Of a DNA stretch of 64,000 nucleotides, positions 1 to 64,000 are shown in pieces; the stretch's first letter is position 1, and each line of letters begins with the position of its first letter. The stretch is taken from the NCBI RefSeq assembly GCF_019039255.1, contig NZ_CP077062.1:3410001-3474000 (forward strand), read 5' to 3'. The position numbers and the translations under genes were made by a program. The notes beneath the pieces were generated by a model. It was not told the origin of the DNA. It did not search any database and worked only from the letters and a program-made list of their open reading frames with translations. This DNA is from Nocardioides panacis (GTDB lineage Bacteria; Actinomycetota; Actinomycetes; Propionibacteriales; Nocardioidaceae).

Positions 1-658
1 CCAGCAGGACCGCCGGCAGCCACAGCTCGTCGCGGGTCAGCGCCCCGTCGGTGATCGCGGCCATCACCGTGCTGATCCGGTAGGACCCGAACCGCTCGCC
101 GAGCACCAGGATCGCGAACAGCAGCCCCAGGTCGGCGGTCCGGGTGATCAGGAACGCCTTCACCGCCCCGGCACGCGCTTCGGCGAGCTCCCAGTGGTGC
201 GCGATCAGGAAGTAGGAGCAGGCCCCCATCAGCTCCCACCCGACGAGCAGCACCCACAGGTCGTCGGCGGTCACGACGGTGACCATCGCGCCGGTGAACA
301 GCGACACCAGCGCGGCGTACGACGGGTAGCGCGGGTCGTCGGCGAGGTACCCCAGGGAGTACACCTGCACCAGGAACGCGACCGTCGTGGCCAGCAGCAG
401 CATCGCGCCGGACAGCGGGTCGACGTACGACGCGAGCTCGACCGGCGGACCCACGGTGCGGCTCGCGGCGAACACGTGCGCGAGCGGCTGGGCGTCACCG
501 AGGTGCGCGACCGCCAGCAGCCCGGCGAGCAGCAGGCCCAGCCCCGAGCCGCCGACCGCGATCCCCTTGGTCACCCCGGCCGACCGGTGCCCGGCGACAA
601 GGGTGAGGAGAGAGGTGAGAAAGGGAACGAGGACAACGAGGAGCAGCAAGGAGGTCAC
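1..658 (-). CDS. nuoL2: NADH-quinone oxidoreductase subunit L, second copy (N-terminal part)
   Basis: Antiporter-like proton-pumping membrane subunit of a complex I-type enzyme. About 219 residues are visible before the gene runs off the left edge. The GTG start overlaps the nuoK2 stop by 4 bases (GTGA). The protein opens with hydrophobic helices and contains [19 protein letters not shown] and [30 protein letters not shown], the conserved NuoL helix carrying the buried Glu and the following Lys (here in AGAVKAF). It is shorter-spaced and clearly different from the full NuoL at 56304-58235. It is the last visible gene of the nuoA-B-C-H-I-J-K-L operon; nuoM and nuoN would be expected outside the window. 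The NuoL family is certain, but membership in a functioning complex is inferred. Confidence 0.9.
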
Positions 659-1035
659 CCCCGCACCTCCGAGTTGTCAGGCGCTCGATCGGCCGGGACC
701 GACTCAGCGCCTGACAAGTCGCCGGGGTCGCGGTCGGCGAGCTCGCGCAGGTCGTCGACGTCGATGTGCCCGTGCGTGCGGAACACCAGCAGCACGATCG
801 CCAGGGCCAGCCCGATCTCGGCGGCCGCGATCACGATCACGAACAGCGCGAACGTCTGGCCGCCGTGCAGCACGTCGCGCAGCTGCGCGTCGAACGCCAC
901 GAAGTTGAGGTTCACCGCGTTCAGCATCAGCTCGACGCCCATCAGCACCAGCACCGCGTTGCGCCGGGCCAGCACGCCGTACACCCCGATCGCGAACAGC
1001 AGGCTGGCCACCAGCAGCGGCCACCACAGCGGCAT
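655..1035 (-). CDS. nuoK2: NADH-quinone oxidoreductase subunit K, second copy
   Basis: Small membrane subunit next to the proton path. The 126-residue protein has three predicted helices and the NuoK signature [14 protein letters not shown], with the conserved Glu in helix 2, followed by [19 protein letters not shown] with the second conserved Glu. A polar tail of about 30 residues extends beyond the usual length of about 100. It overlaps nuoJ2 by one base (TGATG) and nuoL2 by four bases, so translation is probably coupled. It is paralogous to the NuoK at 58246-58545. Confidence 0.95.
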
Positions 1036-1601
1036 CAGCGCCTCCCCCTCACCGGGTCGTCAGCCGGAGCCGACGTCCCCGCGAGGTCGGCGGCTGACGG
1101 GTCGGCGCGGAGCCGGGAGAGCGCGATCGCGCCGACCAGGGCGGCGAGCAGCAGCACGCTGAGCACCTCGAACGGCAGCACCCACATCGTGAACACCGTG
1201 GTGCCGGTGGTCTCGGCGGAGCCGACGACGGTGTGCGCCAGGTCCAGGCGTACGTCGCGGAAGCCGGCCACCACGGTCACCGAGAGCAGCACGCCCACGA
1301 GGCCGGCCACCACCGCCGCGGGCAGCGCCCGCCGCACCGTGAGGTCGTCGGTGCGCCCGGTCGGCGCCCGGGTCAGCATCAGCGCGAACAGCAGCAGGAC
1401 GACCACGGCGCCGACGTAGATCAGCACCTGGACCCAGGCCACGAACTCCGCCGCGAGCACCAGGAAGAGCCCGGCGACCGAGCCGAGCGTGACCACCAGC
1501 CACAGCGCGGCGTGCACCAGGTGCGTGGTGGTCACGACGAGCAGCCCCGAGCCGAGCGCCACCAGGGACAGCAGCACGAAGATCGCCTGGACCCAGGTCA
1601 C
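1035..1601 (-). CDS. nuoJ2: NADH-quinone oxidoreductase subunit J, second copy
   Basis: Membrane subunit J of a complex I-like enzyme, 188 residues with five predicted helices. [20 protein letters not shown] is the NuoJ helix 3 with its pi-bulge region and conserved Tyr-Val-Gly. The GTG start at 1601 overlaps the nuoI2 stop (GTGA). It lacks the roughly 90-residue polar C-terminal extension seen in the other NuoJ (58542-59378). This supports two independently evolving operons rather than a recent duplication. Confidence 0.94.
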
Positions 1602-2137
1602 GGCTGCGGCCCGTCCGGTCGTGCGGCGGCCCGGTCGGCTGCCTTCTGCGCGGTCCCGATCTCTTTGGCGGGCTCGGCGTGCTCGTCGAGCGCGACCGGC
1701 GCGGGGACGGTCCACATCCACTCGCGGAGCCGGTCCTTCTCGTGCGTGAGCTCGCGGATGTCGAGCTCGGCGTACTCGAACTCGGGGCTCCAGTGCAGCG
1801 CGTCGAAGGGGCAGACCTCGATGCAGATCGAGCAGTACATGCAGATCGAGAAGTCGATGGCGAACCGGTCGAGCACGTTGCGGGTCTTGTCCTTGCCGCC
1901 CTCGGCGGTGGCCGGCACGACGTCCTTGTGGGAGTCGATGTAGATGCACCACGACGGGCACTCGCGCGCGCAGAGCATGCAGGACGTGCAGTTCTCCTCG
2001 ATCAGCGCGATCACGCCGCGCGAGCGGGGCGGCAGCTCGGGCATCGCGTCGGGGTAGTGGGCGGTGACCGACCGCTGGGTCATCTGCCGGAAGGTGACCG
2101 CGAGGCCCTTCGCCAGTCCGGAACCGGGAACCTTCAT
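1598..2137 (-). CDS. nuoI2: NADH-quinone oxidoreductase subunit I, second copy (2 x 4Fe-4S)
   Basis: Peripheral ferredoxin-like subunit that passes electrons to NuoB. The 179-residue protein has both 4Fe-4S motifs intact: [12 protein letters not shown] near residue 50 and [12 protein letters not shown] near residue 90. The tail (about 60 residues, Ala/Pro/charged) resembles no motif I know. The ATG at 2137 overlaps the nuoH2 stop (ATGA). The cluster motifs differ in neighbouring residues from NuoI at 59382-59930 ([24 protein letters not shown]). With no nuoE/F/G nearby, a non-NADH donor such as ferredoxin is possible (inference). Confidence 0.94.
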
Positions 2138-3084
2138 GCCGTCACCACCACTCCCACCGCCGTGATCGCCAGCTGCAGCAGGGCCAGCGGCACGAGGCCC
2201 TGCCAGGCGAGTCGTTGGAGCTGGTCCTCGCGCATCCGCGGGTAGGCGACGCGCACCCAGATCACCACGAAGGCGACCGCGAACGTCTTGACCAGTGTCC
2301 AGAGGAATCCGACCGTGTCGGAGAACGGCCCGTGCCAGCCGCCGAGGAACAGCACGGTGGTCAGCGCGCTGAGCACCACGATGCCGGCGTACTCCGCGAG
2401 GATGAACAGCGCGAACCGCAGGCCGCCGTACTCCGTGTAGGGGCCGAAGACGATCTCGGCGTCGGCGACCGGCATGTCGAACGGGGGACGCTGCAGCTCG
2501 GCGAGGCCGGCGACGAAGAACACCCCGAGCGCGATGCCCTGCCACAGCAGCCACCAGGGGTGCCAGGCCGCGACGATCCCGGTGAGGGACAGCGTGCCGG
2601 CGGCCATCGCGACGGACGCGGCGGCGAGCACGAACGGCAGCTCGTAGGCCATCAGCTGGGCGGCGACCCGGATGCCGCCGAGCAGGCTGAACTTGTTGGC
2701 GCTGGACCAGCCGCCCATCAGGGTGCCGATCACCCCGACGCCCATCACCGCGAGCACGAAGAAGATCCCGACGTCGAGGTCCTGGCCGACCAGCCCCGGC
2801 CCGACCGGGATCACCAGCATCGCCACGAGGTAGGGCAGCAGCGCGACGGCCGGCGCCAGCTTGAACACCGTGCGGTCCGCCGCGGTCGGGACGACGTCCT
2901 CCTTCTGCACGAACTTCACGCCGTCGGCGACGAGCTGCGCCCAGCCGTGGAACCCGCCGGCGTACATCGGCCCGACCCGGCTCTGCATGTGCGCCATCGT
3001 CTTGTGCTCGACCTGGCCGACGAGCAGCGGGACCACGAGGAACGCCACCAGCACGACGACCACGCGCAGCAGCACCTCAAGCAT
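2134..3084 (-). CDS. nuoH2: NADH-quinone oxidoreductase subunit H, second copy
   Basis: Membrane subunit that forms the quinone chamber with NuoB and NuoD. The 316-residue protein has about eight helices. It starts [13 protein letters not shown]; a GTG one codon upstream is an alternative. It contains [22 protein letters not shown] and [14 protein letters not shown], both typical of NuoH. The cytoplasmic loop normally reading ETNRAPFD reads [19 protein letters not shown] here, whereas the other NuoH in this window keeps ETNRAPFD. The start overlaps the nuoC2 end by 8 bases. The expected neighbour nuoD is absent between nuoC2 and nuoH2. Confidence 0.94.
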
Positions 3085-3676
3085 CACGAGGACCCCACTC
3101 CTCGGCGGTGGGGACGCCCGGCGGCCTGGCCCGGCGGCGCGAGCTGGTGCCGCCGTGCTCGCTCTCGCCCGGCTCCTTGGCCCCCGGCCAGGGCTTCGCG
3201 ACACGGGAGGCGAGGACGAACTCCTTGCGCAGCGGGTGCCCCTCGAACTCGTCGGGCAGCAGCAGCGTCTCGAGCTGGAGCACGGTTCCGCCGGCGGTGA
3301 AGTCGATGCCGAACATCTCGTGGGTCTCGCGCTCGTGCCAGCGGGCCCCGGCGAAGACGCCGCCGAGGGACTCGACGGCGGCGTCCGGCCTCCCGACCAG
3401 GGTGCGTACGACGGCGTGCTCGACGCCCCCGGGGCGGTGGGCGGCGACGTGGCAGACGATCCGGAAGCCGTCCTCGAGCTCGTCGACGGCGGAGAGCCAG
3501 TCGAAGAAGGTGCAGCCCAGCCCGTCCCGGGCCAGCGAGACCGCCTCGACCCAGCGGTCCGCCGGCACGTCGACCGTGACCGGCCCGTAGCCGTCGTCGA
3601 CGGTGGCGGCGTCGCCGAACGCCTCCGCGTAGGTCGTGCGGAGCCGGTCGGCGAAGGGCGCGGCGGGACCGGTCAT
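3077..3676 (-). CDS. nuoC2: NADH-quinone oxidoreductase subunit C, second copy
   Basis: The 30-kDa subunit of the peripheral arm. The 199-residue protein contains [15 protein letters not shown], and the terminal family motif GHPLRKEF near residue 150. A charged tail of about 45 residues (Ser/Arg/Pro-rich) continues where, in many actinobacteria and in E. coli, NuoD would be the next gene or domain. Nothing in the tail resembles NuoD. ATG overlaps the nuoB2 stop by four bases (ATGA). Function as a structural partner of NuoB is known for the family. Confidence 0.93.
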
Positions 3677-4303
3677 CGGCGCGGGTCACCGGGCAGGGCC
3701 GGGGCACCCGGCGGCGGCAGCACGAGCCCCCGCTGCACCGACGCGGCGTCGGTCGCCCGGTAGCGCTCGCCGAGGTTCTCCCCGTCGATCTTCTCCTGCA
3801 GCTTGAGGATGCCCTGGAGCAGCGCCTCGGGCCGCGGCGGGCAGCCGGGGACGTAGACGTCGACCGGGATGATCTGGTCGACGCCCTTGGTCACGCAGTA
3901 GGAGTCCCAGTAGGGGCCCCCCGAGTTCGAGCAGGAGCCGAAGGAGATGACGTACTTCGGCTCGGGCATCTGCTCGTAGAGCCGCCGGATCGCCGGCGCC
4001 ATCTTGTCGGTGACCGTGCCGGAGACCACCATCAGGTCGGCCTGCCGCGGGCCGGGGGGCGAACGGGATCACGCCGAGCCGGATGAAGTCGTGGCGGGCC
4101 ATCGAGGTGGCGATGAACTCGATCGCGCAGCACGCGAGGCCGAAGTTGAACACCCACAGGGAGTACTTCCGGCCCCAGTTGAGGAGGTACCGCGCCGGTT
4201 TGGGCGCGACCTTCTGCAGGCCGCCGATGCTCGGCATCCCCAGGTCCGTCGTACCGGGCTCGCGGCCGGTCGAGCCTGTCGAGACCACTCCGTCTAGGTC
4301 CAC
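3673..4303 (-). CDS. nuoB2: NADH-quinone oxidoreductase subunit B, second copy, interrupted by a +1 frameshift
   Basis: Carries the terminal 4Fe-4S cluster N2 next to the quinone site. The N-terminal part ([20 protein letters not shown], with the Cys pair) and C-terminal part ([11 protein letters not shown] and [14 protein letters not shown]) lie in different frames. They join if one G is removed from the G6 run at 4054-4059, restoring the usual [19 protein letters not shown]. All four cluster Cys are then present. A GTG at 4303 overlaps the nuoA2 stop and follows AAGGGGG; a GTG at 4288 or ATG at 4237 are alternatives. The N-terminal extension VVSTGSTG is encoded by a 19-bp dispersed repeat. 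I think the frameshift is a consensus error. Confidence 0.85.
3673..4303 (-). other. Likely consensus error: extra G in run 4054-4059 of nuoB2
   Basis: Removing one base from the G6 run at 4054-4059 (C6 on the coding strand) turns two half-proteins into one uninterrupted NuoB with the family motif [15 protein letters not shown]. The total length 631 is 3n+1, as expected for one added base. Confidence 0.7.
4268..4286. repeat. 19-bp dispersed element, copy 1 (inside nuoB2 5' end)
   Basis: GGTCGAGCCTGTCGAGACC. An imperfectly palindromic element found four times in this window; here it encodes VSTGST in the nuoB2 N-terminal extension. Confidence 0.65.
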
Positions 4304-4668
4304 ACCAGCACCCCCTTGCGCCAGGCGTAGACCAGGCCCACCGCGAGGAACCCGATGAACACCGCCATCTCCCCCACGCTGACCCAGCCGAGCCCGGCGA
4401 ACACCGTCGCCCACGGGAAGAGGAACACCGCGTCGACCGCGAAGATCACGTAGAGGTAGGCGTAGACGTAGTAGCGGATGTGGCTCTGCGCCCAGCCCTC
4501 GCCGACCGGGTCGACGCCGCACTCGTAGGTCAGCAGCTTCTCGGGGGTGTGGTGCGTGGGCCGCAGCAGCCGGTTGCCGGAGAACATCGCGACGACCAGC
4601 AGCACGCCGATGGCGATGATCGCCACCAACGGGAGGTACGTCGCGTAGTAACCGTGAGCGCCGGGCAC
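4294..4668 (-). CDS. nuoA2: NADH-quinone oxidoreductase subunit A, second copy
   Basis: Small membrane subunit A, first gene of the reduced nuo operon. The 124-residue protein has three predicted helices. [20 protein letters not shown] is the NuoA loop with the conserved Cys, and [15 protein letters not shown] is helix 2 with the conserved Asp and Pro-Trp. The start ATG ([13 protein letters not shown] follows) lies only about 18 bases from the end of the convergent-in-order upstream gene at 4686, which is on the same strand. The operon promoter may therefore be upstream of the FAD oxidoreductase or inside its 3' end. Confidence 0.95.
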
Positions 4669-4685
4669 GGGCTCACTCTAGGGGT

Positions 4686-5993
4686 TCAGCCGACGAGCTC
4701 GACCGGCTGCGGGGCCGAGGTGCCGAGGTGCCGGGCGAGACGGACGGCCTGGCGGCGGATGTCCGGCACCGCCGCGACCTCCCAGTCGACGCCGCGACGG
4801 GCGGCGCCCACGGCGTACATCCCGCGCGCGGCGATCCCGTCGGCGTCCAGCAGCGCCCCGTCGCCGTCGACGTCCACGCCGAGGCCGAACGGCCCGGGCC
4901 AGAGCATCCCGTTCACCGCGAGGTGGTCCACCAGCGGGTTCCAGCCGGGCGTGCTGACCGGTGCGGGCCCGGTGCAGTTCACGACCAGGTCGTAGGACGC
5001 GACGTCGACCTGCGAGGTCGGCAGCACCGTCAGCCTGCCGGTGGCGAGCAGGTCGTCTATGACCGCGGCCATCGGCGGGGCCATCCGGTGCCGGGCGATC
5101 TCCCAGTGCCGTCCGACGTGCCGGGTGAACTGCTCCTTGTCCTCGAAGGACAGCGAGTGCCACACGTCGTTGGCGATCGCCTTGAGCGACTCGACCAGGC
5201 AGCGCCAGTCGGCGCCGTCGGCGGTGCACCGCCGGATCTCGCGGAGCACGGCCCGCAGGGACCGGACGTCGCCGTCGAAGGCGGGCGCCTCCTCGGGCAT
5301 CTGGGGCAGGTGGTGCAGCGGCAGCAGCCCGTGCCGCGACGTGGCGGTGAGCCGGACGCCCGGGCGGGCCGCGGCGATCTGGGCGGCGACGTCGACGGTG
5401 GTCAGGCCGGTGCCGACGAGCAGCACCCGGTCCTCGGGGCCGACCCGGTCCAGCAGGTCGGGGTCCCAGGGGTCGGCCACGAAGCGCGAGTCGGCCACCG
5501 CGAGGCCGCGCGGCCGGCGCGGCGGCGGGTTGCCCAGCGCCAGCACCACGACGTCGGCGGTCAGCACCGCGCCGGAGGCCAGCGTGGCGAGGTAGCCGCT
5601 GCCGGCGTCGGCCAGGTCGAGGACCTCGTCCCGGACCCGCTCGAGGGTGCAGCCGACCGTGACCGGCTCGGTGTCGAGCAGGTCGGCGAGGTAGCGGCCG
5701 TAGGTCTCCCGGGACACGAACGTGTCCGGGCCGACGGCCATCCCCCGGGCGCGGCACCAGCGCACCAGGTGCTGCGGGTCTGCATCGACCGCGCTCATCC
5801 GGCCCGCGTAGTTGTTCAGCAGGTGCTGCGGGTCGCGGGTGCCGTAGGCCAGGCCGGGGCCGACGACCGCTGCCCGCTCCACGACGGTGACCGCCAGGGG
5901 GGCGTCACCGGCCTCGCGGAGCAGGGCCGCGGCGGTGATCACACCGGCTGCGCCACCGCCGACGACGAGCACGCGTCTGGGCACGCTGTCCAT
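4686..5993 (-). CDS. FAD/NAD(P)-binding oxidoreductase (COG4529-like)
   Basis: The 435-residue flavoprotein has an N-terminal Rossmann motif VLVVGGGAAGVITAAAL for FAD. A second dinucleotide-binding motif near residue 195 (VLLVGTGLTTVDVAAQI) probably binds NAD(P). HLLNNYAGRMSA near residue 60 and the layout match the family of YdhS/COG4529-type proteins with an FAD-NAD(P)-binding domain. Start: ATG at 5993 with GGAGG five bases upstream, preferred over GTG 5999. It has no signal peptide and is probably cytoplasmic. The substrate is unknown. Its upstream region shares AGTC-rich elements with the sulfate-binding protein gene (see findings). Confidence 0.8.
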   Translation of the reverse strand: MDSVPRRVLVVGGGAAGVITAAALLREAGDAPLAVTVVERAAVVGPGLAYGTRDPQHLLNNYAGRMSAVDADPQHLVRWCRARGMAVGPDTFVSRETYGRYLADLLDTEPVTVGCTLERVRDEVLDLADAGSGYLATLASGAVLTADVVVLALGNPPPRRPRGLAVADSRFVADPWDPDLLDRVGPEDRVLLVGTGLTTVDVAAQIAAARPGVRLTATSRHGLLPLHHLPQMPEEAPAFDGDVRSLRAVLREIRRCTADGADWRCLVESLKAIANDVWHSLSFEDKEQFTRHVGRHWEIARHRMAPPMAAVIDDLLATGRLTVLPTSQVDVASYDLVVNCTGPAPVSTPGWNPLVDHLAVNGMLWPGPFGLGVDVDGDGALLDADGIAARGMYAVGAARRGVDWEVAAVPDIRRQAVRLARHLGTSAPQPVELVG

Positions 5994-6126
5994 GGGCACC
6001 TCCGGAGATATAAGACTATCGACTTTCTAGACTAAGGAGGGTTCGGAGCGCGGTCAAAACGGCTCGCCGGGCGGCGTACGTCCCGTTCCGGCGGTGCCGC
6101 AGCCGATAGCGTCCTGGCGGGCGCGG

Positions 6127-6154
6127 GCAACCTTTCCGGCTCGTCCGGCGTCTA
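6127..6154 (+). promoter_or_regulatory. ECF sigma factor-type promoter of the L,D-transpeptidase gene
   Basis: GCAACCT (6127-6133) and CGTCTA (6149-6154), with 16 bases between AACC and CGTC. This is the classic -35/-10 layout of ECF (SigE-type) promoters, about 50 bases before the transpeptidase start. It suggests induction by envelope stress (inference). Confidence 0.6.
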
Positions 6155-6202
6155 CCTGGCGAGGGCGCATCGGGCGTCCCACACCACGGGGAGCGGACGG
6201 TC

Positions 6203-7348
6203 ATGGGCGCAGCGCGCAGGTTCACGGTGGCGGCGGCGGGCGCGGTCGCGCTTGCGACGGCGGTCGGGTCGACGTACGCCGTCTTCGCCCTCAGCACCTC
6301 GACCGAGACCGCGCTCCGCGAGCGGAGCACTCCGGTCGCCGCCCGGCCGACCGGTACGCCGAGCCCGACCGTGCTGGGCACCCAGGCCTCCCGCCCCGGC
6401 AGCGCACCGAGCAGCGCCCCGAGCAGCGCACCGAGCGCCACCGTCACCGCGCGGCCCGAGCCGGAGCCGGTGCTCGAGCCGGGCGACCGTGGCGTCCGGG
6501 TGCGCGAGCTGCAGGGCCGGCTCTCCCAGCTCGCCTGGTTCACCCCGCCGATGACCGGGAGGTACGACCGGGTGACCCGGGTGGGCGTGCGCGGGTTCCA
6601 GGCCAAGCGGGGCTTCGCGGCCACCGGCACCGTCGACCCGCGGACCTGGCGCCGGCTGGTGCGGATGACCCGGACCCCCTCGCAGGACGAGCTGTTCAAC
6701 CGGGCCGGGCCCGCGCTGTTCGAGAAGGGCGACCAGGGGCGGGCCGTGCGGGTGGTCCAGGCGCGGCTGCGCCAGCTCGCCTGGTTCTTCGGCGACGTGT
6801 CCGACCGGTACGGCGACCGGACCGTCGCGGCCGTCCGCGGCTTCCAGGCCAAGCGGCACGTCCCGGTCACCGGCAAGGTCGACCGGCGCACCCTCGACCT
6901 GCTCGTGCAGATGACCAGCACCCCGACCGCCGACCAGCTGGCGAACCGCAAGCCCGACCCGGCCGACGGGGCCCGCCTCGACGCGCGCTGCCGCAGCGGG
7001 CGGGCGCTGTGCATCGACAAGACCAGCGACAGCCTGCGCTGGGTCGTCGACGGACGGGTGCGCACCAGCCTCGACGTCCGGTTCGGCGCGGAGTACACGC
7101 CGACCCGCGAGGGCCTGTTCAGCGTGTACTGGAAGGACCGCGACCACGTCTCGGACCTCTACGGGTCCGCGATGCCGTTCTCGATGTTCTTCAGCCGCGG
7201 CCAGGCCGTGCACTACTCCAGCGACTTCGCCGCCCGCGGGTACGCCGGCGCCTCCCACGGCTGCGTCAACGTCCGCGACTACTCCGCCCTCGCGTCCCTG
7301 TTCGACCAGGTCCGCACCGGCGACAAGGTAGTCGTCTACCGCTCCTGA
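6203..7348 (+). CDS. L,D-transpeptidase with two peptidoglycan-binding domains
   Basis: Makes 3-3 cross-links in peptidoglycan or attaches wall components, acting outside the membrane. The 381-residue protein has an N-terminal membrane anchor or signal (about residues 7-30) and an Ala/Ser/Pro-rich linker. Two PG_binding_1 repeats follow (about 93-155 and 172-240, each with RxLQ..L and GFQAKR), then a YkuD domain to the C-terminus. Catalytic residues are visible: His337, Ser351-His352 and nucleophile Cys354 in SHGCVNVRD. The fold is complete. ATG follows GGGGAGCGG. It converges on cysA across the 22-bp repeat arrays. Envelope-stress control is suggested by the ECF-type promoter at 6127-6154. 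Confidence 0.92.
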   Translation: MGAARRFTVAAAGAVALATAVGSTYAVFALSTSTETALRERSTPVAARPTGTPSPTVLGTQASRPGSAPSSAPSSAPSATVTARPEPEPVLEPGDRGVRVRELQGRLSQLAWFTPPMTGRYDRVTRVGVRGFQAKRGFAATGTVDPRTWRRLVRMTRTPSQDELFNRAGPALFEKGDQGRAVRVVQARLRQLAWFFGDVSDRYGDRTVAAVRGFQAKRHVPVTGKVDRRTLDLLVQMTSTPTADQLANRKPDPADGARLDARCRSGRALCIDKTSDSLRWVVDGRVRTSLDVRFGAEYTPTREGLFSVYWKDRDHVSDLYGSAMPFSMFFSRGQAVHYSSDFAARGYAGASHGCVNVRDYSALASLFDQVRTGDKVVVYRS

Positions 7349-7354
7349 AGAGGG

Positions 7355-7486
7355 GACCCGGGCCCCGGTCCACGCCGACCCGGGCCTAGGTCCACACCGA
7401 CCCGGGCCCCCGTCCACGCCGACCCGGGCCAAGGTCCACGCCGACCCGGGCCTCGGTCCACGCCGACCCGGGCCATTGTCCCTGTC
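7355..7486. repeat. Tandem repeat array I: 6 units of 22 bp
   Basis: Six contiguous units made of GACCCGGGCC, two variable bases, then GGTCCACGCC (small variations). The variable pairs are CC, TA, CC, AA, TC and AT. It lies directly after the L,D-transpeptidase stop, in the gap between two convergent genes. It has no spacers, so it is not CRISPR. Confidence 0.9.
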
Positions 7487-7493
7487 GACCCAT

Positions 7494-7691
7494 GGCCCGG
7501 CTCGACCTTCACTCCGGCCCGGCTCGACCTTCACTCCGGCCCGGCTCGACCTTCACTCCGGCCCGGCTCGACCTTCACCCCGGCCCGGCTCGACCTCCAC
7601 TCCGGCCCGGCTCGACCTTCACCCCGGCCCGGCTCGACCTTCACCCTGGCCCGGCTCGACCTGCACTCCGGCCCGGGTCGACCGTGCCGTC
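7494..7691. repeat. Tandem repeat array II: 9 units of 22 bp, opposite orientation to array I
   Basis: Units read GGCCCGGCTCGACC followed by TTCACTCC. Three are identical, five have one to three changes, and the ninth is degenerate and runs into the cysA stop codon. The reverse complement of the unit shares GA(C/G)CCGGGCC and the 22-bp period with array I. The two arrays therefore face each other across 7 bases and could fold as one large cruciform or RNA hairpin. Confidence 0.88.
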
Positions 7692-8736
7692 AGAGGGCGG
7701 GGGCGGGCTGGGGGGTCCGGGGCGCGGCGGAGGGCATGGTGGTGGCCCCCCGGTTCGGGGACAGCCAGACCCGGCTGCCGGGCTCCAGGTCGAGCTCGCG
7801 GGCGTGCGACCGGGTGAGCACGACGGTCACGTCGCCCTCCTCGCCCGGCGCGGCGACCTCGCCGTCGTGCGCGCCGCCGACCGTCGCGACCGGCCGCACG
7901 GTGAGCCGGGTCTCGAACCCGACCCGCAGGGTCCGCACCACCTCGCCGGCCACCGTGCGGGCGTCCCCCGGCTCCGCGGTGAGCACGTCGATGTCGTGCG
8001 GCCGGATCAGGGTGTCCTCGAGCCGGGTGACCGGGCCGAGGAAGCTCATCACGAAGTCGTTGGCCGGCTCGTCGTACAGCTCGTCGGGCGACCCGATCTG
8101 CTCGATCCGGCCCTCGTTGATCACCACGATCTCGTCGGCGACCTCGAGGGCCTCCTCCTGGTCGTGGGTCACGAACACCGTGGTCACGTGCACCTCGTCG
8201 TGCAGCCGGCGCAGCCAGTCCCGCAGCTCCTTGCGGACCTTGGCGTCGAGCGCGCCGAACGGCTCGTCGAGCAGCAGCACGGTCGGCTCCACGGCCAGCG
8301 CCCGCGCCAGCGCCATCCGCTGGCGCTGGCCGCCGGAGAGCTGGGAGGGCAGCCGGTGCGAGAACTGCGAGAGGTGCACGAGCTCGAGCAGCTCCGCGAC
8401 CCGCTTGGCGGTCTCCGCCTTGGACCGCTTGCGGATCTCCAGCCCGTAGGCGACGTTCTTCGCCACGGTCATGTGCTTGAAGGCGGCGTAGTGCTGGAAC
8501 ACGAAGCCGACGTTGCGCTTCTGCGGCGGCAGGTGGGTCGCCTCGACCCCCTCGATGCTCACCGTGCCGGAGTCCGCGGACTCGAGGCCGGCGATGATCC
8601 GCAGCAGCGTGGACTTCCCGCCGCCGGACGGCCCGAGCAGCGCGGTGAGCTGTCCGGTGGGGATGTCCAGCGACACGTTCTCGAGGGCCACGAAGTCCCC
8701 GAAGTTCTTGTTGACGTCCTTGATCTGGATGCTCAT
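7690..8736 (-). CDS. cysA: Sulfate/thiosulfate ABC transporter ATP-binding protein
   Basis: ATPase of the sulfate importer. The 348-residue protein has Walker [10 protein letters not shown] near residue 35, the signature [14 protein letters not shown], Walker [13 protein letters not shown] and the H-loop [16 protein letters not shown]-type C-terminal domain ([10 protein letters not shown] onward) is typical of CysA/PotA-like ATPases. The ATG at 8736 overlaps the cysW stop by four bases (ATGA). A longer reading frame upstream is a shadow. The C-terminal tail is Pro/Ala-rich and its stop codon overlaps the last repeat unit. Assignment to sulfate rests on the neighbouring Sbp and CysT/CysW. Confidence 0.92.
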
Positions 8737-9554
8737 GACTGGTCCTTCGGGCGCAGGAAGCTGACGACGACGATACAGATCACGGACGCGCCGGCGAGGA
8801 GGAAAGCGGTCGCGTAGCCGGTGGCCTGGTCGAAGCCCTGGTACTTCGACTCCACCACCAGCGTCGCGGTCTGGGTCTGCTGGACGATGTTGCCCGACAC
8901 GATCTTGACCGCGCCGAACTCGCCGAGCGAGCGCGCGAGGGTCAGCACGACGCCGTACACCACCGCCCACTTGATGCTCGGCAGGGTGATCCGCCGGAAC
9001 GTCTGTACGGCGTTCGCGCCGAGGCTGCGGGACGCCTGCTCCTGCTCGTCACCGATCTCGGCGAGCACCGGGACGACCTCGCGGATCACCAGCGGCAGCG
9101 CGACGAACGCGGTGGCCATGATCATACCGGGGGTGGCGAAGATGACCTGGATCCCGGCGGAGTCGAGGCTCTGCCCGAACAATCCGGTGCGCGGGTTGTA
9201 GGCCAGCACCAGGGCGAGGCCCACGACGACCGGCGACACCGACAGCGGCAGGTCGATCAGCGCCGACAGCGCGCGCTTGCCGCGGAAGTCGAAGCGCACC
9301 AGCAGGATCGACATCCACACGCCGAACACCAGGTTGATCGCCACCGCCGACAGCGCCACCACGGCGGTGAGCTGCAGGGCGTGCAGAACGTCGGGGTCGT
9401 TCAGCGCGGTGGTCAGCGCGGTCAGGCCGTCGGCGAAGGTGTACTTCACCACCAGCGAGACCGGCCAGAGCACCAGGAAGAACACGTAGACGATCGCGAG
9501 CAGCCGCAGCCCCCAGCGCACGGGGGTGGGCTCACGCAGACGGGCGCTAGCCAC
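8733..9554 (-). CDS. cysW: Sulfate ABC transporter permease CysW
   Basis: Inner-membrane permease, 273 residues with six predicted helices. The BPD_transp_1 EAA loop is visible as [53 protein letters not shown] is characteristic of the CysT/CysW/ModB group. The start overlaps the cysT end by 8 bases. It pairs with CysT as a heterodimeric channel. Confidence 0.92.
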
Positions 9555-10389
9555 GGCGGGCCACCCTTCTCTGGATCACGTCGAGGGCGACGATCACCGC
9601 GAGCGCCACGACCAGCATCAGCGTGGCCGCGGCGGCCGCGGCGGCCTGGTCGCCGTTCTCGATGTAGGTCAGCACCCGGACCGAGACGACCTCGGTGCGG
9701 TTGGGCAGGTTGCCCGACAGCAGCACCAGCGAGCCGTACTCGCTGATCCCGCGGGCGAAGGACAGCGCCGCGCCGGCCATGATCGCCGGGACCAGGCTCG
9801 GCAGGATGATCCGCCGGAAGGTGGTCAGCCGCGAGGCGCCGAGCGAGGCGGACGCCTCCTCGACGTCGGCCTCGAGCTCCTCGAGGACCGGCTGCACCGT
9901 GCGGACGATGAACGGCAGGGTGACGAACGCGAGCGCCAGGAAGACCGACGCCCGGGTGTTCGCGACGTTCACGCCGATCGGGCTGCGCGGCCCGTAGAGG
10001 GACAGCAGCACCAGGCCGGCGACGATCGTGGGCAGCGCGAACGGGATGTCGATGACGACGTCGAGCAGGCGCTTGCCGAAGAACCGGTCGCGGACCAGCA
10101 CCCAGGCGATCACCGTGCCCATCACCACGTTGACCAGGGTGACCAGGGCGGCCTGCGCGACCGTCAGCTTGACCGCCGACAGGGTCTGCGGGCTGGTGAT
10201 CGTGTCGAAGAAACCGGCCAGACCGCCGGAGAGGGCGGTCGTGACGACGAGTGCGAGCGGGATCAGCACCAGCAGGCTCAGCCACAGGACTGCCACGCCG
10301 AGGCCGAGGCTGCTCGGACCGGACAGCGACCCGGACCGGCCGGCCCGGCGCTTGCGCGCCGAGCCGAGCCGGACCACGGACGTGCTCAT
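9547..10389 (-). CDS. cysT: Sulfate ABC transporter permease CysT
   Basis: Second permease of the sulfate importer, 280 residues, six helices after a basic N-terminus (KRRAGRSG). It has the EAA loop EADVEEASASLGASRLTTFRRIILP. FDTITSPQTLSAVKLTVAQA and DIPFALPTIVAGLVLL are typical CysT segments. It lies 31 bases after the binding-protein gene, and the four genes form one operon, sbp-cysT-cysW-cysA. Confidence 0.92.
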   Translation of the reverse strand: MSTSVVRLGSARKRRAGRSGSLSGPSSLGLGVAVLWLSLLVLIPLALVVTTALSGGLAGFFDTITSPQTLSAVKLTVAQAALVTLVNVVMGTVIAWVLVRDRFFGKRLLDVVIDIPFALPTIVAGLVLLSLYGPRSPIGVNVANTRASVFLALAFVTLPFIVRTVQPVLEELEADVEEASASLGASRLTTFRRIILPSLVPAIMAGAALSFARGISEYGSLVLLSGNLPNRTEVVSVRVLTYIENGDQAAAAAAATLMLVVALAVIVALDVIQRRVARRG

Positions 10390-10420
10390 GAGCCGTCCCC
10401 CCGCACCGGGGAACGGCCGG

Positions 10421-11449
10421 TCATGACTCCTTGCCCGTTTCCTTCTGGATCTTCGTGACGATGCCGTCGTTCTCGTCGAAGAACTTGGTGTTCGCCTCCG
10501 ACCAGCCGCCGAAGTCGTCGTCGATCGTCAGCAGCTTCTTGCTCGGCGCCGGGAACGGGTCGCTCGGGTCGTTCGCGCCCTTGACCTCGACCTTGATGCT
10601 GTCGTCGAGGGGCCGGAAGCCCTCCTCGGCGTAGTCGGTCTGCGCCTCGGTGCCGGTGAGGTACTCCAGGAACTTCTCCGCCTTCGGCGTCGCGTCGGTG
10701 GTGACCGCGCCCGGGTTCTGGATCAGCAGGGTCTCCGGCGGCACGACGTAGTCGAAGTCCGCACCGCTCTGCCGCGCGAGGATCGCCTCGTTCTCGTAGG
10801 AGAGCAGCACGTCGCCGTTGCCGCCCTGGAAGGCGGTGGTGGCGTCGCGGCCGCTGCCCGGGAGGGCGGCGACGTTGCCGAAGAACTTCGTGAGGTACGC
10901 CGCGGCGTCGGCCTCGGAGCCGCCGTCGGCCAGCACGTGACCGTAGGCCGCGAGGATGTTCCACTTCGCCGAGCCGGACGAGGCCGGGTTCGGGGTGATG
11001 ATCTTGACGCCCGGCTTGGTCAGGTCGTCCCAGGTCTCGATGTTCTTGGGGTTGCCCGTGCGGACCACCATCACCACGACGGACTGCGTGAGGATGCCCT
11101 TGGTCGGGGTCGACTTCCAGTCGTCCGCGACCAGCTTGGCGTCGACGAGCTTCTGCACGTCGGGCTCCAGGGACAGGTGGACGACGTCCGCCTTCTGGCC
11201 ACCGATGACGCCGCGGGCCTGGTCACCGGACGCGCCGTAGGACTGCTTGAAGGCGACGTCCTTGCCGTCTGCGGTCTTGTTCCAGTCGGCGATGACCTGC
11301 TTGTTGGCCTGCTCGAGGATCGAGAAGCCGACCAGGTTGATCTCGTCGGAGCCGGCGGACGAGGATCCGCTCGAGCTGCCTCCGCACGCCGAGAGCGCCA
11401 GGGCGCCGACCACGGCGCCGGCGATCGCGGCCTTCCACTTGATGCTCAT
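10421..11449 (-). CDS. sbp: Sulfate-binding lipoprotein
   Basis: Extracellular substrate-binding protein of the importer. The 342-residue protein has a signal peptide with lipobox LALSACGG (Cys near residue 22) followed by a Ser/Gly linker. Family segments include NLVGFSILEQANKQVIADW, FKQSYGASGDQARGVIGGQKADVV and PNPASSGSAKWNILAAYG, where the SGSAKWN region binds sulfate. SYENEAI is also conserved. It is the first gene of the operon. Thiosulfate or a related oxyanion cannot be excluded. Confidence 0.93.
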   Translation of the reverse strand: MSIKWKAAIAGAVVGALALSACGGSSSGSSSAGSDEINLVGFSILEQANKQVIADWNKTADGKDVAFKQSYGASGDQARGVIGGQKADVVHLSLEPDVQKLVDAKLVADDWKSTPTKGILTQSVVVMVVRTGNPKNIETWDDLTKPGVKIITPNPASSGSAKWNILAAYGHVLADGGSEADAAAYLTKFFGNVAALPGSGRDATTAFQGGNGDVLLSYENEAILARQSGADFDYVVPPETLLIQNPGAVTTDATPKAEKFLEYLTGTEAQTDYAEEGFRPLDDSIKVEVKGANDPSDPFPAPSKKLLTIDDDFGGWSEANTKFFDENDGIVTKIQKETGKES

Positions 11450-11803
11450 GATGTGCTCGTCTCTGTTCGCGAGCCGCTCTCTCGGGGTAAGCGGCGTACT
11501 AAGTCTCCTAGACTAGTCGCCTTTACTCACTTACTCGCTCTATCTCGCCCTGTGAACGCCCCGGCGTGTCCCGTCTCACACGGCCCGGCCGCCGGACGAG
11601 CGCTCTGCAGGGCCCGGTCAGCCGGACCGGGCCCTGCTCCGTGGTCCGGTACATGGTCCGGGCGGAGGCGGGCACCGTCTCAGTCATCCGGTCGCGGCAC
11701 GGCAGGGGCTTGTCCCGGTCGTAGCATGGCCAGGAGGTAAGGGCACCCTGAACTACGAGGGGGCGCCAGGGGGGCGTTCCCGGCGGAAAGAAGGCGACAC
11801 AGC
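11450..11803. other. Divergent intergenic region between sbp and korA
   Basis: 354 bases with no gene. Near sbp it contains an AGTCT-AGG-AGACT element (reverse strand, about 11500-11516). A 13-bp perfect hairpin lies at 11607-11637. A purine-rich ribosome site AAAGAAGG (about 11787-11794) precedes the korA GTG start. I could not define promoters with confidence. Confidence 0.6.
11607..11637. terminator. Strong GC hairpin between divergent sbp and korA
   Basis: Perfect 13-bp stem GCAGGGCCCGGTC (11607-11619) with GACCGGGCCCTGC (11625-11637), loop AGCCG, and no T tract. It lies upstream of both flanking genes, so it may be an insulator, an attenuator or the terminator of an unseen small RNA rather than an ordinary operon end. 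Confidence 0.5.
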
Positions 11804-13711
11804 GTGACCAAGCAGGTCAAGCAGCTCGACCGTGTGATCATCCGTTTCGCCGGCGACTCGGGCGACGGCATGCAGCTGACGGGCGACCGCTTCACCCAGG
11901 AGACCGCGAGCTTCGGCAACGACCTGTCGACGCTCCCGAACTTCCCGGCGGAGATCCGCGCACCCCAGGGCACGCTCCCCGGGGTCTCGTCGTTCCAGGT
12001 GCACTTCGCCGACCACGACATCCTCACGCCGGGCGACTCCCCGGACGTGCTCGTCGCGATGAACCCGGCGGCGCTCAAGGCGAACCTCGCGGACATCAAG
12101 AAGGGCGCGACGATCATCGTCGACTCCCATGACTTCACCACCCGCAACCTGAACAAGGCGGCGTACGCCGAGAACCCGCTCGAGAACGACTCGCTCGCGG
12201 AGTACGACGTGCACGCCTTCGAGCTCACGGACATGACGGTCGAGGCGGTCAAGGAGTTCGGGCTGTCCCGCAAGGACGCCAGCCGGGCGAAGAACATGTT
12301 CGCGCTGGGGCTGCTGTCGTGGATGTACGGCCGCCCGACCGAGTCGACGATCTCGTTCCTGGAGCGCCGCTTCGCCAAGGCCCCGGACATCCGGGACGCG
12401 AACATCACCGCGTTCAACGCGGGCTGGTACTTCGGGGAGACCACCGAGGCGTTCGTCGTGCAGTACGAGATCAAGCCGGCCCCGATGCGCGCCGGCACCT
12501 ACCGCAACATCACGGGCAACCTGGCGCTGGCGTACGGCCTGATCGCGGGCTCCACCCAGTCCGGGCTGCCGCTGTTCCTCGGGTCCTACCCGATCACGCC
12601 GGCCTCCGACATCCTGCACGAGCTCAGCAAGCACAAGCGGTTCGGCGTCACGACGTTCCAGGCCGAGGACGAGATCGCCGGCATCGGCGCAGCCCTGGGC
12701 GCGGCGTTCGGCGGGTCGCTGGGCGTGACGACCACGTCCGGCCCCGGCATCGCGCTGAAGTCCGAGACGATCGGCCTCGGCGTGATGATGGAGCTGCCGC
12801 TCCTCGTGGTCGACGTGCAGCGGGGTGGGCCGTCGACCGGCCTGCCCACCAAGACCGAGCAGGCCGACCTCCTGCAGGCGATGTTCGGCCGCAACGGCGA
12901 GTCGCCGGTGCCGATCATCGCGCCGCAGTCCCCGGGCGACTGCTTCGACGCCGCCCTGGAGGCGACCCGGATCGCGGTCACCTACCGCACCCCGGTGATG
13001 CTGCTCTCCGACGGCTACCTCGCCAACGGCTCCGAGCCGTGGCAGATCCCCGAGGTCGCGGACCTGCCGCGGATCGACCCGGCCTTCGCGACGGAGACCA
13101 ACCACGAGGACGCGAAGGGCAAGGCTGAGTTCTGGCCCTACCTGCGCGACGAGGAGACCCTGGCCCGGCCCTGGGCGGTGCCCGGCACCGCGGGCCTCGA
13201 GCACCGGATCGGCGGCCTGGAGAAGGGCGAGGGTCACGGGAACATCTCCTACGACCCGGCCAACCACGACTTCATGGTCCGCACCCGAGCGGCCAAGGTG
13301 GAGCGGATCGCGGACAGCATCCCGCCGATGGAGGTCGACGACCCGTCCGGCCGGGCCCGGGTGCTGGTCCTCGGCTGGGGGTCGACGTACGGCCCGATCG
13401 GCGCCGCGGTCCGCGCCGTCCGCGTCGCCGGGCAGGAGGTCGCCCAGGCACACCTGCGGCACCTCAACCCGTTCCCCAAGGACCTCGGCGAGATCCTCAA
13501 GCGCTACGACGCGGTGATGGTGCCCGAGATGAACCTCGGGCAGCTGAGCATGCTGCTGCGCGCGAAGTACCTCGTCGACGTCGTCGGCTACAACCACGTG
13601 CGCGGCCTGCCGCTGCGCGCGGCCGAGCTCGCCGACGCCATCACCGACCTGATCACCTCGACCGACGACCTGGTCGAGCCCGTCGAGACCTCCGAGGAGG
13701 CACTGCGATGA
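11804..13711 (+). CDS. korA: 2-oxoacid (2-oxoglutarate):ferredoxin oxidoreductase, alpha subunit
   Basis: Oxidatively decarboxylates a 2-oxoacid (2-oxoglutarate in the actinobacterial KorAB) to acyl-CoA and reduces ferredoxin. The 635-residue protein has a gamma domain first (about 1-200: RFAGDSGDGMQLTGDRF, NFPAEIRAPQGTLPGVSSFQ). A pyrimidine-binding alpha domain follows (LGSYPITPASDILHELSK, QAEDEIAGIGAALGAAFGG, TTTSGPGIALKSE). It starts at GTG 11804 after AAAGAAGG. It overlaps korB by four bases (ATGA). A 19-bp dispersed repeat encodes LVEPVET at its C-terminus. Reduced ferredoxin from this enzyme could feed the nearby NuoEFG-less complex (inference). Confidence 0.93.
   Translation: MTKQVKQLDRVIIRFAGDSGDGMQLTGDRFTQETASFGNDLSTLPNFPAEIRAPQGTLPGVSSFQVHFADHDILTPGDSPDVLVAMNPAALKANLADIKKGATIIVDSHDFTTRNLNKAAYAENPLENDSLAEYDVHAFELTDMTVEAVKEFGLSRKDASRAKNMFALGLLSWMYGRPTESTISFLERRFAKAPDIRDANITAFNAGWYFGETTEAFVVQYEIKPAPMRAGTYRNITGNLALAYGLIAGSTQSGLPLFLGSYPITPASDILHELSKHKRFGVTTFQAEDEIAGIGAALGAAFGGSLGVTTTSGPGIALKSETIGLGVMMELPLLVVDVQRGGPSTGLPTKTEQADLLQAMFGRNGESPVPIIAPQSPGDCFDAALEATRIAVTYRTPVMLLSDGYLANGSEPWQIPEVADLPRIDPAFATETNHEDAKGKAEFWPYLRDEETLARPWAVPGTAGLEHRIGGLEKGEGHGNISYDPANHDFMVRTRAAKVERIADSIPPMEVDDPSGRARVLVLGWGSTYGPIGAAVRAVRVAGQEVAQAHLRHLNPFPKDLGEILKRYDAVMVPEMNLGQLSMLLRAKYLVDVVGYNHVRGLPLRAAELADAITDLITSTDDLVEPVETSEEALR
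13672..13690. repeat. 19-bp dispersed element, copy 2 (3' end of korA)
   Basis: GGTCGAGCCCGTCGAGACC, in frame near the korA stop. One base differs from copy 1. Confidence 0.6.
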
Positions 13712-14781
13712 CGCAGACCGAGCTGCCCGTCCCGACGCTGCGCGGCACCGAGGGCGTGCCCGCTGCGGACGGCCCGCAGAACCGCAAGGAGTTCACCTCC
13801 GACCAGGAGGTCCGCTGGTGCCCCGGCTGCGGCGACTACGCAGTGCTGGCCGCCGTCCAGGGCTTCCTGCCCGACCTCGGGCTCAAGCGCGAGAACATCG
13901 TGTTCGTCTCCGGCATCGGCTGCTCGTCGCGGTTCCCCTACTACCTCGACACCTACGGCATGCACTCGATCCACGGCCGGGCGCCGGCCATCGCGACGGG
14001 TCTCGCGACCAGCCGCGCGGACCTCTCGGTCTGGGTCGTGACCGGCGACGGCGACGCGCTGTCGATCGGCGGCAACCACCTGATCCACGCGCTGCGCCGC
14101 AACGTGAACATGACGATCCTGCTGTTCAACAACCGGATCTACGGCCTCACCAAGGGGCAGTACTCCCCCACCTCGGAGCCGGGCAAGGTCACCAAGTCCA
14201 CGCCGATGGGCTCGGTCGACAACCCGTTCAACCCGGTGTCGCTGGCGCTCGGCGCCGAGGCCACCTTCGTGGCCCGCACCGTCGACTCCGACCGCAAGCA
14301 CCTGACCGAGGTGCTGTCCGCCGCCGCCGCGCACCGGGGTACGTCGCTGGTGGAGATCTACCAGAACTGCCCGATCTTCAACGACGACGCGTTCGACGCG
14401 ATCAAGGACAACGACACCAAGGCCGACGCGATCATCCCGCTCCGGCACGGCGAGCCGATCCGGTTCGGCAGCCGCGGCCAGCTCGGGGTCGTCCGCGACC
14501 CGGCCACCGGCGGGGTGCAGGTGGTCGAGGACCCCGACGACGCCGACGTGCTCGTGCACGACGCGCACGCCGAGGACCCGACCACGGCGTTCGCGATCTC
14601 GCGGCTCACCGACGCCGGCGTCCTCAAGCACGCGCCGGTCGGCATCTTCCGCCAGGTCGAGGCGGCGACGTACGACGACCAGGCGCGCGACCAGATCACC
14701 ACCGCCAGCGCCGGCACCGGCGACCCGTCGGCGGCGCTCGCCGGCCTGCTCGCCAGCGGCGACACCTGGACCGTGGTCTGA
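13708..14781 (+). CDS. korB: 2-oxoacid (2-oxoglutarate):ferredoxin oxidoreductase, beta subunit
   Basis: Thiamine diphosphate-binding subunit with a 4Fe-4S cluster. The 357-residue protein has the cluster Cys in RWCPGCGDYAVL and in ISGIGCSSRFPYY (third Cys). The ThDP motif is VTGDGDALSIGGNH, ending in the NN of ILLFNNRIYGLTKGQ. SPTSEPGK is typical of the family. It is translationally coupled to korA. The last 100 residues form a variable domain common in actinobacterial KorB. Confidence 0.93.
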   Translation: MTQTELPVPTLRGTEGVPAADGPQNRKEFTSDQEVRWCPGCGDYAVLAAVQGFLPDLGLKRENIVFVSGIGCSSRFPYYLDTYGMHSIHGRAPAIATGLATSRADLSVWVVTGDGDALSIGGNHLIHALRRNVNMTILLFNNRIYGLTKGQYSPTSEPGKVTKSTPMGSVDNPFNPVSLALGAEATFVARTVDSDRKHLTEVLSAAAAHRGTSLVEIYQNCPIFNDDAFDAIKDNDTKADAIIPLRHGEPIRFGSRGQLGVVRDPATGGVQVVEDPDDADVLVHDAHAEDPTTAFAISRLTDAGVLKHAPVGIFRQVEAATYDDQARDQITTASAGTGDPSAALAGLLASGDTWTVV

Positions 14782-14808
14782 CCGACCCCGCCCCGGGGCC
14801 GCCCCGGG

Positions 14809-14827
14809 GCCGCCGCGGACCGGCGGC
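14809..14827 (+). terminator. Hairpin after korB
   Basis: GCCGCCG (14809-14815), loop CGGAC, CGGCGGC (14821-14827), preceded by a duplicated CCCCGGGGCCG segment. It lies 28 bases after the korB stop. A plausible terminator without a T tract. Confidence 0.4.
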
Positions 14828-14846
14828 GCCCGGGTGACCGGAGGGC

Positions 14847-14858
14847 GCAAACGATTGT
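14847..14858. promoter_or_regulatory. LacI-type operator 1 (liv promoter region)
   Basis: GCAAACGATTGT. One of seven matches in the window to GCAMACGATTGC, a CG-centred palindrome typical of LacI-family operators. Confidence 0.6.
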
Positions 14859-14895
14859 GCTCCGGGCGTCCCGCCTGGCCGGTCGTGCCAATCCG

Positions 14896-14924
14896 TTGAC
14901 GCTCGTGACGGCGTCGGGTACGTT
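14896..14924 (+). promoter_or_regulatory. Sigma-70-type promoter of the liv operon
   Basis: TTGACG (14896-14901), 17-base spacer, TACGTT (14919-14924). The predicted start point (about 14931) lies inside LacI-type operator 2, a repression layout. The leader to livK would be about 180 bases, so a second promoter closer to livK (TTGACG at 15040) is possible. Confidence 0.5.
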
Positions 14925-14927
14925 GAC

Positions 14928-14939
14928 GCGAACGATTGC
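14928..14939. promoter_or_regulatory. LacI-type operator 2 (liv promoter region)
   Basis: GCGAACGATTGC, overlapping the predicted transcription start of the liv operon. Confidence 0.65.
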
Positions 14940-14941
14940 AG

Positions 14942-14957
14942 TGTGAGTGCTGTCACA
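14942..14957. promoter_or_regulatory. CRP/GlxR-type cAMP receptor protein site
   Basis: TGTGAGTGCTGTCACA: perfect TGTGA-N6-TCACA, the consensus of E. coli CRP and actinobacterial GlxR. It lies next to operator 2 and suggests carbon-source control of the liv operon. Confidence 0.6.
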
Positions 14958-15080
14958 CCGCATCGGCCGGACACCCTCGGGGGGTCGGGGTGGTGGAGGG
15001 ATGGCGCCTGGCGTCCCCGAAGCCCCACCGGGTCGTCCCTTGACGCGGGGAACTCTCCCGTGCCAAGACTGCTCTGCACC

Positions 15081-15092
15081 ACAAACGATTGC
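15081..15092. promoter_or_regulatory. LacI-type operator 3 (just before livK)
   Basis: ACAAACGATTGC, 19 bases before the livK start and directly before its GGAGGAAAG ribosome site. Confidence 0.65.
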
Positions 15093-15111
15093 GGTCACCT
15101 GGAGGAAAGTG

Positions 15112-16357
15112 ATGAACCTGTCCGGCGCTCACCCCCGCACCATCCGACGACTGGTGGCGGCGGTCTCGGTCACCGCGCTCGCCGCCAGCCTGGCGGCGTG
15201 CGGCACCCCCAACTCCGAGAAGCAGGCCTCCTCGGACGGCCCGATCACCATCGGCATCTCGCTGCCGCTGACCGGCGACTTCTCCCAGCCCGGCACCCAG
15301 GCCCGCCGCGGCTACGAGGTCTGGCAGGAGATGGTCAACAAGGACGGCGGCATCCTCGGCCGGCAGGTGAAGCTCAAGATCACCGACGACGCCAGCAACC
15401 AGGACACCGTGGTCTCCGACTACACGCGCCTGATCACCCAGGACAAGGTCGACCTGCTGCTCGGCACCTTCTCCTCGCTGCTGAACTTCCCGGCCTCCGC
15501 GGTGGCCGAGAAGAACCGGATGGTCTTCGTGGAGCCCGCCGGCGGCGCGCCGGACATGTTCAGCCGGGGCTTCAAGTACCTCTTCTTCGCCCAGCCCGCC
15601 ACCGCCCCCCCACCAGGCCGACGTCTTCGTCGACTACGTGAAGTCGCTCCCGGCGGCCGAGCGGCCCAAGACCGCGGCGTACCCGACCCAGGACGACCCG
15701 TTCGCCCGTCCGGTCGTCGAGAGCATGCAGAAGCAGCTCGAGGCGCTCGGCGTGAAGACGGTGTTCTCCAAGGTCTACCCGCCCGACACCTCCAACTTCC
15801 AGACGACCGCCTCCGCGATCGCGGCCAAGAAGCCCGACCTGATCGCCCAGGGTGCCGTCTTCGAGGACGGCGTCGGCCTGGTCCGGTCGCTCAAGCAGGT
15901 CGGCTACTCGCCGAAGCTGCTGTTCCAGACCTCGGCGCCCAGCAACGCCGGGCAGTACAGCGACGGCATCGGCGCCGGGAACACCGAGGGCGTCTTCTAC
16001 ACCGTGAGCTGGAACGAGAAGGCCCAGACCCCGAAGAACGACGAGTTCGTGAAGGCCTACGCCGCCAAGTTCGACAACGAGACCCCGGCCGAGGACGCCG
16101 CGGACGCGTTCGCCGCGGCCGAGGTCCTGCAGCAGGCGGTGGAGAAGGTCGGCAGCCTCGACCAGACCAAGATCGCCGACTGGCTGCACGGCAACGAGAC
16201 CTCCACCATCCTGGGACCGCTGAGCTGGGACGAGACGGGCGCTCCGCAGAACAACTTCCTGCTGGCGCAGTGGCAGAACGGCGAGGTCCAGATCGTCGGG
16301 CCGACCGAGGCTGCGACCACGCAGGAGGTGGTCAACCCCAAGCCCGCCTGGAACTGA
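15112..16357 (+). CDS. livK: Liv-type ABC transporter substrate-binding lipoprotein, interrupted by a +1 frameshift
   Basis: Extracellular receptor (type 1 periplasmic-binding fold, amino-acid/amide group) of the importer. About 415 residues once repaired. Signal peptide with lipobox LAASLAAC (Cys30). The mature part begins ITIGISLPLTGDFSQPGTQARRGYE, typical of the Leu/Ile/Val-binding family, which in actinobacteria also binds aromatic acids, amides and urea. The frame breaks at the C7 run 15605-15611. Removing one C gives ATAPHQADVFVDYVKSLP and continues to the stop at 16357. ATG 15112 follows GGAGGAAAG. It is the first gene of livK-livH-livMG-livF-hydrolase. I think the frameshift is a consensus error. 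Confidence 0.85.
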
Positions 16358-16394
16358 CCCGGACGACGGACGACACGACAGGATTCGGTGGACC

Positions 16395-17276
16395 ATGGAC
16401 CAGCTACTGCAGGCGATCGTCCTCGGGCTGCTCATCGGCGGGGTGTACGCGCTGATGGCGTCGGGCCTGACGCTCGTGTTCGGCGTGATGCACATCGTCA
16501 ACGTCGCCCACGGCGCCACGCTGATCGCGGTGGCCATGGTCACCTGGTGGGTCTGGAGCACCACCGGCATCGACCCGCTGCTCATCGGGGTCGCCCTGGT
16601 GCCGGTGATGTTCGGGGTCGGCTGGCTGCTCTACAAGGGCGTGGTCTCCCGGATCAGCACCGAGTCCGTGTCGATGTCGGTCCTGCTCACCTTCGGGATC
16701 GCGCTGACCATCGAGGGACTGCTCAACGTGTTCGCGGGCAACAAGTTCCGGTCCGCGACCCCGTCGTACTTCGAGGAGTCCTTCCACGTCGCCGGCCTGG
16801 TGTTCCCCAAGGCCCAGGTGTACGGCGCGACGCTGGCCCTGGTCACCCTGACGGTGCTGTACCTGGTGCTCACCCGCACCTGGACCGGCAGGGCGATCAG
16901 GGCCACCTCGCAGAACGCCTCGGGGGCGGCGCTGGTGGGGATCAGCGCCGCGGCCACCTCGGCCCTGACGTTCGCGATCGGGACGGCGACCACCGGCGTC
17001 GGCGGCTCGATCCTCTCCGTGCTCTACCCGTTCTTCCCGGCCTCGCACTACGACTGGATCTCCCGGCTGCTGGGCATCATCGTGCTCGGCGGCATGGGCA
17101 GCCTTCCCGGTGCGTTCACCGGCGCCCTGCTGCTCGGGCTCGCGGAGACGCTGACCGCGACGTACGGGTCGCTGCAGTGGGCCACCGTCATCTTCTACGT
17201 CGCGATCCTGGTCGTGCTGCTGGTCAAGCCGCAGGGACTGTTCGGCGCCAAGCTCCGAGAGGACGTCGCAGCATGA
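16395..17276 (+). CDS. livH: Liv-type ABC transporter permease LivH
   Basis: Inner-membrane permease, 293 residues with about eight helices. It has the family start [20 protein letters not shown] and [39 protein letters not shown] is the conserved cytoplasmic loop contacting the ATPase. It overlaps the next gene by four bases (ATGA). The imported compound is unknown; regulation and neighbours suggest the substrate of the downstream hydrolase. Confidence 0.93.
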
Positions 17277-19121
17277 AGGGCCTCCTGACCCGCCAGCGGG
17301 GAGCGGTCGCGCTGGTCGCGCTGGCGCTGCTGCTCTACCCGGTGGTGCGTCCCTACGACGTCTACCCGCAGACCGTGATGCTGCTCGCGTTCCTGCTGGC
17401 CATCCAGTCTGTCAGCTGGAACATCATCTCCGGCTACGCCGGCTACATCTCGCTGGGCCACAGCGTCTTCCTCGGCCTCGGGGGGTACGCCGCGGCGATC
17501 GTGGCCACCCGCACCGGCCTCAACCCGCTGGTGCTCGCGCCGCTCGGCGCCGTCGTCGTCACCGTGATCGCGGTGCTCGTCGGGGCCGTCGTGCTGCGGA
17601 GGCGCAGCCACGCGTTCGTGATCATCACCATCGCGCTGCTGCTCTCGACCCAGGCCGTGTTCACCAACTGGAAGAGCCTGACCGGCGGCTCCGACGGGCT
17701 CACCCTCTCGCTGCCGACCTGGTCCAACGACATCCAGGCACTGCCGTTCTACTACATGTTCCTGGTCGTGCTGGGCCTGACCGTGGCCTTCTCCGCGCAG
17801 ATCCGGCGGCGCAAGTTCGGCACCGGGCTGATCGCGATCCGCGAGGACGAGGGCAAGGCCGCGGCCATCGGCGTGAACGCCGCCCGCTACAAGATCATCG
17901 CGTTCGGGTGCAGCGCCTTCTTCGTCGGCCTGGCCGGTGGCGTCTACGCCTACTACCAGAGCTTCTTGAACCCGCCCGGCATGTTCAGCATCCTCAGCAG
18001 CGTGATGATCGTGCTCGCCGCGCTCGTGGGCGGACGGGGCACCCTGTTCGGCCCCGTCATCGGCGCCTTCATCCTGCAGTTCGCCAGCGAGGCCGCCACC
18101 GTCTACGGCGGCGGGAGCGAGACCCGGGTGCTGCTCTTCGGCATCGTGCTGGTCCTCGTCGTGCTGTTCATGCCGGCCGGCCTGCTGCCCACCGTCCAGC
18201 GGCTGTGGGACCGCAGGCACACCGGCGAGACCGAGTACACCAACCAGATCGGCGCCCTCGGCCACGGCCGCCTGGAGTTCCGCACCCGCGAGCCGCGCGA
18301 GCTCGACCCGGACACGGAGCCACCCGTGCTCCTCGACGTGCGCGGCGTCTCCAAGGCCTTCGGCGGCATCCAGGCCGTCGACCACGCCGACCTGCAGGTG
18401 CGCGAGGGCTCGATCACCGCGCTCATCGGGCCCAACGGCTCCGGCAAGACCACGCTGTTCAACCTGGTCACCGGGGTGATGAAGGCGGACGCCGGCGAGA
18501 TCTGGTTCGACGGCAGGCGCATCGACTCGCTGGCGGCGCACTCCCGCGGGCACCTCGGGCTGGCGCGGACCTTCCAGGTCACCCGGCTCTTCGACTCCAT
18601 GACCGTGCTGGAGAACGTCGTCGCCCCCCGTGCCGGACACCCGGCTCAGGACGATGCTCGCCGGCGCCGTCAGCGGCCAGGAGGCCGAGCGGGCCCGGCA
18701 CCTCCTGGACTACGTCGGCCTCGGCTCGTTCGCCCAGCAGCAGGCCGGCGCGCTGTCCTACGGCCAGAAGAAGCTCGTCGAGCTCGCCCAGGTGCTGATG
18801 ATGGAGCCGCGGCTGATCCTGCTCGACGAGCCCGCCGGCGGCATCAACCCCAGCCTGGTCGAGCGGCTCTCGGGCATGATCCGCGACCTGAACGAGCAGG
18901 GCGTCTCCTTCCTGGTCGTCGAGCACAACATCCCGATGGTGCTCGACCTCTGCGACCCGGTCTACGTCTTCGCCCGGGGCACGTCGATCAGCCAGGGCTC
19001 GCCGGACGTCGTCCGCAACGACCCGGCGGTGCTCGACGCCTACCTCGGCGACGAGTGGAAGTCCGAGCCCGTCGCCTCTGCCATCTCGACCGCTGCCGCT
19101 CCCGGAGGTGCACCGTGCTGA
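17273..19121 (+). CDS. livM: Fused Liv-type permease/ATP-binding protein LivM-LivG, interrupted by a +1 frameshift
   Basis: About 616 residues once repaired. Residues 1 to about 320 are the LivM permease ([31 protein letters not shown]). A linker follows, and from about residue 350 comes the LivG ATPase ([17 protein letters not shown], Walker [10 protein letters not shown]). After the C6 run at 18624-18629 the frame shifts. Dropping one C joins ENVVAP to [12 protein letters not shown], then the signature [13 protein letters not shown] and Walker [14 protein letters not shown]. The permease-ATPase fusion itself is real, because both parts are in one frame before the break, and it is known in actinobacteria. 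The break looks like a consensus error. Confidence 0.87.
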
Positions 19122-19861
19122 GGATGACGAACATCTGGGCGGGGTACGGCGGCAGCCACGTGCTGCAGGGCGTCGACCTGCACTGCGCACCGGGCACGAT
19201 CACCTGCATCGTCGGGCCGAACGGCGCCGGCAAGTCGACCGTGCTCCGGGTGGTCAGCGGCCTGCTGTCCCCGAGCGAGGGGTCGGTCGACCTCGACGGC
19301 ACCCCGATCGCCGGACGCGCGCCGGACGCGATCCTGCGTGCGGGCGTCGCGCAGGTGCCGCAGTCGCACGCGCTGTTCCCGCAGATGACCGTGCGCGAGA
19401 ACGTCATGCTCGGCGGCTACACGATCCGCCGCGACAAGGACCTGCTCCAGCAGCGCTTCCGCGAGGTCAGCGAGCTGGTGCCGATCGTGGCCGACCGCGC
19501 CGAGCAGCACGCCGGCAACCTGTCCGGCGGCCAGCGGCGGATGGTGGAGATCGCCCGCTGCCTGATGCTCGACCCCACCCTGCTGCTGCTCGACGAGCCG
19601 TCCCTGGGGCTGGACCCCAAGGCGGTCGGGTCGGTGATCGCGCTCGTCCAGGACCTCAACGCCGGCGGCAAGACCATCCTGCTGGTCGAGCAGAACGTCC
19701 GGATGGGGCTGCAGATGGCCACCCACGGCGTCGTGATGGAAGGCGGCCGGGTCCGGCTGACCGGCACCGCCGACGAGGTCCGCACCAACCCCGAGATCGC
19801 CACGCTGTTCCTCGGCGGCCACGTCGCCACCGACGAACCGCGCTCCGGCCAGCCCGCCTGA
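19115..19861 (+). CDS. livF: Liv-type ABC transporter ATP-binding protein LivF
   Basis: Second ATPase of the importer, 248 residues from GTG 19115 (GGAGG six bases upstream) or 245 from ATG 19124. It has Walker [10 protein letters not shown], signature [14 protein letters not shown], Walker [14 protein letters not shown] and the H-loop LVEQNVRMG, all intact. It overlaps the end of livMG. The hydrolase follows 20 bases later. Confidence 0.93.
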
Positions 19862-19880
19862 CCCGACCCGAGGAGGACAC

Positions 19881-20945
19881 ATGCCTGACGCCGAGGTGGA
19901 GGCCGCGCTGGCCCACTGGGCCCCGAGGTTCATCCAGAACGGGGTCGACTACAACGACTTCGTGCGCACCGTGCAGCGGATCGACACCTGGGACCAGTGG
20001 CTCCCCGAGTGGAGCCGGACCGCCGACGAGCAGGCCGAGCTGGCCGCCGAGTCCGACGCCACGGGGCACCGCGACACCGCCGGCCACGCCTGGCGCCGCG
20101 CCGCGACCGACCGGCACTTCGGCAAGTTCGTCTGGATGGTCGACCTGGACCTGGCCGCCGAGGCGGGCCGGCGCTCGGTCGAGGAGATGCGGGCCGCACA
20201 CACCCGTCTCGACCCGACCGCCGAGCGCCTGGAGATCGCGGTGGACGGCAGCACGGCCTACGCCAACCTGCGCCGTCCCCCGGGCGCCGACCGGTCGCCG
20301 TACGTCGTGCTGGTCCCGGGCCTGGACTCCACCAAGGAGGAGTTCTTCTACTTCGAGCAGGGCTTCCTCGACCGTGGGGTCGCCACCGTCTCGCTCGACG
20401 GGCCGGGCCAGGGCGAGACCGGTGTCCGGCTGCCGATCCGGCCGGACTACGAGGTCGCGGTCACTCCCCTGCTCGACGCGCTGGCCGCCCGCACCGACCT
20501 GGACCACGACCGCATCGGCCTGTGCGGGGTGAGCCTGGGCGGCTACTACGCCCCGCGGGCCGCCGCCTTCGAGCCCCGGGTGCGTGCCGTCGCAGGCATC
20601 AGCGGTCCGTTCTGCTTCGGAGACATGTGGGACGACCTGCCCCCGATGACCCGGCAGACGTTCGTGGTGAAGTCGGGCGCGAAGGACGACGCCGAGGGCC
20701 ACCGGATCGCCAGCAGCCTGGACCTGGCGGGCGTCTGCGAGCGGATCACCGTCCCCGCGCTCTACGTCACCGGCGCCAAGGACCGGCTGATCCCCTGGCA
20801 GCAGACCCAGCGGCAGGCCGAGGAGACGCCCCACGGCACCTTCGTGAACTACCCCGAGGGCAACCACGGGGTCTCGAACATGCCCTACCGCGCCCGCCCG
20901 CTCATCGCGGACTGGATGACCGACCGGCTCACCGGCCGGGGCTAG
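19881..20945 (+). CDS. Alpha/beta hydrolase of the 2,6-dihydroxypseudooxynicotine hydrolase type (C-C bond hydrolase-like)
   Basis: The 354-residue cytoplasmic enzyme has a helical N-terminal cap (about 1-110), then the alpha/beta core. Family motifs: VLVPGLDSTKEEFFYFE, SLDGPGQGE and the nucleophile elbow GVSLGG with Ser218. Asp301 (TGAKDRL) and His329 (EGNHGVSN) complete the triad. PGLDSTKEE is the mark of the family founded by the nicotine-pathway C-C hydrolase, which also includes esterases and amidases, so the reaction is not fixed. It is the last gene of the liv operon, implying that it acts on the imported compound. Its stop overlaps the convergent M24 gene by four bases (CTAG). Confidence 0.8.
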   Translation: MPDAEVEAALAHWAPRFIQNGVDYNDFVRTVQRIDTWDQWLPEWSRTADEQAELAAESDATGHRDTAGHAWRRAATDRHFGKFVWMVDLDLAAEAGRRSVEEMRAAHTRLDPTAERLEIAVDGSTAYANLRRPPGADRSPYVVLVPGLDSTKEEFFYFEQGFLDRGVATVSLDGPGQGETGVRLPIRPDYEVAVTPLLDALAARTDLDHDRIGLCGVSLGGYYAPRAAAFEPRVRAVAGISGPFCFGDMWDDLPPMTRQTFVVKSGAKDDAEGHRIASSLDLAGVCERITVPALYVTGAKDRLIPWQQTQRQAEETPHGTFVNYPEGNHGVSNMPYRARPLIADWMTDRLTGRG

Positions 20946-22111
20946 GCGATCCGGCCGAGGCCGCGCGGGAAGGCGTGCAGGCGCTCGCACCCGGTCGCGG
21001 TGACGGCGAACAGCTCGCCGGTCTGCACCCCCGCGCGCCCGTCGTACGTCGTGACGTTGGGCTGCACCACCACGGTCATGCCCTCGGCGAGGGCGAGCTC
21101 GGGCAGCGGTTCCAGCGTGCGGCTGCGCGACCCGAACACGGGCGGCAGGTAGCCACCTCCGAGGCCGTGCACGAGGTCGTCGACGGTGGTGAAGCCGGCG
21201 TCCTCGATGACGGACGCGGCCTCGACCACCTCGGCGGGCGTGACCCCCGGGGCCAGCAGCGCCTCCACGCGCGCGAGCGCCTCGTCGGCCACCGCGTGCA
21301 GGTCGAGGTAGAGCGAGGTGGGGGGCGCCGCCACCGTGAACGTGCGCAGCAGCTGGCCGGGGTAGTCGATCCCGTGCGCGGTGCTCAGCTCGCACGACAG
21401 CACGTCGCCGACCGCGAGCCGGCGCTCGCCCGGCCACTGCGAGGGCACGCACTGGCGCGGGTCGGCCATCGACGTGACGGAGAAGTAGTGGATGTAGTTG
21501 GTGCCGCCCAGCGGCAGGTAGCTGCCCTCGACCAGGGCGTTCAGCTCGTGCTCGCTCGTGCCCGGGCCGGCGCCGTCACGCATCGCCGCGCAGGAGCCGT
21601 CCGTGAGCCGGGCGGCGATCCGCAGCCAGTCGAGCTCCTCGGGAGACTTGTGCATCCGGAGCCGGGTGTAGGCCGGGTTCAGGTCCACCGCGTCCACGCC
21701 CGCCGCGCGCAGCGCCGACCAGACCGCGAAGGGCAGCGCCCCGACGACGCCGACGCGCGAGCCGGCGAGGTCCCCGCGCTCCCGCAGCTCGGCCAGGACG
21801 GTGTCCGCGAGCCTTGGGCCCGCCCAGCGCACGTCGCAGCCGAGCGCGACCCGGGTGGCCTGGGGGACGTGGTTGAAGAACTGCACCAGCAGCACGTCAC
21901 GGCGGTCGGCGCCGTGCACGACGACGGCCTCCCGGGTCACCGGCCACCCGGACAGCCACTGCACGCCGCTCCCCGAGCGGTTCGCGCCGTGCACCACGAC
22001 CTGCTCGACGCCGGCCTCGGCCATCACGGCGTCGAGCGCGGTGCGCCGGCGCAGCATCTCGGCGTCGCTGAACGCCGCGGGACCCGCCTCCGGGTCGACG
22101 TACGCGCTCAC
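20942..22111 (-). CDS. M24 (creatinase/aminopeptidase-fold) protein A, metal ligands not conserved
   Basis: The 389-residue protein has a creatinase N-terminal domain (about 1-150) and a pita-bread domain. GTG 22111 overlaps the lacI stop (GTGA). The metal ligands are mostly replaced. The Asp-Asp pair region reads GDVLSCELSTAHGIDYPGQL (Glu, Pro/Gly instead of Asp, Asp). The late Glu residues read VVVQPNV and VQTGELFAV. A His remains in VHGLGGGY. Loss of metal ligands is the hallmark of creatinase-type amidinohydrolases, but peptidase remnants cannot be excluded. It is the last gene of the binding-protein/MFS/lacI/M24 operon. Confidence 0.75.
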   Translation of the reverse strand: MSAYVDPEAGPAAFSDAEMLRRRTALDAVMAEAGVEQVVVHGANRSGSGVQWLSGWPVTREAVVVHGADRRDVLLVQFFNHVPQATRVALGCDVRWAGPRLADTVLAELRERGDLAGSRVGVVGALPFAVWSALRAAGVDAVDLNPAYTRLRMHKSPEELDWLRIAARLTDGSCAAMRDGAGPGTSEHELNALVEGSYLPLGGTNYIHYFSVTSMADPRQCVPSQWPGERRLAVGDVLSCELSTAHGIDYPGQLLRTFTVAAPPTSLYLDLHAVADEALARVEALLAPGVTPAEVVEAASVIEDAGFTTVDDLVHGLGGGYLPPVFGSRSRTLEPLPELALAEGMTVVVQPNVTTYDGRAGVQTGELFAVTATGCERLHAFPRGLGRIA

Positions 22112-23136
22112 GCCCGGGACGCCGGGGCAGCAGCGGTGGAGCCGCGGACCACGAGGGAGAGCGGGAGGAACACCGAGCGCGGCGAGCGGTCCGGCTCGTG
22201 GATGGACTCCAGCAGCATCCGGCCGGCCTCGACGCCGATCTGGTGGTGCGGCACGGCCACCGTGGTCAGCGGCGGCCGGAGCTTGTCGAGGAAGGGCATG
22301 TCGTTGAAGCCCACGACGCTCACCTCGCCGGGGCAGTCGATGCCGCGCTCGGCGAACACGTCGTAGCACCCCAGCGCGATCAGGTCGTTCCCGGCGACGA
22401 CCGCGGTGAACTCGGCACCGCCGTCGAGCACCTGGCGCAGGGCGCGAGCGCCCTCCTCCTCGCTCCAGTAGTCACAGGTGACCAGCAGCGCCGGGTCGTC
22501 GTCGAGCCCGTGGCCCCGCAGCGCGCTGTGGAACGCGCGGGCCCGGACCACGCCCGTCGAGGTGCTCTGCGGGCCGGCGAGGTGCGCGATCCGGGTGTGC
22601 CCGAGCTTCACGAGGTGCTCCACCGCGAGCTCCACGCCGCGCGCGTCGTCGGGGGTGATGGAGGGGACGTCGAGGTCGTCGGTGCGGCGGTTGACGAGCA
22701 CCATCCGGACCCCCTGCTCGTGCAGCTGCTGCAGCAGCGGGTGCTCGAGCCGCGCGGTGGCGACGATGAGCCCCTCGACCTGGCGGGACCGCAGCGTCAT
22801 GACCTGCTGCTGCTCGCGGGCCGGGTCGTTGTCGGTGTTGACGATCAGGGCGCTGAAGCCCGCAGGCCCCAGCACGTCCTCGATGCCGCGCACGATCGGC
22901 GGGAACAGCGGGTTGGTGAGGTCGGGCAGCACCAGACCGATGGTCCCGGACTTCGAGGTCTTGAGGCTGCGCGCGATCGGGTTGGGCTGGTAGCCCAGGG
23001 CCTCGGCGGCCTTGATCACCCGCCGGGCCGTGTCGGAGTTCACGAGTCGACGGGTCTCGGGGTTGAGGGCCCGGGAGGCGGTCGCCGCGTGCACGCCCGC
23101 GGCCTCGGCCACGTCCCGCAGCGTTGGTGTCGACAT
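22108..23136 (-). CDS. LacI-family transcriptional regulator
   Basis: The 342-residue protein has an HTH at residues 5-25 (TLRDVAEAAGVHAATASRALN), a hinge helix (NPIARSLKTSKS) and a periplasmic-binding-like effector domain (IGLVLPDLTNPLFPPIVRGIED). It probably represses this catabolic locus. Its likely operators are the seven GCAMACGATTGC sites at 14847, 14928, 15081, 25286, 25386, 25494 and 36185. The ribosome site GGAAGGGA precedes the ATG. A TTGGATCC element lies 3 bases before the start, possibly linking it to the GntR regulator. The effector is unknown. Confidence 0.92.
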   Translation of the reverse strand: MSTPTLRDVAEAAGVHAATASRALNPETRRLVNSDTARRVIKAAEALGYQPNPIARSLKTSKSGTIGLVLPDLTNPLFPPIVRGIEDVLGPAGFSALIVNTDNDPAREQQQVMTLRSRQVEGLIVATARLEHPLLQQLHEQGVRMVLVNRRTDDLDVPSITPDDARGVELAVEHLVKLGHTRIAHLAGPQSTSTGVVRARAFHSALRGHGLDDDPALLVTCDYWSEEEGARALRQVLDGGAEFTAVVAGNDLIALGCYDVFAERGIDCPGEVSVVGFNDMPFLDKLRPPLTTVAVPHHQIGVEAGRMLLESIHEPDRSPRSVFLPLSLVVRGSTAAAPASRA

Positions 23137-23183
23137 TGTTGGATCCTAGATCCCTTCCGGGGTCGGTGGTGGTGCTGCAGGTC

Positions 23184-24362
23184 TCACGCGGTCGCCTCGC
23201 CCGGCCTGCGCCACCGGCTCCGGCCCCAGGTCGCGAGCACCGCGAGCGGGACGGCCAGGACCGCGGTCGCGACGAAGATCGCGGTGTACCGGCCGCCGTC
23301 GGCCAGGTCCGCCACGGCGACGGCCGCCGCAGCACTGCCCACGAACAGCGACCCGGCGAACAGCGAGACGACCGCCGCCCGTGCGTCGGGCACGACCTCG
23401 GTCGCCCAGGTCTGCAGGGAGGAGTGCATCGCGGCCCACGCGAGGCCGAGCAGCACCGCGACCACGACCGCGACGCCCGGCGCCTGCGAGACGGCGAGCA
23501 CGGCGCACGCGAGCAGCGCCGCGGTGCCACCGAGGGCGATCAGCCGGGCCGGGTGCCAGGAGCGGCTGAGCCGTCCGACGAGCCGGGCGGACCCGAAGAC
23601 CGCGAGGCCGTAGACCCCCGTCACCGCACCGGCCACCGTCGAGCTGGCGCCGGTCGCCTGCACGGCCGAGGGCAGCAGGGTCAGCACGCCGAGCAGGACC
23701 GCGCCCTCGGCGAACGCCAGCACCAGCACCAGGCGCGCCGTGCCCGAGCGGACCACGACTCCCAGCGGCGCGAGCGGGTGCCCCCGTGGGGCCCGCGGGG
23801 GCTCGGGCAGCGAGCGCAGCGCGACCACGAGGACCAGCGCGGCGACCCCGGTGACCACGAAGGCGGCCCGCCAGCTGAACAGCTCGGCCAGCGCGCCGGC
23901 GCCCACCGACGCGGCCGCCGTGCCGAGCGCGACGCCGACCATCAGCCGGGTGACCTCCACCTGGCGGCGCTGGGCGGGCACCGTGTCGCCGAGGTAGATC
24001 AGGCTGTTCGGGTAGGCGGAGCCGAAGAAGCCGCCGGCCAGGCCGCGGGCCACGCCGAGCACGACCGGCGTCATCGCGAACGCGGAGCCGATCGTCATCA
24101 GACCGGCCACGAGCAGGGTCAGCCGCATCGTGCGCACCCGTCCGAGCGAGTCCGAGACGATGCCCCACACGGGCTGGGTCAGGCCGTAGGCCAGGAAGTA
24201 GGCGCCCGCCGCGTGCACGATCTGGCCCAGCGGCACGCCGAGGTCGTGGGCGATCACCACCAGCATGGGCGGCATCGCGAACCGGTCGAAGGTGCTGACG
24301 AACGAGGTGAGCTGGAGCAGCTGGATCGGCGAGGGGCCGCCGCGTCCGGACCGGGACCGCAT
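23184..24362 (-). CDS. MFS transporter
   Basis: The 392-residue membrane protein has about 12 helices. The MFS loop motif appears as PVWGIVSDSLGRVRTM after helix 2. The ATG at 24362 overlaps the upstream stop (TGATG). It sits between a binding-protein-like gene and lacI in one operon. It may import a related substrate or export a product; its sequence does not fix specificity. Confidence 0.85.
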   Translation of the reverse strand: MRSRSGRGGPSPIQLLQLTSFVSTFDRFAMPPMLVVIAHDLGVPLGQIVHAAGAYFLAYGLTQPVWGIVSDSLGRVRTMRLTLLVAGLMTIGSAFAMTPVVLGVARGLAGGFFGSAYPNSLIYLGDTVPAQRRQVEVTRLMVGVALGTAAASVGAGALAELFSWRAAFVVTGVAALVLVVALRSLPEPPRAPRGHPLAPLGVVVRSGTARLVLVLAFAEGAVLLGVLTLLPSAVQATGASSTVAGAVTGVYGLAVFGSARLVGRLSRSWHPARLIALGGTAALLACAVLAVSQAPGVAVVVAVLLGLAWAAMHSSLQTWATEVVPDARAAVVSLFAGSLFVGSAAAAVAVADLADGGRYTAIFVATAVLAVPLAVLATWGRSRWRRPGEATA

Positions 24363-25273
24363 CACCGCACCGGTGCGAGCAGGCCGGACGACGGTTCGAG
24401 CGCGGAGGCGAGGACGTCGTCCGCCCCGTCCGCGACCGGCAGGTGCCGGCGGCGCAGGCCGACGATCGTCGCGAGGCCGGCGAGGTCGGGCGCCTCGGAG
24501 CGGATCAGCCCCTCGTCCTGGCTGGTGAGCCGGTCGACGTACCGCACGGCGAGCTCGTGGGGCAGCCCCAGCCGCCGGGCGGCCTCGCTCACCGCGACCT
24601 CGTGGGCGCGACCCTCCCACAGGTCCCGTGCCGTGGCGTGCAGGGCGGCGGCCAGCTCCCGCGCACCGGCCAGCCGTCGGTCGCCGTCGACGCACAGCAC
24701 GGTGCCGACGTACGGCGCGCAGACGTCGGCCGCCCGGGCGAGGAGCACCGCACCGGCCTGCTCGGCGAGCAGCTCGTTGCCGGCGTTGAGCATGGTCGCG
24801 TCGCACTCACCGGCCAGCAGCGCCTCGAGGCGGCGCGGGGTCGAGCCGAGGGCGACCAGCTCGTACTCCCCGCGCCCGACCCCCAGCGAGTCGCCGAGGG
24901 AGTACATCGCCAAGGCGAACCCCGACGTCGGCACGTCGACCCCGACGACCGCCCCGCGCAGCCGCTCGGGACCGCCGAAGCCCGGCCGCCCGTAGAGCGC
25001 CAGCCCCGTGCCCCGGTCGACGGTGCTCACGATGCTGACGTCCGCGAGGGCGCCGAGCGGGTTCGTCGGGCCGAACCGGTAGGCCAGGACGTTGTCGGGG
25101 CTGGTGAACGCCACGTCGATCTCCCCGTCGAGCAGCGAGCGGAACTGGCCCGGCGAGGAGGACACCGGGACCTCCTCGACCTCGAGCCCCCGCTCGTCGA
25201 GGCGGCCCGTGCGACGGGCCACCGAGAGCAGGACCGAGGGGGTGAAGGCCCCCACCACCAGCCGCACACCCAT
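24362..25273 (-). CDS. Substrate-binding-protein-like protein (NMT1/SsuA type) without signal peptide
   Basis: The 303-residue protein has the type 2 periplasmic-binding fold of the THI5/NMT1 group: LVVGAFTPSVLLSVARRTGRLDERGLEVEEVPV, LLDGEIDVAFTSPDNVLAYR and ALLAGECDATMLNAGNELLAEQ. The start MGVRLVVGAFTP enters the first beta strand directly. No signal peptide or lipobox exists and no ABC permease gene is beside it. It could therefore be a cytoplasmic sensor or an enzyme rather than a transporter receptor. It is the first gene of the LacI operon, opposite the operator-rich divergent promoter region. Confidence 0.7.
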   Translation of the reverse strand: MGVRLVVGAFTPSVLLSVARRTGRLDERGLEVEEVPVSSSPGQFRSLLDGEIDVAFTSPDNVLAYRFGPTNPLGALADVSIVSTVDRGTGLALYGRPGFGGPERLRGAVVGVDVPTSGFALAMYSLGDSLGVGRGEYELVALGSTPRRLEALLAGECDATMLNAGNELLAEQAGAVLLARAADVCAPYVGTVLCVDGDRRLAGARELAAALHATARDLWEGRAHEVAVSEAARRLGLPHELAVRYVDRLTSQDEGLIRSEAPDLAGLATIVGLRRRHLPVADGADDVLASALEPSSGLLAPVR

Positions 25274-25285
25274 CAGGACTCCCTC

Positions 25286-25297
25286 GCACTCGATTGC
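25286..25297. promoter_or_regulatory. LacI-type operator 4
   Basis: GCACTCGATTGC, 13 bases before the start of the binding-protein-like gene (minus strand). Confidence 0.5.
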
Positions 25298-25355
25298 ATC
25301 GCTGTTGCAGGATGCCAGACACCCGTCCCCGACTGCGACCAGGGGTCGCGCCCCC

Positions 25356-25361
25356 TTGACA
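25356..25361 (+). promoter_or_regulatory. Consensus -35 element in the divergent promoter region
   Basis: TTGACA pointing toward the dehydrogenase at 25521. I see no good -10 at 16-18 bases; TAACAT at 25402 is too far. Treat as tentative. Confidence 0.3.
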
Positions 25362-25383
25362 GCCACGTCGTCCGTTTGCCACG

Positions 25384-25399
25384 CTGCATACGTTTGCAG
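25384..25399. promoter_or_regulatory. LacI-type operator 5 (best palindrome)
   Basis: CTGCATACGTTTGCAG: 7 of 8 positions are symmetric about the central CG. It is centrally placed between the two divergent operons. Confidence 0.7.
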
Positions 25400-25493
25400 A
25401 GTAACATTCACGCGTCGGCACCGCCCGCGGTTCCGGACGTCGGCAGCACCCGTTCCCACCGCCCGACGGGACCGCACCGTGGACCCCGTTGGC

Positions 25494-25505
25494 ACAAACG
25501 ATTGC
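25494..25505. promoter_or_regulatory. LacI-type operator 6
   Basis: ACAAACGATTGC, identical to operator 3, 15 bases before the dehydrogenase start. Confidence 0.65.
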
Positions 25506-25520
25506 AGATAGGCGGACGCT

Positions 25521-26501
25521 ATGACCACCACGAGCGACGACGGCGTCGTCGACCCCCGCTCCGCGACCCCCACGGTCGGCTGGATCGGCACCGGCCGGAT
25601 GGGCTTCGCGATGGCGCGGCGGCTCGCGACGGCCGGCGTCGCCGTGACCGCGTGGAACCGCACCCGGTCCAAGGCCGAGCCGCTCGAGGAGGTCGGCGCG
25701 ACCGTCGTCGACAGCGTCGCCGAGCTGCGCGGCCACGACGTCGTCTTCACGATGGTCTCCACCCCCGCGGACCTCGAGCAGGTGCTGCTCGGCGACGGCG
25801 GCCTGCTGGCCGACCCCGTGCACGTCCCGGGCGTCGTGGTGGACTGCTCGACGGTCTCCACCGAGTCCTCGGAGGCGATGCGCGAGGCGTGCACGGCCAG
25901 GGGCGTGGACTTCCTGGCCGCCCCGGTCAGCGGCAACGGCAAGGTGGTCCGCGCCGGCGGCCTGAGCCTGGTCGTGTCCGGTCCCGAGGAGACCTTCCAC
26001 CGGGTGGCACCGCTGCTCGCGCACCTCGGCAAGTCCGTGACGTACGTCGGCGAGGGGGACGTGGCCCGCCTGGTCAAGATCTGCCACAACCTGATGCTCG
26101 GGGTGGTCACCCAGTCGCTGGCCGAGATCACCGTGCTCGCGGAGAAGGGCGGCGTGCCCCGCGCGGCGTTCCTGGACTTCCTCAACAACAGCGTGATGGG
26201 CTCGGTCTTCACCCGCTACAAGTCGCCCGCCTTCGTGAACCTCGACTACACCCCCACCTTCACCCCGGTCCTGCTCCGCAAGGACTTCGACCTCGGTCTC
26301 GCCGCGGCCCGCCGCCTCGACGTGCCCATGCCCGTCGCAGCCGCGACCGCCCAGCTCGTCCAGGCCACCGTCAGCAGCGGCCGGGTCGACGAGGACTTCG
26401 CGATCCTGCTCGACCAGCAGGCGGCGGCCTCCGGTCTCGAGCTCAAGCCCGAGAACGTGGTCGTCGACGACGGCCTCGGCGCGGCCGACGAGGTGAGCTG
26501 A
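25521..26501 (+). CDS. NAD(P)-dependent oxidoreductase, 3-hydroxyisobutyrate dehydrogenase family
   Basis: The 326-residue enzyme has N-terminal dinucleotide motif GWIGTGRMGFAMARRL (about 17-32), substrate motif VSGNGKVVRAGGLSL and catalytic-Lys helix LVKICHNLMLGVVTQ. The C-terminal domain is all-helical with DFDLGLAAARRLDVPMPVAA. It oxidises a beta-hydroxyacid or reduces a semialdehyde (family knowledge). It is the first gene of a three-gene + strand operon with M24 protein B and the aldehyde dehydrogenase, so a semialdehyde may pass between them (inference). Confidence 0.85.
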   Translation: MTTTSDDGVVDPRSATPTVGWIGTGRMGFAMARRLATAGVAVTAWNRTRSKAEPLEEVGATVVDSVAELRGHDVVFTMVSTPADLEQVLLGDGGLLADPVHVPGVVVDCSTVSTESSEAMREACTARGVDFLAAPVSGNGKVVRAGGLSLVVSGPEETFHRVAPLLAHLGKSVTYVGEGDVARLVKICHNLMLGVVTQSLAEITVLAEKGGVPRAAFLDFLNNSVMGSVFTRYKSPAFVNLDYTPTFTPVLLRKDFDLGLAAARRLDVPMPVAAATAQLVQATVSSGRVDEDFAILLDQQAAASGLELKPENVVVDDGLGAADEVS

Positions 26502-26503
26502 CC

Positions 26504-27748
26504 GTGGTGAGCGCAGCCCCGCTGCCCGCGCCGGGACACATGGGCGTCGACTACGAGCAGCGCGTCGACTTCGGGCGGCTCCGCGACTACCGGCTGGCCC
26601 GGGCCCGCGAGTCGCTGCGCGCCAGCGAGTGCGGGGCGTTCCTGCTCTTCGACTTCTACAACATCCGCTACACGACCCAGACCTGGATCGGCGGCGCGCT
26701 CGGCGACAAGATGACCCGCTACGCGCTGCTCACCCGCGAGGGCGAGCCGATGCTGTGGGACTTCGGGTCGGCCGCCCGGCACCACCGGCTCTACTCCCCC
26801 TGGCTGGAGCCGGAGAACTGCCACGCCGGCATGCTCGGGCTGCGCGGCGCGATCGCGCCGACCGCCGGGCTGATGGAGTCCGCGGTCCGGCAGATCAAGG
26901 GACTGCTCGAGGACGCCGGCGTCGCGGACGCGCCGATCGGCGTCGACATCGTGGAACCGCCGTTCCTGTTCGAGATGCAGCGCCAGGGCCTGAACGTCGT
27001 CGACGCCCAGCAGCTGATGCTCGACGCCCGGCAGATCAAGTCCTCCGACGAGATCATGCTGCTCACCCAGGCCGCGGCGATGGTGGACGGCGTCTACCAG
27101 GACATCGTCGAGGCGCTGAAGCCCGGCATCCGCGAGAACGAGATCGTGGCGCTCGCGAACAAGCGGCTCTACGAGATGGGGTCGGACCAGGTCGAGGCGG
27201 TCAACGCGGTCTCCGGCGAGCGCTGCAACCCGCACCCGCACAACTTCTCCGACCGGTTGATCCGCCCGGGCGACCAGGCGTTCTTCGACATCATCCACTC
27301 CTACAACGGCTACCGGACCTGCTACTACCGGACGTTCAGCGTGGGCAGCTCGACCGCGAGCCAGCGGGACGCCTACACCAAGGCGCGGGAGTGGATGGAC
27401 GCCTCCATCGGCATGATCAAGCCCGGCGTCGGCACCGACGAGGTCGCCGCGGTGTGGCCCGCCGCGACGGAGTTCGGCTTCGAGAACGAGATGGCGGCGT
27501 TCGGCCTGCAGTTCGGCCACGGCCTCGGCCTCGGGCTGCACGAGCGGCCGATCATCTCCCGGCTCAACAGCATGACCGAGCCGGTCGAGCTCCAGCCCGG
27601 CATGGTCTTCGCGCTGGAGACCTACTGCCCGGCGAGCGACGGGTTCTCCGCGGCCCGCATCGAGGAGGAGGTCGTGGTCACCCCCGACGGCCCCCGCATC
27701 CTCACGCTGTTCCCGGCCCAGGACCTGGTCGTCACCAACCCCTACTGA
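26504..27748 (+). CDS. M24 (creatinase/aminopeptidase-fold) protein B
   Basis: 414 residues from GTG 26504 (GTG 26507 also possible), three bases after the previous stop. A creatinase-type N-terminal domain (FLLFDFYNIRYTTQTWIGG) precedes the pita-bread domain. Metal ligands: the first Asp is present (QAFFDIIHS), the second Asp is replaced by Cys (GYRTCYYRTF), His is present (FGHGLGLGLHERP) and two Glu are present (FALETY, RIEEEVVVT). The N-terminal domain resembles the group that includes the DMSP lyase DddP, but I cannot assign that reaction. It is probably a C-N or C-S bond-cleaving relative specific to this pathway. Confidence 0.78.
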   Translation: MVSAAPLPAPGHMGVDYEQRVDFGRLRDYRLARARESLRASECGAFLLFDFYNIRYTTQTWIGGALGDKMTRYALLTREGEPMLWDFGSAARHHRLYSPWLEPENCHAGMLGLRGAIAPTAGLMESAVRQIKGLLEDAGVADAPIGVDIVEPPFLFEMQRQGLNVVDAQQLMLDARQIKSSDEIMLLTQAAAMVDGVYQDIVEALKPGIRENEIVALANKRLYEMGSDQVEAVNAVSGERCNPHPHNFSDRLIRPGDQAFFDIIHSYNGYRTCYYRTFSVGSSTASQRDAYTKAREWMDASIGMIKPGVGTDEVAAVWPAATEFGFENEMAAFGLQFGHGLGLGLHERPIISRLNSMTEPVELQPGMVFALETYCPASDGFSAARIEEEVVVTPDGPRILTLFPAQDLVVTNPY

Positions 27749-27797
27749 GCGCTGCCGGGCCCTCCTCCGGGCCGGCTCGTCCCCGAAAGGACCTTCC

Positions 27798-29258
27798 ATG
27801 GGTGAGCACACCCTCGACGTGACCGACGGGCTGGTCACCGACCTGTACGTCGGCGGCAAGCTCGTCCCGGCCTCGGACGGTGGGCGCTTCGACGTCGTCG
27901 ACCCGGCCACCGGAGACGTGGTCGCCTCCGTCGCCGACGGCACCGTGCAGGACGCCGTCGCCGCGGTCGACGCCGCAGCGGAGGCCGCCGCCTCGTGGGC
28001 GGCGACGTCCCCCCGCGAGCGGGCCGAGACGCTGCGCCGGGCCTTCGAGATCATGACCGGCCGGGCCGAGTCGCTGGCCCGGCTGATCACGCTGGAGAAC
28101 GGCAAGGCGCTCGCGGACGCCCGCGGCGAGGTGGCCTACGCCGCCGAGTTCTTCCGCTGGTACTCCGAGGAGGCGGTGCGCGGCACCGGCAGCCTGGTCA
28201 CCGCCCCGGGCGGTGCGAACAAGATCCTGGTGGTCCAGCAGCCGGTCGGCATCTGCGTGCTGGTCACCCCGTGGAACTTCCCGGCGGCGATGGCCACGCG
28301 CAAGATCGCGCCCGCGCTGGCCGCCGGCTGCACGGTCGTGCTCAAGCCCGCCTCCGACACCCCGCTCACCGCGCTCGCGATGGCGGCGATCCTCGACGAC
28401 GCGGGAGTCCCGCCCGGCGTGGTGAACATCCTGCCGGCGCGCCGGTCCGGGGCCGTGGTCTCCGCGATGCTGCACGACCCCCGGGTCCGCAAGCTGTCCT
28501 TCACCGGCAGCACCGAGGTGGGCCGGGTGCTGCTGCGCGAGGCAGCCGACCAGGTGATCAACAGCTCGATGGAGCTCGGCGGCAACGCGCCGTTCCTGGT
28601 GTTCGCCGACGCCGACCTCGACGCCGCGGTCGAGGGCGCGATGGTCGCGAAGATGCGCAACGCCGGCGAGGCCTGCACCGCCGCCAACCGGTTCTACGTC
28701 GAGGCCCCGGTCGCCGGGGAGTTCGGCCGCCGGCTCGCCGAGCGGATGGGCTCGCTCAGCGTCGGGCCGGGGCTCGACGAGAACCACCAGGTGGGTCCGC
28801 TGGTCAACGAGGAGAGCGCGGCCAAGGTCGACGAGCTCGTGCGCGCCGCGGTGGGGGACGGAGCCCGGGCCGTCGTCGGCGGCTCCCGTCCGGACCGGGT
28901 CGGGTTCTACTTCGAGCCGACCGTCCTGGTCGACGTACGACCGGGGTCGGCGATCCTGTCCGAGGAGATCTTCGGGCCGGTCGCGCCGATCGTCACCTTC
29001 GAGACCGAGGACGAGGCGGTGCGGCTGGCCAACGACACCGAGTTCGGCCTGGTGTCCTACGTCTACACCACCGACCTCGCGCGCGGCCTGCGGGTCAGCG
29101 AGGCCCTGGAGTCCGGGATGGTCGGCCTGAACCGCGGCCTGGTCAGCGACCCGGCGGCGCCCTTCGGCGGCACCAAGCAGAGCGGCATCGGCCGCGAGGG
29201 CGGCCACGACGGGATGCTGGACTACCTCGAGTCGAAGTACATCGCCGTCCAGTGGTGA
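27798..29258 (+). CDS. gabD: NAD(P)-dependent succinate-semialdehyde dehydrogenase-type aldehyde dehydrogenase
   Basis: Oxidises a short semialdehyde (succinate semialdehyde in typed relatives) to the acid. The 486-residue enzyme is full length. It has the NAD-site segment VTPWNFPAAMATRKIAPALAAG, FTGSTEVGRVL, the general base Glu in MELGGNAPFLVF and nucleophile Cys293 in GEACTAANRF. The C-terminal SGIGREGGHDGMLDYLESKY is typical of GabD. Ribosome site AAAGGA precedes the ATG. It is the last gene of the + strand operon and the probable exit to the TCA cycle. Confidence 0.87.
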   Translation: MGEHTLDVTDGLVTDLYVGGKLVPASDGGRFDVVDPATGDVVASVADGTVQDAVAAVDAAAEAAASWAATSPRERAETLRRAFEIMTGRAESLARLITLENGKALADARGEVAYAAEFFRWYSEEAVRGTGSLVTAPGGANKILVVQQPVGICVLVTPWNFPAAMATRKIAPALAAGCTVVLKPASDTPLTALAMAAILDDAGVPPGVVNILPARRSGAVVSAMLHDPRVRKLSFTGSTEVGRVLLREAADQVINSSMELGGNAPFLVFADADLDAAVEGAMVAKMRNAGEACTAANRFYVEAPVAGEFGRRLAERMGSLSVGPGLDENHQVGPLVNEESAAKVDELVRAAVGDGARAVVGGSRPDRVGFYFEPTVLVDVRPGSAILSEEIFGPVAPIVTFETEDEAVRLANDTEFGLVSYVYTTDLARGLRVSEALESGMVGLNRGLVSDPAAPFGGTKQSGIGREGGHDGMLDYLESKYIAVQW

Positions 29259-29260
29259 CC

Positions 29261-29279
29261 GCCGGCGGTCGCCGCCGGC
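29261..29279. terminator. Bidirectional hairpin between gabD and the DinB gene
   Basis: GCCGGCGG (29261-29268), loop TCG, CCGCCGGC (29272-29279), lying in the 22-base gap between convergent genes. Confidence 0.6.
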
Positions 29280-29280
29280 C

Positions 29281-29832
29281 TCACTGACCGGTGCGGCCGT
29301 CGATGCACTCGCGCAGCAGGTCGGCGTGGCCGGTGTGCCGCGCGTACTCCTCGACCATGTGCACGAGGACGTCGCGCACCGAGACCGACTCGTCGGCCCC
29401 GAGCGGGACCACCGCGTCCAGCGACACGTCGCCGGCCCGCCACTCCTCGGCGGCGCGCACCTCGCGGCGCCAGGTCGACCAGGCCTCGTCCACGACCGCC
29501 GGGTCGGCGACCGCGCCGTTGAAGTCGTGGTCCCGGTCGGTGGCGGAGCGGTAGAGCCGCGGTACGTCGCGCTGCTGGAGGACCCGCTGGAACCAGTTGC
29601 GCTCGACCTGGGCGAGGTGGCGCACCAGCCCGAGCAGGGACATCGACGACGGCGGGACCGAGCGCCTCGCGAGCTGCTCGGCGTCGAGCCCGTCGCACTT
29701 CATCTCGAGGGTCAGCCGGTAGTGGCGCAGGTAGTCCCACACGGTGTCCAGCTCCCCGACCGGCTGCGTGCCGGTCACGCGGGGATCCTCGTGCGGGTCC
29801 ACCCACCTGTCCGGGAAGGCTCTCTCGCTCAT
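29281..29832 (-). CDS. DinB/DUF664-family protein
   Basis: 183 residues from ATG 29832 (an in-frame GTG at 29850 would add six residues). It is a four-helix-bundle DinB-like protein: SSMSLLGLVRHLAQVERNWFQRVL and VLVHMVEEYARHTGHADLLRE carry the His residues of the usual metal-binding triad. Many members are mycothiol- or bacillithiol-dependent or unassigned metal enzymes. It converges on gabD and probably is not part of the catabolic operon. Confidence 0.8.
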   Translation of the reverse strand: MSERAFPDRWVDPHEDPRVTGTQPVGELDTVWDYLRHYRLTLEMKCDGLDAEQLARRSVPPSSMSLLGLVRHLAQVERNWFQRVLQQRDVPRLYRSATDRDHDFNGAVADPAVVDEAWSTWRREVRAAEEWRAGDVSLDAVVPLGADESVSVRDVLVHMVEEYARHTGHADLLRECIDGRTGQ

Positions 29833-29890
29833 CGGCACAGCGTGGTTCACGTGAGCACCGGGCGCAACCGGGAGCGGGGAGCGTCCCGGA

Positions 29891-30520
29891 CTACTCGGCC
29901 TTCGCCCAGTAGCCGCCGCTGGCCTTGCTGGCGACGAGCTCCTCGGCCGTGCGGAAGCCGGGCGCCATCGAGGCGTCGGTGCCCGCGAGGTACTGGTGGT
30001 GGTCGATGCCGAGCAGCCGGATCCAGCTCTGCTGGCCGAAGGTCAGCGCGATGCAGTTGCCCAGCTCGACCAGCTCCTCCTCCGAGAAGTGCGCGCGCAA
30101 CCGCGTCCAGAGGCCCTCGAGGTCGCTCTCGCCCCACGCGATGGCCTGGGCGTACGACAGCGCGGCCTTCTGCCGGTCGTCGTAGCGGTCCGAGGACTCG
30201 AAGTTCAGCAGGTCGTCGTACTGCTGCTCCTGCAGACCGGCGTCCGTCGCCTTGGTCGAGCGCTGGTTGCCGCAGAACTCGCACTTGACCGTGCGCGAGA
30301 TGTAGACCCGGCAGAGCTCCTTGATCAAGTGGTCGCAGACCCCGCTGTGGAACACGGCCTTCCACGAGTCCGCGAACGCCCAGAACGCCGCCGGGACGTG
30401 CGCCCGGACCGCGCTGCTCTCCGGGCGCGGGGTGCCCTCGCGGGCACACCGGTGCATCTCCTCCTGCATCCGCTCGTCCATCTCCTCGAGGGGGACGTAG
30501 CTGATCGCCTGCTCGGCCAT
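29891..30520 (-). CDS. Carboxymuconolactone decarboxylase/AhpD-family protein
   Basis: The 209-residue all-helical protein has the redox-type motif TVKCEFCGNQRS (CxxC) near residue 75 and QSWIRLLGIDHHQYL near the C-terminus. The family covers peroxidase-partner AhpD proteins and gamma-carboxymuconolactone decarboxylases. The CxxC followed by NQR instead of the His of AhpD leaves the activity open. It is the last gene of the VOC-gntR-hydroxylase operon, 32 bases after the molybdenum subunit. It may process a ring-opened intermediate (inference). Confidence 0.78.
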   Translation of the reverse strand: MAEQAISYVPLEEMDERMQEEMHRCAREGTPRPESSAVRAHVPAAFWAFADSWKAVFHSGVCDHLIKELCRVYISRTVKCEFCGNQRSTKATDAGLQEQQYDDLLNFESSDRYDDRQKAALSYAQAIAWGESDLEGLWTRLRAHFSEEELVELGNCIALTFGQQSWIRLLGIDHHQYLAGTDASMAPGFRTAEELVASKASGGYWAKAE

Positions 30521-30552
30521 GTGCTTCTCCTTCGTTCGCTCGGTCGTGAGGG

Positions 30553-32673
30553 TCACGCGTCCTGTGCGTCGATGGCGGCCACCACGGCCTCCGCGGTCAG
30601 CGGCAGGTCGCGGACCCGCACGCCCAGCGCCGCGTCGAGCGCGTTGGCCAGGGCGGCGGCGGTCGGCCCCTGGGCGGCCTCGCCCGCGCCGACGGACGGG
30701 AGGTCCGGCCGGTCCACCAGCACCACCTCGACGGGCGGGACCTCGGAGAACCGCAGCACCGGGTAGCTCTCCCAGTCGTCGCTGGTCACGCGCGTCCGGT
30801 CGAAGCGGACCCGCTCCTTGAGCGTCCAGCTGGTCGCCTGCACCGCGCCGCCCTCGATCTGGTTGCGGACACCGTCGGGGTTCAGCACCAGGCCGACGTC
30901 GACGGCCACGGTCAGCCGACGCACCCGGACCGCGCTCTCCGCCTCGACCTCGGCGACCACCGCGCAGTAGGCGCCGGTGCCCTTGTAGCGCGCGAAGCCG
31001 ATCCCCAGCCCGACCCCGTCCTCGAGGTGACGGCCCCAGCCGGCGGCACCGGCCGCGACCTCGAGGACGGCCCGTCCCCGGGGGTCGGACAGGTGGTCGA
31101 GCCGGTAGGCCAGCGGATCCCGCCCAGCGAGCCGGGCGAGCTCGTCGACGAAGCTCTCGATCGCGAAGACGTTGAGGTGGGCACCCAGCGCCCGCAGCGC
31201 CGAGGACCGCACCGGCGAGGCCAGCACCCGGTGCGCCGTGACCCGGCGCGGTCCGACGTCGTACGCCGGCACCGCGTTGCGCGCCGTGCCGCCGCCGGCC
31301 GCCAGGGGCGGGTCGGCCGCGCCCGGGTGGTCGAGCGGGTGCTCGAGGTGGGCGGCGGCCAGCAGACCGGGGACCCCGGAGTAGCCGGGACGGGCGGTGT
31401 GCCCCTGCCCCCAGACGTCGTAGGTCCAGCCACGGATCCGCCCGGTGCCGTCGACCTCGGCCGCGACGTCGGCGGTCATCGCCGGGCCGAAGGGTCCCCA
31501 GGCCAGCTCGTCGCGGCGACTCCACCGCACCATCACCGGCCGGCCGGGCACGGCACGGGCCAGCAGCACCGCGTCGAACGCGGCGTCGTCGGCGGCGTTG
31601 TGGCCGTAGCAGCCGGCGTTCTGCACGTGCTCGACCTCGACCCTCGCCGCGTCGAGGTCCAGGGCCAGGGCGATCGCGTCACGCAGCCGGTGCACGCCCT
31701 GGCTGTGGCTCCACACCGACAGCGCACCGTCGTCCTCCCAGCGCGCGACCCCGCAGCTCGGGGCGATCGAGGCGTGCGCCAGGAACGGCCTGCTGTACGA
31801 CGCCCGCAGCCGTCGCACGTCCCCGGCGTCGGGGGCCGGCTCCTCGGCCAGCACCACGACGTCCTCGTGGGGACCGGCCCGCAGGAAGGCGCCGAGGTCG
31901 TCCTCGTCGGGGAGGTCCGCGCGTTCCTTCCAGGTCGCGGTCGCCCGGAGCCGGTCGGCCGCCCGCGCCACGGCGAGCTCGTCCGCTCCGACCACGCCGA
32001 GGAAGGAGCCGTCCACCACCACGAGGCAGTCGCTGCCCGCCACCGCCGACTCCCCCGCGTCGAGCAGCTCGGCGCCCGGGGACGGGGGCCGCACCACGCG
32101 GCCGACGAGCTGACCGGGCAGCCGCAGGTCGGCGATGAACCGGGGCACGCCGGCCACCTTGTCGGGGAGGTCGATCCGGGCCGAGCTGGTCCCGACGAGC
32201 CGTCGTGCGACCGGGGGCGCGTCGACCCGTCCGGCGGGCACGTCCAGGTCCAGGTCGCCGGCCAGGTCGCCGTACGCCAGACGGCCGGACGGGCCGACGA
32301 GCGCTCCGTCCTCGATCGTGACCAGCCCGGCCGTGACACCCCAGCGGGCTGCCGCGGCCGCGACCAGCAGCGCGCGCAGGTGCGCGCCGACGACCCGCAG
32401 CACGGGGGCGGTGTCGATCACCGACATGCTGCCGGCGGTGAGGTCCTGGTCGGGGCCGAGCGCGGTGTTCGCCGGCAGCATCCTGACCCGGTCCAGCGGC
32501 AGGTCGAGCTCGTCGGCGACCACTTGGGCGAGCACGGTCAGGATGCCCTGCCCGAGCTCCACCTTCCCCACCCGCACCTCGACCGTGCCGTCGTCGCGGA
32601 CCGCGACCCACTGCGACAGCAGCGGGTTGGCGAGCAGGTGCCGGGGCAGCACCGGCGAGCCGTCGGCCGTCAC
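30553..32673 (-). CDS. Molybdenum hydroxylase large subunit (isoquinoline oxidoreductase/nicotinate dehydrogenase type)
   Basis: Binds the molybdopterin cofactor and hydroxylates a ring carbon using water. 706 residues; GTG 32673 overlaps the small-subunit stop (GTGA). It begins with the hammerhead-permuted arrangement of IorB/NicB-type proteins: WVAVRDDGTVEVRVGKVELGQGILTVLAQVVADEL. RASYSRPFLAHASIAPSCGVA and EHVQNAGCYGHNAADDAAFDAVLLA follow. The catalytic Glu lies in SVGAGEAAQGPTAAALANA near the C-terminus. There is no FAD subunit in the operon, as in two-component enzymes that pass electrons to a cytochrome or other carrier. No Tat signal is seen. The substrate is probably an N-heteroaromatic or an aldehyde. 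Confidence 0.82.
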   Translation of the reverse strand: MTADGSPVLPRHLLANPLLSQWVAVRDDGTVEVRVGKVELGQGILTVLAQVVADELDLPLDRVRMLPANTALGPDQDLTAGSMSVIDTAPVLRVVGAHLRALLVAAAAARWGVTAGLVTIEDGALVGPSGRLAYGDLAGDLDLDVPAGRVDAPPVARRLVGTSSARIDLPDKVAGVPRFIADLRLPGQLVGRVVRPPSPGAELLDAGESAVAGSDCLVVVDGSFLGVVGADELAVARAADRLRATATWKERADLPDEDDLGAFLRAGPHEDVVVLAEEPAPDAGDVRRLRASYSRPFLAHASIAPSCGVARWEDDGALSVWSHSQGVHRLRDAIALALDLDAARVEVEHVQNAGCYGHNAADDAAFDAVLLARAVPGRPVMVRWSRRDELAWGPFGPAMTADVAAEVDGTGRIRGWTYDVWGQGHTARPGYSGVPGLLAAAHLEHPLDHPGAADPPLAAGGGTARNAVPAYDVGPRRVTAHRVLASPVRSSALRALGAHLNVFAIESFVDELARLAGRDPLAYRLDHLSDPRGRAVLEVAAGAAGWGRHLEDGVGLGIGFARYKGTGAYCAVVAEVEAESAVRVRRLTVAVDVGLVLNPDGVRNQIEGGAVQATSWTLKERVRFDRTRVTSDDWESYPVLRFSEVPPVEVVLVDRPDLPSVGAGEAAQGPTAAALANALDAALGVRVRDLPLTAEAVVAAIDAQDA

Positions 32674-33137
32674 GGACGTGCCTCTCCCGCCCTCACGACC
32701 GCCCGGACGATCCGGCCGTGCGCGCCGCAGCGGCAGAGGTTGCGGTCCAGGGCCTCGACCACCGCAGGCTCGTCGGGGTGCGGGTCGCGGGCGAGCAGCG
32801 CGGCGGCCGCCACCGCGATGCCGGAGATGCAGAAGCCGCACTGGGCGGCCTGCTCGTCGAGGAGGGCCTGCTGCACCGGGTGCAGCCGGCCGTCGGCGCC
32901 GAGGCCCTCGACGGTGACCACGTCGGTGCCCTCGGCCGACCACACCGGGGTGTCGCAGGACGGCACGACGGCGCCGTCCATCGTCACGAAGCAGGCGCCG
33001 CACAGCGCCATCCCGCAGCCGAACCGCGACCCGAGCAGCCCGAGGTCGTTGCGCAGCACGGTGAGCAGCGGCGTGTCGGGGTCGACCTCCACCTCGACGG
33101 CGGTGCCGTTGACGGTCAGCGACAGGGCGCGGGTCAC
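32670..33137 (-). CDS. Molybdenum hydroxylase small subunit, 2 x [2Fe-2S]
   Basis: The 155-residue electron-transfer subunit has a plant-type 2Fe-2S motif with Cys in GSRFGCGMALCGACFV, plus a later Cys in VVPSCDTPVW. A C-terminal helical 2Fe-2S domain has CGFCISGI and NLCRCGAHGRI. Length and order match CoxS/IorA/NicA proteins. GTG 33137 overlaps the gntR stop (GTGA). It forms a tight operon with the large subunit. Confidence 0.9.
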   Translation of the reverse strand: MTRALSLTVNGTAVEVEVDPDTPLLTVLRNDLGLLGSRFGCGMALCGACFVTMDGAVVPSCDTPVWSAEGTDVVTVEGLGADGRLHPVQQALLDEQAAQCGFCISGIAVAAAALLARDPHPDEPAVVEALDRNLCRCGAHGRIVRAVVRAGEARP

Positions 33138-33814
33138 CGGCCGACCTCGTCGAACACCTCGGGGTGCCGCTCGAGCTCGATCCGGGTCCGCCGGATGTGA
33201 CCGACCAGGTAGCGCTCGGCGTCGACGACGTCGCGGCGCTGCAGCGAGTCGAGCAGCAGCCGGTGCTCGGCGTTGACCACCCACATCCGTCCCGGTCCGG
33301 TGATCGTGACGAACGCCCGGCGGTAGTACTGGGTCGAGTTCCAGAGCCGGGTGACGGTGCCCAGCAGCTGGTCGATGGCGCAGCCGGTGTAGCTCAGCAG
33401 GTGGAACTGCCGGTCGAGGACCAGGAACTGCGAGACGTCGGTGTTGTGCTCGATGCACTCCTGGAGCTCCTCGAGCCGGGCGAGGTCCTCCTCGGTGAGG
33501 TGCGGGATGCTCTCGGCCACCGCGAGCGGCTCGAGCCGCTCGCGCATGCGGTACATCACGTCCACCTCGTGCCGGCCCAGCCGCGGCACCCGCGCGCCGC
33601 GCCGCGGCTCGTGCTCGGTGAGTCCCTCTGCCTCCAGGATGCGCAGCGCCTCGCGCACCGGGAGCCGGCTCGCCCCGGAGCGCTCGGCCACCTCCTCCTG
33701 GCGGATCCACTCCCCCGGACCGATGTCGCCGGACAGGATCGCGTCGCGCAGGAAGTCCGCCACCCGGGCGCTCGCGGCCCCCTCCGGTACGTCGATCGCG
33801 TCGGCGCCGTTCAC
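33134..33814 (-). CDS. GntR-family (FCD) transcriptional regulator
   Basis: The 226-residue protein has a winged HTH at about 12-75 (RQEEVAERSGASRLPVREALRILEAEGL) and an FCD effector domain. VLDRQFHLLSYTGC and VVNAEHRLLLDSLQRRD carry the metal-coordinating His/Asp residues. GTG 33814 overlaps the VOC stop (GTGA), so it is co-transcribed with the genes it probably controls. The candidate operator is TTGGATCC, found twice upstream of the operon (34372, 34436) and once before lacI (23139). Confidence 0.9.
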   Translation of the reverse strand: MNGADAIDVPEGAASARVADFLRDAILSGDIGPGEWIRQEEVAERSGASRLPVREALRILEAEGLTEHEPRRGARVPRLGRHEVDVMYRMRERLEPLAVAESIPHLTEEDLARLEELQECIEHNTDVSQFLVLDRQFHLLSYTGCAIDQLLGTVTRLWNSTQYYRRAFVTITGPGRMWVVNAEHRLLLDSLQRRDVVDAERYLVGHIRRTRIELERHPEVFDEVGR

Positions 33815-34344
33815 GAGGCGCCGCCCGTGGCCCGGTCGGTGGTGGCCCGGTCGGCGGCGGCCCGGTCGAACGCCTTGCCGCCGGGGTAGCTGACCAGCTC
33901 GAACTGCATGCCCCAGGGGCTCAGGAAGTAGACCCACCGGTTGCCCAGCGCCGGCCCCTTGCTCGCGGTCGGCTCGCCGAGCACGCGCACGCCCCGGTCG
34001 CGGAGGTAGGCGACCGCGGCGTCGAGGTCGTCGACGTACAGCGCGACGTGGTGCCCGCCCACGTCGCTGTTGCGCGGCGGCACGCCGACCCGGTCGGGGG
34101 CGGCGTAGTCGAAGACCTCGAAGACCGCCTGGCCGCCGCAGCGGAAGAACCGGTTCTCGGTGACCACTGCCCGCGGGTGCACGTCGAGGTGCTCGCGCAT
34201 CCAGTCGTCGCCGTCGCTGGCGAACGGGCCGAGGGAGTAGAGGTACTCGCACCCGAGGACGTCGACCAGGAACCGGTGCGCCTCGTCGAGGTCGGGGACC
34301 GTGAACCCGATGTGGTCCAGCCGCTGCAGCCCGGGGATGCCCAT
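33811..34344 (-). CDS. VOC-superfamily (glyoxalase/extradiol dioxygenase fold) protein
   Basis: The 177-residue protein has two beta-alpha-beta-beta-beta modules: LQRLDHIGFTVPDLDEAHRFLVDVLGCEYLY and GGHHVALYVDDLDAAVAYLRDRGVRVLG. Likely metal ligands are the His of LDHIGF, the His of GGHHVAL and the Glu of MQFELVSYP, the usual H-H-E set. It may be an isomerase, lyase or dioxygenase; which one cannot be seen. It is the first gene of its operon, after a promoter region holding CRP-like and TTGGATCC elements. The C-terminal tail is an Ala-Thr-Asp-Arg mini-repeat (DRAAADRATTDRATGG). Confidence 0.8.
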   Translation of the reverse strand: MGIPGLQRLDHIGFTVPDLDEAHRFLVDVLGCEYLYSLGPFASDGDDWMREHLDVHPRAVVTENRFFRCGGQAVFEVFDYAAPDRVGVPPRNSDVGGHHVALYVDDLDAAVAYLRDRGVRVLGEPTASKGPALGNRWVYFLSPWGMQFELVSYPGGKAFDRAAADRATTDRATGGAS

Positions 34345-34371
34345 GCCGACCGGTCCCTTCTCGTCGCACCT

Positions 34372-34380
34372 TTGGATCCA
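34372..34380. promoter_or_regulatory. Candidate GntR operator a
   Basis: TTGGATCCA, 28 bases before the VOC gene start. FCD-type GntR proteins commonly bind short palindromes of this kind. Confidence 0.45.
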
Positions 34381-34404
34381 GTCAACCTAGCCCCGCTGCG
34401 CAGA

Positions 34405-34420
34405 TGTGTCCAGGGTCACA
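34405..34420. promoter_or_regulatory. CRP/GlxR-like site before the VOC operon
   Basis: TGTGTCCAGGGTCACA: TGTGA-N6-TCACA with one mismatch, lying between the two TTGGATCC elements. Confidence 0.45.
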
Positions 34421-34435
34421 CGCGAAGCGTCAAAG

Positions 34436-34443
34436 TTGGATCC
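34436..34443. promoter_or_regulatory. Candidate GntR operator b
   Basis: TTGGATCC, 64 bases from operator a. Confidence 0.4.
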
Positions 34444-34454
34444 GATCACCTTCT

Positions 34455-34556
34455 GCGCCGACCCGGCGCCAATGGCGACTCCACCCACCGTCGGCGCCGC
34501 CAGAGTCGCCGGGTCGGCGCCGTCGGCACCGGCAGAGTCGCCGGGTCGGCGCCGTC
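34455..34556. repeat. Duplicated and inverted GC element after the FAD oxidoreductase gene
   Basis: A 24-base direct repeat beginning CAGAGTCGCCGGGTCGGC occurs at 34501-34524 and 34533-34556, the second copy reaching the stop codon of the next gene. An inverted version, split by 9 bases, lies at 34455-34481 and could pair with either copy. It may act as terminator of the minus-strand oxidoreductase gene. Confidence 0.65.
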
Positions 34557-36132
34557 AGGTCGGCCCCATCACCTTCGCGGGGTCGATGCCGAGGTCGGTC
34601 AGCACCGCCCGGGCGGCGTTGCGCCCCGGACGGCCGGACACCGAGCCCCCGGGGTGGCTGGTCGCGCCGGTCAGGAACAGCCCGCGGATCCCGGTGGTGT
34701 ACGACGGCCAGCCCGGGACCACGCCGCCGGAGCGGGTCCGGAACTCGCCGCCGTGGCACGAGCCGCCGAGGTTGTGCGGGTTGTGGGCCGCGACGTCGAC
34801 CGGTGACTCGGCCCGGACCGCGAGGACGTCGGCGTCACCGAGGCCGTCGGTGCGGGCCCGGACCAGGTCGACCAGCTGCGCGGCGTACTCGTCCTTGGAC
34901 TCCTGCCAGGAGCGGCCGTCGGAGCGGTCGTGGGGTGCGATCGTCAGGATCTTGAAGGTGCCCTGTCCCGCGGGTGCCCGCGTCCCGTCGACGACGCTCT
35001 GGTTGACCACCAGCAGCCACGGGTCACGGGCGTCGGGCACGCCGCGGTGCAGCGCGTCGATCTGGGCCGCGACGCCGGCGGTCGACCCGAAGCCGCCCGC
35101 GGTCGACGGCACCGGCCCCGACCGGCCGTGGAAGCCGAGGTCGCCCCGGAGCGCCGCGTGCACCGCGAACACGCTCAGCCCCGGCTGCCAGGAGTCGCGG
35201 GCCTCGACCAGGTCGGCGGGCACCTCGACGCCCTCGAGCATCGCGGGGACGGTGGCGAGGTGCGCCGCCGACACGACCGCCCGGCGGGCTCGCACGGTGT
35301 GCCCGTCGCTGGTGCGCACGCTCCGCGCCGTCCCGCGGGCGGCGTCGATCGCGACGACCGGAGCCGCGCACGCGACCCGGCCGCCGTGCTCGCCCAGGAA
35401 GTCGATCAGCGCTGCGGGCAGCGCGCCGGAGCCACCGACCGGGGTGGACCAGCCGAAGCTCAGCCGCCCGGCGGTCAGCGAGGACGGCAGGACGCCGGTG
35501 CCGGGCCGGCGCGGATCCTGGATGGTCGCCATCGCCAGCCAGGTCACGAACGAGCGGATCGTGGGGTGCTCGAACCGCTCGTGGATGACGTCCCAGGCGC
35601 TGCGGTCCTTCAACGACCGGTAGGCCCGGGCCGCGTCGGCGTCCCCGAGGTCCAGGCCGGAGCTCCACCGTCCGTGCACGGCGGCGAGCCCGCCGGTCCA
35701 CTCCCCGACCATCGCCCGGAACGCCTCGGCGTCGCGGGCGGACCAGCGGGCTACCTCCTCGGCGGTGGCCTCCAGGTCCCGGTGCATCACCAGGGCGTCG
35801 CCGTCCGGCTGCGGCAGCACGACCGCGGGGTCGGTGTGCACGTAGCGCAGGCCGTGGTGCGCGAGCAGGCCGAGCTCGTCGTCGCGCAGCAGCGGGTTGG
35901 ACTGGATCAGCACGTGCGCGCTCGAGCAGCTGTCGTGGGCGAAGCCCGGCAGGGTGAGCTCCTCGGTGCGGGTGTTGCCGCCCGGGTGCTCCACGGCCTC
36001 GAGCACCAGCACCTCGAGGCCGGCCGCCGCGAGGTAGGCGGCCGTGGTCAGGCCGTTGTGGCCGGCCCCGACGACGACGACGTCGACCTCGTCGGGGAGA
36101 TCGGCGGCCAGGGGGGCGGGCGAGGGGGTCAT
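34555..36132 (-). CDS. FAD-dependent oxidoreductase, phytoene dehydrogenase/PYROXD2-like
   Basis: The 525-residue enzyme has the FAD-binding motif VVVVGAGHNGLTTAAYLAAAGLEVLVLEA near residue 18 and GGNTRTEELTLPGFAHDSCSS, a segment typical of the CrtI/PYROXD2 group. C-terminal FAD contacts lie in GLFLTGATSHPGGSVSGRPG. It is not a carotenoid gene by context. A LacI-type operator 52 bases upstream (36185-36196) puts it in the same presumed regulon as the liv and M24 operons. An amine or ring oxidation is possible. The ATG precedes TPSPAPLAADLPDEVDVVVV. Confidence 0.8.
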   Translation of the reverse strand: MTPSPAPLAADLPDEVDVVVVGAGHNGLTTAAYLAAAGLEVLVLEAVEHPGGNTRTEELTLPGFAHDSCSSAHVLIQSNPLLRDDELGLLAHHGLRYVHTDPAVVLPQPDGDALVMHRDLEATAEEVARWSARDAEAFRAMVGEWTGGLAAVHGRWSSGLDLGDADAARAYRSLKDRSAWDVIHERFEHPTIRSFVTWLAMATIQDPRRPGTGVLPSSLTAGRLSFGWSTPVGGSGALPAALIDFLGEHGGRVACAAPVVAIDAARGTARSVRTSDGHTVRARRAVVSAAHLATVPAMLEGVEVPADLVEARDSWQPGLSVFAVHAALRGDLGFHGRSGPVPSTAGGFGSTAGVAAQIDALHRGVPDARDPWLLVVNQSVVDGTRAPAGQGTFKILTIAPHDRSDGRSWQESKDEYAAQLVDLVRARTDGLGDADVLAVRAESPVDVAAHNPHNLGGSCHGGEFRTRSGGVVPGWPSYTTGIRGLFLTGATSHPGGSVSGRPGRNAARAVLTDLGIDPAKVMGPT

Positions 36133-36184
36133 CAGCGCTCCAGCGGCTCGCAGCGGGTCGGACGAGCCCACTCTGGCCGAGCCT

Positions 36185-36196
36185 GCACACGATTGC
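36185..36196. promoter_or_regulatory. LacI-type operator 7
   Basis: GCACACGATTGC within TGCACACGATTGCA, between the divergent FAD oxidoreductase and rarD genes. Confidence 0.6.
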
Positions 36197-36261
36197 AACC
36201 ACGGGTGTCCAGACAGTGGTGAGGGGATGTTGACTCCTGACAGGTGCCGTAGCCTGCAACG

Positions 36262-37173
36262 GTGGGCGAGACGCGACGCGGAGTGATCCTGGGGCTGGCG
36301 GCCTGGACCCTGTGGGGGTTCTTCCCGCTCTACTGGCCGCTGCTCGAGCCGGCCGGCGCCGTGGAGATCCTGGCGCACCGGATCTTCTGGTCGATGATCG
36401 TGATGCTCGGCGTGGTCCTGGTGATGCGCAAGCGGGCGGCCCTCCGCGCGACGCTCGCGAACCGCCGTACCCGGTGGCTGCTGGCGCTGGCCGCGGTGCT
36501 GATCACGGTCAACTGGGGCACCTACATCTACGGCGTCAACAGCCACCACGTCGTGGAGACGTCGCTCGGCTACTTCATCAACCCGCTGGTCTCGGTCCTG
36601 CTCGGCGTGCTCGTCCTCGGCGAGCGGCTGCGCCGGCTCCAGTGGGTGGCGCTCGCGCTGGCCGGGGTCGCGGTGGTGGCGCTGACCGTGGAGTACGGCC
36701 GGCCGCCGTGGATCTCGCTGGTCCTCGCTTTCTCCTTCGCCTGCTACGGGCTGACCAAGAAGAAGGCGAACGCCGGTGCCGTCGAGAGCCTGGTCGTCGA
36801 GACCCTCGTGGTCTCGCCGGTGGCCGTGGGCTACCTCGTGTTCCTGACCGCGACCGGCGCCTCGACGTTCGTGGGCCACGGCGCCGGGCACGTGCTGCTG
36901 ATCGTCGGCACCGGTGTCGTCACGGTGATCCCGCTGCTCTGCTTCGGCGGCGCCGCGACCCGGATCCCGCTGAGCACGCTCGGCCTCATGCAGTACCTCA
37001 CCCCGACCGTGCAGTTCCTGCTCGGCATCCTGTTCTTCCACGAGCCGATGCCCGCGATGCGCTGGGTCGGGTTCTCGCTGATCTGGCTCGCGCTGGTCCT
37101 GTTCACGGTCTCGACGCTGCGGCACCACCAGCAGCGGCTGCGGGTGCGCCCCGAGGAGCAGGTCCCCGCCTGA
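36262..37173 (+). CDS. rarD: EamA-family transporter RarD
   Basis: The 303-residue inner-membrane protein has ten predicted helices in two EamA repeats. It begins RRGVILGLAAWTLWGFFPLYW, with HRIFWSMI and WGTYIYGVNSHHVVETSLGYFINPLV typical of RarD. It is probably a drug/metabolite exporter of unknown substrate. The start is GTG 36262. TTGACT and TAGCCT lie upstream with unusually short spacing, so a leaderless transcript is possible. Confidence 0.9.
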   Translation: MGETRRGVILGLAAWTLWGFFPLYWPLLEPAGAVEILAHRIFWSMIVMLGVVLVMRKRAALRATLANRRTRWLLALAAVLITVNWGTYIYGVNSHHVVETSLGYFINPLVSVLLGVLVLGERLRRLQWVALALAGVAVVALTVEYGRPPWISLVLAFSFACYGLTKKKANAGAVESLVVETLVVSPVAVGYLVFLTATGASTFVGHGAGHVLLIVGTGVVTVIPLLCFGGAATRIPLSTLGLMQYLTPTVQFLLGILFFHEPMPAMRWVGFSLIWLALVLFTVSTLRHHQQRLRVRPEEQVPA

Positions 37174-37218
37174 CGCCGCCTGACGCTGCCCGGCGGCAGC
37201 GAGCTGCAGGATGGGCCC

Positions 37219-39178
37219 ATGGCGATCCTCCACCTGCGCGCAGCCGGCATGAGCCTGGTCCTGGACGGCAGCGGCGACGGGCTGCCCCGGGTGCTGCACT
37301 GGGGCGCCGACGTCGGCGCGCTCGACCAGCCGCAGCTCGAGGCGCTGGCCCTGGCCCACCGGGCGCAGCAGGCGTCCAACACCCTCGACGACGCGGTGCC
37401 GCTGGCCCTGCTCCCCGAGCACGCGGCCGGCTGGCTGGGCACCCCCGGGCTGTCGGTGCACCGCGACGGGGCGTACGTCGACCCGCGGCTCGCGGTCACC
37501 TCGACCGACCTCGACGGCCGCCGGCTCGTCGTGCGCGCGTCGGACGGCGCGACCGGCACCTCGCTGCTGCTGGAGCTGGAGCTGACCGCCGGCGGCCTGG
37601 TGCGGCAGCGGGCGACCGTCACCAACGACGACCCCGCCCCGCTCGTCGTCGACGGCCTGACCCTCGCGCTGCCGGTGCCGGGCCGCGCCCGCGAGCTCCT
37701 CGACCTGACCGGGCGGCACCTGCGCGAGCGCAGCCCGCAACGGCACGCGTTCACCCTCGGCACCCACCTGCGCGAGGGCCGCCGCGGTCGCACCGGCACC
37801 GACGCCACGCTGCTGATGGCCGCCGGGGAGCCGGGCTTCGGCTTCCGCGGCGGCGAGGTCTGGGCCGTGCACGTCGCCTGGAGCGGGCACCACCGGACGC
37901 TCGCCGAGGCCACCCCCGCGGGCGTCCGGCTGCTCGCGGGCGGGGAGCTGCTGCTGCCCGGCGAGGTCCGGCTGGCTGCCGGGGCGTCGTACACCTCGCC
38001 GTGGCTCTACGGCTCCTACGGGGTCGGCCTCGACGCGATGTCCGCGCGGTTCCACGCGTTCCTGCGCGACCGGCCGCACCACCCGCACGGCCCGCGGCCG
38101 GTCACCATGAACACCTGGGAGGCGGTGTACTTCGACCAGGACCTCGACCGGCTCACCGCCCTCGCGGACGCCGCGGCGGAGGTCGGCGCCGAGCGGTTCG
38201 TGCTCGACGACGGCTGGTTCCGCGGGCGCCGCGACGACCGGGCCGGCCTCGGCGACTGGTTACGTCGACCCGGAGGTGTGGCCGGACGGGCTGCACCCGC
38301 TCGTGGACCACGTGCGGGCGCGCGGCATGCAGTTCGGGCTGTGGGTCGAGCCGGAGATGGTCAACCCCGACTCGGACCTCGCCCGGGACCACCCGGACTG
38401 GCTGCTCGCGGGACCGGACCTGCTCGGCCCGGCGCACCGGCAGACGCACGCGGTCTACCGGCTGATGGCCGAGCTGCGCGCTGCGCATCCCGGCCTGGAG
38501 ATCGAGTCGTGCTCCTCGGGCGGCGGCCGGGTCGACCTCGGGGTCCTCGAGCACACCGACCGGGTCTGGGCGTCGGACTGCATCGACCCGCTCGAGCGCC
38601 AGCAGGTCCAGCGCTGGACCGGGCTGCTGCTGCCACCGGAGCTGATCGGCTCGCACGTCGGGGCGCCGACCTCGCACACCACCGGGCGCACGCACACCCT
38701 GGACTTCCGGGCCGGCACCGCGTTCTTCGGCCACCTCGGCATCGAGTGGGACCTGGCGGCGGCGGGTCCCGAGGAGCGCGCCCGGCTCCGCGCCTGGGTC
38801 GCGGCCCACCGGTCGCTGCGGGACCTGCTGCACACCGGGACGGTCGTGCACGCGGACCACGACGACCCGGCCCTGTGGGTGCACGGCGTGGTCGCCCCGG
38901 ACCGCGGCCGGGCGGTGTACGCCCTCGTGCAGACCGCCACCAGCGTGCAGGCGCCGGCCGGCGTCGTACGCCTGCCGGGGCTCGACCCGGACGCGACGTA
39001 CCGGCTCGCGCCGCTGGCTCCCGGCGACCGGGTCGAGGGGCCGGCCACCTCGCCGCTGCCCTGGTGGCCGACCGGTGTCGAGCTGCCCGGCCGGGTGCTG
39101 GGGTCCGCGGGCGTGCAGGCGCCGACGCTGCACCCCGAGCGGCTGGTCCTGGTCCAGGCGACGAGAACGCCCGCGTGA
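37219..39178 (+). pseudogene. Alpha-galactosidase (GH36), frameshifted and lacking the nucleophile segment
   Basis: Two damages are visible. An extra T at 38260-38261 breaks the frame; removing it restores GLGDWYVDPEVWPDGLHPL. A stretch is also missing in frame. HPDWLLAGPDLLGPAHRQTHAVYRL jumps from the segment after WVEPEMVNPDSDLARDHPDW straight to the helix before ESCSSGGGRVDLG. The region that in GH36 enzymes carries the KWDxNR nucleophile Asp (about 60-70 residues) is gone. The acid/base Asp region RVWASDCIDPLER remains. About 650 residues would be made, against roughly 700-720 in relatives. It is a decaying gene unless the deletion is an assembly collapse. Confidence 0.82.
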
Positions 39179-39255
39179 CCTGACCCGCTCCGCGTCGTTG
39201 AGGCAGGTGTCGACCCGGGCACCAGCTCCGGGCCCTCCTCGAAGGAGCACCTGCC

Positions 39256-42200
39256 ATGCGGAGAACCCGCACGACCCAGGTACTGGCCGCCGCGACTGCT
39301 GCCGCCGCCATCGCCGGTCTGTCCCTCTCGTCCACCGCCGCCGCCGTGACCGCGCTGCCCGGCTCCCCCGCCCCGGTCGCGACCGGGGACAGCCGCGTCG
39401 GCGCGCTGGTGCGGCCGACCGCGGCGCAGGCCGACGCGGTCGCCGCCGTCATCAAGGCCAGCCCCGGCGCCCGCGCCACCTGGGACGCCCGCTTCGGCAC
39501 GCCGCGCACCCTGACCCCCGCCCTCGGCCGGACGCTGTCCGGTCCCCGCGCCGGCAGCGCCGTCGACGTCGCCAAGGGGTGGCTGGCGGCCAACCGGGCG
39601 ATGCTCGGCCTCTCGGCGGCCGACGTCGACGCGCTGCAGCTGCGGCGCGACCACGTGCTCCCGGACACCGGCACCCACGTCGTCCAGCTCATCCAGACCT
39701 TCGACGGGATCGCCGCGGCCCGCGGCGGCTCGCTCGGCCTCGCGGTCCGCAAGGACGGCTCGGTGCTGTCCTACACCGGCGAGACGGTCCGCTCCGGTTC
39801 CCTCGGCGGCTCCTTCAAGCTGTCCTCGTCCGACGCGCTCCAGGGCGTGGCCGCCCGGCTCGCGGGCGCCCTGGCCTTCGCCCCGTCCCGGACCGGCAGC
39901 AAGGCCGGGTACGACGTGTTCGCGAAGGGCCCGTTCGCCGCCTCCTCCTACGTCAAGAAGGTGGCCTTCCCGACCGTGGACGGGGCCCGCGCGGCGTACT
40001 CCGTGCTGTTCGTCGAGCACCTCGACGAGGGCTACCAGGTCGTCGTGGACGCGGAGACCGGCAAGCAGCTCTACTCCGCCAGCCTGGTCCAGCACGAGTC
40101 CGGCGGCACGATCTACGACAACTACCCCGGCGCCCCGGCCGGCGGACAGCCGCGGCACGTGTCCTTCGGCGCCAACGACGCCTCCCCCGGCGGGTACGTC
40201 GACCCGACCGGCCTCACCGGGCTCGGCATCACGACGTTCGGCAACAACGCCAACGCGCACGCGAACTGGTCGAACTTCGAGGTCCCGGCGGACCAGGGCC
40301 CGCGCCCGGTCAGCCCGACGGGCCAGTTCGACTACGCGTTCGCCGACCACTGGGGCAGCTCGAAGTGCGACCCGACCTCCTACCCGCAGGACCAGGACGC
40401 GGCGAGCACCAACCTCTTCTACCAGCACAACCGGATCCACGACGAGTACTACCGGCTCGGGTTCACCGATTCCGGCGGCAACTTCCAGCTGACCAACAAG
40501 GACCCGGACCCCACCACCGGCGGCAACCCCGGTGACCCGATCCAGGGCCTTGTCCAGGCCGGCGCGGTGTCGGGCGGCTCCCCGACGTACACCGGCCGCG
40601 ACAACGCCTACATGCTCACGCTGCCCGACGGCATCCCGCCGTGGAGCGGGATGTTCCTGTGGGAGCCCATCGACGACGCGTTCGAGGGCCCCTGCGCCGA
40701 CGGCGACTTCGACGCCGGCGTGATCCAGCACGAGTACTCCCACGGCCTCTCGAACCGCTACGTCGGCACCGAGGACGGCTCGCTGGGCACCCACCAGTCC
40801 GGCTCGATGGGTGAGGGCTGGGGCGACTGGTACGCCCTGGACCACCTGCACCGCAACGGCTTCCAGAAGGACTCGGTGCTCGGCGGGTTCGTGACCGGCA
40901 ACAAGACCCGCGGCATCCGCAACTGGGCCTACGACCAGAACCCGACCACCTTCGGTGACATCGGCTACGACCTGGTCGGCCCCGAGGTGCACGCCGACGG
41001 CGAGATCTGGACCGCGACGCTGTGGCAGGTGCGCAAGGCGCTGGTCGCGAGGTACGGCGAGACCGCCGGATCCGACATCGCCGAGCACGTCGTCACCGAC
41101 GCGATGCCGCTGTCCCCGAACAACCCGTCGATGCTCGACGAGCGCACCGCGATCATGACCGCGCTCGACGACCGCTACCACGCCCGGTCCGACTTCGACG
41201 CGCTCGTCGACATCGTCTACTCGGCGTTCGCCCAGCGCGGCATGGGCCTCTCGGCGCACGACGCGGTCACCGAGGCCGACCCGACCGGCGGCAACGACAC
41301 CGAGGGCGTGCCCGGCTTCGACAACCGCAACCCCGCCCTGAACGGCACCATCACCGGCACCGTGCTCAACGCCTCGACGGGCAAGCCGGTCGAGGGTGCG
41401 CGGATCATGCTGGGTCGCTTCGAGGCGCGCAGCACCCCGGTCGCCACGACCGGCCCCACCGGCGCGTTCCGGATCACGGCCACCCAGGCGACGTACCCGC
41501 TCACCGTGCAGTCGCGGGGGTTCGGCTCCCGGACGTTCGACGGCGTCGCGGTGACCAAGGGCCGGACCACCACGAGGAACCTCGTCCTCGCACCGAACCT
41601 GGCGTCGAAGACGTTCGGTGCGGTCTCGGTCTCCGGTGACGCCGGCGCGGCGATGGACGACACCGAGGCCAGCTCGTGGAAGACCACCAAGGGCGGCAAG
41701 GCGGTCATCAAGCTGGCCAAGGAGTCCGTGGTCGACACCGTGCAGGTCAGCGCCTACACCAGCAGCCGGTTCGAGGGCCTGAAGAGCTTCACCCTGCAGA
41801 CCAGCACGGACGGGGTGAACTGGAAGACCCAGAACGTGGGCGGCACCGACGCGTTCGGCTACCAGGCCCCGCGCCCGGTGGTCCCGGACCTGCACTACAA
41901 GACGTTCACGCTGCCGACCCCGACCAAGGCGGGCTTCATCCGCTTCTGGGCCGACGCGCCGCAGGGCAACACCAAGACCAACGTCCAGGTCGGCGACATC
42001 CAGGTGTTCAGCGCCTCGGCCTCCGGCCTCACCCCGCCGCCCCCGCCGCCGCTCGACGCGCCGGTGACCGAGAAGTTCACGATCGCCGCGGGCAACCCGG
42101 CCAACGTGGTCTCCCCGGGCGTGGTCGGCACCGAGCTGGAGAACACCTGCACCGTGCCGCCGGCCAGCCAGGACAGCGACGGCCACGTCACCGTGCTGTC

Positions 42201-42426
42201 GGGCGAGGCGAACGACGGCCAGCACGCGTTCAGCCTGGCGGCCGGGCCGACCGCGGTCGACGCGGACGTCTACCTCTACGACGCGGACTGCGCGCAGATC
42301 GGCTCGTTTGCCACCGAGTCGGCCGAGGAGTCCGGCATCATCCCGTCGGGCACGGCGTACGTCCTCACCTCGTTGTACGCCGGAGCGGCAGCCGACATGA
42401 CGCTGACGATCACCGACACCAAGTAG
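39256..42426 (+). CDS. Secreted M36 (fungalysin) metalloprotease with accessory domains
   Basis: The 1056-residue extracellular protease has a signal peptide (about 1-32, ending STAAAVTA) and an FTP-type propeptide (about 60-270). In the catalytic domain, the zinc motif is HEYSHG (His492, Glu493, His496) with the third ligand Glu520 in GEGWGDW. Then come a carboxypeptidase-regulatory-like beta domain (about 697-775, GTVLNASTGKPVEGARI), an F5/8 discoidin-like domain (about 785-930, WKTTKGGKAVIKLAKES) and a C-terminal beta domain. It is monocistronic, ending at a strong terminator. The ribosome site GAAGGAG precedes the ATG. Confidence 0.93.
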   Translation: MRRTRTTQVLAAATAAAAIAGLSLSSTAAAVTALPGSPAPVATGDSRVGALVRPTAAQADAVAAVIKASPGARATWDARFGTPRTLTPALGRTLSGPRAGSAVDVAKGWLAANRAMLGLSAADVDALQLRRDHVLPDTGTHVVQLIQTFDGIAAARGGSLGLAVRKDGSVLSYTGETVRSGSLGGSFKLSSSDALQGVAARLAGALAFAPSRTGSKAGYDVFAKGPFAASSYVKKVAFPTVDGARAAYSVLFVEHLDEGYQVVVDAETGKQLYSASLVQHESGGTIYDNYPGAPAGGQPRHVSFGANDASPGGYVDPTGLTGLGITTFGNNANAHANWSNFEVPADQGPRPVSPTGQFDYAFADHWGSSKCDPTSYPQDQDAASTNLFYQHNRIHDEYYRLGFTDSGGNFQLTNKDPDPTTGGNPGDPIQGLVQAGAVSGGSPTYTGRDNAYMLTLPDGIPPWSGMFLWEPIDDAFEGPCADGDFDAGVIQHEYSHGLSNRYVGTEDGSLGTHQSGSMGEGWGDWYALDHLHRNGFQKDSVLGGFVTGNKTRGIRNWAYDQNPTTFGDIGYDLVGPEVHADGEIWTATLWQVRKALVARYGETAGSDIAEHVVTDAMPLSPNNPSMLDERTAIMTALDDRYHARSDFDALVDIVYSAFAQRGMGLSAHDAVTEADPTGGNDTEGVPGFDNRNPALNGTITGTVLNASTGKPVEGARIMLGRFEARSTPVATTGPTGAFRITATQATYPLTVQSRGFGSRTFDGVAVTKGRTTTRNLVLAPNLASKTFGAVSVSGDAGAAMDDTEASSWKTTKGGKAVIKLAKESVVDTVQVSAYTSSRFEGLKSFTLQTSTDGVNWKTQNVGGTDAFGYQAPRPVVPDLHYKTFTLPTPTKAGFIRFWADAPQGNTKTNVQVGDIQVFSASASGLTPPPPPPLDAPVTEKFTIAAGNPANVVSPGVVGTELENTCTVPPASQDSDGHVTVLSGEANDGQHAFSLAAGPTAVDADVYLYDADCAQIGSFATESAEESGIIPSGTAYVLTSLYAGAAADMTLTITDTK

Positions 42427-42459
42427 GCCCGGCGGCCCTCGCTGGGCCGCCCACGAGCC

Positions 42460-42497
42460 GGAAGGCCCCGTCCCACCCCTCGTGGACGGGGCCTTCC
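42460..42497 (+). terminator. Strong intrinsic-type terminator of the M36 protease gene
   Basis: A 14-bp perfect stem: GGAAGGCCCCGTCC (42460-42473) and GGACGGGGCCTTCC (42484-42497), 10-base loop, 33 bases after the stop. T residues follow only weakly. Confidence 0.8.
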
Positions 42498-42523
42498 TCG
42501 CGCTCCGAGCCCGTGGGATCGGA

Positions 42524-42549
42524 GAGTCACGACCGCACCACTGTGACTC
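42524..42549. promoter_or_regulatory. Inverted repeat before the DUF2071 gene
   Basis: GAGTCAC (42524-42530) and GTGACTC (42543-42549), 12-base spacer. A possible operator for the DUF2071 gene at 42631; no regulator is known. Confidence 0.35.
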
Positions 42550-42630
42550 GGGACCCGTCGTGGGATCAGGGCCGAAGGTCCCGATCCGGTCGTACCGGGC
42601 GGACGGGCCCGGCGTGCCTAGGCTGGCGGC

Positions 42631-43386
42631 GTGACCGTCCCCGGCATCGAGCCCGTCTCCCCCGTCGCCCCACCGGTGCGCGGCCCGGTGATGATGAACC
42701 AGCACTGGCGCGACCTGACCTTCCTGCACTGGGCGGTCGAGCCGTGGCGCGTGCAGGCGTACCTGCCGCGGGGCGTGCGCCCCGACACCTACGAGGGCGT
42801 GACCTACGTCGGGCTGGTGCCGTTCCGGATGGTCGACGCCGGCGTGGCGCGCGGACCGGGCGTGCCCTGGGCCGGCACGTTCCTGGAGACGAACGTCCGG
42901 TTGTACTCCGTGGACGACACCGGTCGGCGCGGCATCGTGTTCCTCAGCCTGGACACGGACCGCGCGGTCGTGGTGGCCGGCGCGCAGGCGGTGTTCGGCC
43001 TGCCCTACCGCTGGGCCCGGATGCGGTACGACGTCCGCGGCGACGTGCGCACCTACGACGCCCGCCTGCGCCGCCGCAGCTCGCGCCCGACCAGCCACGT
43101 CTCGGTGCGGGTCGGCGGCCCGCGGGCCGCGACCCCGCTCGACGAGTTCCTCAGCGCCCGGTGGGGCCTGCACGTCAGCCGGTGGGGGCGGACCTTCTAC
43201 GTCCCGAACGCCCACGGCCCCTGGCCGCTGCGCGACGCGGAGCTGCTCGCGCTCGACGACCAGCTGACCGCCTCGGTCGGTCTCGGTGAGCTCGCCGACC
43301 ATGCGCCCGACCACGTCGCGTTCAGCGACGGCGTGCACACCGAGTTCGGGCTGCCCACCCTGGCGGACCGTCCCCGGCGGACGTGA
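42631..43386 (+). CDS. DUF2071 (YqjF-like) protein
   Basis: The 251-residue cytoplasmic protein begins (after a Pro-rich lead) with MMNQHWRDLTFLHWAVEPWRVQAYLPRGVRPDTYEG. It has WAGTFLETNVRLYSVDDTGRRGIVFLSLDTDR and FGLPYRWARM, the conserved segments of the DUF2071/acetoacetate-decarboxylase-like fold. The function is unknown. The start is GTG 42631, 81 bases after the inverted repeat ending at 42549. Confidence 0.85.
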   Translation: MTVPGIEPVSPVAPPVRGPVMMNQHWRDLTFLHWAVEPWRVQAYLPRGVRPDTYEGVTYVGLVPFRMVDAGVARGPGVPWAGTFLETNVRLYSVDDTGRRGIVFLSLDTDRAVVVAGAQAVFGLPYRWARMRYDVRGDVRTYDARLRRRSSRPTSHVSVRVGGPRAATPLDEFLSARWGLHVSRWGRTFYVPNAHGPWPLRDAELLALDDQLTASVGLGELADHAPDHVAFSDGVHTEFGLPTLADRPRRT

Positions 43387-43483
43387 CGCTCCCCGGCTGA
43401 CGGGCACAGGTGCACCGTCCGCGGAATGGCGCCTGCGGGCGCCCGGACGTGCCGAGGTTTCCCGTGGGCCTTCCGTCTGCGGT

Positions 43484-44776
43484 CTAGGTCCTTCGGTTGA
43501 ACCGGACCGTGCCGTCGGGGAGTCGTCGCAGGTCGTAGCTCTGGGGGTGGTCGGCCATCCGGTGGTGCGCGGGACACAGCGAGATGCCGTTGCTGGCGTC
43601 CGTTGGGCCGCCGTGACTCCACGGCTGCAGGTGGTGGTACTCCACCCAGGCCGGCGGCCGGTCGCAGCTGTCCGCGGCGCAGCCCTGGTAGCGGTGGTTG
43701 ATCGCATGCTTCTGGTAGCGGTCGAACAACCGCCGCTCCCGGCCCACGTCCAACGGCACCGAGTCACCGCCCAGCACCATCGGGATGATCCCGGCCCGGC
43801 ACGCCAGCCGGCGGGCCTCCCCGGCCGAGACCCGGTGCCCGGTGTCAAGGGCCGCCACCCCGAGACCGGAGACCAGGGCGTCGAGGCCGATCGTGACCAC
43901 CACGGTGAACGGGGACCCGTTCACGGCAGGCACCGCGCTGAGGTGGTGTTCCAGCAGCTCCATCAGCCCGAGCCCGAGCAGGGTGGCGTGCGGCAGCTTC
44001 GCCCCGGTCTGCGGGTCGAGCCGGGCCGCCCCGATCCGCCGCGGGCTGGTCAGCGCCTCCAGCGCCTTCCTCAACAGCTGCGCGTGCAGGGTGGGCAGCC
44101 GGAACCGGCCCTGGCTGGTGCCGTCGCCCTGGTCGTGGATCGTCAGCTGCGCGAGCGCCCTTGCCCGGGCCTCCTCACGTTCGAGCCTGGCACCCTCGGC
44201 GGCGTCGGCCGCCTCGGGGCAGACCACCTCGAACAGCCGGTGCCCCAACCTGCGCAGGGTGCGCGCGTCGAACACCTTGGCCTGCTCGAGCAGGTGCGCC
44301 TCGGCGCGGGCCTCGGTGCCGGGAGGGAGGTCGTCGTGCTCCGAGGTCAGCCGCTGCACCGCGGCGGTGAGGATGCCGGCCTTCTCCACGTCGATCACCC
44401 CGGCCGCCAGTGCGGCCCGGGTCCGGCCGAACCGGTCGTCCAGCGCGGTGGCGAGGTGCAGGTCGCGGTGCCGGCTCGCGGTGCTGGTCCCGGTGGCGTG
44501 CGCCAGCCAGGCCGCCGTGTCGACGGCGCCGGAGTCCGCGGCGATGTCGTCGCGGTCGGCCTGCACCAGCACCCGCAGCTCCAGCTCCTTCAGGCGGTTG
44601 CGCTGCCGGCGCAGCTCCACCAAAGCCTCACGCTGCTCGGCCCGGGTCATCGACCAGGTCGGGGTCCCGGCGAGCCGGTCCAACGCAGCCGACAGCGAGG
44701 CGGCGAACCGCAGCACCGCATGTCCGGCGGGCGGCTGCCCGACCGGAGGCGGCGGAGGCGCGGTCACCGAGGTCAT
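43484..44776 (-). CDS. DUF222/13E12-family HNH endonuclease-domain protein
   Basis: The 430-residue protein has a DUF222 helical domain (about 20-330) and a C-terminal HNH domain. The core is YHHLQPWSHGGPTDASNGISLCPAHHRMADH, with the HH and the N/H of the HNH site, preceded by a Cys pair (GCAADSCDRPPAW). The family is the 13E12 repeat family abundant in actinobacteria. A partial LexA-like box (44810-44825) lies 34 bases upstream, fitting the SOS control known for some mycobacterial members. The start is ATG 44776. Confidence 0.9.
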   Translation of the reverse strand: MTSVTAPPPPPVGQPPAGHAVLRFAASLSAALDRLAGTPTWSMTRAEQREALVELRRQRNRLKELELRVLVQADRDDIAADSGAVDTAAWLAHATGTSTASRHRDLHLATALDDRFGRTRAALAAGVIDVEKAGILTAAVQRLTSEHDDLPPGTEARAEAHLLEQAKVFDARTLRRLGHRLFEVVCPEAADAAEGARLEREEARARALAQLTIHDQGDGTSQGRFRLPTLHAQLLRKALEALTSPRRIGAARLDPQTGAKLPHATLLGLGLMELLEHHLSAVPAVNGSPFTVVVTIGLDALVSGLGVAALDTGHRVSAGEARRLACRAGIIPMVLGGDSVPLDVGRERRLFDRYQKHAINHRYQGCAADSCDRPPAWVEYHHLQPWSHGGPTDASNGISLCPAHHRMADHPQSYDLRRLPDGTVRFNRRT

Positions 44777-44921
44777 GCCGCAACGCTACGAGTGCCAAGT
44801 CCCCTGTCCTCGAACGAGTTTTCGCGCCGTGGACAACCCTTGGGGCCCTGCCTGTGTGGACGAAACCTGGCTGCCCAGGAGCGCTGAGGTCCCCTTCATC
44901 CCCGCCCGAGCCGGGCGCCGC
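44777..44921. other. Short intergenic region with a partial LexA-like box
   Basis: TCGAACGAGTTTTCGC at 44810-44825 matches the actinobacterial SOS box TCGAAC-N4-GTTCGA fully on the left half and at 4 of 6 positions on the right half. Nothing else is recognised. Confidence 0.4.
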
Positions 44922-45305
44922 TCAGCGGGCCGCCTCGTCCGGGACGGCGAGCCGCGGCACGCCCTCGAGACGCCGGTGGAAGCGGACGTGCTCGGCCCGG
45001 GCATCCAGGGCCCGCCACAGCACCGCGTGCGCGGCCCAGGGCAGCGGCTCGTCCCCGTCGCGCCAGGAGGGGCCGAAGCCGATCCACACCGGCGTCCAGT
45101 CGGCCGCGAGGTCCCACTCGCCGCGGTGCCGCTCCAGCAGCCGGTGCCGGACCTGGAACGCCTGCCGCGGCCCGTCGTCGCAGATCGGCGCGGTCCGCAC
45201 CGGCCACACCCGCAGGTCGAGCGCCATCAGCTCGAGCTCGAGGTCGCCGAGTACGCGCGGGTGCACCAGCACGGTCGCGACGTTCTCGTGCGGTGGTCTC
45301 CTCAC
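44922..45305 (-). CDS. Hypothetical protein
   Basis: A 127-residue soluble protein I do not recognise. It is acidic with many Trp and His residues (WDLAADWTPVWIGFGPSW). There are no membrane segments or Cys motif. It lies 33 bases after the GNAT gene on the same strand and is probably co-transcribed with it. Its reading frame keeps strong third-position GC, which supports it being a real gene. Confidence 0.6.
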   Translation of the reverse strand: MRRPPHENVATVLVHPRVLGDLELELMALDLRVWPVRTAPICDDGPRQAFQVRHRLLERHRGEWDLAADWTPVWIGFGPSWRDGDEPLPWAAHAVLWRALDARAEHVRFHRRLEGVPRLAVPDEAAR

Positions 45306-45337
45306 CCCGAGACGCTAACCCGAGCCTCCCCCCGGCG

Positions 45338-45874
45338 TCAGCCCGTCGCCGACCACTCGTGGGCGAGCAGGCCGTAGACGTCGGAGTCCCGCCAGCCGTC
45401 CCGGATCAGCAGCACCTCGCGCAGCCGGCCCTCGTGGGTCATCCCGAGCCGCCGCAGCACCCGGCCGGAGGCAAGGTTGCGCGGGTCGCAGGTGGCGAAC
45501 ACCCGGTGCAGCCGGAGGTCGGTGAAGCACAGCTCCAGGAGCAGCCGCGCCGCCGCGGTCGCCAGCCCCCGTCCCCAGTGCTCGGGGTGCAGCCCGTAGC
45601 CGATCTCGCCCTGCCCGTCCCCGCGCAGGTTCAGCTCGCAGCTGCCGACGACCTCGCCGTCGCAGGTGACCACGTAGACGAACCGGTTGCGGGGCCGCTC
45701 GTCGGCGGCGGCGACGGCCTGCTCGACGAAGGCGCGGGTCTGCTCCTCGGTGTTGGGTCCCCAGCCCTGGTAGCGGCAGACCTCCTCGCGGCTCGCCCAC
45801 CCGTGCACCGCGCGCCAGTCGCGCTCCTCGACCGGTCGCAGCTCGACGTACGGCGACCCGGCTCGTGTGCTCAC
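45338..45874 (-). CDS. GNAT-family N-acetyltransferase (RimJ/RimL type)
   Basis: 178 residues from GTG 45874. It has an acetyl-CoA-binding segment GEIGYGLHPEHWGRGLATAAARLLLELCF and, in the next strand, RVFATCDPRNLASGRVLRRLGMTHEGRLRE, the pattern of the Acetyltransf_3 group. The target is unknown. A longer in-frame start at 45901 is possible but has no ribosome site. Confidence 0.87.
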   Translation of the reverse strand: MSTRAGSPYVELRPVEERDWRAVHGWASREEVCRYQGWGPNTEEQTRAFVEQAVAAADERPRNRFVYVVTCDGEVVGSCELNLRGDGQGEIGYGLHPEHWGRGLATAAARLLLELCFTDLRLHRVFATCDPRNLASGRVLRRLGMTHEGRLREVLLIRDGWRDSDVYGLLAHEWSATG

Positions 45875-45942
45875 GGCGCCGACTCTGCCAGGTGGCACCA
45901 CCCCGGTTGCCGGCGCACGACGGGCATTGGGATGCTGCGGGC

Positions 45943-46452
45943 ATGCCCACCCCGCCGCCGGCGTCCGCCGAGGACGTCATCGACCAGCCGCTCGACCTCC
46001 AGCTCGAGGTGTTCCTCGACGAGCACCGGGCGATGCTCGCGGAGTGCCTGGACGGGCTGACCGAGGAGCAGGCGCGGGCGTCCCTGGTGCCGTCGCGGAC
46101 CACGCTGCTCGGCCTGGTCAAGCACGCGACGTTCGTCGAGCAGGTCTGGTTCGACGAGGCGGTCACCTGCCGCTCGCGCGCCGAGATCGGCATCCCCGCG
46201 ACCCCCGACGAGTCGTTCGCGCTGACCGACGGCGACACGGTCGCCGGCGTGCAGCAGGCGCACCGTGAGGCCTGCGAGTCCTCGCGGCGTGCGGTGGCGG
46301 GCCTCGGCCCGGACGACCTGGTGCACGGCAACCGGCGCGGCCCGCTGCCGCTGCGCTGGGTCTACCTGCACGTGCTGCGCGAGCTCGCCCAGCACTGCGG
46401 GCACGCGGACATCCTGCGCGAGCAGGTCCTGGCCGCTGCCGCCGTCTCCTAG
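45943..46452 (+). CDS. DinB/DUF664-family protein
   Basis: 169 residues from ATG 45943. Metal-site His residues are visible in TLLGLVKHATFVEQVWFDEA and LRELAQHCGHADILREQ, the DinB four-helix pattern. It is the second DinB protein of the window, not closely similar to the one at 29281. Function unassigned. Confidence 0.82.
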   Translation: MPTPPPASAEDVIDQPLDLQLEVFLDEHRAMLAECLDGLTEEQARASLVPSRTTLLGLVKHATFVEQVWFDEAVTCRSRAEIGIPATPDESFALTDGDTVAGVQQAHREACESSRRAVAGLGPDDLVHGNRRGPLPLRWVYLHVLRELAQHCGHADILREQVLAAAAVS

Positions 46453-46468
46453 CCCCGGCCGGCGGGCC

Positions 46469-46756
46469 TCAGACGTCCACGGTCAGCCGGACGGTCACGA
46501 CGTCGCCGACGTCGAGCTCCTCGGCCCGGCGCACCGCGGTCTTGAGCGGGACGACGTACCCGCCCTCCTTGGGCCACAGCGAGGTGGTCCAGCTGGTCTC
46601 CCCGATCCGCACGGTCACCGGGATCATCCCCCAGCCGTAGCTCACGAACGAGGACGTCGCCTCGAGCTCGTCGCACTCGTCGGCGGGCACGCTGACGAAG
46701 TGCCACGGCGCCGGTCCCTTCCAGAACCAGATCTCCCCACTGAACTCCAGGTGCAC
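46469..46756 (-). CDS. DUF1905-domain protein
   Basis: The 95-residue protein has LEFSGEIWFWKGPAPWHFVSVP, SYGWGMIPVTVRIGETSWTTSLWPKEGGYVVPLKTAVRRAE and a VGDVVTVRLTVDV end, the whole length of a DUF1905 beta domain. There is no YdeI-like partner domain. It converges with the DinB gene. Function unknown. Confidence 0.85.
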   Translation of the reverse strand: MHLEFSGEIWFWKGPAPWHFVSVPADECDELEATSSFVSYGWGMIPVTVRIGETSWTTSLWPKEGGYVVPLKTAVRRAEELDVGDVVTVRLTVDV

Positions 46757-46791
46757 AGCGGCAGCCTACGAGCGCGCGCCCCCGGGCGGAC

Positions 46792-47730
46792 CTAGCCGAC
46801 CAGGTCGGCGGACACGTCCCACAGCCGCGCGGCGGCCTCCGGGTCCAGCGCCCACTCCCGGACCCCGGCCGAGACGTGCGCATCGTTCGCGACCGTCGGG
46901 GCCTCGTTGCAGTCCTCGAGGTAGTGGCCCCCCGTGGCGAGCTCGGGAGCGACCGCCGCGACCAGCGACGTGGCCGCGCCCTGGCGGGTGTCCTTGAAGG
47001 TCACCCGGCCCTCGTCCTGCATCCGCTGCCAGCCGTCCTTGACCTCCTGGGACACGTAGCGCTGGAGGTTCGTCATGATCCCGCCGGGCATCAGCGCGTT
47101 GGCGACGATCCCGTCGTCGGCCCAGCGCCGGGTCGCCTCGACGGCGAGCAGCACGTTGGCGGTCTTCGACTGGCCGTACCCCTGCCAGGGGTCGTAGGCC
47201 CGGCGCTCGAAGAACAGGTCGTCGAAGTGCACCGGTGAGGCCAGGTGGCCGCTCGAGCTGACCGAGACGATGCGGGCGCCGCCGGCCGCGGCGAGGGCGC
47301 CGTGCAGCCCGGTGGTCAGCGCGAAGTGGCCGAGGTGGTTGGTGGCGAGCTGGCGCTCCCACCCCCGGTCGGTGAGCTCCAGGGTGGGGACCGCCATCAC
47401 GCCGGCGTTGTTGACCAGCAGGTGCAGCGGCCCGGTCCAGGCGTCGGTGAAGGCCCGCACGCTCGGCAGGTCGACGAGGTCGACGTACGCCACGTGCACG
47501 TCGGGGTTGCCGGTGGTCGCGGTGATGTCGGCGGCGACCCGGTCCCCGGCGGCGGTGTCGCGGACCGCGAGGGTGACGGCCGCGCCGGCCCGGGCGAGCG
47601 AGCGGGCGGTCTCCACGCCGATGCCGGAGGCGCCGCCGGTGACGACCGCGCGGGTGCCGGACAGGTCGACGCCCTCGACGACCTCGTCCGCGGTGGTGGT
47701 GGCGTCGAACCGGGTGGTGATCAGAGTCAT
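46792..47730 (-). CDS. Short-chain dehydrogenase/reductase
   Basis: The 312-residue enzyme has the NAD(P) motif VVTGGASGIGVETARSL (about 30), NNAGVM, Ser in IVSVSSSGH and the catalytic YGQSK. The length and HLASPVHFDDLFFERRAYDPWQGYGQSKTANVL resemble retinol-dehydrogenase-like/WW-domain oxidoreductase-type SDRs. The substrate is unknown. It starts back to back with the ammonia-lyase-like gene. Confidence 0.9.
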   Translation of the reverse strand: MTLITTRFDATTTADEVVEGVDLSGTRAVVTGGASGIGVETARSLARAGAAVTLAVRDTAAGDRVAADITATTGNPDVHVAYVDLVDLPSVRAFTDAWTGPLHLLVNNAGVMAVPTLELTDRGWERQLATNHLGHFALTTGLHGALAAAGGARIVSVSSSGHLASPVHFDDLFFERRAYDPWQGYGQSKTANVLLAVEATRRWADDGIVANALMPGGIMTNLQRYVSQEVKDGWQRMQDEGRVTFKDTRQGAATSLVAAVAPELATGGHYLEDCNEAPTVANDAHVSAGVREWALDPEAAARLWDVSADLVG

Positions 47731-47808
47731 GGACCCATCCTGTCCCGGCGGTGGTGAGGGTCCATGCTGGAGCCTGACACCCACCCCCCCGTCGAAGGAG
47801 AGCCGCTC

Positions 47809-49257
47809 GTGCCGTCCGCCGCGCTGTCGCTGGACCACCTGATCACGTGGGCCATGAAGGGTGGGCCGGCCCCGGTCGGGCTCACCGACGCCTCGGTCGA
47901 GCGGATCATGCTGGCCAGCGAGCACCTCCGGCTGGCCGGCCGCTCGGGCGCGGTCTACGGGCTGACCACGGGCGTCGGCGCGCTGCGCACGGTGCCGACC
48001 GACATCACCCCGAGCGACGGTACGTCGCACGCGCTCCGGCTCTGGCGCAGCCACGCGACCGGCTTCGGGCAGACCTACGACGACGCGACCGCGCGGGCCG
48101 CGATGGCGATCCGGCTGCACCAGATCACCTCGGGCCGCTCGGGGGTGAGCGCCGGGCTCGCGTCGTCCCTGGGGGCGGCCGTGGCCGAGGGCGCCGTCCC
48201 GGACCTGCACCGGTTCGGCTCGATCGGCACCGGCGACCTGGTGCCGCTCGCCGAGCTGGGGCTCACGCTCGTCGGGGAGCGTGCCTGGCGGTCCGGGGGC
48301 GCGCCGCTCGCGCCGGTCGACGACGGCGACGCGCTGCCGTTCATGTCCAGCAACGCGCTCACCCTCGCCACCGCGGCGCTGGTGCACCGCCGCCTGGCCC
48401 GGCTGTCCGACGCGGCCGAGAAGGTGACCGCGCTGTCCGCGGTGGCGCTGCAGGCCTCGGTGCAGGCCTACGACCCGCGGGTGCACGCCGGCCGCCCGGA
48501 CGCCTCCCAGCAGGGCGTCGCCCGCCGGCTCATGGCGCTGCTGTCGCCGGCGGACTGGGTGCCGGCCCGGGTGCAGGACCCGTTCGCGCTGCGGACCGTC
48601 CCCCAGGTGCACGCGCCGTTCGTCGACGCGCTGGTCACCACCGAGCACGCGGTGCTCGTCGAGGTCGACGACTCCACCGAGAACCCGCTGGTGGTCGCGG
48701 ACGGCACGCCCCTGCACCACGGCGGCTTCGTGACCGCCCGGCTGTCGGCCACCCTGGACGCGCTGCGCCAGGCGACGTACCCGGTGATCTCGCTGTCCGC
48801 GGCGCGGCTCTCGGCCCTGATCAACCCGTCGCTGTCCGGCCTGCCGGCGTTCCTCGCGTCGGGGCCGGCCGGCAGCTCCGGGGTGATGATCCTGGAGTAC
48901 CTCGCCCAGGACGCCCTGGCCCGGGCCCGGATCCTGACCACCCCCGTCTCCACCGGGCACGCCTCGGTCTCCCTCGGCCTGGAGGAGCACGCGAGCTTCT
49001 CCACGCAGGCCGTCTGGGCCAGCGAGCAGATGGTCGAGCTCGCCCCGGTGGTGCTGGGCTGCGAGCTGATCGCGGCCGTGCGCGCGCTGCGGATGGACCC
49101 CGACCGGCTGCCCGACAGCCCGGTCCGGGCGGCCTACGACGTGGCGGCCGCGGTGCTCAGCGACGACCGGTCGGACCGTCCGTTCACCGAGGACCTGGCG
49201 GCCGCCGTACGCCTGGTGGAGAGCGGGTTCGACACCCCCCGGCACCCGGTCAGCTGA
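47809..49257 (+). CDS. Histidine/aromatic amino-acid ammonia-lyase homologue without the MIO triad
   Basis: 482 residues from GTG 47809 (AAGGAG eight bases upstream); an in-frame ATG at 47764 would add 15. The HAL/PAL fold is clear: YGLTTGVGAL, SSNALTLATAALVHRRL, RVQDPFALRTVPQVHAPF and EVDDSTENPLVV. The segment that should read GSVGASGDLAPL reads GSIGTGDLVPL at about residues 137-147. The Ala-Ser-Gly that cyclises to the catalytic MIO group is lost, with one residue deleted in frame. The usual lyase reaction is therefore unlikely. It overlaps the convergent oxidoreductase gene by 8 bases. Confidence 0.85.
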   Translation: MPSAALSLDHLITWAMKGGPAPVGLTDASVERIMLASEHLRLAGRSGAVYGLTTGVGALRTVPTDITPSDGTSHALRLWRSHATGFGQTYDDATARAAMAIRLHQITSGRSGVSAGLASSLGAAVAEGAVPDLHRFGSIGTGDLVPLAELGLTLVGERAWRSGGAPLAPVDDGDALPFMSSNALTLATAALVHRRLARLSDAAEKVTALSAVALQASVQAYDPRVHAGRPDASQQGVARRLMALLSPADWVPARVQDPFALRTVPQVHAPFVDALVTTEHAVLVEVDDSTENPLVVADGTPLHHGGFVTARLSATLDALRQATYPVISLSAARLSALINPSLSGLPAFLASGPAGSSGVMILEYLAQDALARARILTTPVSTGHASVSLGLEEHASFSTQAVWASEQMVELAPVVLGCELIAAVRALRMDPDRLPDSPVRAAYDVAAAVLSDDRSDRPFTEDLAAAVRLVESGFDTPRHPVS

Positions 49258-50188
49258 AGTCGAGCACCAGCCGACCGCGCACGCCGCCGGCCTCCAGGGT
49301 CCGGTGCGCCTGCTCGGCCTGCTCGGCGGGCAGCACCTGCGCGACCCGCAGCGTGTAGACCCCGTCGGCGAGCTGCTGCTCGAGGCCCTTGAGCAGGTCG
49401 TCGCGGGTCGCCGAGTCGTAGACCAGCGTGGGCTTGACGGTGATGCCGCGCTCGGCCGGTCCGGCCCAGCCGCGGATGGTGCCGATCACCCCGCCGTCCT
49501 TCACGGCGGGCACCGCGAGCTCGGTCAGCACCGCGCCGTCCACCAGCCCGTCGACGCCGTCGGGCAGCAGCGCCCGGATCCGGTCGGCGACGTCGTCACC
49601 GCGGCGCACCACGTCGTCGGCGCCGAGGCTGCGGACCAGGTCCTCGTCCTTCTCGGCGGCGTCCGCGACGACCCGCAGGCCGTCGGCCTTGGCCATCTGC
49701 ACGACGTACCCGCCGAACGCGCCGGCGGCACCGGTGACGGCCAGCGTCTGTCCCGCGCTGAGCCCGAGGTCGTCGAGCACCAGCCGCGCGGTCAGCGCGT
49801 TCATCACGAAGGTCGACCCGGCGTTGAAGTCCACGTCGTCGGGCAGCCGCAGCACCGACCTCTCCGGTACGACGACCTCGTCGGCGTACGCGCCGCCGGC
49901 CGGTCGGTAGGGCACCACGACGGCAGCGACCCGGTCGCCGACGCTCCAGCGGGACCCGGCACCGACCTCGTCGACCACGCCGGCGGCGTCCGCGCCGGGG
50001 ATGAACGGTCCCGGCTGGTCGCTGTGCCGGTCGGCGTAGCGGCCGGCCCGCAGCCCGCTGTCGGTGGGGTTCACGGTCGCCGCGTGCACCCGGATCCGCA
50101 CCTCGCCGGGGCCGGCGTGCGGCTCCGGGACGTCCAGGACCTGCAGGTTCTCGGGACCGCCGAACTCTGTCACTCCGATAGCTCTCAT
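49250..50188 (-). CDS. NADPH:quinone reductase/zinc-independent alcohol dehydrogenase
   Basis: 312 residues from ATG 50188 (GTG 50197 possible). It has a GroES-like N-terminal domain (PGEVRIRVHAATVNPTDSGLRAGRY) and a Rossmann domain with LAVTGAAGAFGGYVVQMAKADGLRVVADA. The zinc-ligand Cys/His of classical ADHs are absent, as in QOR enzymes. It probably reduces quinones or enones. Monocistronic. Confidence 0.9.
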   Translation of the reverse strand: MRAIGVTEFGGPENLQVLDVPEPHAGPGEVRIRVHAATVNPTDSGLRAGRYADRHSDQPGPFIPGADAAGVVDEVGAGSRWSVGDRVAAVVVPYRPAGGAYADEVVVPERSVLRLPDDVDFNAGSTFVMNALTARLVLDDLGLSAGQTLAVTGAAGAFGGYVVQMAKADGLRVVADAAEKDEDLVRSLGADDVVRRGDDVADRIRALLPDGVDGLVDGAVLTELAVPAVKDGGVIGTIRGWAGPAERGITVKPTLVYDSATRDDLLKGLEQQLADGVYTLRVAQVLPAEQAEQAHRTLEAGGVRGRLVLDFS

Positions 50189-50283
50189 GTCAGGCACAAC
50201 GCACCGGCCCCGTCAGACCTTCCGGATCGGCGCGGGATCTCCGCAGAAAGGCCGGGCTTGGGGCGGTCCCGGACACTGGAGGC

Positions 50284-50962
50284 ATGACGAACCGCGCCCG
50301 GCTGATCGACACGACGGCGCCGGCCCACCCCCTCCGGGGTGGTGCTGGTGCTGCACGGCGGTGCCGCGCGGGCCGAGGCCACGGTGGTCAGCCCCACCCA
50401 GCTCTCCGTGCTGCGGATGGTCCCGGTCGCGCGCCGGATCGCCCGGGCCGGGCGGGGCCGGCTGGCGGTGCACCGGCTGCTGAACTCCTCGCGCGGCTGG
50501 GACGCGGCGCACACCCCCGTCGACGACGTGGCGTGGGCGCTCGACCAGGTCCGCGAGCGCTACGGGAGCGACGTGCCGGTCGGGCTGGTGGGCCACTCGC
50601 TCGGCGGGCGCGCGGCGATCCTGTCCGGCGACCAGCCCGGCGTGCGCAGCGTCGTGGCGCTGGCCCCTTGGGTCTACGCCGACGACGGCCAGCGGGACCT
50701 GAGCGGCCGCCAGGTGCTCGTCGTGCACGGCGACGAGGACCGGATCGCCAGCCCGCAGCGCTCGGCCGCGGTCGCCGAGGACCTGCGGCGCACGACCGCG
50801 GTGGGCTACATCCGGGTGGCGGGCGGCAAGCACGCGATGCTCGGGCACCACCGGGTCTTCGACGGGGCGGCCGCCGACTTCGTGACCGCGACCCTACTCG
50901 GCGACGAGGTGCCCGCCCCGGTGCGCGACGTGCTCGGCGGCCAGCAGCTCGTCGAGGTCTGA
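50284..50962 (+). CDS. Alpha/beta hydrolase (dienelactone hydrolase-like), interrupted by a +1 frameshift
   Basis: About 225 residues once repaired. The start MTNRARLIDTTAPAHP lies in one frame. After the C5 run at 50328-50332 the rest (GVVLVLHGGAARAEATVVSP) continues in another. Removing one C joins them. The nucleophile elbow is GLVGHSLGGRA, the acid is in VVHGDEDRIASP and the His is in GGKHAMLGHH. It is a small, lid-less hydrolase of unknown substrate. It ends at a strong hairpin. The break is probably a consensus error. Confidence 0.82.
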
Positions 50963-50988
50963 GCCGGTTCCTGCCCGGACGCGACGAG

Positions 50989-51015
50989 ACCCCGGTGTGC
51001 CAGGCACACCGGGGT
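50989..51015. terminator. Bidirectional terminator hairpin
   Basis: A perfect 12-bp stem ACCCCGGTGTGC (50989-51000) and GCACACCGGGGT (51004-51015) with a CAG loop, between the convergent hydrolase and small membrane protein genes. Confidence 0.8.
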
Positions 51016-51037
51016 CCGAACAGCCGTCTTCAGTCGG

Positions 51038-51181
51038 TCAGAAGACCCTGCGACGGTTGCCGCCGATCGGGACGAAGTTCAGGATCAGGCCGACGACCAG
51101 CAGGATGATGCCGATCGTGGTGAGGATCGGGATGGAGGCAACCAAGCCGATGATGAGCAGGATCAGTCCGAGGACGACCAT
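51038..51181 (-). CDS. Small membrane protein, DUF6131-like
   Basis: A 47-residue protein, two hydrophobic helices: MVVLGLILLIIGLVASIPIL and TTIGIILLVVGLILNFVPIG, then a basic GGNRRRVF end. The ribosome site GAAGGAG stands seven bases before the ATG. This layout is common in actinobacterial DUF6131 proteins of unknown function. It converges on a terminator, so it is a separate transcription unit. Confidence 0.8.
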   Translation of the reverse strand: MVVLGLILLIIGLVASIPILTTIGIILLVVGLILNFVPIGGNRRRVF

Positions 51182-51262
51182 GAGGGCTCCTTCTGTTGGG
51201 TGGACAAACATCCTGGAGTACCCCCCTGGGCAAGGAGGATGCGCCCTTCTCTCATCTTTTTC

Positions 51263-51895
51263 TCAGGTCGGTCGGCTGTAGCAGTGCACCCGCAGCCGGG
51301 CGGGCTCCTCGCGCCACGGGTCCATGGACAGCAACCGCCAGCCCTGGCCGTCGAGCAGGGCGATCTTCTCCTTCCGCGCGGTGACCACCTCGAGCACCGG
51401 CAGCATGCCGCGCAGGCTGCTCTCCTCGGCCGCGACGTCCAGCAGCGCCGTACCGATGCCCTGGCCGCGCAGGCTCGGCCGCACGAAGAACTTCGCGACG
51501 CTGGCCAGGTCGTCCGGGTCGCGCCCGGTCATCTCGCTCCAGTGCGCCCGGCTCACGGTGTCCAGCCCCACCGGCGAGATCGCGACGTGCCCGAGGATCT
51601 CCCCGACCCGCTCGACCACCCAGGCGTCGAGCACCTCCCGGTCGAGCCACCCACGCGGACTCTCCGGCCAGCGGACCGGGTACTGGCTCTCGTAGTGCAC
51701 CACCCGCAGCAGCCGGGCACAGGCCGCCAGATCCCGTCCGGTGCGGCGCCGGAGCCCGCGCATGGCGCCGGGCAGCGGGTCCTCGGGCTGCCCGCGGCGA
51801 CCGGTCAGCCAGCGCTTCGCCGGTCCGGAGGGCTGGCGCGGGACGGGGCTGGACGGCGACCGTCCGGACAGCCGGCCGAGGTCGAGACGTCTCAC
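51263..51895 (-). CDS. GNAT-family N-acetyltransferase
   Basis: 210 residues from the longest start; an internal start at about 51763 (MRGLRRRTGRDLAAC) would remove a basic, disordered lead. The acetyl-CoA motif is FFVRPSLRGQGIGTALLDVAAEES, followed by LPVLEVVTARKEKIALLDGQGWRLL. Target unknown. Monocistronic, with 174 bases of unassigned sequence upstream (51896-52069) in which I see nothing. Confidence 0.82.
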   Translation of the reverse strand: MRRLDLGRLSGRSPSSPVPRQPSGPAKRWLTGRRGQPEDPLPGAMRGLRRRTGRDLAACARLLRVVHYESQYPVRWPESPRGWLDREVLDAWVVERVGEILGHVAISPVGLDTVSRAHWSEMTGRDPDDLASVAKFFVRPSLRGQGIGTALLDVAAEESSLRGMLPVLEVVTARKEKIALLDGQGWRLLSMDPWREEPARLRVHCYSRPT

Positions 51896-52069
51896 GGGCG
51901 CGCCCTCCCGTCCTCAGGACCCGCTGACCCTCAGCGTGGGACGCGGCCGACGGGAGGTCAATGCCCCGAACGACCCAGCCACGTGCCGACCGGCAGGTGG
52001 CTTCCGTCCGGCAGGCCCGCGGGCGCTCGATGCGGGCCTCCGGTCCCCGGTACGTCGCCGGGCGGCGGC

Positions 52070-53080
52070 TCAGGCGGTGCGGGTGGCGATCAGCACCGCG
52101 AACGCGTCGAGCGCGTCGCGCACGGGGCCCTCGGGCAGCACCTTGAGCAGGTCCTGCGCCTCCCGGGCCCGGTCCAGGACGTAGCGCCGCGCCTCGTCCA
52201 TCGCCGGGTGCCGGCGGAGCAGCTCGAGCGCCTCCGCGTGCAGGCCGTCGTCGGTGAGCTCGCCGTCGAGCAGCTCGAGCAGCCGGGCGTCCTCGGGGGC
52301 GGCGGACCGCCGGGCCATCAGCACCGGCAGCGTCGGCACGCCCTCGCGCAGGTCCGTGCCCGGCGTCTTGCCCGACTCGTCGGACTCGGAGGAGACGTCC
52401 AGGATGTCGTCGGAGAGCTGGAAGGCCATGCCGACCTTCTCGCCGTAGGCCGTCAGCGCCTCCTCGATCTCCAGCGGGGCGCCGGCGAACCGGGCGCCGT
52501 AGCGGGCGGAGGTGGCGATCAGCGAGCCGGTCTTGCCCTCGACGACGCGCAGGTAGTGCGCGAGCGCGTCCTCGTCGGGACCGGGCGTCAGGGTCTCGAG
52601 GATCTGGCCCTCGACGAGCTTGGTGAAGGTCTCGGCCTGGATCCGCACGGCGTCGGCGCCCAGGGAGGCGGTCAGCTCCGAGGACTTGGAGAACAGGAAG
52701 TCCCCGGTGAGGATCGCGACGTGGTTGTCCCACCGGGAGTTCGCCGACTCGGCGCCGCGGCGCAGGTCGGCCTCGTCCATCACGTCGTCGTGGTAGAGCG
52801 AGGCGAGGTGGGTCAGCTCGACCACGCACGCGGAGGTGACCACGCCGTCGCGGGTCGGGTCCCCGGTCTCGGCGGCGAGCAGCACCAGGAGCGGCCGGAA
52901 CCGCTTGCCGCCGGCGTGCATCAGGTGCCGGGCGGCGCCGGTGATGAACGCCGCCTCGCTCTTGATCTCGCGCTCGAGGCGCTCCTCGACCTCGACCATG
53001 CGGGCGCGCAGCCGCGCCTCGAGGTCGGCGTCGAGGACCGGCAGGGCCAGCGACGAGCTTCCGTCGGCGGTCGAGGTCAT
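52070..53080 (-). CDS. Polyprenyl diphosphate synthase (menaquinone side chain type)
   Basis: The 336-residue all-helical trans-prenyltransferase has the first Asp-rich motif YHDDVMDEADLRRG and the second motif FQLSDDILD. GGKRFRPLLVLLAAE provides diphosphate contacts. It elongates farnesyl or geranylgeranyl diphosphate, most likely to the heptaprenyl to nonaprenyl side chain of menaquinone, the quinone used by the adjacent complex I (inference). It follows nuoN by 25 bases and is probably in the same transcript. Confidence 0.9.
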   Translation of the reverse strand: MTSTADGSSSLALPVLDADLEARLRARMVEVEERLEREIKSEAAFITGAARHLMHAGGKRFRPLLVLLAAETGDPTRDGVVTSACVVELTHLASLYHDDVMDEADLRRGAESANSRWDNHVAILTGDFLFSKSSELTASLGADAVRIQAETFTKLVEGQILETLTPGPDEDALAHYLRVVEGKTGSLIATSARYGARFAGAPLEIEEALTAYGEKVGMAFQLSDDILDVSSESDESGKTPGTDLREGVPTLPVLMARRSAAPEDARLLELLDGELTDDGLHAEALELLRRHPAMDEARRYVLDRAREAQDLLKVLPEGPVRDALDAFAVLIATRTA

Positions 53081-53105
53081 GAGGAGTTCCTAGCGAACGG
53101 GAGGG

Positions 53106-54707
53106 TCAGCGGATGAACTGGCCCGCGGTGGCGGCGAGGTCGAGGACCGGCCCCGGGAACACGCCCAGGATGACGGTCGCGGCGAACCCGACAGCGATCA
53201 CGATAGTCGTCAGGATGCTCGGCACCATCACCACGGGTCCCTCGCCCACCGGGTCCGAGAAGAACATCAGCACGATCACCCGGGCGTAGAAGAACGCCGC
53301 GACCGCGCTGAGGATCACCGCGACGACCACCAGCGGCCACGCTCCGCCGGACACCGCCGAGGCGAACACCGCCCACTTGCCGGTGAAGCCCGACGTCAGG
53401 GGGATGCCGGCCATCGCGAGCAGGAAGAACGCGAAGACGCCCGCGACCACCGGGGACTCCTTGCCGAGACCGGCCCACCTCGAGAGGTGGGTGGCCTCGC
53501 CGCCGGCGTCCCGCACGACGGTCACGACCGCGAACGCGCCGATGGTCATGAAGCCATACGTCACCAGGTAGAACAGCACCGCCTGGATCGAGGAGATCTG
53601 GTTCCCGTCGAAGCTGGCCACCGTGTGCAGGCCGACGAAGCCGGTGAGCAGGAAGCCGGCGTGCGCGATCGAGGAGTAGGCCAGCATCCGCTTGATGTCG
53701 GACTGGGTGATCGCCAGCACGCAGCCGACCAGCATGGTCAGCACCGCGATGATGCCGATCATCAGCGACCAGTCCCAGCGCGCGGCGCCGAAGGCGACGT
53801 AGAACAGCCGCAGCAGCGCGCCGAACGCCGCGACCTTCGTGCAGGCCGCCATGAACGCGGTGACCGCGGTCGGGGCGCCCTGGTAGACGTCCGGGGTCCA
53901 GGAGTGGAACGGCGCGGCGCCGACCTTGAACAGCAGGCCCACCGAGAGCAGGCCGATGCCGGCGAGCAGCAGCGCCTCGCCGCCGATGCGGCCGGAGACC
54001 GCTTCGGCGATGTCGGAGAAGTTCATCGAGCCGGCGTAGCCGTAGGTCAGCGCGATGCCGTAGAGGAAGAACCCGGAGGAGAACGCGCCGAGCATGAAGT
54101 ACTTCAGCGCCGCCTCCTGCGACAGCAGCCGGCGGCGACGCGCGAGCCCGCAGAGCAGGTAGAGCGGCAGCGACAGGATCTCCAGGGCCACGAACAGGGT
54201 GATCAGGTCGTTGGCCGCCGGGAAGAGCAGCATGCCGCCGATGGAGAACATCATCAGCGGGAAGACCTCGGTGTGCTCGAGGCCCTTCGTGGAGGCCTCG
54301 CGCTCGGCCGCCGTACCGGGGAGCGCCGCGGCCTGGCCGGCGAACGCGGTGACGCCGCCCTCGAGGTGCCGCTCGGCGAACAGCAGCACGCTGATGGTCG
54401 AGAGCACCAGGATCGTGCCCCAGATGAAAACCGTCGGCCCGTCGACGGCGACCGCGCCCTCGACGGCGATCCGGCCGCGGCCGGAGGTGTCCCCCTTGGG
54501 CGCGAGCCCGGAGGCCACGATCACCGTGGCGACCAGCGCGCCCACGACGCCGACGAGCGCCAGCACGGTCTGCACGAGGTAGCGGCTCCGGCGGGCCACG
54601 AAGGCCTCGACGACGACACCGACCAGCGCGACGCCGAAGATGATCAGCATCGGCGACAGGAGGCCGTACTCGATGCTGGGCTTGGAGAATGCGGCTGCGA
54701 GGTTCAC
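53106..54707 (-). CDS. nuoN: NADH-quinone oxidoreductase subunit N
   Basis: Antiporter-like proton-pumping subunit, 533 residues, about 14 helices. It has ALEILSLPLYLLCGLARRRR with the conserved Glu, YFMLGAFSSGFFLYGIAL, and GLLFKVGAAPFHSWTPDVYQGAPT with the channel Lys and His. The ATG overlaps the nuoM stop (ATGA). It is the last nuo gene of the main operon. Confidence 0.95.
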   Translation of the reverse strand: MNLAAAFSKPSIEYGLLSPMLIIFGVALVGVVVEAFVARRSRYLVQTVLALVGVVGALVATVIVASGLAPKGDTSGRGRIAVEGAVAVDGPTVFIWGTILVLSTISVLLFAERHLEGGVTAFAGQAAALPGTAAEREASTKGLEHTEVFPLMMFSIGGMLLFPAANDLITLFVALEILSLPLYLLCGLARRRRLLSQEAALKYFMLGAFSSGFFLYGIALTYGYAGSMNFSDIAEAVSGRIGGEALLLAGIGLLSVGLLFKVGAAPFHSWTPDVYQGAPTAVTAFMAACTKVAAFGALLRLFYVAFGAARWDWSLMIGIIAVLTMLVGCVLAITQSDIKRMLAYSSIAHAGFLLTGFVGLHTVASFDGNQISSIQAVLFYLVTYGFMTIGAFAVVTVVRDAGGEATHLSRWAGLGKESPVVAGVFAFFLLAMAGIPLTSGFTGKWAVFASAVSGGAWPLVVVAVILSAVAAFFYARVIVLMFFSDPVGEGPVVMVPSILTTIVIAVGFAATVILGVFPGPVLDLAATAGQFIR

Positions 54708-56248
54708 TTGGCGGACTCCTCCTGGGCACCGGCCTGCGTGGGTACGGCGGGTGCCGGGTCCTTCACGCCGACTTGCTGCAAGGTGTCAGCGACGGCGGGG
54801 TTGATGATCGAGGTCAGGGGCTTCGGGTAGAAGCCGAGCAGCACGATCAGGACGAGCAACGGGGCGAGCGCGGAGATCTCGCGGACCGTGAGGTCCTTCA
54901 TGCCGACGATCGACGGCCCGGGCATCCCGGTCATGGTGCGCTGCACCATCAGCAGGATGTAGAGCGCGGCGATGACGATGCCGAGCACCGCGAACGAGGC
55001 GTACCACGGGTTGTGCGTGAACGCGCCCAGCAGCACCAGGAACTCCGAGATGAACGGCGAGAGGCCCGGCAGCGACAGCGACGAGAGCCCGGCGACCAGG
55101 AAGATGCCGGCCAGCACCGGGGCGACCTTCTCCACGCCACCGAAGTCCGGGATCAGCCTCGAGCCGCGGCGGCTGATCAGGAACCCGCTCACCAGGAACA
55201 GCGCGGCCGTGGAGAGGCCGTGGTTGAACATGTAGAGCATCGACCCGGTCTGGCCGTAGCTGTTCAGCACGAAGATGCCGAGCACGATGAAGCCGAAGTG
55301 CGACACCGAGGTGTAGGCGATCAGGCGCGGGATGCTCTTCTGCCCGATGGCCGCGAGACCGCCGTACAGCACGCTGATCACCGCGAGCACCAGGACCACC
55401 GGGGTGGCCCACTGGGACGCCTCGGGGAACAGCTGCAGGCAGAACCGGATCATCCCGAAGGTGCCGATCTTGTCCAGGATGCTGACCAGCAGCACGGACG
55501 TGCCGGGGCTGCCCTGCTCGGCGGCGTCCGGGAGCCAGGTGTGCACCGGCACCATCGGCGCCTTGATCGCGAACGCGATGAAGAAGCCGACGAACAGCCA
55601 GCGTCCGGTGTTCTGGTCCATCGGGATCTTGCTGAGCTCGGAGAGCAGGTACGTCGGGGTGCCGGCGCGGGCCGACACGACGTACAGGCCGACGACCGAG
55701 GCCAGCATCAGCAGGCCGCCGAACAGCGAGAAGAGCAGGAACTTGACCGCGGCGTACGAGCGGCGCGGGCCGCCGAAGCCACCGATCAGGAAGTAGATCG
55801 GGATCAGCGTGGCCTCGAACAGGACGTAGAAGAGGAACACGTCGGTCGCGGCGAACACCCCGATCGCGAGGCCCTCGAGCGCCAGCATCCAGGCGAAGAA
55901 CGCGTTGACGCCCCAGCGGCCCTCGTCGCCGTCGTTCCACGAGGCGAGGATGACCACCGGCGACAGGATCGCGGTGAGCAGCACGAGCGTCAGGCCGATG
56001 CCGTCCACGCCGAGCGCGTAGTGGGCGCCGAAGGCGCGGATCCACTCGTGCTCCTCGGTGAACTGGAAGCGCGCGCCGCCGACGTCGAAGCCGAGCGCGA
56101 CGACCGCGACGATGACCAGGGTCACCAGCGAGACGCCGAGCGCGACCACCTTGGGGAGGTCGGCACGACCGCCCTTGGGCAGCACGGCCACGACCACTGC
56201 GCCGAGGATCGGCAGCAGCAGGGCCGCGGTCAGCAGGGGGAAGCTCAC
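54704..56248 (-). CDS. nuoM: NADH-quinone oxidoreductase subunit M
   Basis: Antiporter-like subunit, 514 residues, from GTG 56248. Markers: YALGVDGIGLTLVLLTAIL, FYVLFEATLIPIYFLIGGFGG (conserved Glu) and FAIKAPMVPVHTWLPDAAEQ (channel Lys). RLIAYTSVSHFGFIVLG is also conserved. A 55-base gap to nuoL contains a copy of the 19-bp dispersed element. It ends with a Lys-poor tail EEESAK-like (QEESAK). Confidence 0.95.
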   Translation of the reverse strand: MSFPLLTAALLLPILGAVVVAVLPKGGRADLPKVVALGVSLVTLVIVAVVALGFDVGGARFQFTEEHEWIRAFGAHYALGVDGIGLTLVLLTAILSPVVILASWNDGDEGRWGVNAFFAWMLALEGLAIGVFAATDVFLFYVLFEATLIPIYFLIGGFGGPRRSYAAVKFLLFSLFGGLLMLASVVGLYVVSARAGTPTYLLSELSKIPMDQNTGRWLFVGFFIAFAIKAPMVPVHTWLPDAAEQGSPGTSVLLVSILDKIGTFGMIRFCLQLFPEASQWATPVVLVLAVISVLYGGLAAIGQKSIPRLIAYTSVSHFGFIVLGIFVLNSYGQTGSMLYMFNHGLSTAALFLVSGFLISRRGSRLIPDFGGVEKVAPVLAGIFLVAGLSSLSLPGLSPFISEFLVLLGAFTHNPWYASFAVLGIVIAALYILLMVQRTMTGMPGPSIVGMKDLTVREISALAPLLVLIVLLGFYPKPLTSIINPAVADTLQQVGVKDPAPAVPTQAGAQEESAK

Positions 56249-56282
56249 AGGGACACCACCATCAGAGTTGAGCGAACCGGCC

Positions 56283-56301
56283 GGTCGAGCGGGTCGAGAC
56301 C
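56283..56301. repeat. 19-bp dispersed element, copy 3 (between nuoL and nuoM)
   Basis: GGTCGAGCGGGTCGAGACC, in the only sizeable gap of the main nuo operon. Confidence 0.65.
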
Positions 56302-56303
56302 AC

Positions 56304-58235
56304 TCATGCGAGGTTCACCGCCAGGAGAGCCAGGACGACCAGCAGGGCGCCGGCCAGGACCGAGAGGGCGTAGGACCGGACGAACCCGGTCTGCACCCGG
56401 CGGAACGTCTGGGACATGCCACCGAACGAGGCACCGGTGCCGTCGACGACCCCGTCCACCGCGTGGTCGTCGAACGCGACGAGGCCGCTCACGAACCGGT
56501 CGCCCGGCCGCATGAACAGCTCCTCGTTGATCGCGTCGCCGTAGAGGTCCGCACGGGCGGCCCGGGTGAGCACCGAGACCTTCGTCGGCGCGGTGCGGGG
56601 CACCTCGTGGCGCCCGACCGTCAGCCACGCGACGGCGATGCCGGCGATCACGACGAGCAGCACCACCAGCGACAGGACCAGGGCCGAGACCGGGAGCGTC
56701 TCGTGGACCTCCTCGCCGACGACCGGCGCGAGCCAGCCGGTGATCCAGCCGCCCAGGAGCAGCAGGCCGCCGAGCGCGGAGAGCGCACCCAGCACCATCA
56801 GCGGGATCGTCATCACCTTGGGCGACTCGTGCGGGTGGACGTCGTCGGCCCAGCGCTTCTCGCCGAAGTACGTCATCAGCATCAGGCGGGTCATGTAGAA
56901 AGCGGTGACGCCGGCGCCGACGAGGGTCGCGAGCCCGACGACGAGGTTGTCGCCGAACGCGGCCTCGATGATCTTGTCCTTGGACCAGAACCCGGCGAAC
57001 GGCGGGACGCCGATGATCGCGAGGTAGCCGAGGGAGAACGTCAGGAACGTCACCGGCATCATCTTGCGCAGCGCGCCGTAGTGCCGCATGTTCACGTCGT
57101 CGTCCATGGCGTGCATCACCGAGCCGGCCCCCAGGAACATGTTGGCCTTGAAGAAGCCGTGCGTGAGCAGCTGGAAGATCGCGAACGCGTAGCCGGCGGG
57201 ACCGAGCCCGGCGGCCAGCATCATGTAGCCGATCTGGCTCATCGTCGACCCGGCGAGCACCTTCTTGATGTCGTCCTTGGCGCAGCCGATGATCGCGCCC
57301 CACAGGAGCGTGACCATGCCGACCACGACGACGGCCGTCTGCGCGACGGGGGCGTTGTCGAAGATGAAGTTGGAGCGGACCACGAGGTAGACGCCCGCGG
57401 TCACCATCGTCGCGGCGTGGATCAGGGCGGAGACCGGGGTCGGGCCCTCCATGGCGTCGAGCAGCCAGGACTGGAGCGGCACCTGGGCCGACTTGCCGCA
57501 CGCCGCGAGCAGGAACAGCAGGCCCAGGACGGTCAGCGTCGTGTCACCGGCCTGGCCGGCGACCGCCGAGACCCCCGCGAACGTGATGGTGCCGAAGGTC
57601 GCGAAGGTCAGCATCGTGCCGAGCGCCATGCCGATGTCGCCGACGCGGTTCACCACGAAGGCCTTCTTGGCGGCGACCGCGGCCGACGTCTTGTGCTGCC
57701 AGAAGCCGATCAGCAGGTACGACGCCAGGCCGACGCCCTCCCAGCCGAGGAACAGGCCGAGGTAGTTGTCCGCGAGCACCAGCATCAGCATCGCCGCGAC
57801 GAACAGGTTGAGGTACCCGAAGAAGCGCGCCCGCCGCACGTCGTGCTCCATGTAGCCCACGGAGTAGATGTGGATCAGGCCGCCGACACCGGTGATCAGC
57901 AGCAGGAACACCGCGGAGAGCGGGTCGTAGAGCAGGCCCATGTCGACCTTGAAGCTGCCGGCGTCCACCCAGGTGTAGAGCGTCTGGCCGACCTGCCGGT
58001 CCTCGGCGCCGCGGCCGAGCAGCGTGACGAACGCCGCCACGCTGATCAGGAACGACCCGATCACCGTCGCGCAGCCGAGCAGGTGCGCCCAGGCCGCCGT
58101 ACGGCGGTTGCCGAGGAGCAGGATCACCGCGGCGCCCAGCAGGGGCAGCGCGATGATCACCCAGAGCAGCGAGAAGACGCCGCCGGCGGGCGACGGGTCC
58201 ACCACCGGGACGGCCTCGTGCAGAGGAAAGGACAT
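56304..58235 (-). CDS. nuoL: NADH-quinone oxidoreductase subunit L
   Basis: Largest antiporter-like subunit, 643 residues, with the long lateral helix at its C-terminal third. Markers: [18 protein letters not shown] (conserved Glu), [49 protein letters not shown] (channel Lys) and [16 protein letters not shown]. The ribosome site GAGGAG precedes the ATG, 10 bases after the nuoK stop. Much longer than the visible part of NuoL2 and full length. Confidence 0.95.
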
Positions 58236-58245
58236 GTAGGACTCC

Positions 58246-58545
58246 TCAGTACTTCAGCAGGCTCGCGTCGTCGACCGAGGCCGACCGGCGGGTGCGGAAG
58301 ATCGTCATGATGATCGCCAGTCCTACGACGACCTCGGCGGCGGCGACCACCATCACGAAGAAGGCGGCCACCTGCCCGTCGAGGTTGCCGTTGACCCGGG
58401 AGAAGGTGACCAGGGCGAGGTTCGAGGCGTTCAGCATCAGCTCGACGCACATGAACACCACGATGGCGTTGCGGCGGGTGAGCACCCCGACGCAGCCGAT
58501 CGTGAACAGGATCGCCGAGAGCACCAGGAACGGTGTCGCGCTCAT
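58246..58545 (-). CDS. nuoK: NADH-quinone oxidoreductase subunit K
   Basis: 99 residues, three helices, with [17 protein letters not shown] and [19 protein letters not shown] carrying the two conserved Glu. Standard length, without the polar tail of NuoK2. The ATG overlaps the nuoJ stop (ATGA). Confidence 0.95.
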
Positions 58546-59378
58546 GCGCGGTCCTCCCCTTCGCTGTCGTGGTTCTGGCTGGGGTCGCCGTCGATGCCGC
58601 CGCGCGGGCCGGAGCCGCGGATCGGCTCGCTGGAGGTGCCGTCCCCGATCGAGCCGGTGAGGGCGTCGATGTCCTGCGGGGCGGTCCGCACCGAGCCACG
58701 GGACTGCAGCGTCCGGGAGACCGAGATCTCCGAGGGCGAGCCGTCGGGCAGCAGCGCCGGGGTATCCACCGCGTTGTGCCGGGCGTAGACACCGGGCGAG
58801 GGCAGCGGGCCGGGGTGCTTGCCGTGCTCGGCGTAGTCCCGCATCCGGCGCGCGGCCAGGTCGGCCTGCGTCGCCTTCGGGGTGAGCCGCTCGCGGTGCG
58901 CGAGCACCATCGCGCCGATCGCGGCGGTGATCAGCAGCGCGCTGGTCGCCTCGAAGGCGAAGACGTACTTGCTGAACAACAGCCGGGCGAGCCCGGGCAC
59001 GTTGCCCTCGGCGTTGGCCGCGGCCAGGCCGGTGACCGGGCCGAGCGAGACCTGTGCGACGCCGAACACCACGACCGCGCCGAACAGCAGGCCGACGACC
59101 GTGGCCATCACCCGCTGCCCCTTGATGGTCTCGACGACCGAGTCGGAGGCGTCGACGCCGACAAGCATCAGCACGAACAGGAACAGCATCAGGATCGCGC
59201 CGGTGTAGACGATGATCTGCACCGCGAAGAGGAACGGTGCGTCCTGCACGGCGTACAGCACCGCCAGGCTGATCATCACGACCGCCAGCAGCATGGCCGC
59301 GTGCACGGCCTTGCGGGTGAACAGGATGCCGAGCGCGGCGACGACCATGACGGGGGCCAGGACCCAGAAGGCGACCAT
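58542..59378 (-). CDS. nuoJ: NADH-quinone oxidoreductase subunit J with long C-terminal extension
   Basis: The 278-residue protein has five helices in the first 175 residues ([22 protein letters not shown] is helix 3). A polar, Gly/Ser/Asp-rich extension of about 100 residues follows (ending [12 protein letters not shown]), as often seen in actinobacterial NuoJ. It starts three bases before the nuoI stop region. Confidence 0.94.
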
Positions 59379-59381
59379 GCC

Positions 59382-59930
59382 TCAGACCTCGCTCTCGTCG
59401 GCCGGACGGGTGCGCGGGGTGAAGGTCCCGCGGTAGTAGTCGCCCTCGTCGTCGCCGAGCTGCATGGCGTGCGGCGGCTGCTCCATGCCGGGCAGCAGCG
59501 GGGCGAGCAGGTCGGACTTCTCGTAGATCAGGTCCGCGCGGTTGTTGTCGGCGAGCTCGTACTCGTTGGTCATCGTCAGCGCGCGCGTCGGGCACGCCTC
59601 GATGCACAGCCCGCACAGGATGCAGCGCAGGTAGTTGATCTGGTAGACGCGGCCGTAGCGCTCACCGGGCGAGAACCGCTCGTCCTCGGTGTTCGACGCG
59701 CCCTCGACGTAGATCGCGTCCGCGGGGCACGCCCACGCGCACAGCTCGCAGCCGATGCACTTCTCCAGGCCGTCGGGCCAGCGGTTCAGCTGGTGCCGGC
59801 CGTGGAACCGCGGTGCGGTCGGCTTCTTCTCGAAGGGGTACTCCTCGGTGACGACCTTCTTGAACATCGTCCGGAAGGTCACCCCGAAACCCGCGATCGG
59901 GTCCCAGAACTGTTCCTTGAGGGTGGGCAT
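59382..59930 (-). CDS. nuoI: NADH-quinone oxidoreductase subunit I (2 x 4Fe-4S)
   Basis: The 182-residue ferredoxin-like subunit has [12 protein letters not shown] and [12 protein letters not shown], both cluster motifs intact. [19 protein letters not shown] is the N-terminal amphipathic helix. The ATG ([10 protein letters not shown] follows) abuts the nuoH stop with no gap. Confidence 0.95.
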
Positions 59931-61289
59931 CTACTCACGCTTCCCATCGGCGGTGGCCGACGACGAGACCGTCGACGTACCGCTGCTGCTGCTGGTCAAC
60001 TGGTCGGCCACCTGGTGGGGCATCGGCGGCACCGGGTAGCCCCCGGCGAAGGCGTCGAACGCGCGCTCGTCCTCCATGTCGTCGCCCGGCTCCTTCTCGC
60101 TCTCCCGCTCGCCGACGAAGAACAGCACCAGGAACAGCACCGCGACGACGCCGATGGCGCCGAGCAGGTAGCTGCGGTCGATGCCGCCCTCGAGGCTGAT
60201 CGCGCGGATCGCCGCGACGGCGACGATCCAGACCAGCGAGATCGGGATGAGCCGCTTCCAGCCGAACGCCATGAACTGGTCGTAGCGCAGCCGCGGCAGC
60301 GAGCCGCGCAGCCAGATGAACACGAAGATGAAGATCATCACCTTGGCGATGAACCACAGGAACGGCCAGTAGCCCTGGTTGAACATGCCGTCGTTGATCG
60401 CCGACAGCGGCCAGGGGGCGCGCCAGCCGCCGAGGAACAGCGTGGTCGCGAGCGCGGAGACGGTCACCATGTTGACGTACTCCGCGAGGAAGAACAGCGC
60501 GAACTTCAGCGAGGAGTACTCCGTGTGGAACCCGCCGACCAGCTCGCCCTCGGCCTCGGCCAGGTCGAACGGCGCACGGTTGGTCTCCCCGATCATCGCG
60601 ATCACGTAGATCACGAACGACGGGATGAGGATGATGCCGAACCACAGCCGGGACTGGGCGTCCACGATCTCCGAGGTCGACATCGAGCCGGCGTAGAGGA
60701 ACACCGCGACGAGCGCGAGACCCATCGCGACCTCGTAGGAGATCATCTGCGCGCTGGAGCGCAGGCCGCCGAGCAGGGAGTACGTCGACCCGCTCGACCA
60801 GCCGCCGAGCACGATGCCGTAGATGCCGATCGAGCTGATCGCCAGGATGAACAGCACACCGACCGGCATGTCGGTCAGCTGGAGCTGGGTGTAGGTGTCG
60901 GTGAACGGGATCCGCACCTCGGGGCCGAACGGGATCACCGCGAAGGCCAGGAACGCCGGCACCGTGGACAGCACCGGGGCGATCAGGAAGATCACCTTGT
61001 CCGCTGCCGTCGGGATGATGTCCTCCTTCAGCGCCAGCTTCACGCCGTCCGCCAGCGACTGCAGCAGGCCGAAGGGGCCGTGCACGTTGGGGCCGATGCG
61101 GTGCTGCATGCGAGCCACGACGCGGCGCTCGAACCAGATGTTGAACAGCGTCAGCACGACCAGGATCACGAAGATCAGCACGGCCTTGAGGATGATGACC
61201 CACCAGGCGTCGTTGCCGAAGCCCTTCAGGGTGTCCTTGCCGGCGGCCGAGACCATCTCCAGCGCCGGTCCTGCGAGCAGTGCGCTCAT
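59931..61289 (-). CDS. nuoH: NADH-quinone oxidoreductase subunit H
   Basis: The 452-residue membrane subunit has [26 protein letters not shown] and the quinone-chamber loop [27 protein letters not shown], as in canonical NuoH. A polar tail of about 60 residues (Ser/Thr-rich) follows the last helix. The ATG overlaps the nuoG stop (ATGA). Confidence 0.95.
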
Positions 61290-63721
61290 GCGTGGGCCCC
61301 CTCGACCTGGTTGGCTGTGGTGAGTCGTACGACGGACCCGGCGGGTGCCGACCCCGACGTCGTCGGCGTCCACACCACGCCGTCGGGCAGGTCGGCCACC
61401 CCGAGCGGGAGCGTCGAGCTGCCGTGGTCGCCGCTCACCGTGACGTGCGAGCCGGCGGCGAGGCCGAGCGCGTCGAGCGTCGCGGGCGACACCAGCGCGA
61501 CCGGCGTACGGGCGGTGGCCTTGAGGTAGTCGTCGCCGTCGAGCATCCGCCCGTCGTCGAGCAGCAGCTTCCAGGTCGCCACCCGCACCGAGTTGTCAGA
61601 CGGTGAATCGGTCCTGGCCGGGTGAGCGCCTGACAACTCGGGCATGGTGGCCCGGGCGCCGTCCCAGGCGCCGAGGTCCTGCATCTCGGCACGGGCCTCC
61701 TCGACGGTGCGGAAGCCGAGGCGCACGCCCATCTCGTCGGCGATCCCGGAGAGCACCCGCAGGTCGGGCAGCGCGTGCGAGTCGCGCAGCACCTTCTCGA
61801 AGGGACGCACGCGACCCTCCCAGTCCACGAACATGCCGGCCTTCTCGGCGACCGGGGCGACGGGGAAGACCACGTCGGCGGCGTGCGAGACGGCGCTGGC
61901 GCGGACCTCGAGGCTGACCACGAAGCCGGCCCTCGCGATCGCCGCGGTGGCGGCGTGCGGGGCGGGCAGGTCGGCGGGGTCCACCCCGGCCACGACCAGC
62001 GCGGTGACCTCGCCGGAGGCCGTCGCCTCGATGATCGCGTCGCCGTCGCGGCCGTCCTCGTGCGGCACGGTGGTGCCCCACACGGTGCCGAGGTCGACGC
62101 GGGCGCCGGCGTCGGTGACCGGGCGGCCGCCGGGCAGCAGGTTCGGCAGGCAGCCGGTCTCGAGCGCACCGCGCTCCCCCGCCCGGCGCGGGACCCACGC
62201 GAGCCGGGCACCGGTGGTGCCGGCCAGGGTCAGCGCCGCGGTCAGCGCGCCGGGGACGGTCGCGAGCCGCTCGCCGACCAGGATCACGCCGCCGCCGTCC
62301 AGGGCGATCTCGCCGTCGTGGGCGAGCGCCTCCAGCGCGGCGGGCTCGTCGCCCGGTGCGGTGCGGACCAGCGTGCCCTGCATCTTCTGCAGGCCGCGGG
62401 AGGTGAACGGGGCGATCGACACGACCCGGGTGCGGCCCTTGCGGGCGGCCTTGCGCAGCCGCAGGAACACGATCGGGGACTCGTCCTCCGGCTCGAACCC
62501 GGCGAGCAGCACCACGCTGGCCCGCTCGAGGTCGGCGTAGGTGACCTCGAGGGCCTTGCCGACCACGTGCGCGGCCAGGAAGTCGGCCTCCTCGACGGAG
62601 TGCGGGCGGGCCCGGAAGTCGATGTCGTTGGTGCCGAGCGCCACGCGGGCGAACTTGCTGTAGGCGTAGGCGTCCTCGCCGGTGAGCCGGCCGCCGGTCA
62701 GCACGCCGACCTTGCCGGCGTGCGCCTGCAGGCCGCGGGCCGCGACCGCGAACGCCTCGGGCCACGAGGCGGGCCGGTGCCGCCCGGTCTCCTCGTCCCG
62801 GACGAGCGGCGTGGTGAGCCGGTCCTCCTGGCGGGCGTAGAGGAACGCGAAGCGGCCCTTGTCGCAGTTCCACTCCTCGTTCACGTCCGGGTCGTTGCCG
62901 GCGAGCCGGCGGGTGACCTTGCCGCGACGGTGGTCGGTGCGCAGCGAGCAGCCAGCGGCGCAGTGCTCGCACACCGAGGGCGTGGAGACCAGGTCGAAGG
63001 GCCGGCTGCGGAAGCGGTACGACGCCGAGGTCAGCGCGCCCACCGGGCAGATCTGGATCGTGTTGCCGGAGAAGTAGCTCTCGAAGGGCTCCTTCTCGTA
63101 GATGCCGACCTGCTGGAGGGCGCCCCGCTCGATCAGCGCGATGAACGGGTCACCGGCGATCTGCTCGGAGAACCGGGTGCAGCGGGCGCAGAGCACGCAG
63201 CGCTCGCGGTCGAGAAGCACCTGCGCGGAGATGTTGATCGGCTTGGGGAAGGTGCGCTTGGTCCCGCCGCTCTCGGCGAACCGGGACTCGCCGCGACCGT
63301 TGGACATCGCCTGGTTCTGCAGCGGGCACTCGCCGCCCTTGTCGCAGACCGGGCAGTCCAGCGGGTGGTTGACCAGCAGGAACTCCATCACGCCCTGCTG
63401 GGCCTTGTCGGCGACCTTGGAGGTGGCCTGGGTGCGCACGACCATGCCCTCGGTGACCGCGAGGGTGCACGACGCCTGGGGCTTGCCCATGGAGGCGAGC
63501 TCGCCGTTGCGGGGCGCCCACACCTCCACCAGGCACTGGCGGCAGGCGCCGACCGGCGCGAGCAGCGGGTGGTCGCAGAACCGGGGGATCTGGACGCCGA
63601 CCTGCTCGGCGGCCCGGATCACCAGCGAGTCCTTCGGCACGGAGACCTCGACGTCGTCGATGGTCAGCGTGACGAGGTCCGTCTTCTCCACGCTGGTCGG
63701 GCCCGTCGAAACCGTCGTCAT
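61286..63721 (-). CDS. nuoG: NADH-quinone oxidoreductase subunit G
   Basis: Large iron-sulfur subunit, 811 residues. N-terminal 2Fe-2S domain ([21 protein letters not shown]), His-Cys site [17 protein letters not shown] and 4Fe-4S motif [10 protein letters not shown]. The N7 motif CEHCAAGC with a fourth Cys 27 residues later (EEWNC) means the extra cluster N7 is present. Then a molybdopterin-oxidoreductase-like domain without Mo ligands. A 19-bp dispersed element encodes TVSTGPT at residues 3-9. ATG 63721 overlaps the nuoF stop (ATGA). Confidence 0.95.
63695..63713. repeat. 19-bp dispersed element, copy 4 (inside nuoG 5' end)
   Basis: GGTCGGGCCCGTCGAAACC, a diverged copy encoding VSTGPT in the nuoG N-terminus, parallel to VSTGST in nuoB2. 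Confidence 0.55.
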
Positions 63722-64000
63722 GCGTTCGCTCCTGCCGGTGCGAAGAGGGTGGAGGCGGCCGGGTCGAACGGGCAGCCGCCCTGCTCGAAGTGGGCGATGT
63801 ACTCGCTGCGGAAGTGCTGGATCGACGACGTGATCGGGCTGGTCGCCCCGTCGCCGAGCGCGCAGAACGACCGGCCGAGGATGTTGTCGCACTGGTCGAG
63901 GAGCGTCTCGAGGTCCGCCTCGGACCCCTGACCGGCCTCGAGCCGGGCCAGCGTCTGGACGAGCCACCAGGTGCCCTCGCGGCACGGGGTGCACTTGCCG
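63718..64000 (-). CDS. nuoF: NADH-quinone oxidoreductase subunit F (C-terminal part)
   Basis: FMN/NADH-binding subunit; only the last 93 residues are inside the window. [17 protein letters not shown] and [18 protein letters not shown] contain the four Cys of cluster N3. The gene continues past the right edge, so the main operon should proceed to nuoE, D, C, B and A. Confidence 0.93.

Follow-up and report, generated by a model that had tools for sequence, protein, structure and literature searches.

A LacI-type operator and an exact CRP-type dyad adjoin in a predicted promoter upstream of a liv-type transporter operon in Nocardioides panacis

The gap between korB and livK in Nocardioides panacis contains a predicted promoter, P1, in which a LacI-type operator and a CRP/GlxR-type site stand side by side. 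It was studied in a window of 64,000 nucleotides (NZ_CP077062.1, positions 3,410,001 to 3,474,000, forward strand), the whole stretch of DNA that was analysed. Our preferred reading, to which we give a probability of about 60%, is that P1 would be a doubly controlled promoter of the liv operon, with a LacI-family protein acting at the operator over the predicted start and the CRP/GlxR orthologue of this genome acting as a second repressor at an exact TGTGA-N6-TCACA dyad. Judged from sequence and its conservation, the motif cluster in the gap is real. Comparison with relatives supports both of its inputs. Its parts are known, and their arrangement is new.

Results

Layout of the gap between korB and livK

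From korB to livK the gap carries, in order, O1, P1, O2, the CRP-type site, a second candidate promoter (P2) and O3. The features are as follows.

14781: end of korB; the gap runs from here to the livK start at 15112
14847 to 14858, plus strand: O1, LacI-type operator GCAAACGATTGT, 81 bp before O2
14896 to 14901, plus strand: predicted -35 element of P1, TTGACG
14919 to 14924, plus strand: predicted -10 element of P1, TACGTT, spacing 17
14928 to 14939, plus strand: O2, LacI-type operator GCGAACGATTGC, -3 to +9 of the predicted P1 start
14942 to 14957, plus strand: CRP/GlxR-type site TGTGAGTGCTGTCACA, exact TGTGA-N6-TCACA, about +12 to +27 of P1
15040 to 15045, plus strand: candidate -35 element of P2, TTGACG, found by inspection, 41 bp before O3
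15065 to 15070, plus strand: candidate -10 element of P2, AAGACT, spacing 19 from TTGACG
15081 to 15092, plus strand: O3, LacI-type operator ACAAACGATTGC, aligned with the livK operator of relatives
15112 to 16357, plus strand: livK, branched-chain amino-acid type ABC substrate-binding protein
16395 to 19861, plus strand: livH, livM, livG and livF

A first-pass annotation had singled out 62 bases (14896-14957), which leave out O1, O3 and P2 (15040-15070). It claimed TTGACG-N17-TACGTT, and both hexamers are present at that spacing. Its view of the sequence as promoter-like is borne out by TTGAC-N18-TANNNT, of which the window has two occurrences where dinucleotide shuffles predict 0.04. P1 has TTGAC and TANNNT at 17 ± 1, as a sigma-70-type hexamer test asks, and TACGTT is the sole TANNNT in 14782-15111 on either strand. 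A minus-strand promoter in the gap was ruled out, because neither TANNNT nor TTGAC exists on that strand. A stricter consensus promoter scan of 13500-21000 returned no promoter, P1 included, and none of the relatives examined has a counterpart of P1. The P1 start is predicted at 14931. Taken together, 14896-14957 looks like a real promoter with adjoining LacI-type and CRP-type sites.

Two reading frames of the operon are broken, livK at or near a C7 run (15605-15611) and livG at or near a C6 run (18624-18629). Homopolymers miscounted in the assembly seem a likelier cause of these breaks than true loss of the genes. The surrounding cluster (14847-36196) is a LacI-associated catabolic one, with the liv transporter, an FrsA-like hydrolase, two M24 peptidase-like proteins, an MFS protein, NMT1/SsuA-like and hydroxyisobutyrate-dehydrogenase-like proteins, an aldehyde dehydrogenase and an FAD oxidoreductase. 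When 10 cluster proteins were scanned against NCBIfam, only a KorA-type subunit passed the cut-off.

LacI-type operators and their likely reader

The operators follow the pattern GCAWWCGWTTGC, an even palindrome with central CG, as expected of a LacI-family operator. With at most one mismatch, this pattern occurs at 7 places in the window and 10 in the genome, and by the gene starts adopted all 7 window operators lie between or just before genes. O1, O2 and O3 each differ from it by one base. The remaining window operators and the LacI-family gene are listed below.

22108 to 23136, minus strand: LacI-family regulator gene
25286 to 25297, minus strand: operator GCAATCGAGTGC (read on the minus strand), before an NMT1/SsuA-like gene
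25386 to 25397, no strand given: operator GCATACGTTTGC, exact to the pattern, between divergent genes
25494 to 25505, plus strand: operator ACAAACGATTGC, before a hydroxyisobutyrate-dehydrogenase-like gene (25521)
36185 to 36196, no strand given: operator between an FAD oxidoreductase gene (minus) and rarD (plus)

O2 covers -3 to +9 of the inferred start at 14931, in agreement with the earlier claim of a LacI operator over the start. Of the 43 mapped loci that contain this LacI gene or a relative of it, 39 have at least one such operator; the loci without one (L020, L021, L022 and L067) are all stretches shorter than 5 kb. Across the LacI loci the operators stand before livK, MFS/NMT1, hydroxyisobutyrate-dehydrogenase-like or FrsA-like genes, and the letters of the 25494-25505 operator (ACAAACGATTGC) recur near orthologues in L053, L072 and L082. 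The protein encoded at 22108-23136 is likely the one that reads O1-O3. The same genome has a copy of the operator (GCAAACGATTGC) at 479223, beside a second LacI gene that is divergent from an MFS gene (L002, 477723-480734), and thus more than one protein may read O1-O3.

O1 and O3 may be auxiliary operators. Paired operators in relatives (L050-L083, L116 and others) are often spaced by 68-70, 79-83, 90-92 or 102-104 bp. Helical phasing, or looping, of paired operators was considered and rejected: the Rayleigh p of about 1e-5 at 10.5 bp before collapsing became 0.012 on distinct values and 0.35 once related values were collapsed.

A CRP/GlxR orthologue and a predicted cAMP source

The first-pass annotation had named the absence of a CRP/GlxR orthologue as a finding that would count against it, and an orthologue was found. 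It is a CRP/GlxR-type protein in a 229-codon open frame (L012), with its HTH at G000:C1:3836993-3837214. Its best PDB chains, 3mzh, 3d0s, 4cyd and 4byy (E about 1e-74), are labelled CRP/FNR-family, and we take them to be M. tuberculosis CRP and GlxR. The helix SRETVNKAL is common to the orthologue and the best PDB chain(s). One PF00211 cyclase-family protein of the genome scored above the cut-off and is the predicted cAMP source. Very probably, a cAMP-sensing CRP protein binds the site at 14942-14957.

As an illustration rather than a test, 10 of the 53 genes neighbouring other N6 sites were picked by choice and scanned, and 9 of these 10 were matched at 1e-30. Among the matches, PEP carboxykinase, xylose isomerase and a UgpC-type ATPase exceeded the cut-off; malic-enzyme-, DctA- and DcuS-like proteins fell short of it.

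Most livK promoters of the same bacterial family carry the dyad between -35 and -10

Searching 341 genomes of the family yielded 22 close-type livK orthologues besides that of the window, plus more distant ones. The 22 include several near copies; in L215 and L217, for example, the C-terminal part of livK is the same. With at most one mismatch, the CRP-type dyad was present in the livK promoter of 19 of the 22. In 18 it reads TGTGG-N6-TCACA and stands between -35 and -10, 30-31 bp before the LacI operator, which reads GCAATCGATTGC (GCAATCGTTTGC in L225). The last base of this spacer dyad touches the -10, and its centre lies at about -19.5, counted from the start that the -10 predicts. L223 has the form GGTGA-N6-TCACA, L226 has two mismatches, and L227 and L229 have no dyad match. 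The site at 14942-14957 is of a type found in 19 of the 22 family livK promoters, at a position without counterpart in these relatives.

The spacing is specific. With at most one mismatch, the family livK promoters and the window together hold 20 matches at N6, and none of the other spacings from 0 to 30 has more than 2; with up to two mismatches the contrast fades, to 22 at N6 versus up to 17 at other spacings. In an operator-anchored alignment (21 of the 22 rows), identity is 86-95% in the half-site columns and 43-71% in the six columns between them. Conserved halves around a variable middle are the pattern of a dyad-binding protein. Since the conserved -10 adjoins the right half-site, that half is the weaker evidence, and its conservation is perhaps partly that of the promoter. 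We discarded a MerR-type interpretation of the spacer dyad, because MerR promoters have spacers of 19-20 and those here are 17-18 (hand count on the alignment rows).

In a more distant livK clade (L231-L237, 7 members fetched), 6 of 7 have, with one mismatch, a CRP-like site that reads TGTGAC-N-CTTG-MCACA and overlies a -35-like TTGMCA. The LacI-type operator of this clade is a different one (AAGCGCTTACG repeats).

The candidate promoter P2 has a place in the family alignment. MAFFT aligned its AAGACTG and O3 with the livK promoter of the relatives, AAGACT meeting the AAGACTG of two relatives and the AASACTG of others. The TTGACG of P2 was not placed in the columns of the relatives' TTGACA. 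The spacer dyad, present between -35 and -10 in 18 of the 22 family relatives, is absent from P2.

Repression fits the CRP-type site better than activation

In the mechanism that we propose, the LacI-family repressor (22108-23136) would bind O2 over the predicted P1 start, perhaps aided by O1, and by O3 at P2. The CRP/GlxR orthologue would bind TGTGA-N6-TCACA just downstream of the start and block RNA polymerase. The CRP-type site would thus serve as a carbon-state repressor input beside LacI, and the liv operon would be on only with the LacI ligand present and cAMP-CRP unbound.

The first-pass annotation had left two branches, in which the CRP-type site either represses P1 or activates a promoter nearer livK. 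Repression fits best, on account of the family dyad between -35 and -10 and of the position rule for M. tuberculosis, where, according to passages of PMC4117774, CRP bound close to the start goes with repression. For C. glutamicum, passages of PMC7999487 report less cAMP on acetate than on glucose.

The activation branch is weaker. A CRP-type site could help a downstream promoter such as P2, upstream of which it does lie, or it could counteract LacI; passages of PMC7999487 describe GlxR as activating ldhA and gapA in C. glutamicum. However, about 127 bp separate the centre of the site from the predicted P2 start downstream of it, no TANNNT occurs between the site and livK, and in 18 of the 22 relatives the dyad occupies the spacer from -35 to -10, so that a dimer bound to it should obstruct polymerase. 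CRP usually activates from about -41.5 and from -61.5 to -93, and the distance to P2 exceeds these positions. We consider activation unlikely.

Is the dyad a chance match?

The claim of TGTGA-N6-TCACA without mismatch, downstream of the predicted start, holds at 14942-14957. This is the only exact occurrence in the genome (4,901,775 bases), and base composition predicts 0.6 exact dyads per genome (hand estimate). With at most one mismatch the window has 2 CRP-type sites, a number reached by 13 of 100 shuffles. Because the genome-wide exact count is close to chance and shuffles reach the window count this often, the dyad match alone is not significant. The other window site had also been reported by the first-pass annotation.

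34405 to 34420, plus strand: CRP-like site TGTGTCCAGGGTCACA, one mismatch, outside predicted genes, upstream of a glyoxalase-like gene (minus)

By itself, this second site is indistinguishable from chance.

Spacing controls were more informative. In the genome, with at most one mismatch, N6 has 45 matches, N7 has 7, N8 has 15 (3 of which overlie N6 sites) and the N6 pattern read backwards has 6. Shuffling the window gives 0.64 sites per 64 kb, which scaled to the genome makes about 49 N6 sites, so that shuffling alone shows no genome-wide excess over the 45 observed. The 66 operator regions of 39 loci contain 6 CRP-type sites at one mismatch or fewer, versus a shuffle mean of 0.41 and a maximum of 3 in 100 shuffles; L131 and L132 were joined to these regions after their sites had been seen, and without them there are 4 sites in 64 regions. 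Against the 6 at N6, 40 other spacings have 14 together and none more than 2 (N4 1, N8 2, N10 1; N3, N5, N7 and N9 0). This contrast fades with up to two mismatches (N6 12, others up to 8). Across 719,578 bases, 6 of 8 CRP-type sites fall within the 3% of sequence around operators.

N6 sites lie outside predicted genes in 39 of 45 cases, versus 45 of 396 off-centre points. We rejected this share as proof of a regulon, because the N8 control equals it (13/15 outside genes; N7 3/7); the argument thus rests on the spacing count.

It is quite improbable, in our estimate, that the operator is real and TGTGAGTGCTGTCACA is an unbound chance match. Such a match would explain why the exact count in 4.9 Mb, a single site, is close to expectation, why its position differs from the dyad place conserved in relatives, and why the extragenic share is equalled by N8, though not by N7. 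It leaves the N6-specific excess in the genome, the operator regions and the family livK promoters unexplained. The spacing controls, the nearness to operators and the relatives together suggest that the CRP-type site is more than chance.

CytR and CRP bind cooperatively in E. coli, and one such complex of LacI and CRP could suit two sites only 2 bases apart (centres 16 bp apart), the 15 bp between centres at 479223, where the operator copy lies one base from AGTGA-N6-TCACT (two mismatches to the CRP-type dyad), and CytR as the regulator's second-best NCBIfam match (below cut-off), but the centre distances in relatives are mostly 28-29 bp and in others 33-40, without one fixed geometry; we hold this to be the least probable of the explanations.

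Descent of the window's livK

The livK of the window resembles that of another lineage, represented by 14 loci (12 Streptosporangiales, one Pseudonocardia and one MAG labelled Micrococcales) that were collected via the LacI gene and sample it incompletely. Its C-terminal part has a mean of 71.5% to these 14 loci versus 53.4% to the family's 22, and livH has 71.9 versus 55.5. The C-terminal livK tree places the window inside the other lineage (three surrounding forks, 97/91, 98/92 and 97/95). The N-terminal tree leaves the window unplaced, yet outside the family clade (99/94). None of the 14 other-lineage livK regions has the CRP-type dyad at one mismatch; 4 have a two-mismatch match elsewhere in the region.

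The trees and similarities suggest that the operon probably came from a Streptosporangiales-type lineage without this CRP input. The promoters of the lineage to which this livK belongs have no such dyad, so the CRP input probably arose at P1 as a separate gain. One might go further and suppose that a foreign Streptosporangiales-like liv-type operon, which came without CRP control, did not regain the spacer site and gained a new upstream P1 with an exact CRP site and two further LacI operators; the LacI-plus-CRP logic known from the transporter of its new family would thus have been kept and its sites placed anew. We hold this fuller history to be doubtful, because P2 shares AAGACTG with the family promoters; as a family feature, AAGACTG is hard to reconcile with simple descent from the other lineage. 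In place of transfer, an ancient duplication followed by loss could be supposed.

Discussion

Our results suggest that in Nocardioides relatives the core promoters of LacI-controlled transporters contain a conserved CRP-type dyad. Related bacteria have both kinds of site before the matching transporter, ordered otherwise than in the window, so the control logic may have been kept and its layout rebuilt. This is a case in which one can test how catabolic genes, once transferred, may be integrated into the carbon control of a host. It also shows that relatives can serve to confirm a motif cluster read by eye and to argue in which direction it acts. A literature search at the level of titles and abstract beginnings returned no description of this promoter type, which does not imply its absence from print.

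The E. coli lac control region combines LacI operators with a CRP site. The predicted promoter here is like it in having a LacI-family operator over the start, distant extra operators and a CRP site in the region. It differs in that the CRP-type site lies downstream of the predicted start, where it should repress, and in that the operon is a liv-type transporter.

According to passages of a survey of the LacI family (PMC4052901), multiple sites occur in about 20% of operons, and three sites in 116 operons. Even palindromes with central CG and multiple sites are shared with the survey, whereas its intersite peaks, in the same passages, are at 13, 22 and 32 bp and the distances here are 81 and 153 bp. 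The word 'Nocardioides' is absent from its main text.

In the dyad itself, the likeness is to the CRP/GlxR regulons of actinobacteria. Passages of PMC4117774 and PMC7999487 give TGTGA-N6-TCACA as the dyad of M. tuberculosis CRP and C. glutamicum GlxR. The present site shares with these regulons the dyad, a related protein and, in our reading, the repression that passages of PMC4117774 describe for binding close to the start. What sets it apart is the pairing with a LacI-family operator in one core promoter, and its displacement here from the place between -35 and -10 that the dyad occupies in family relatives.
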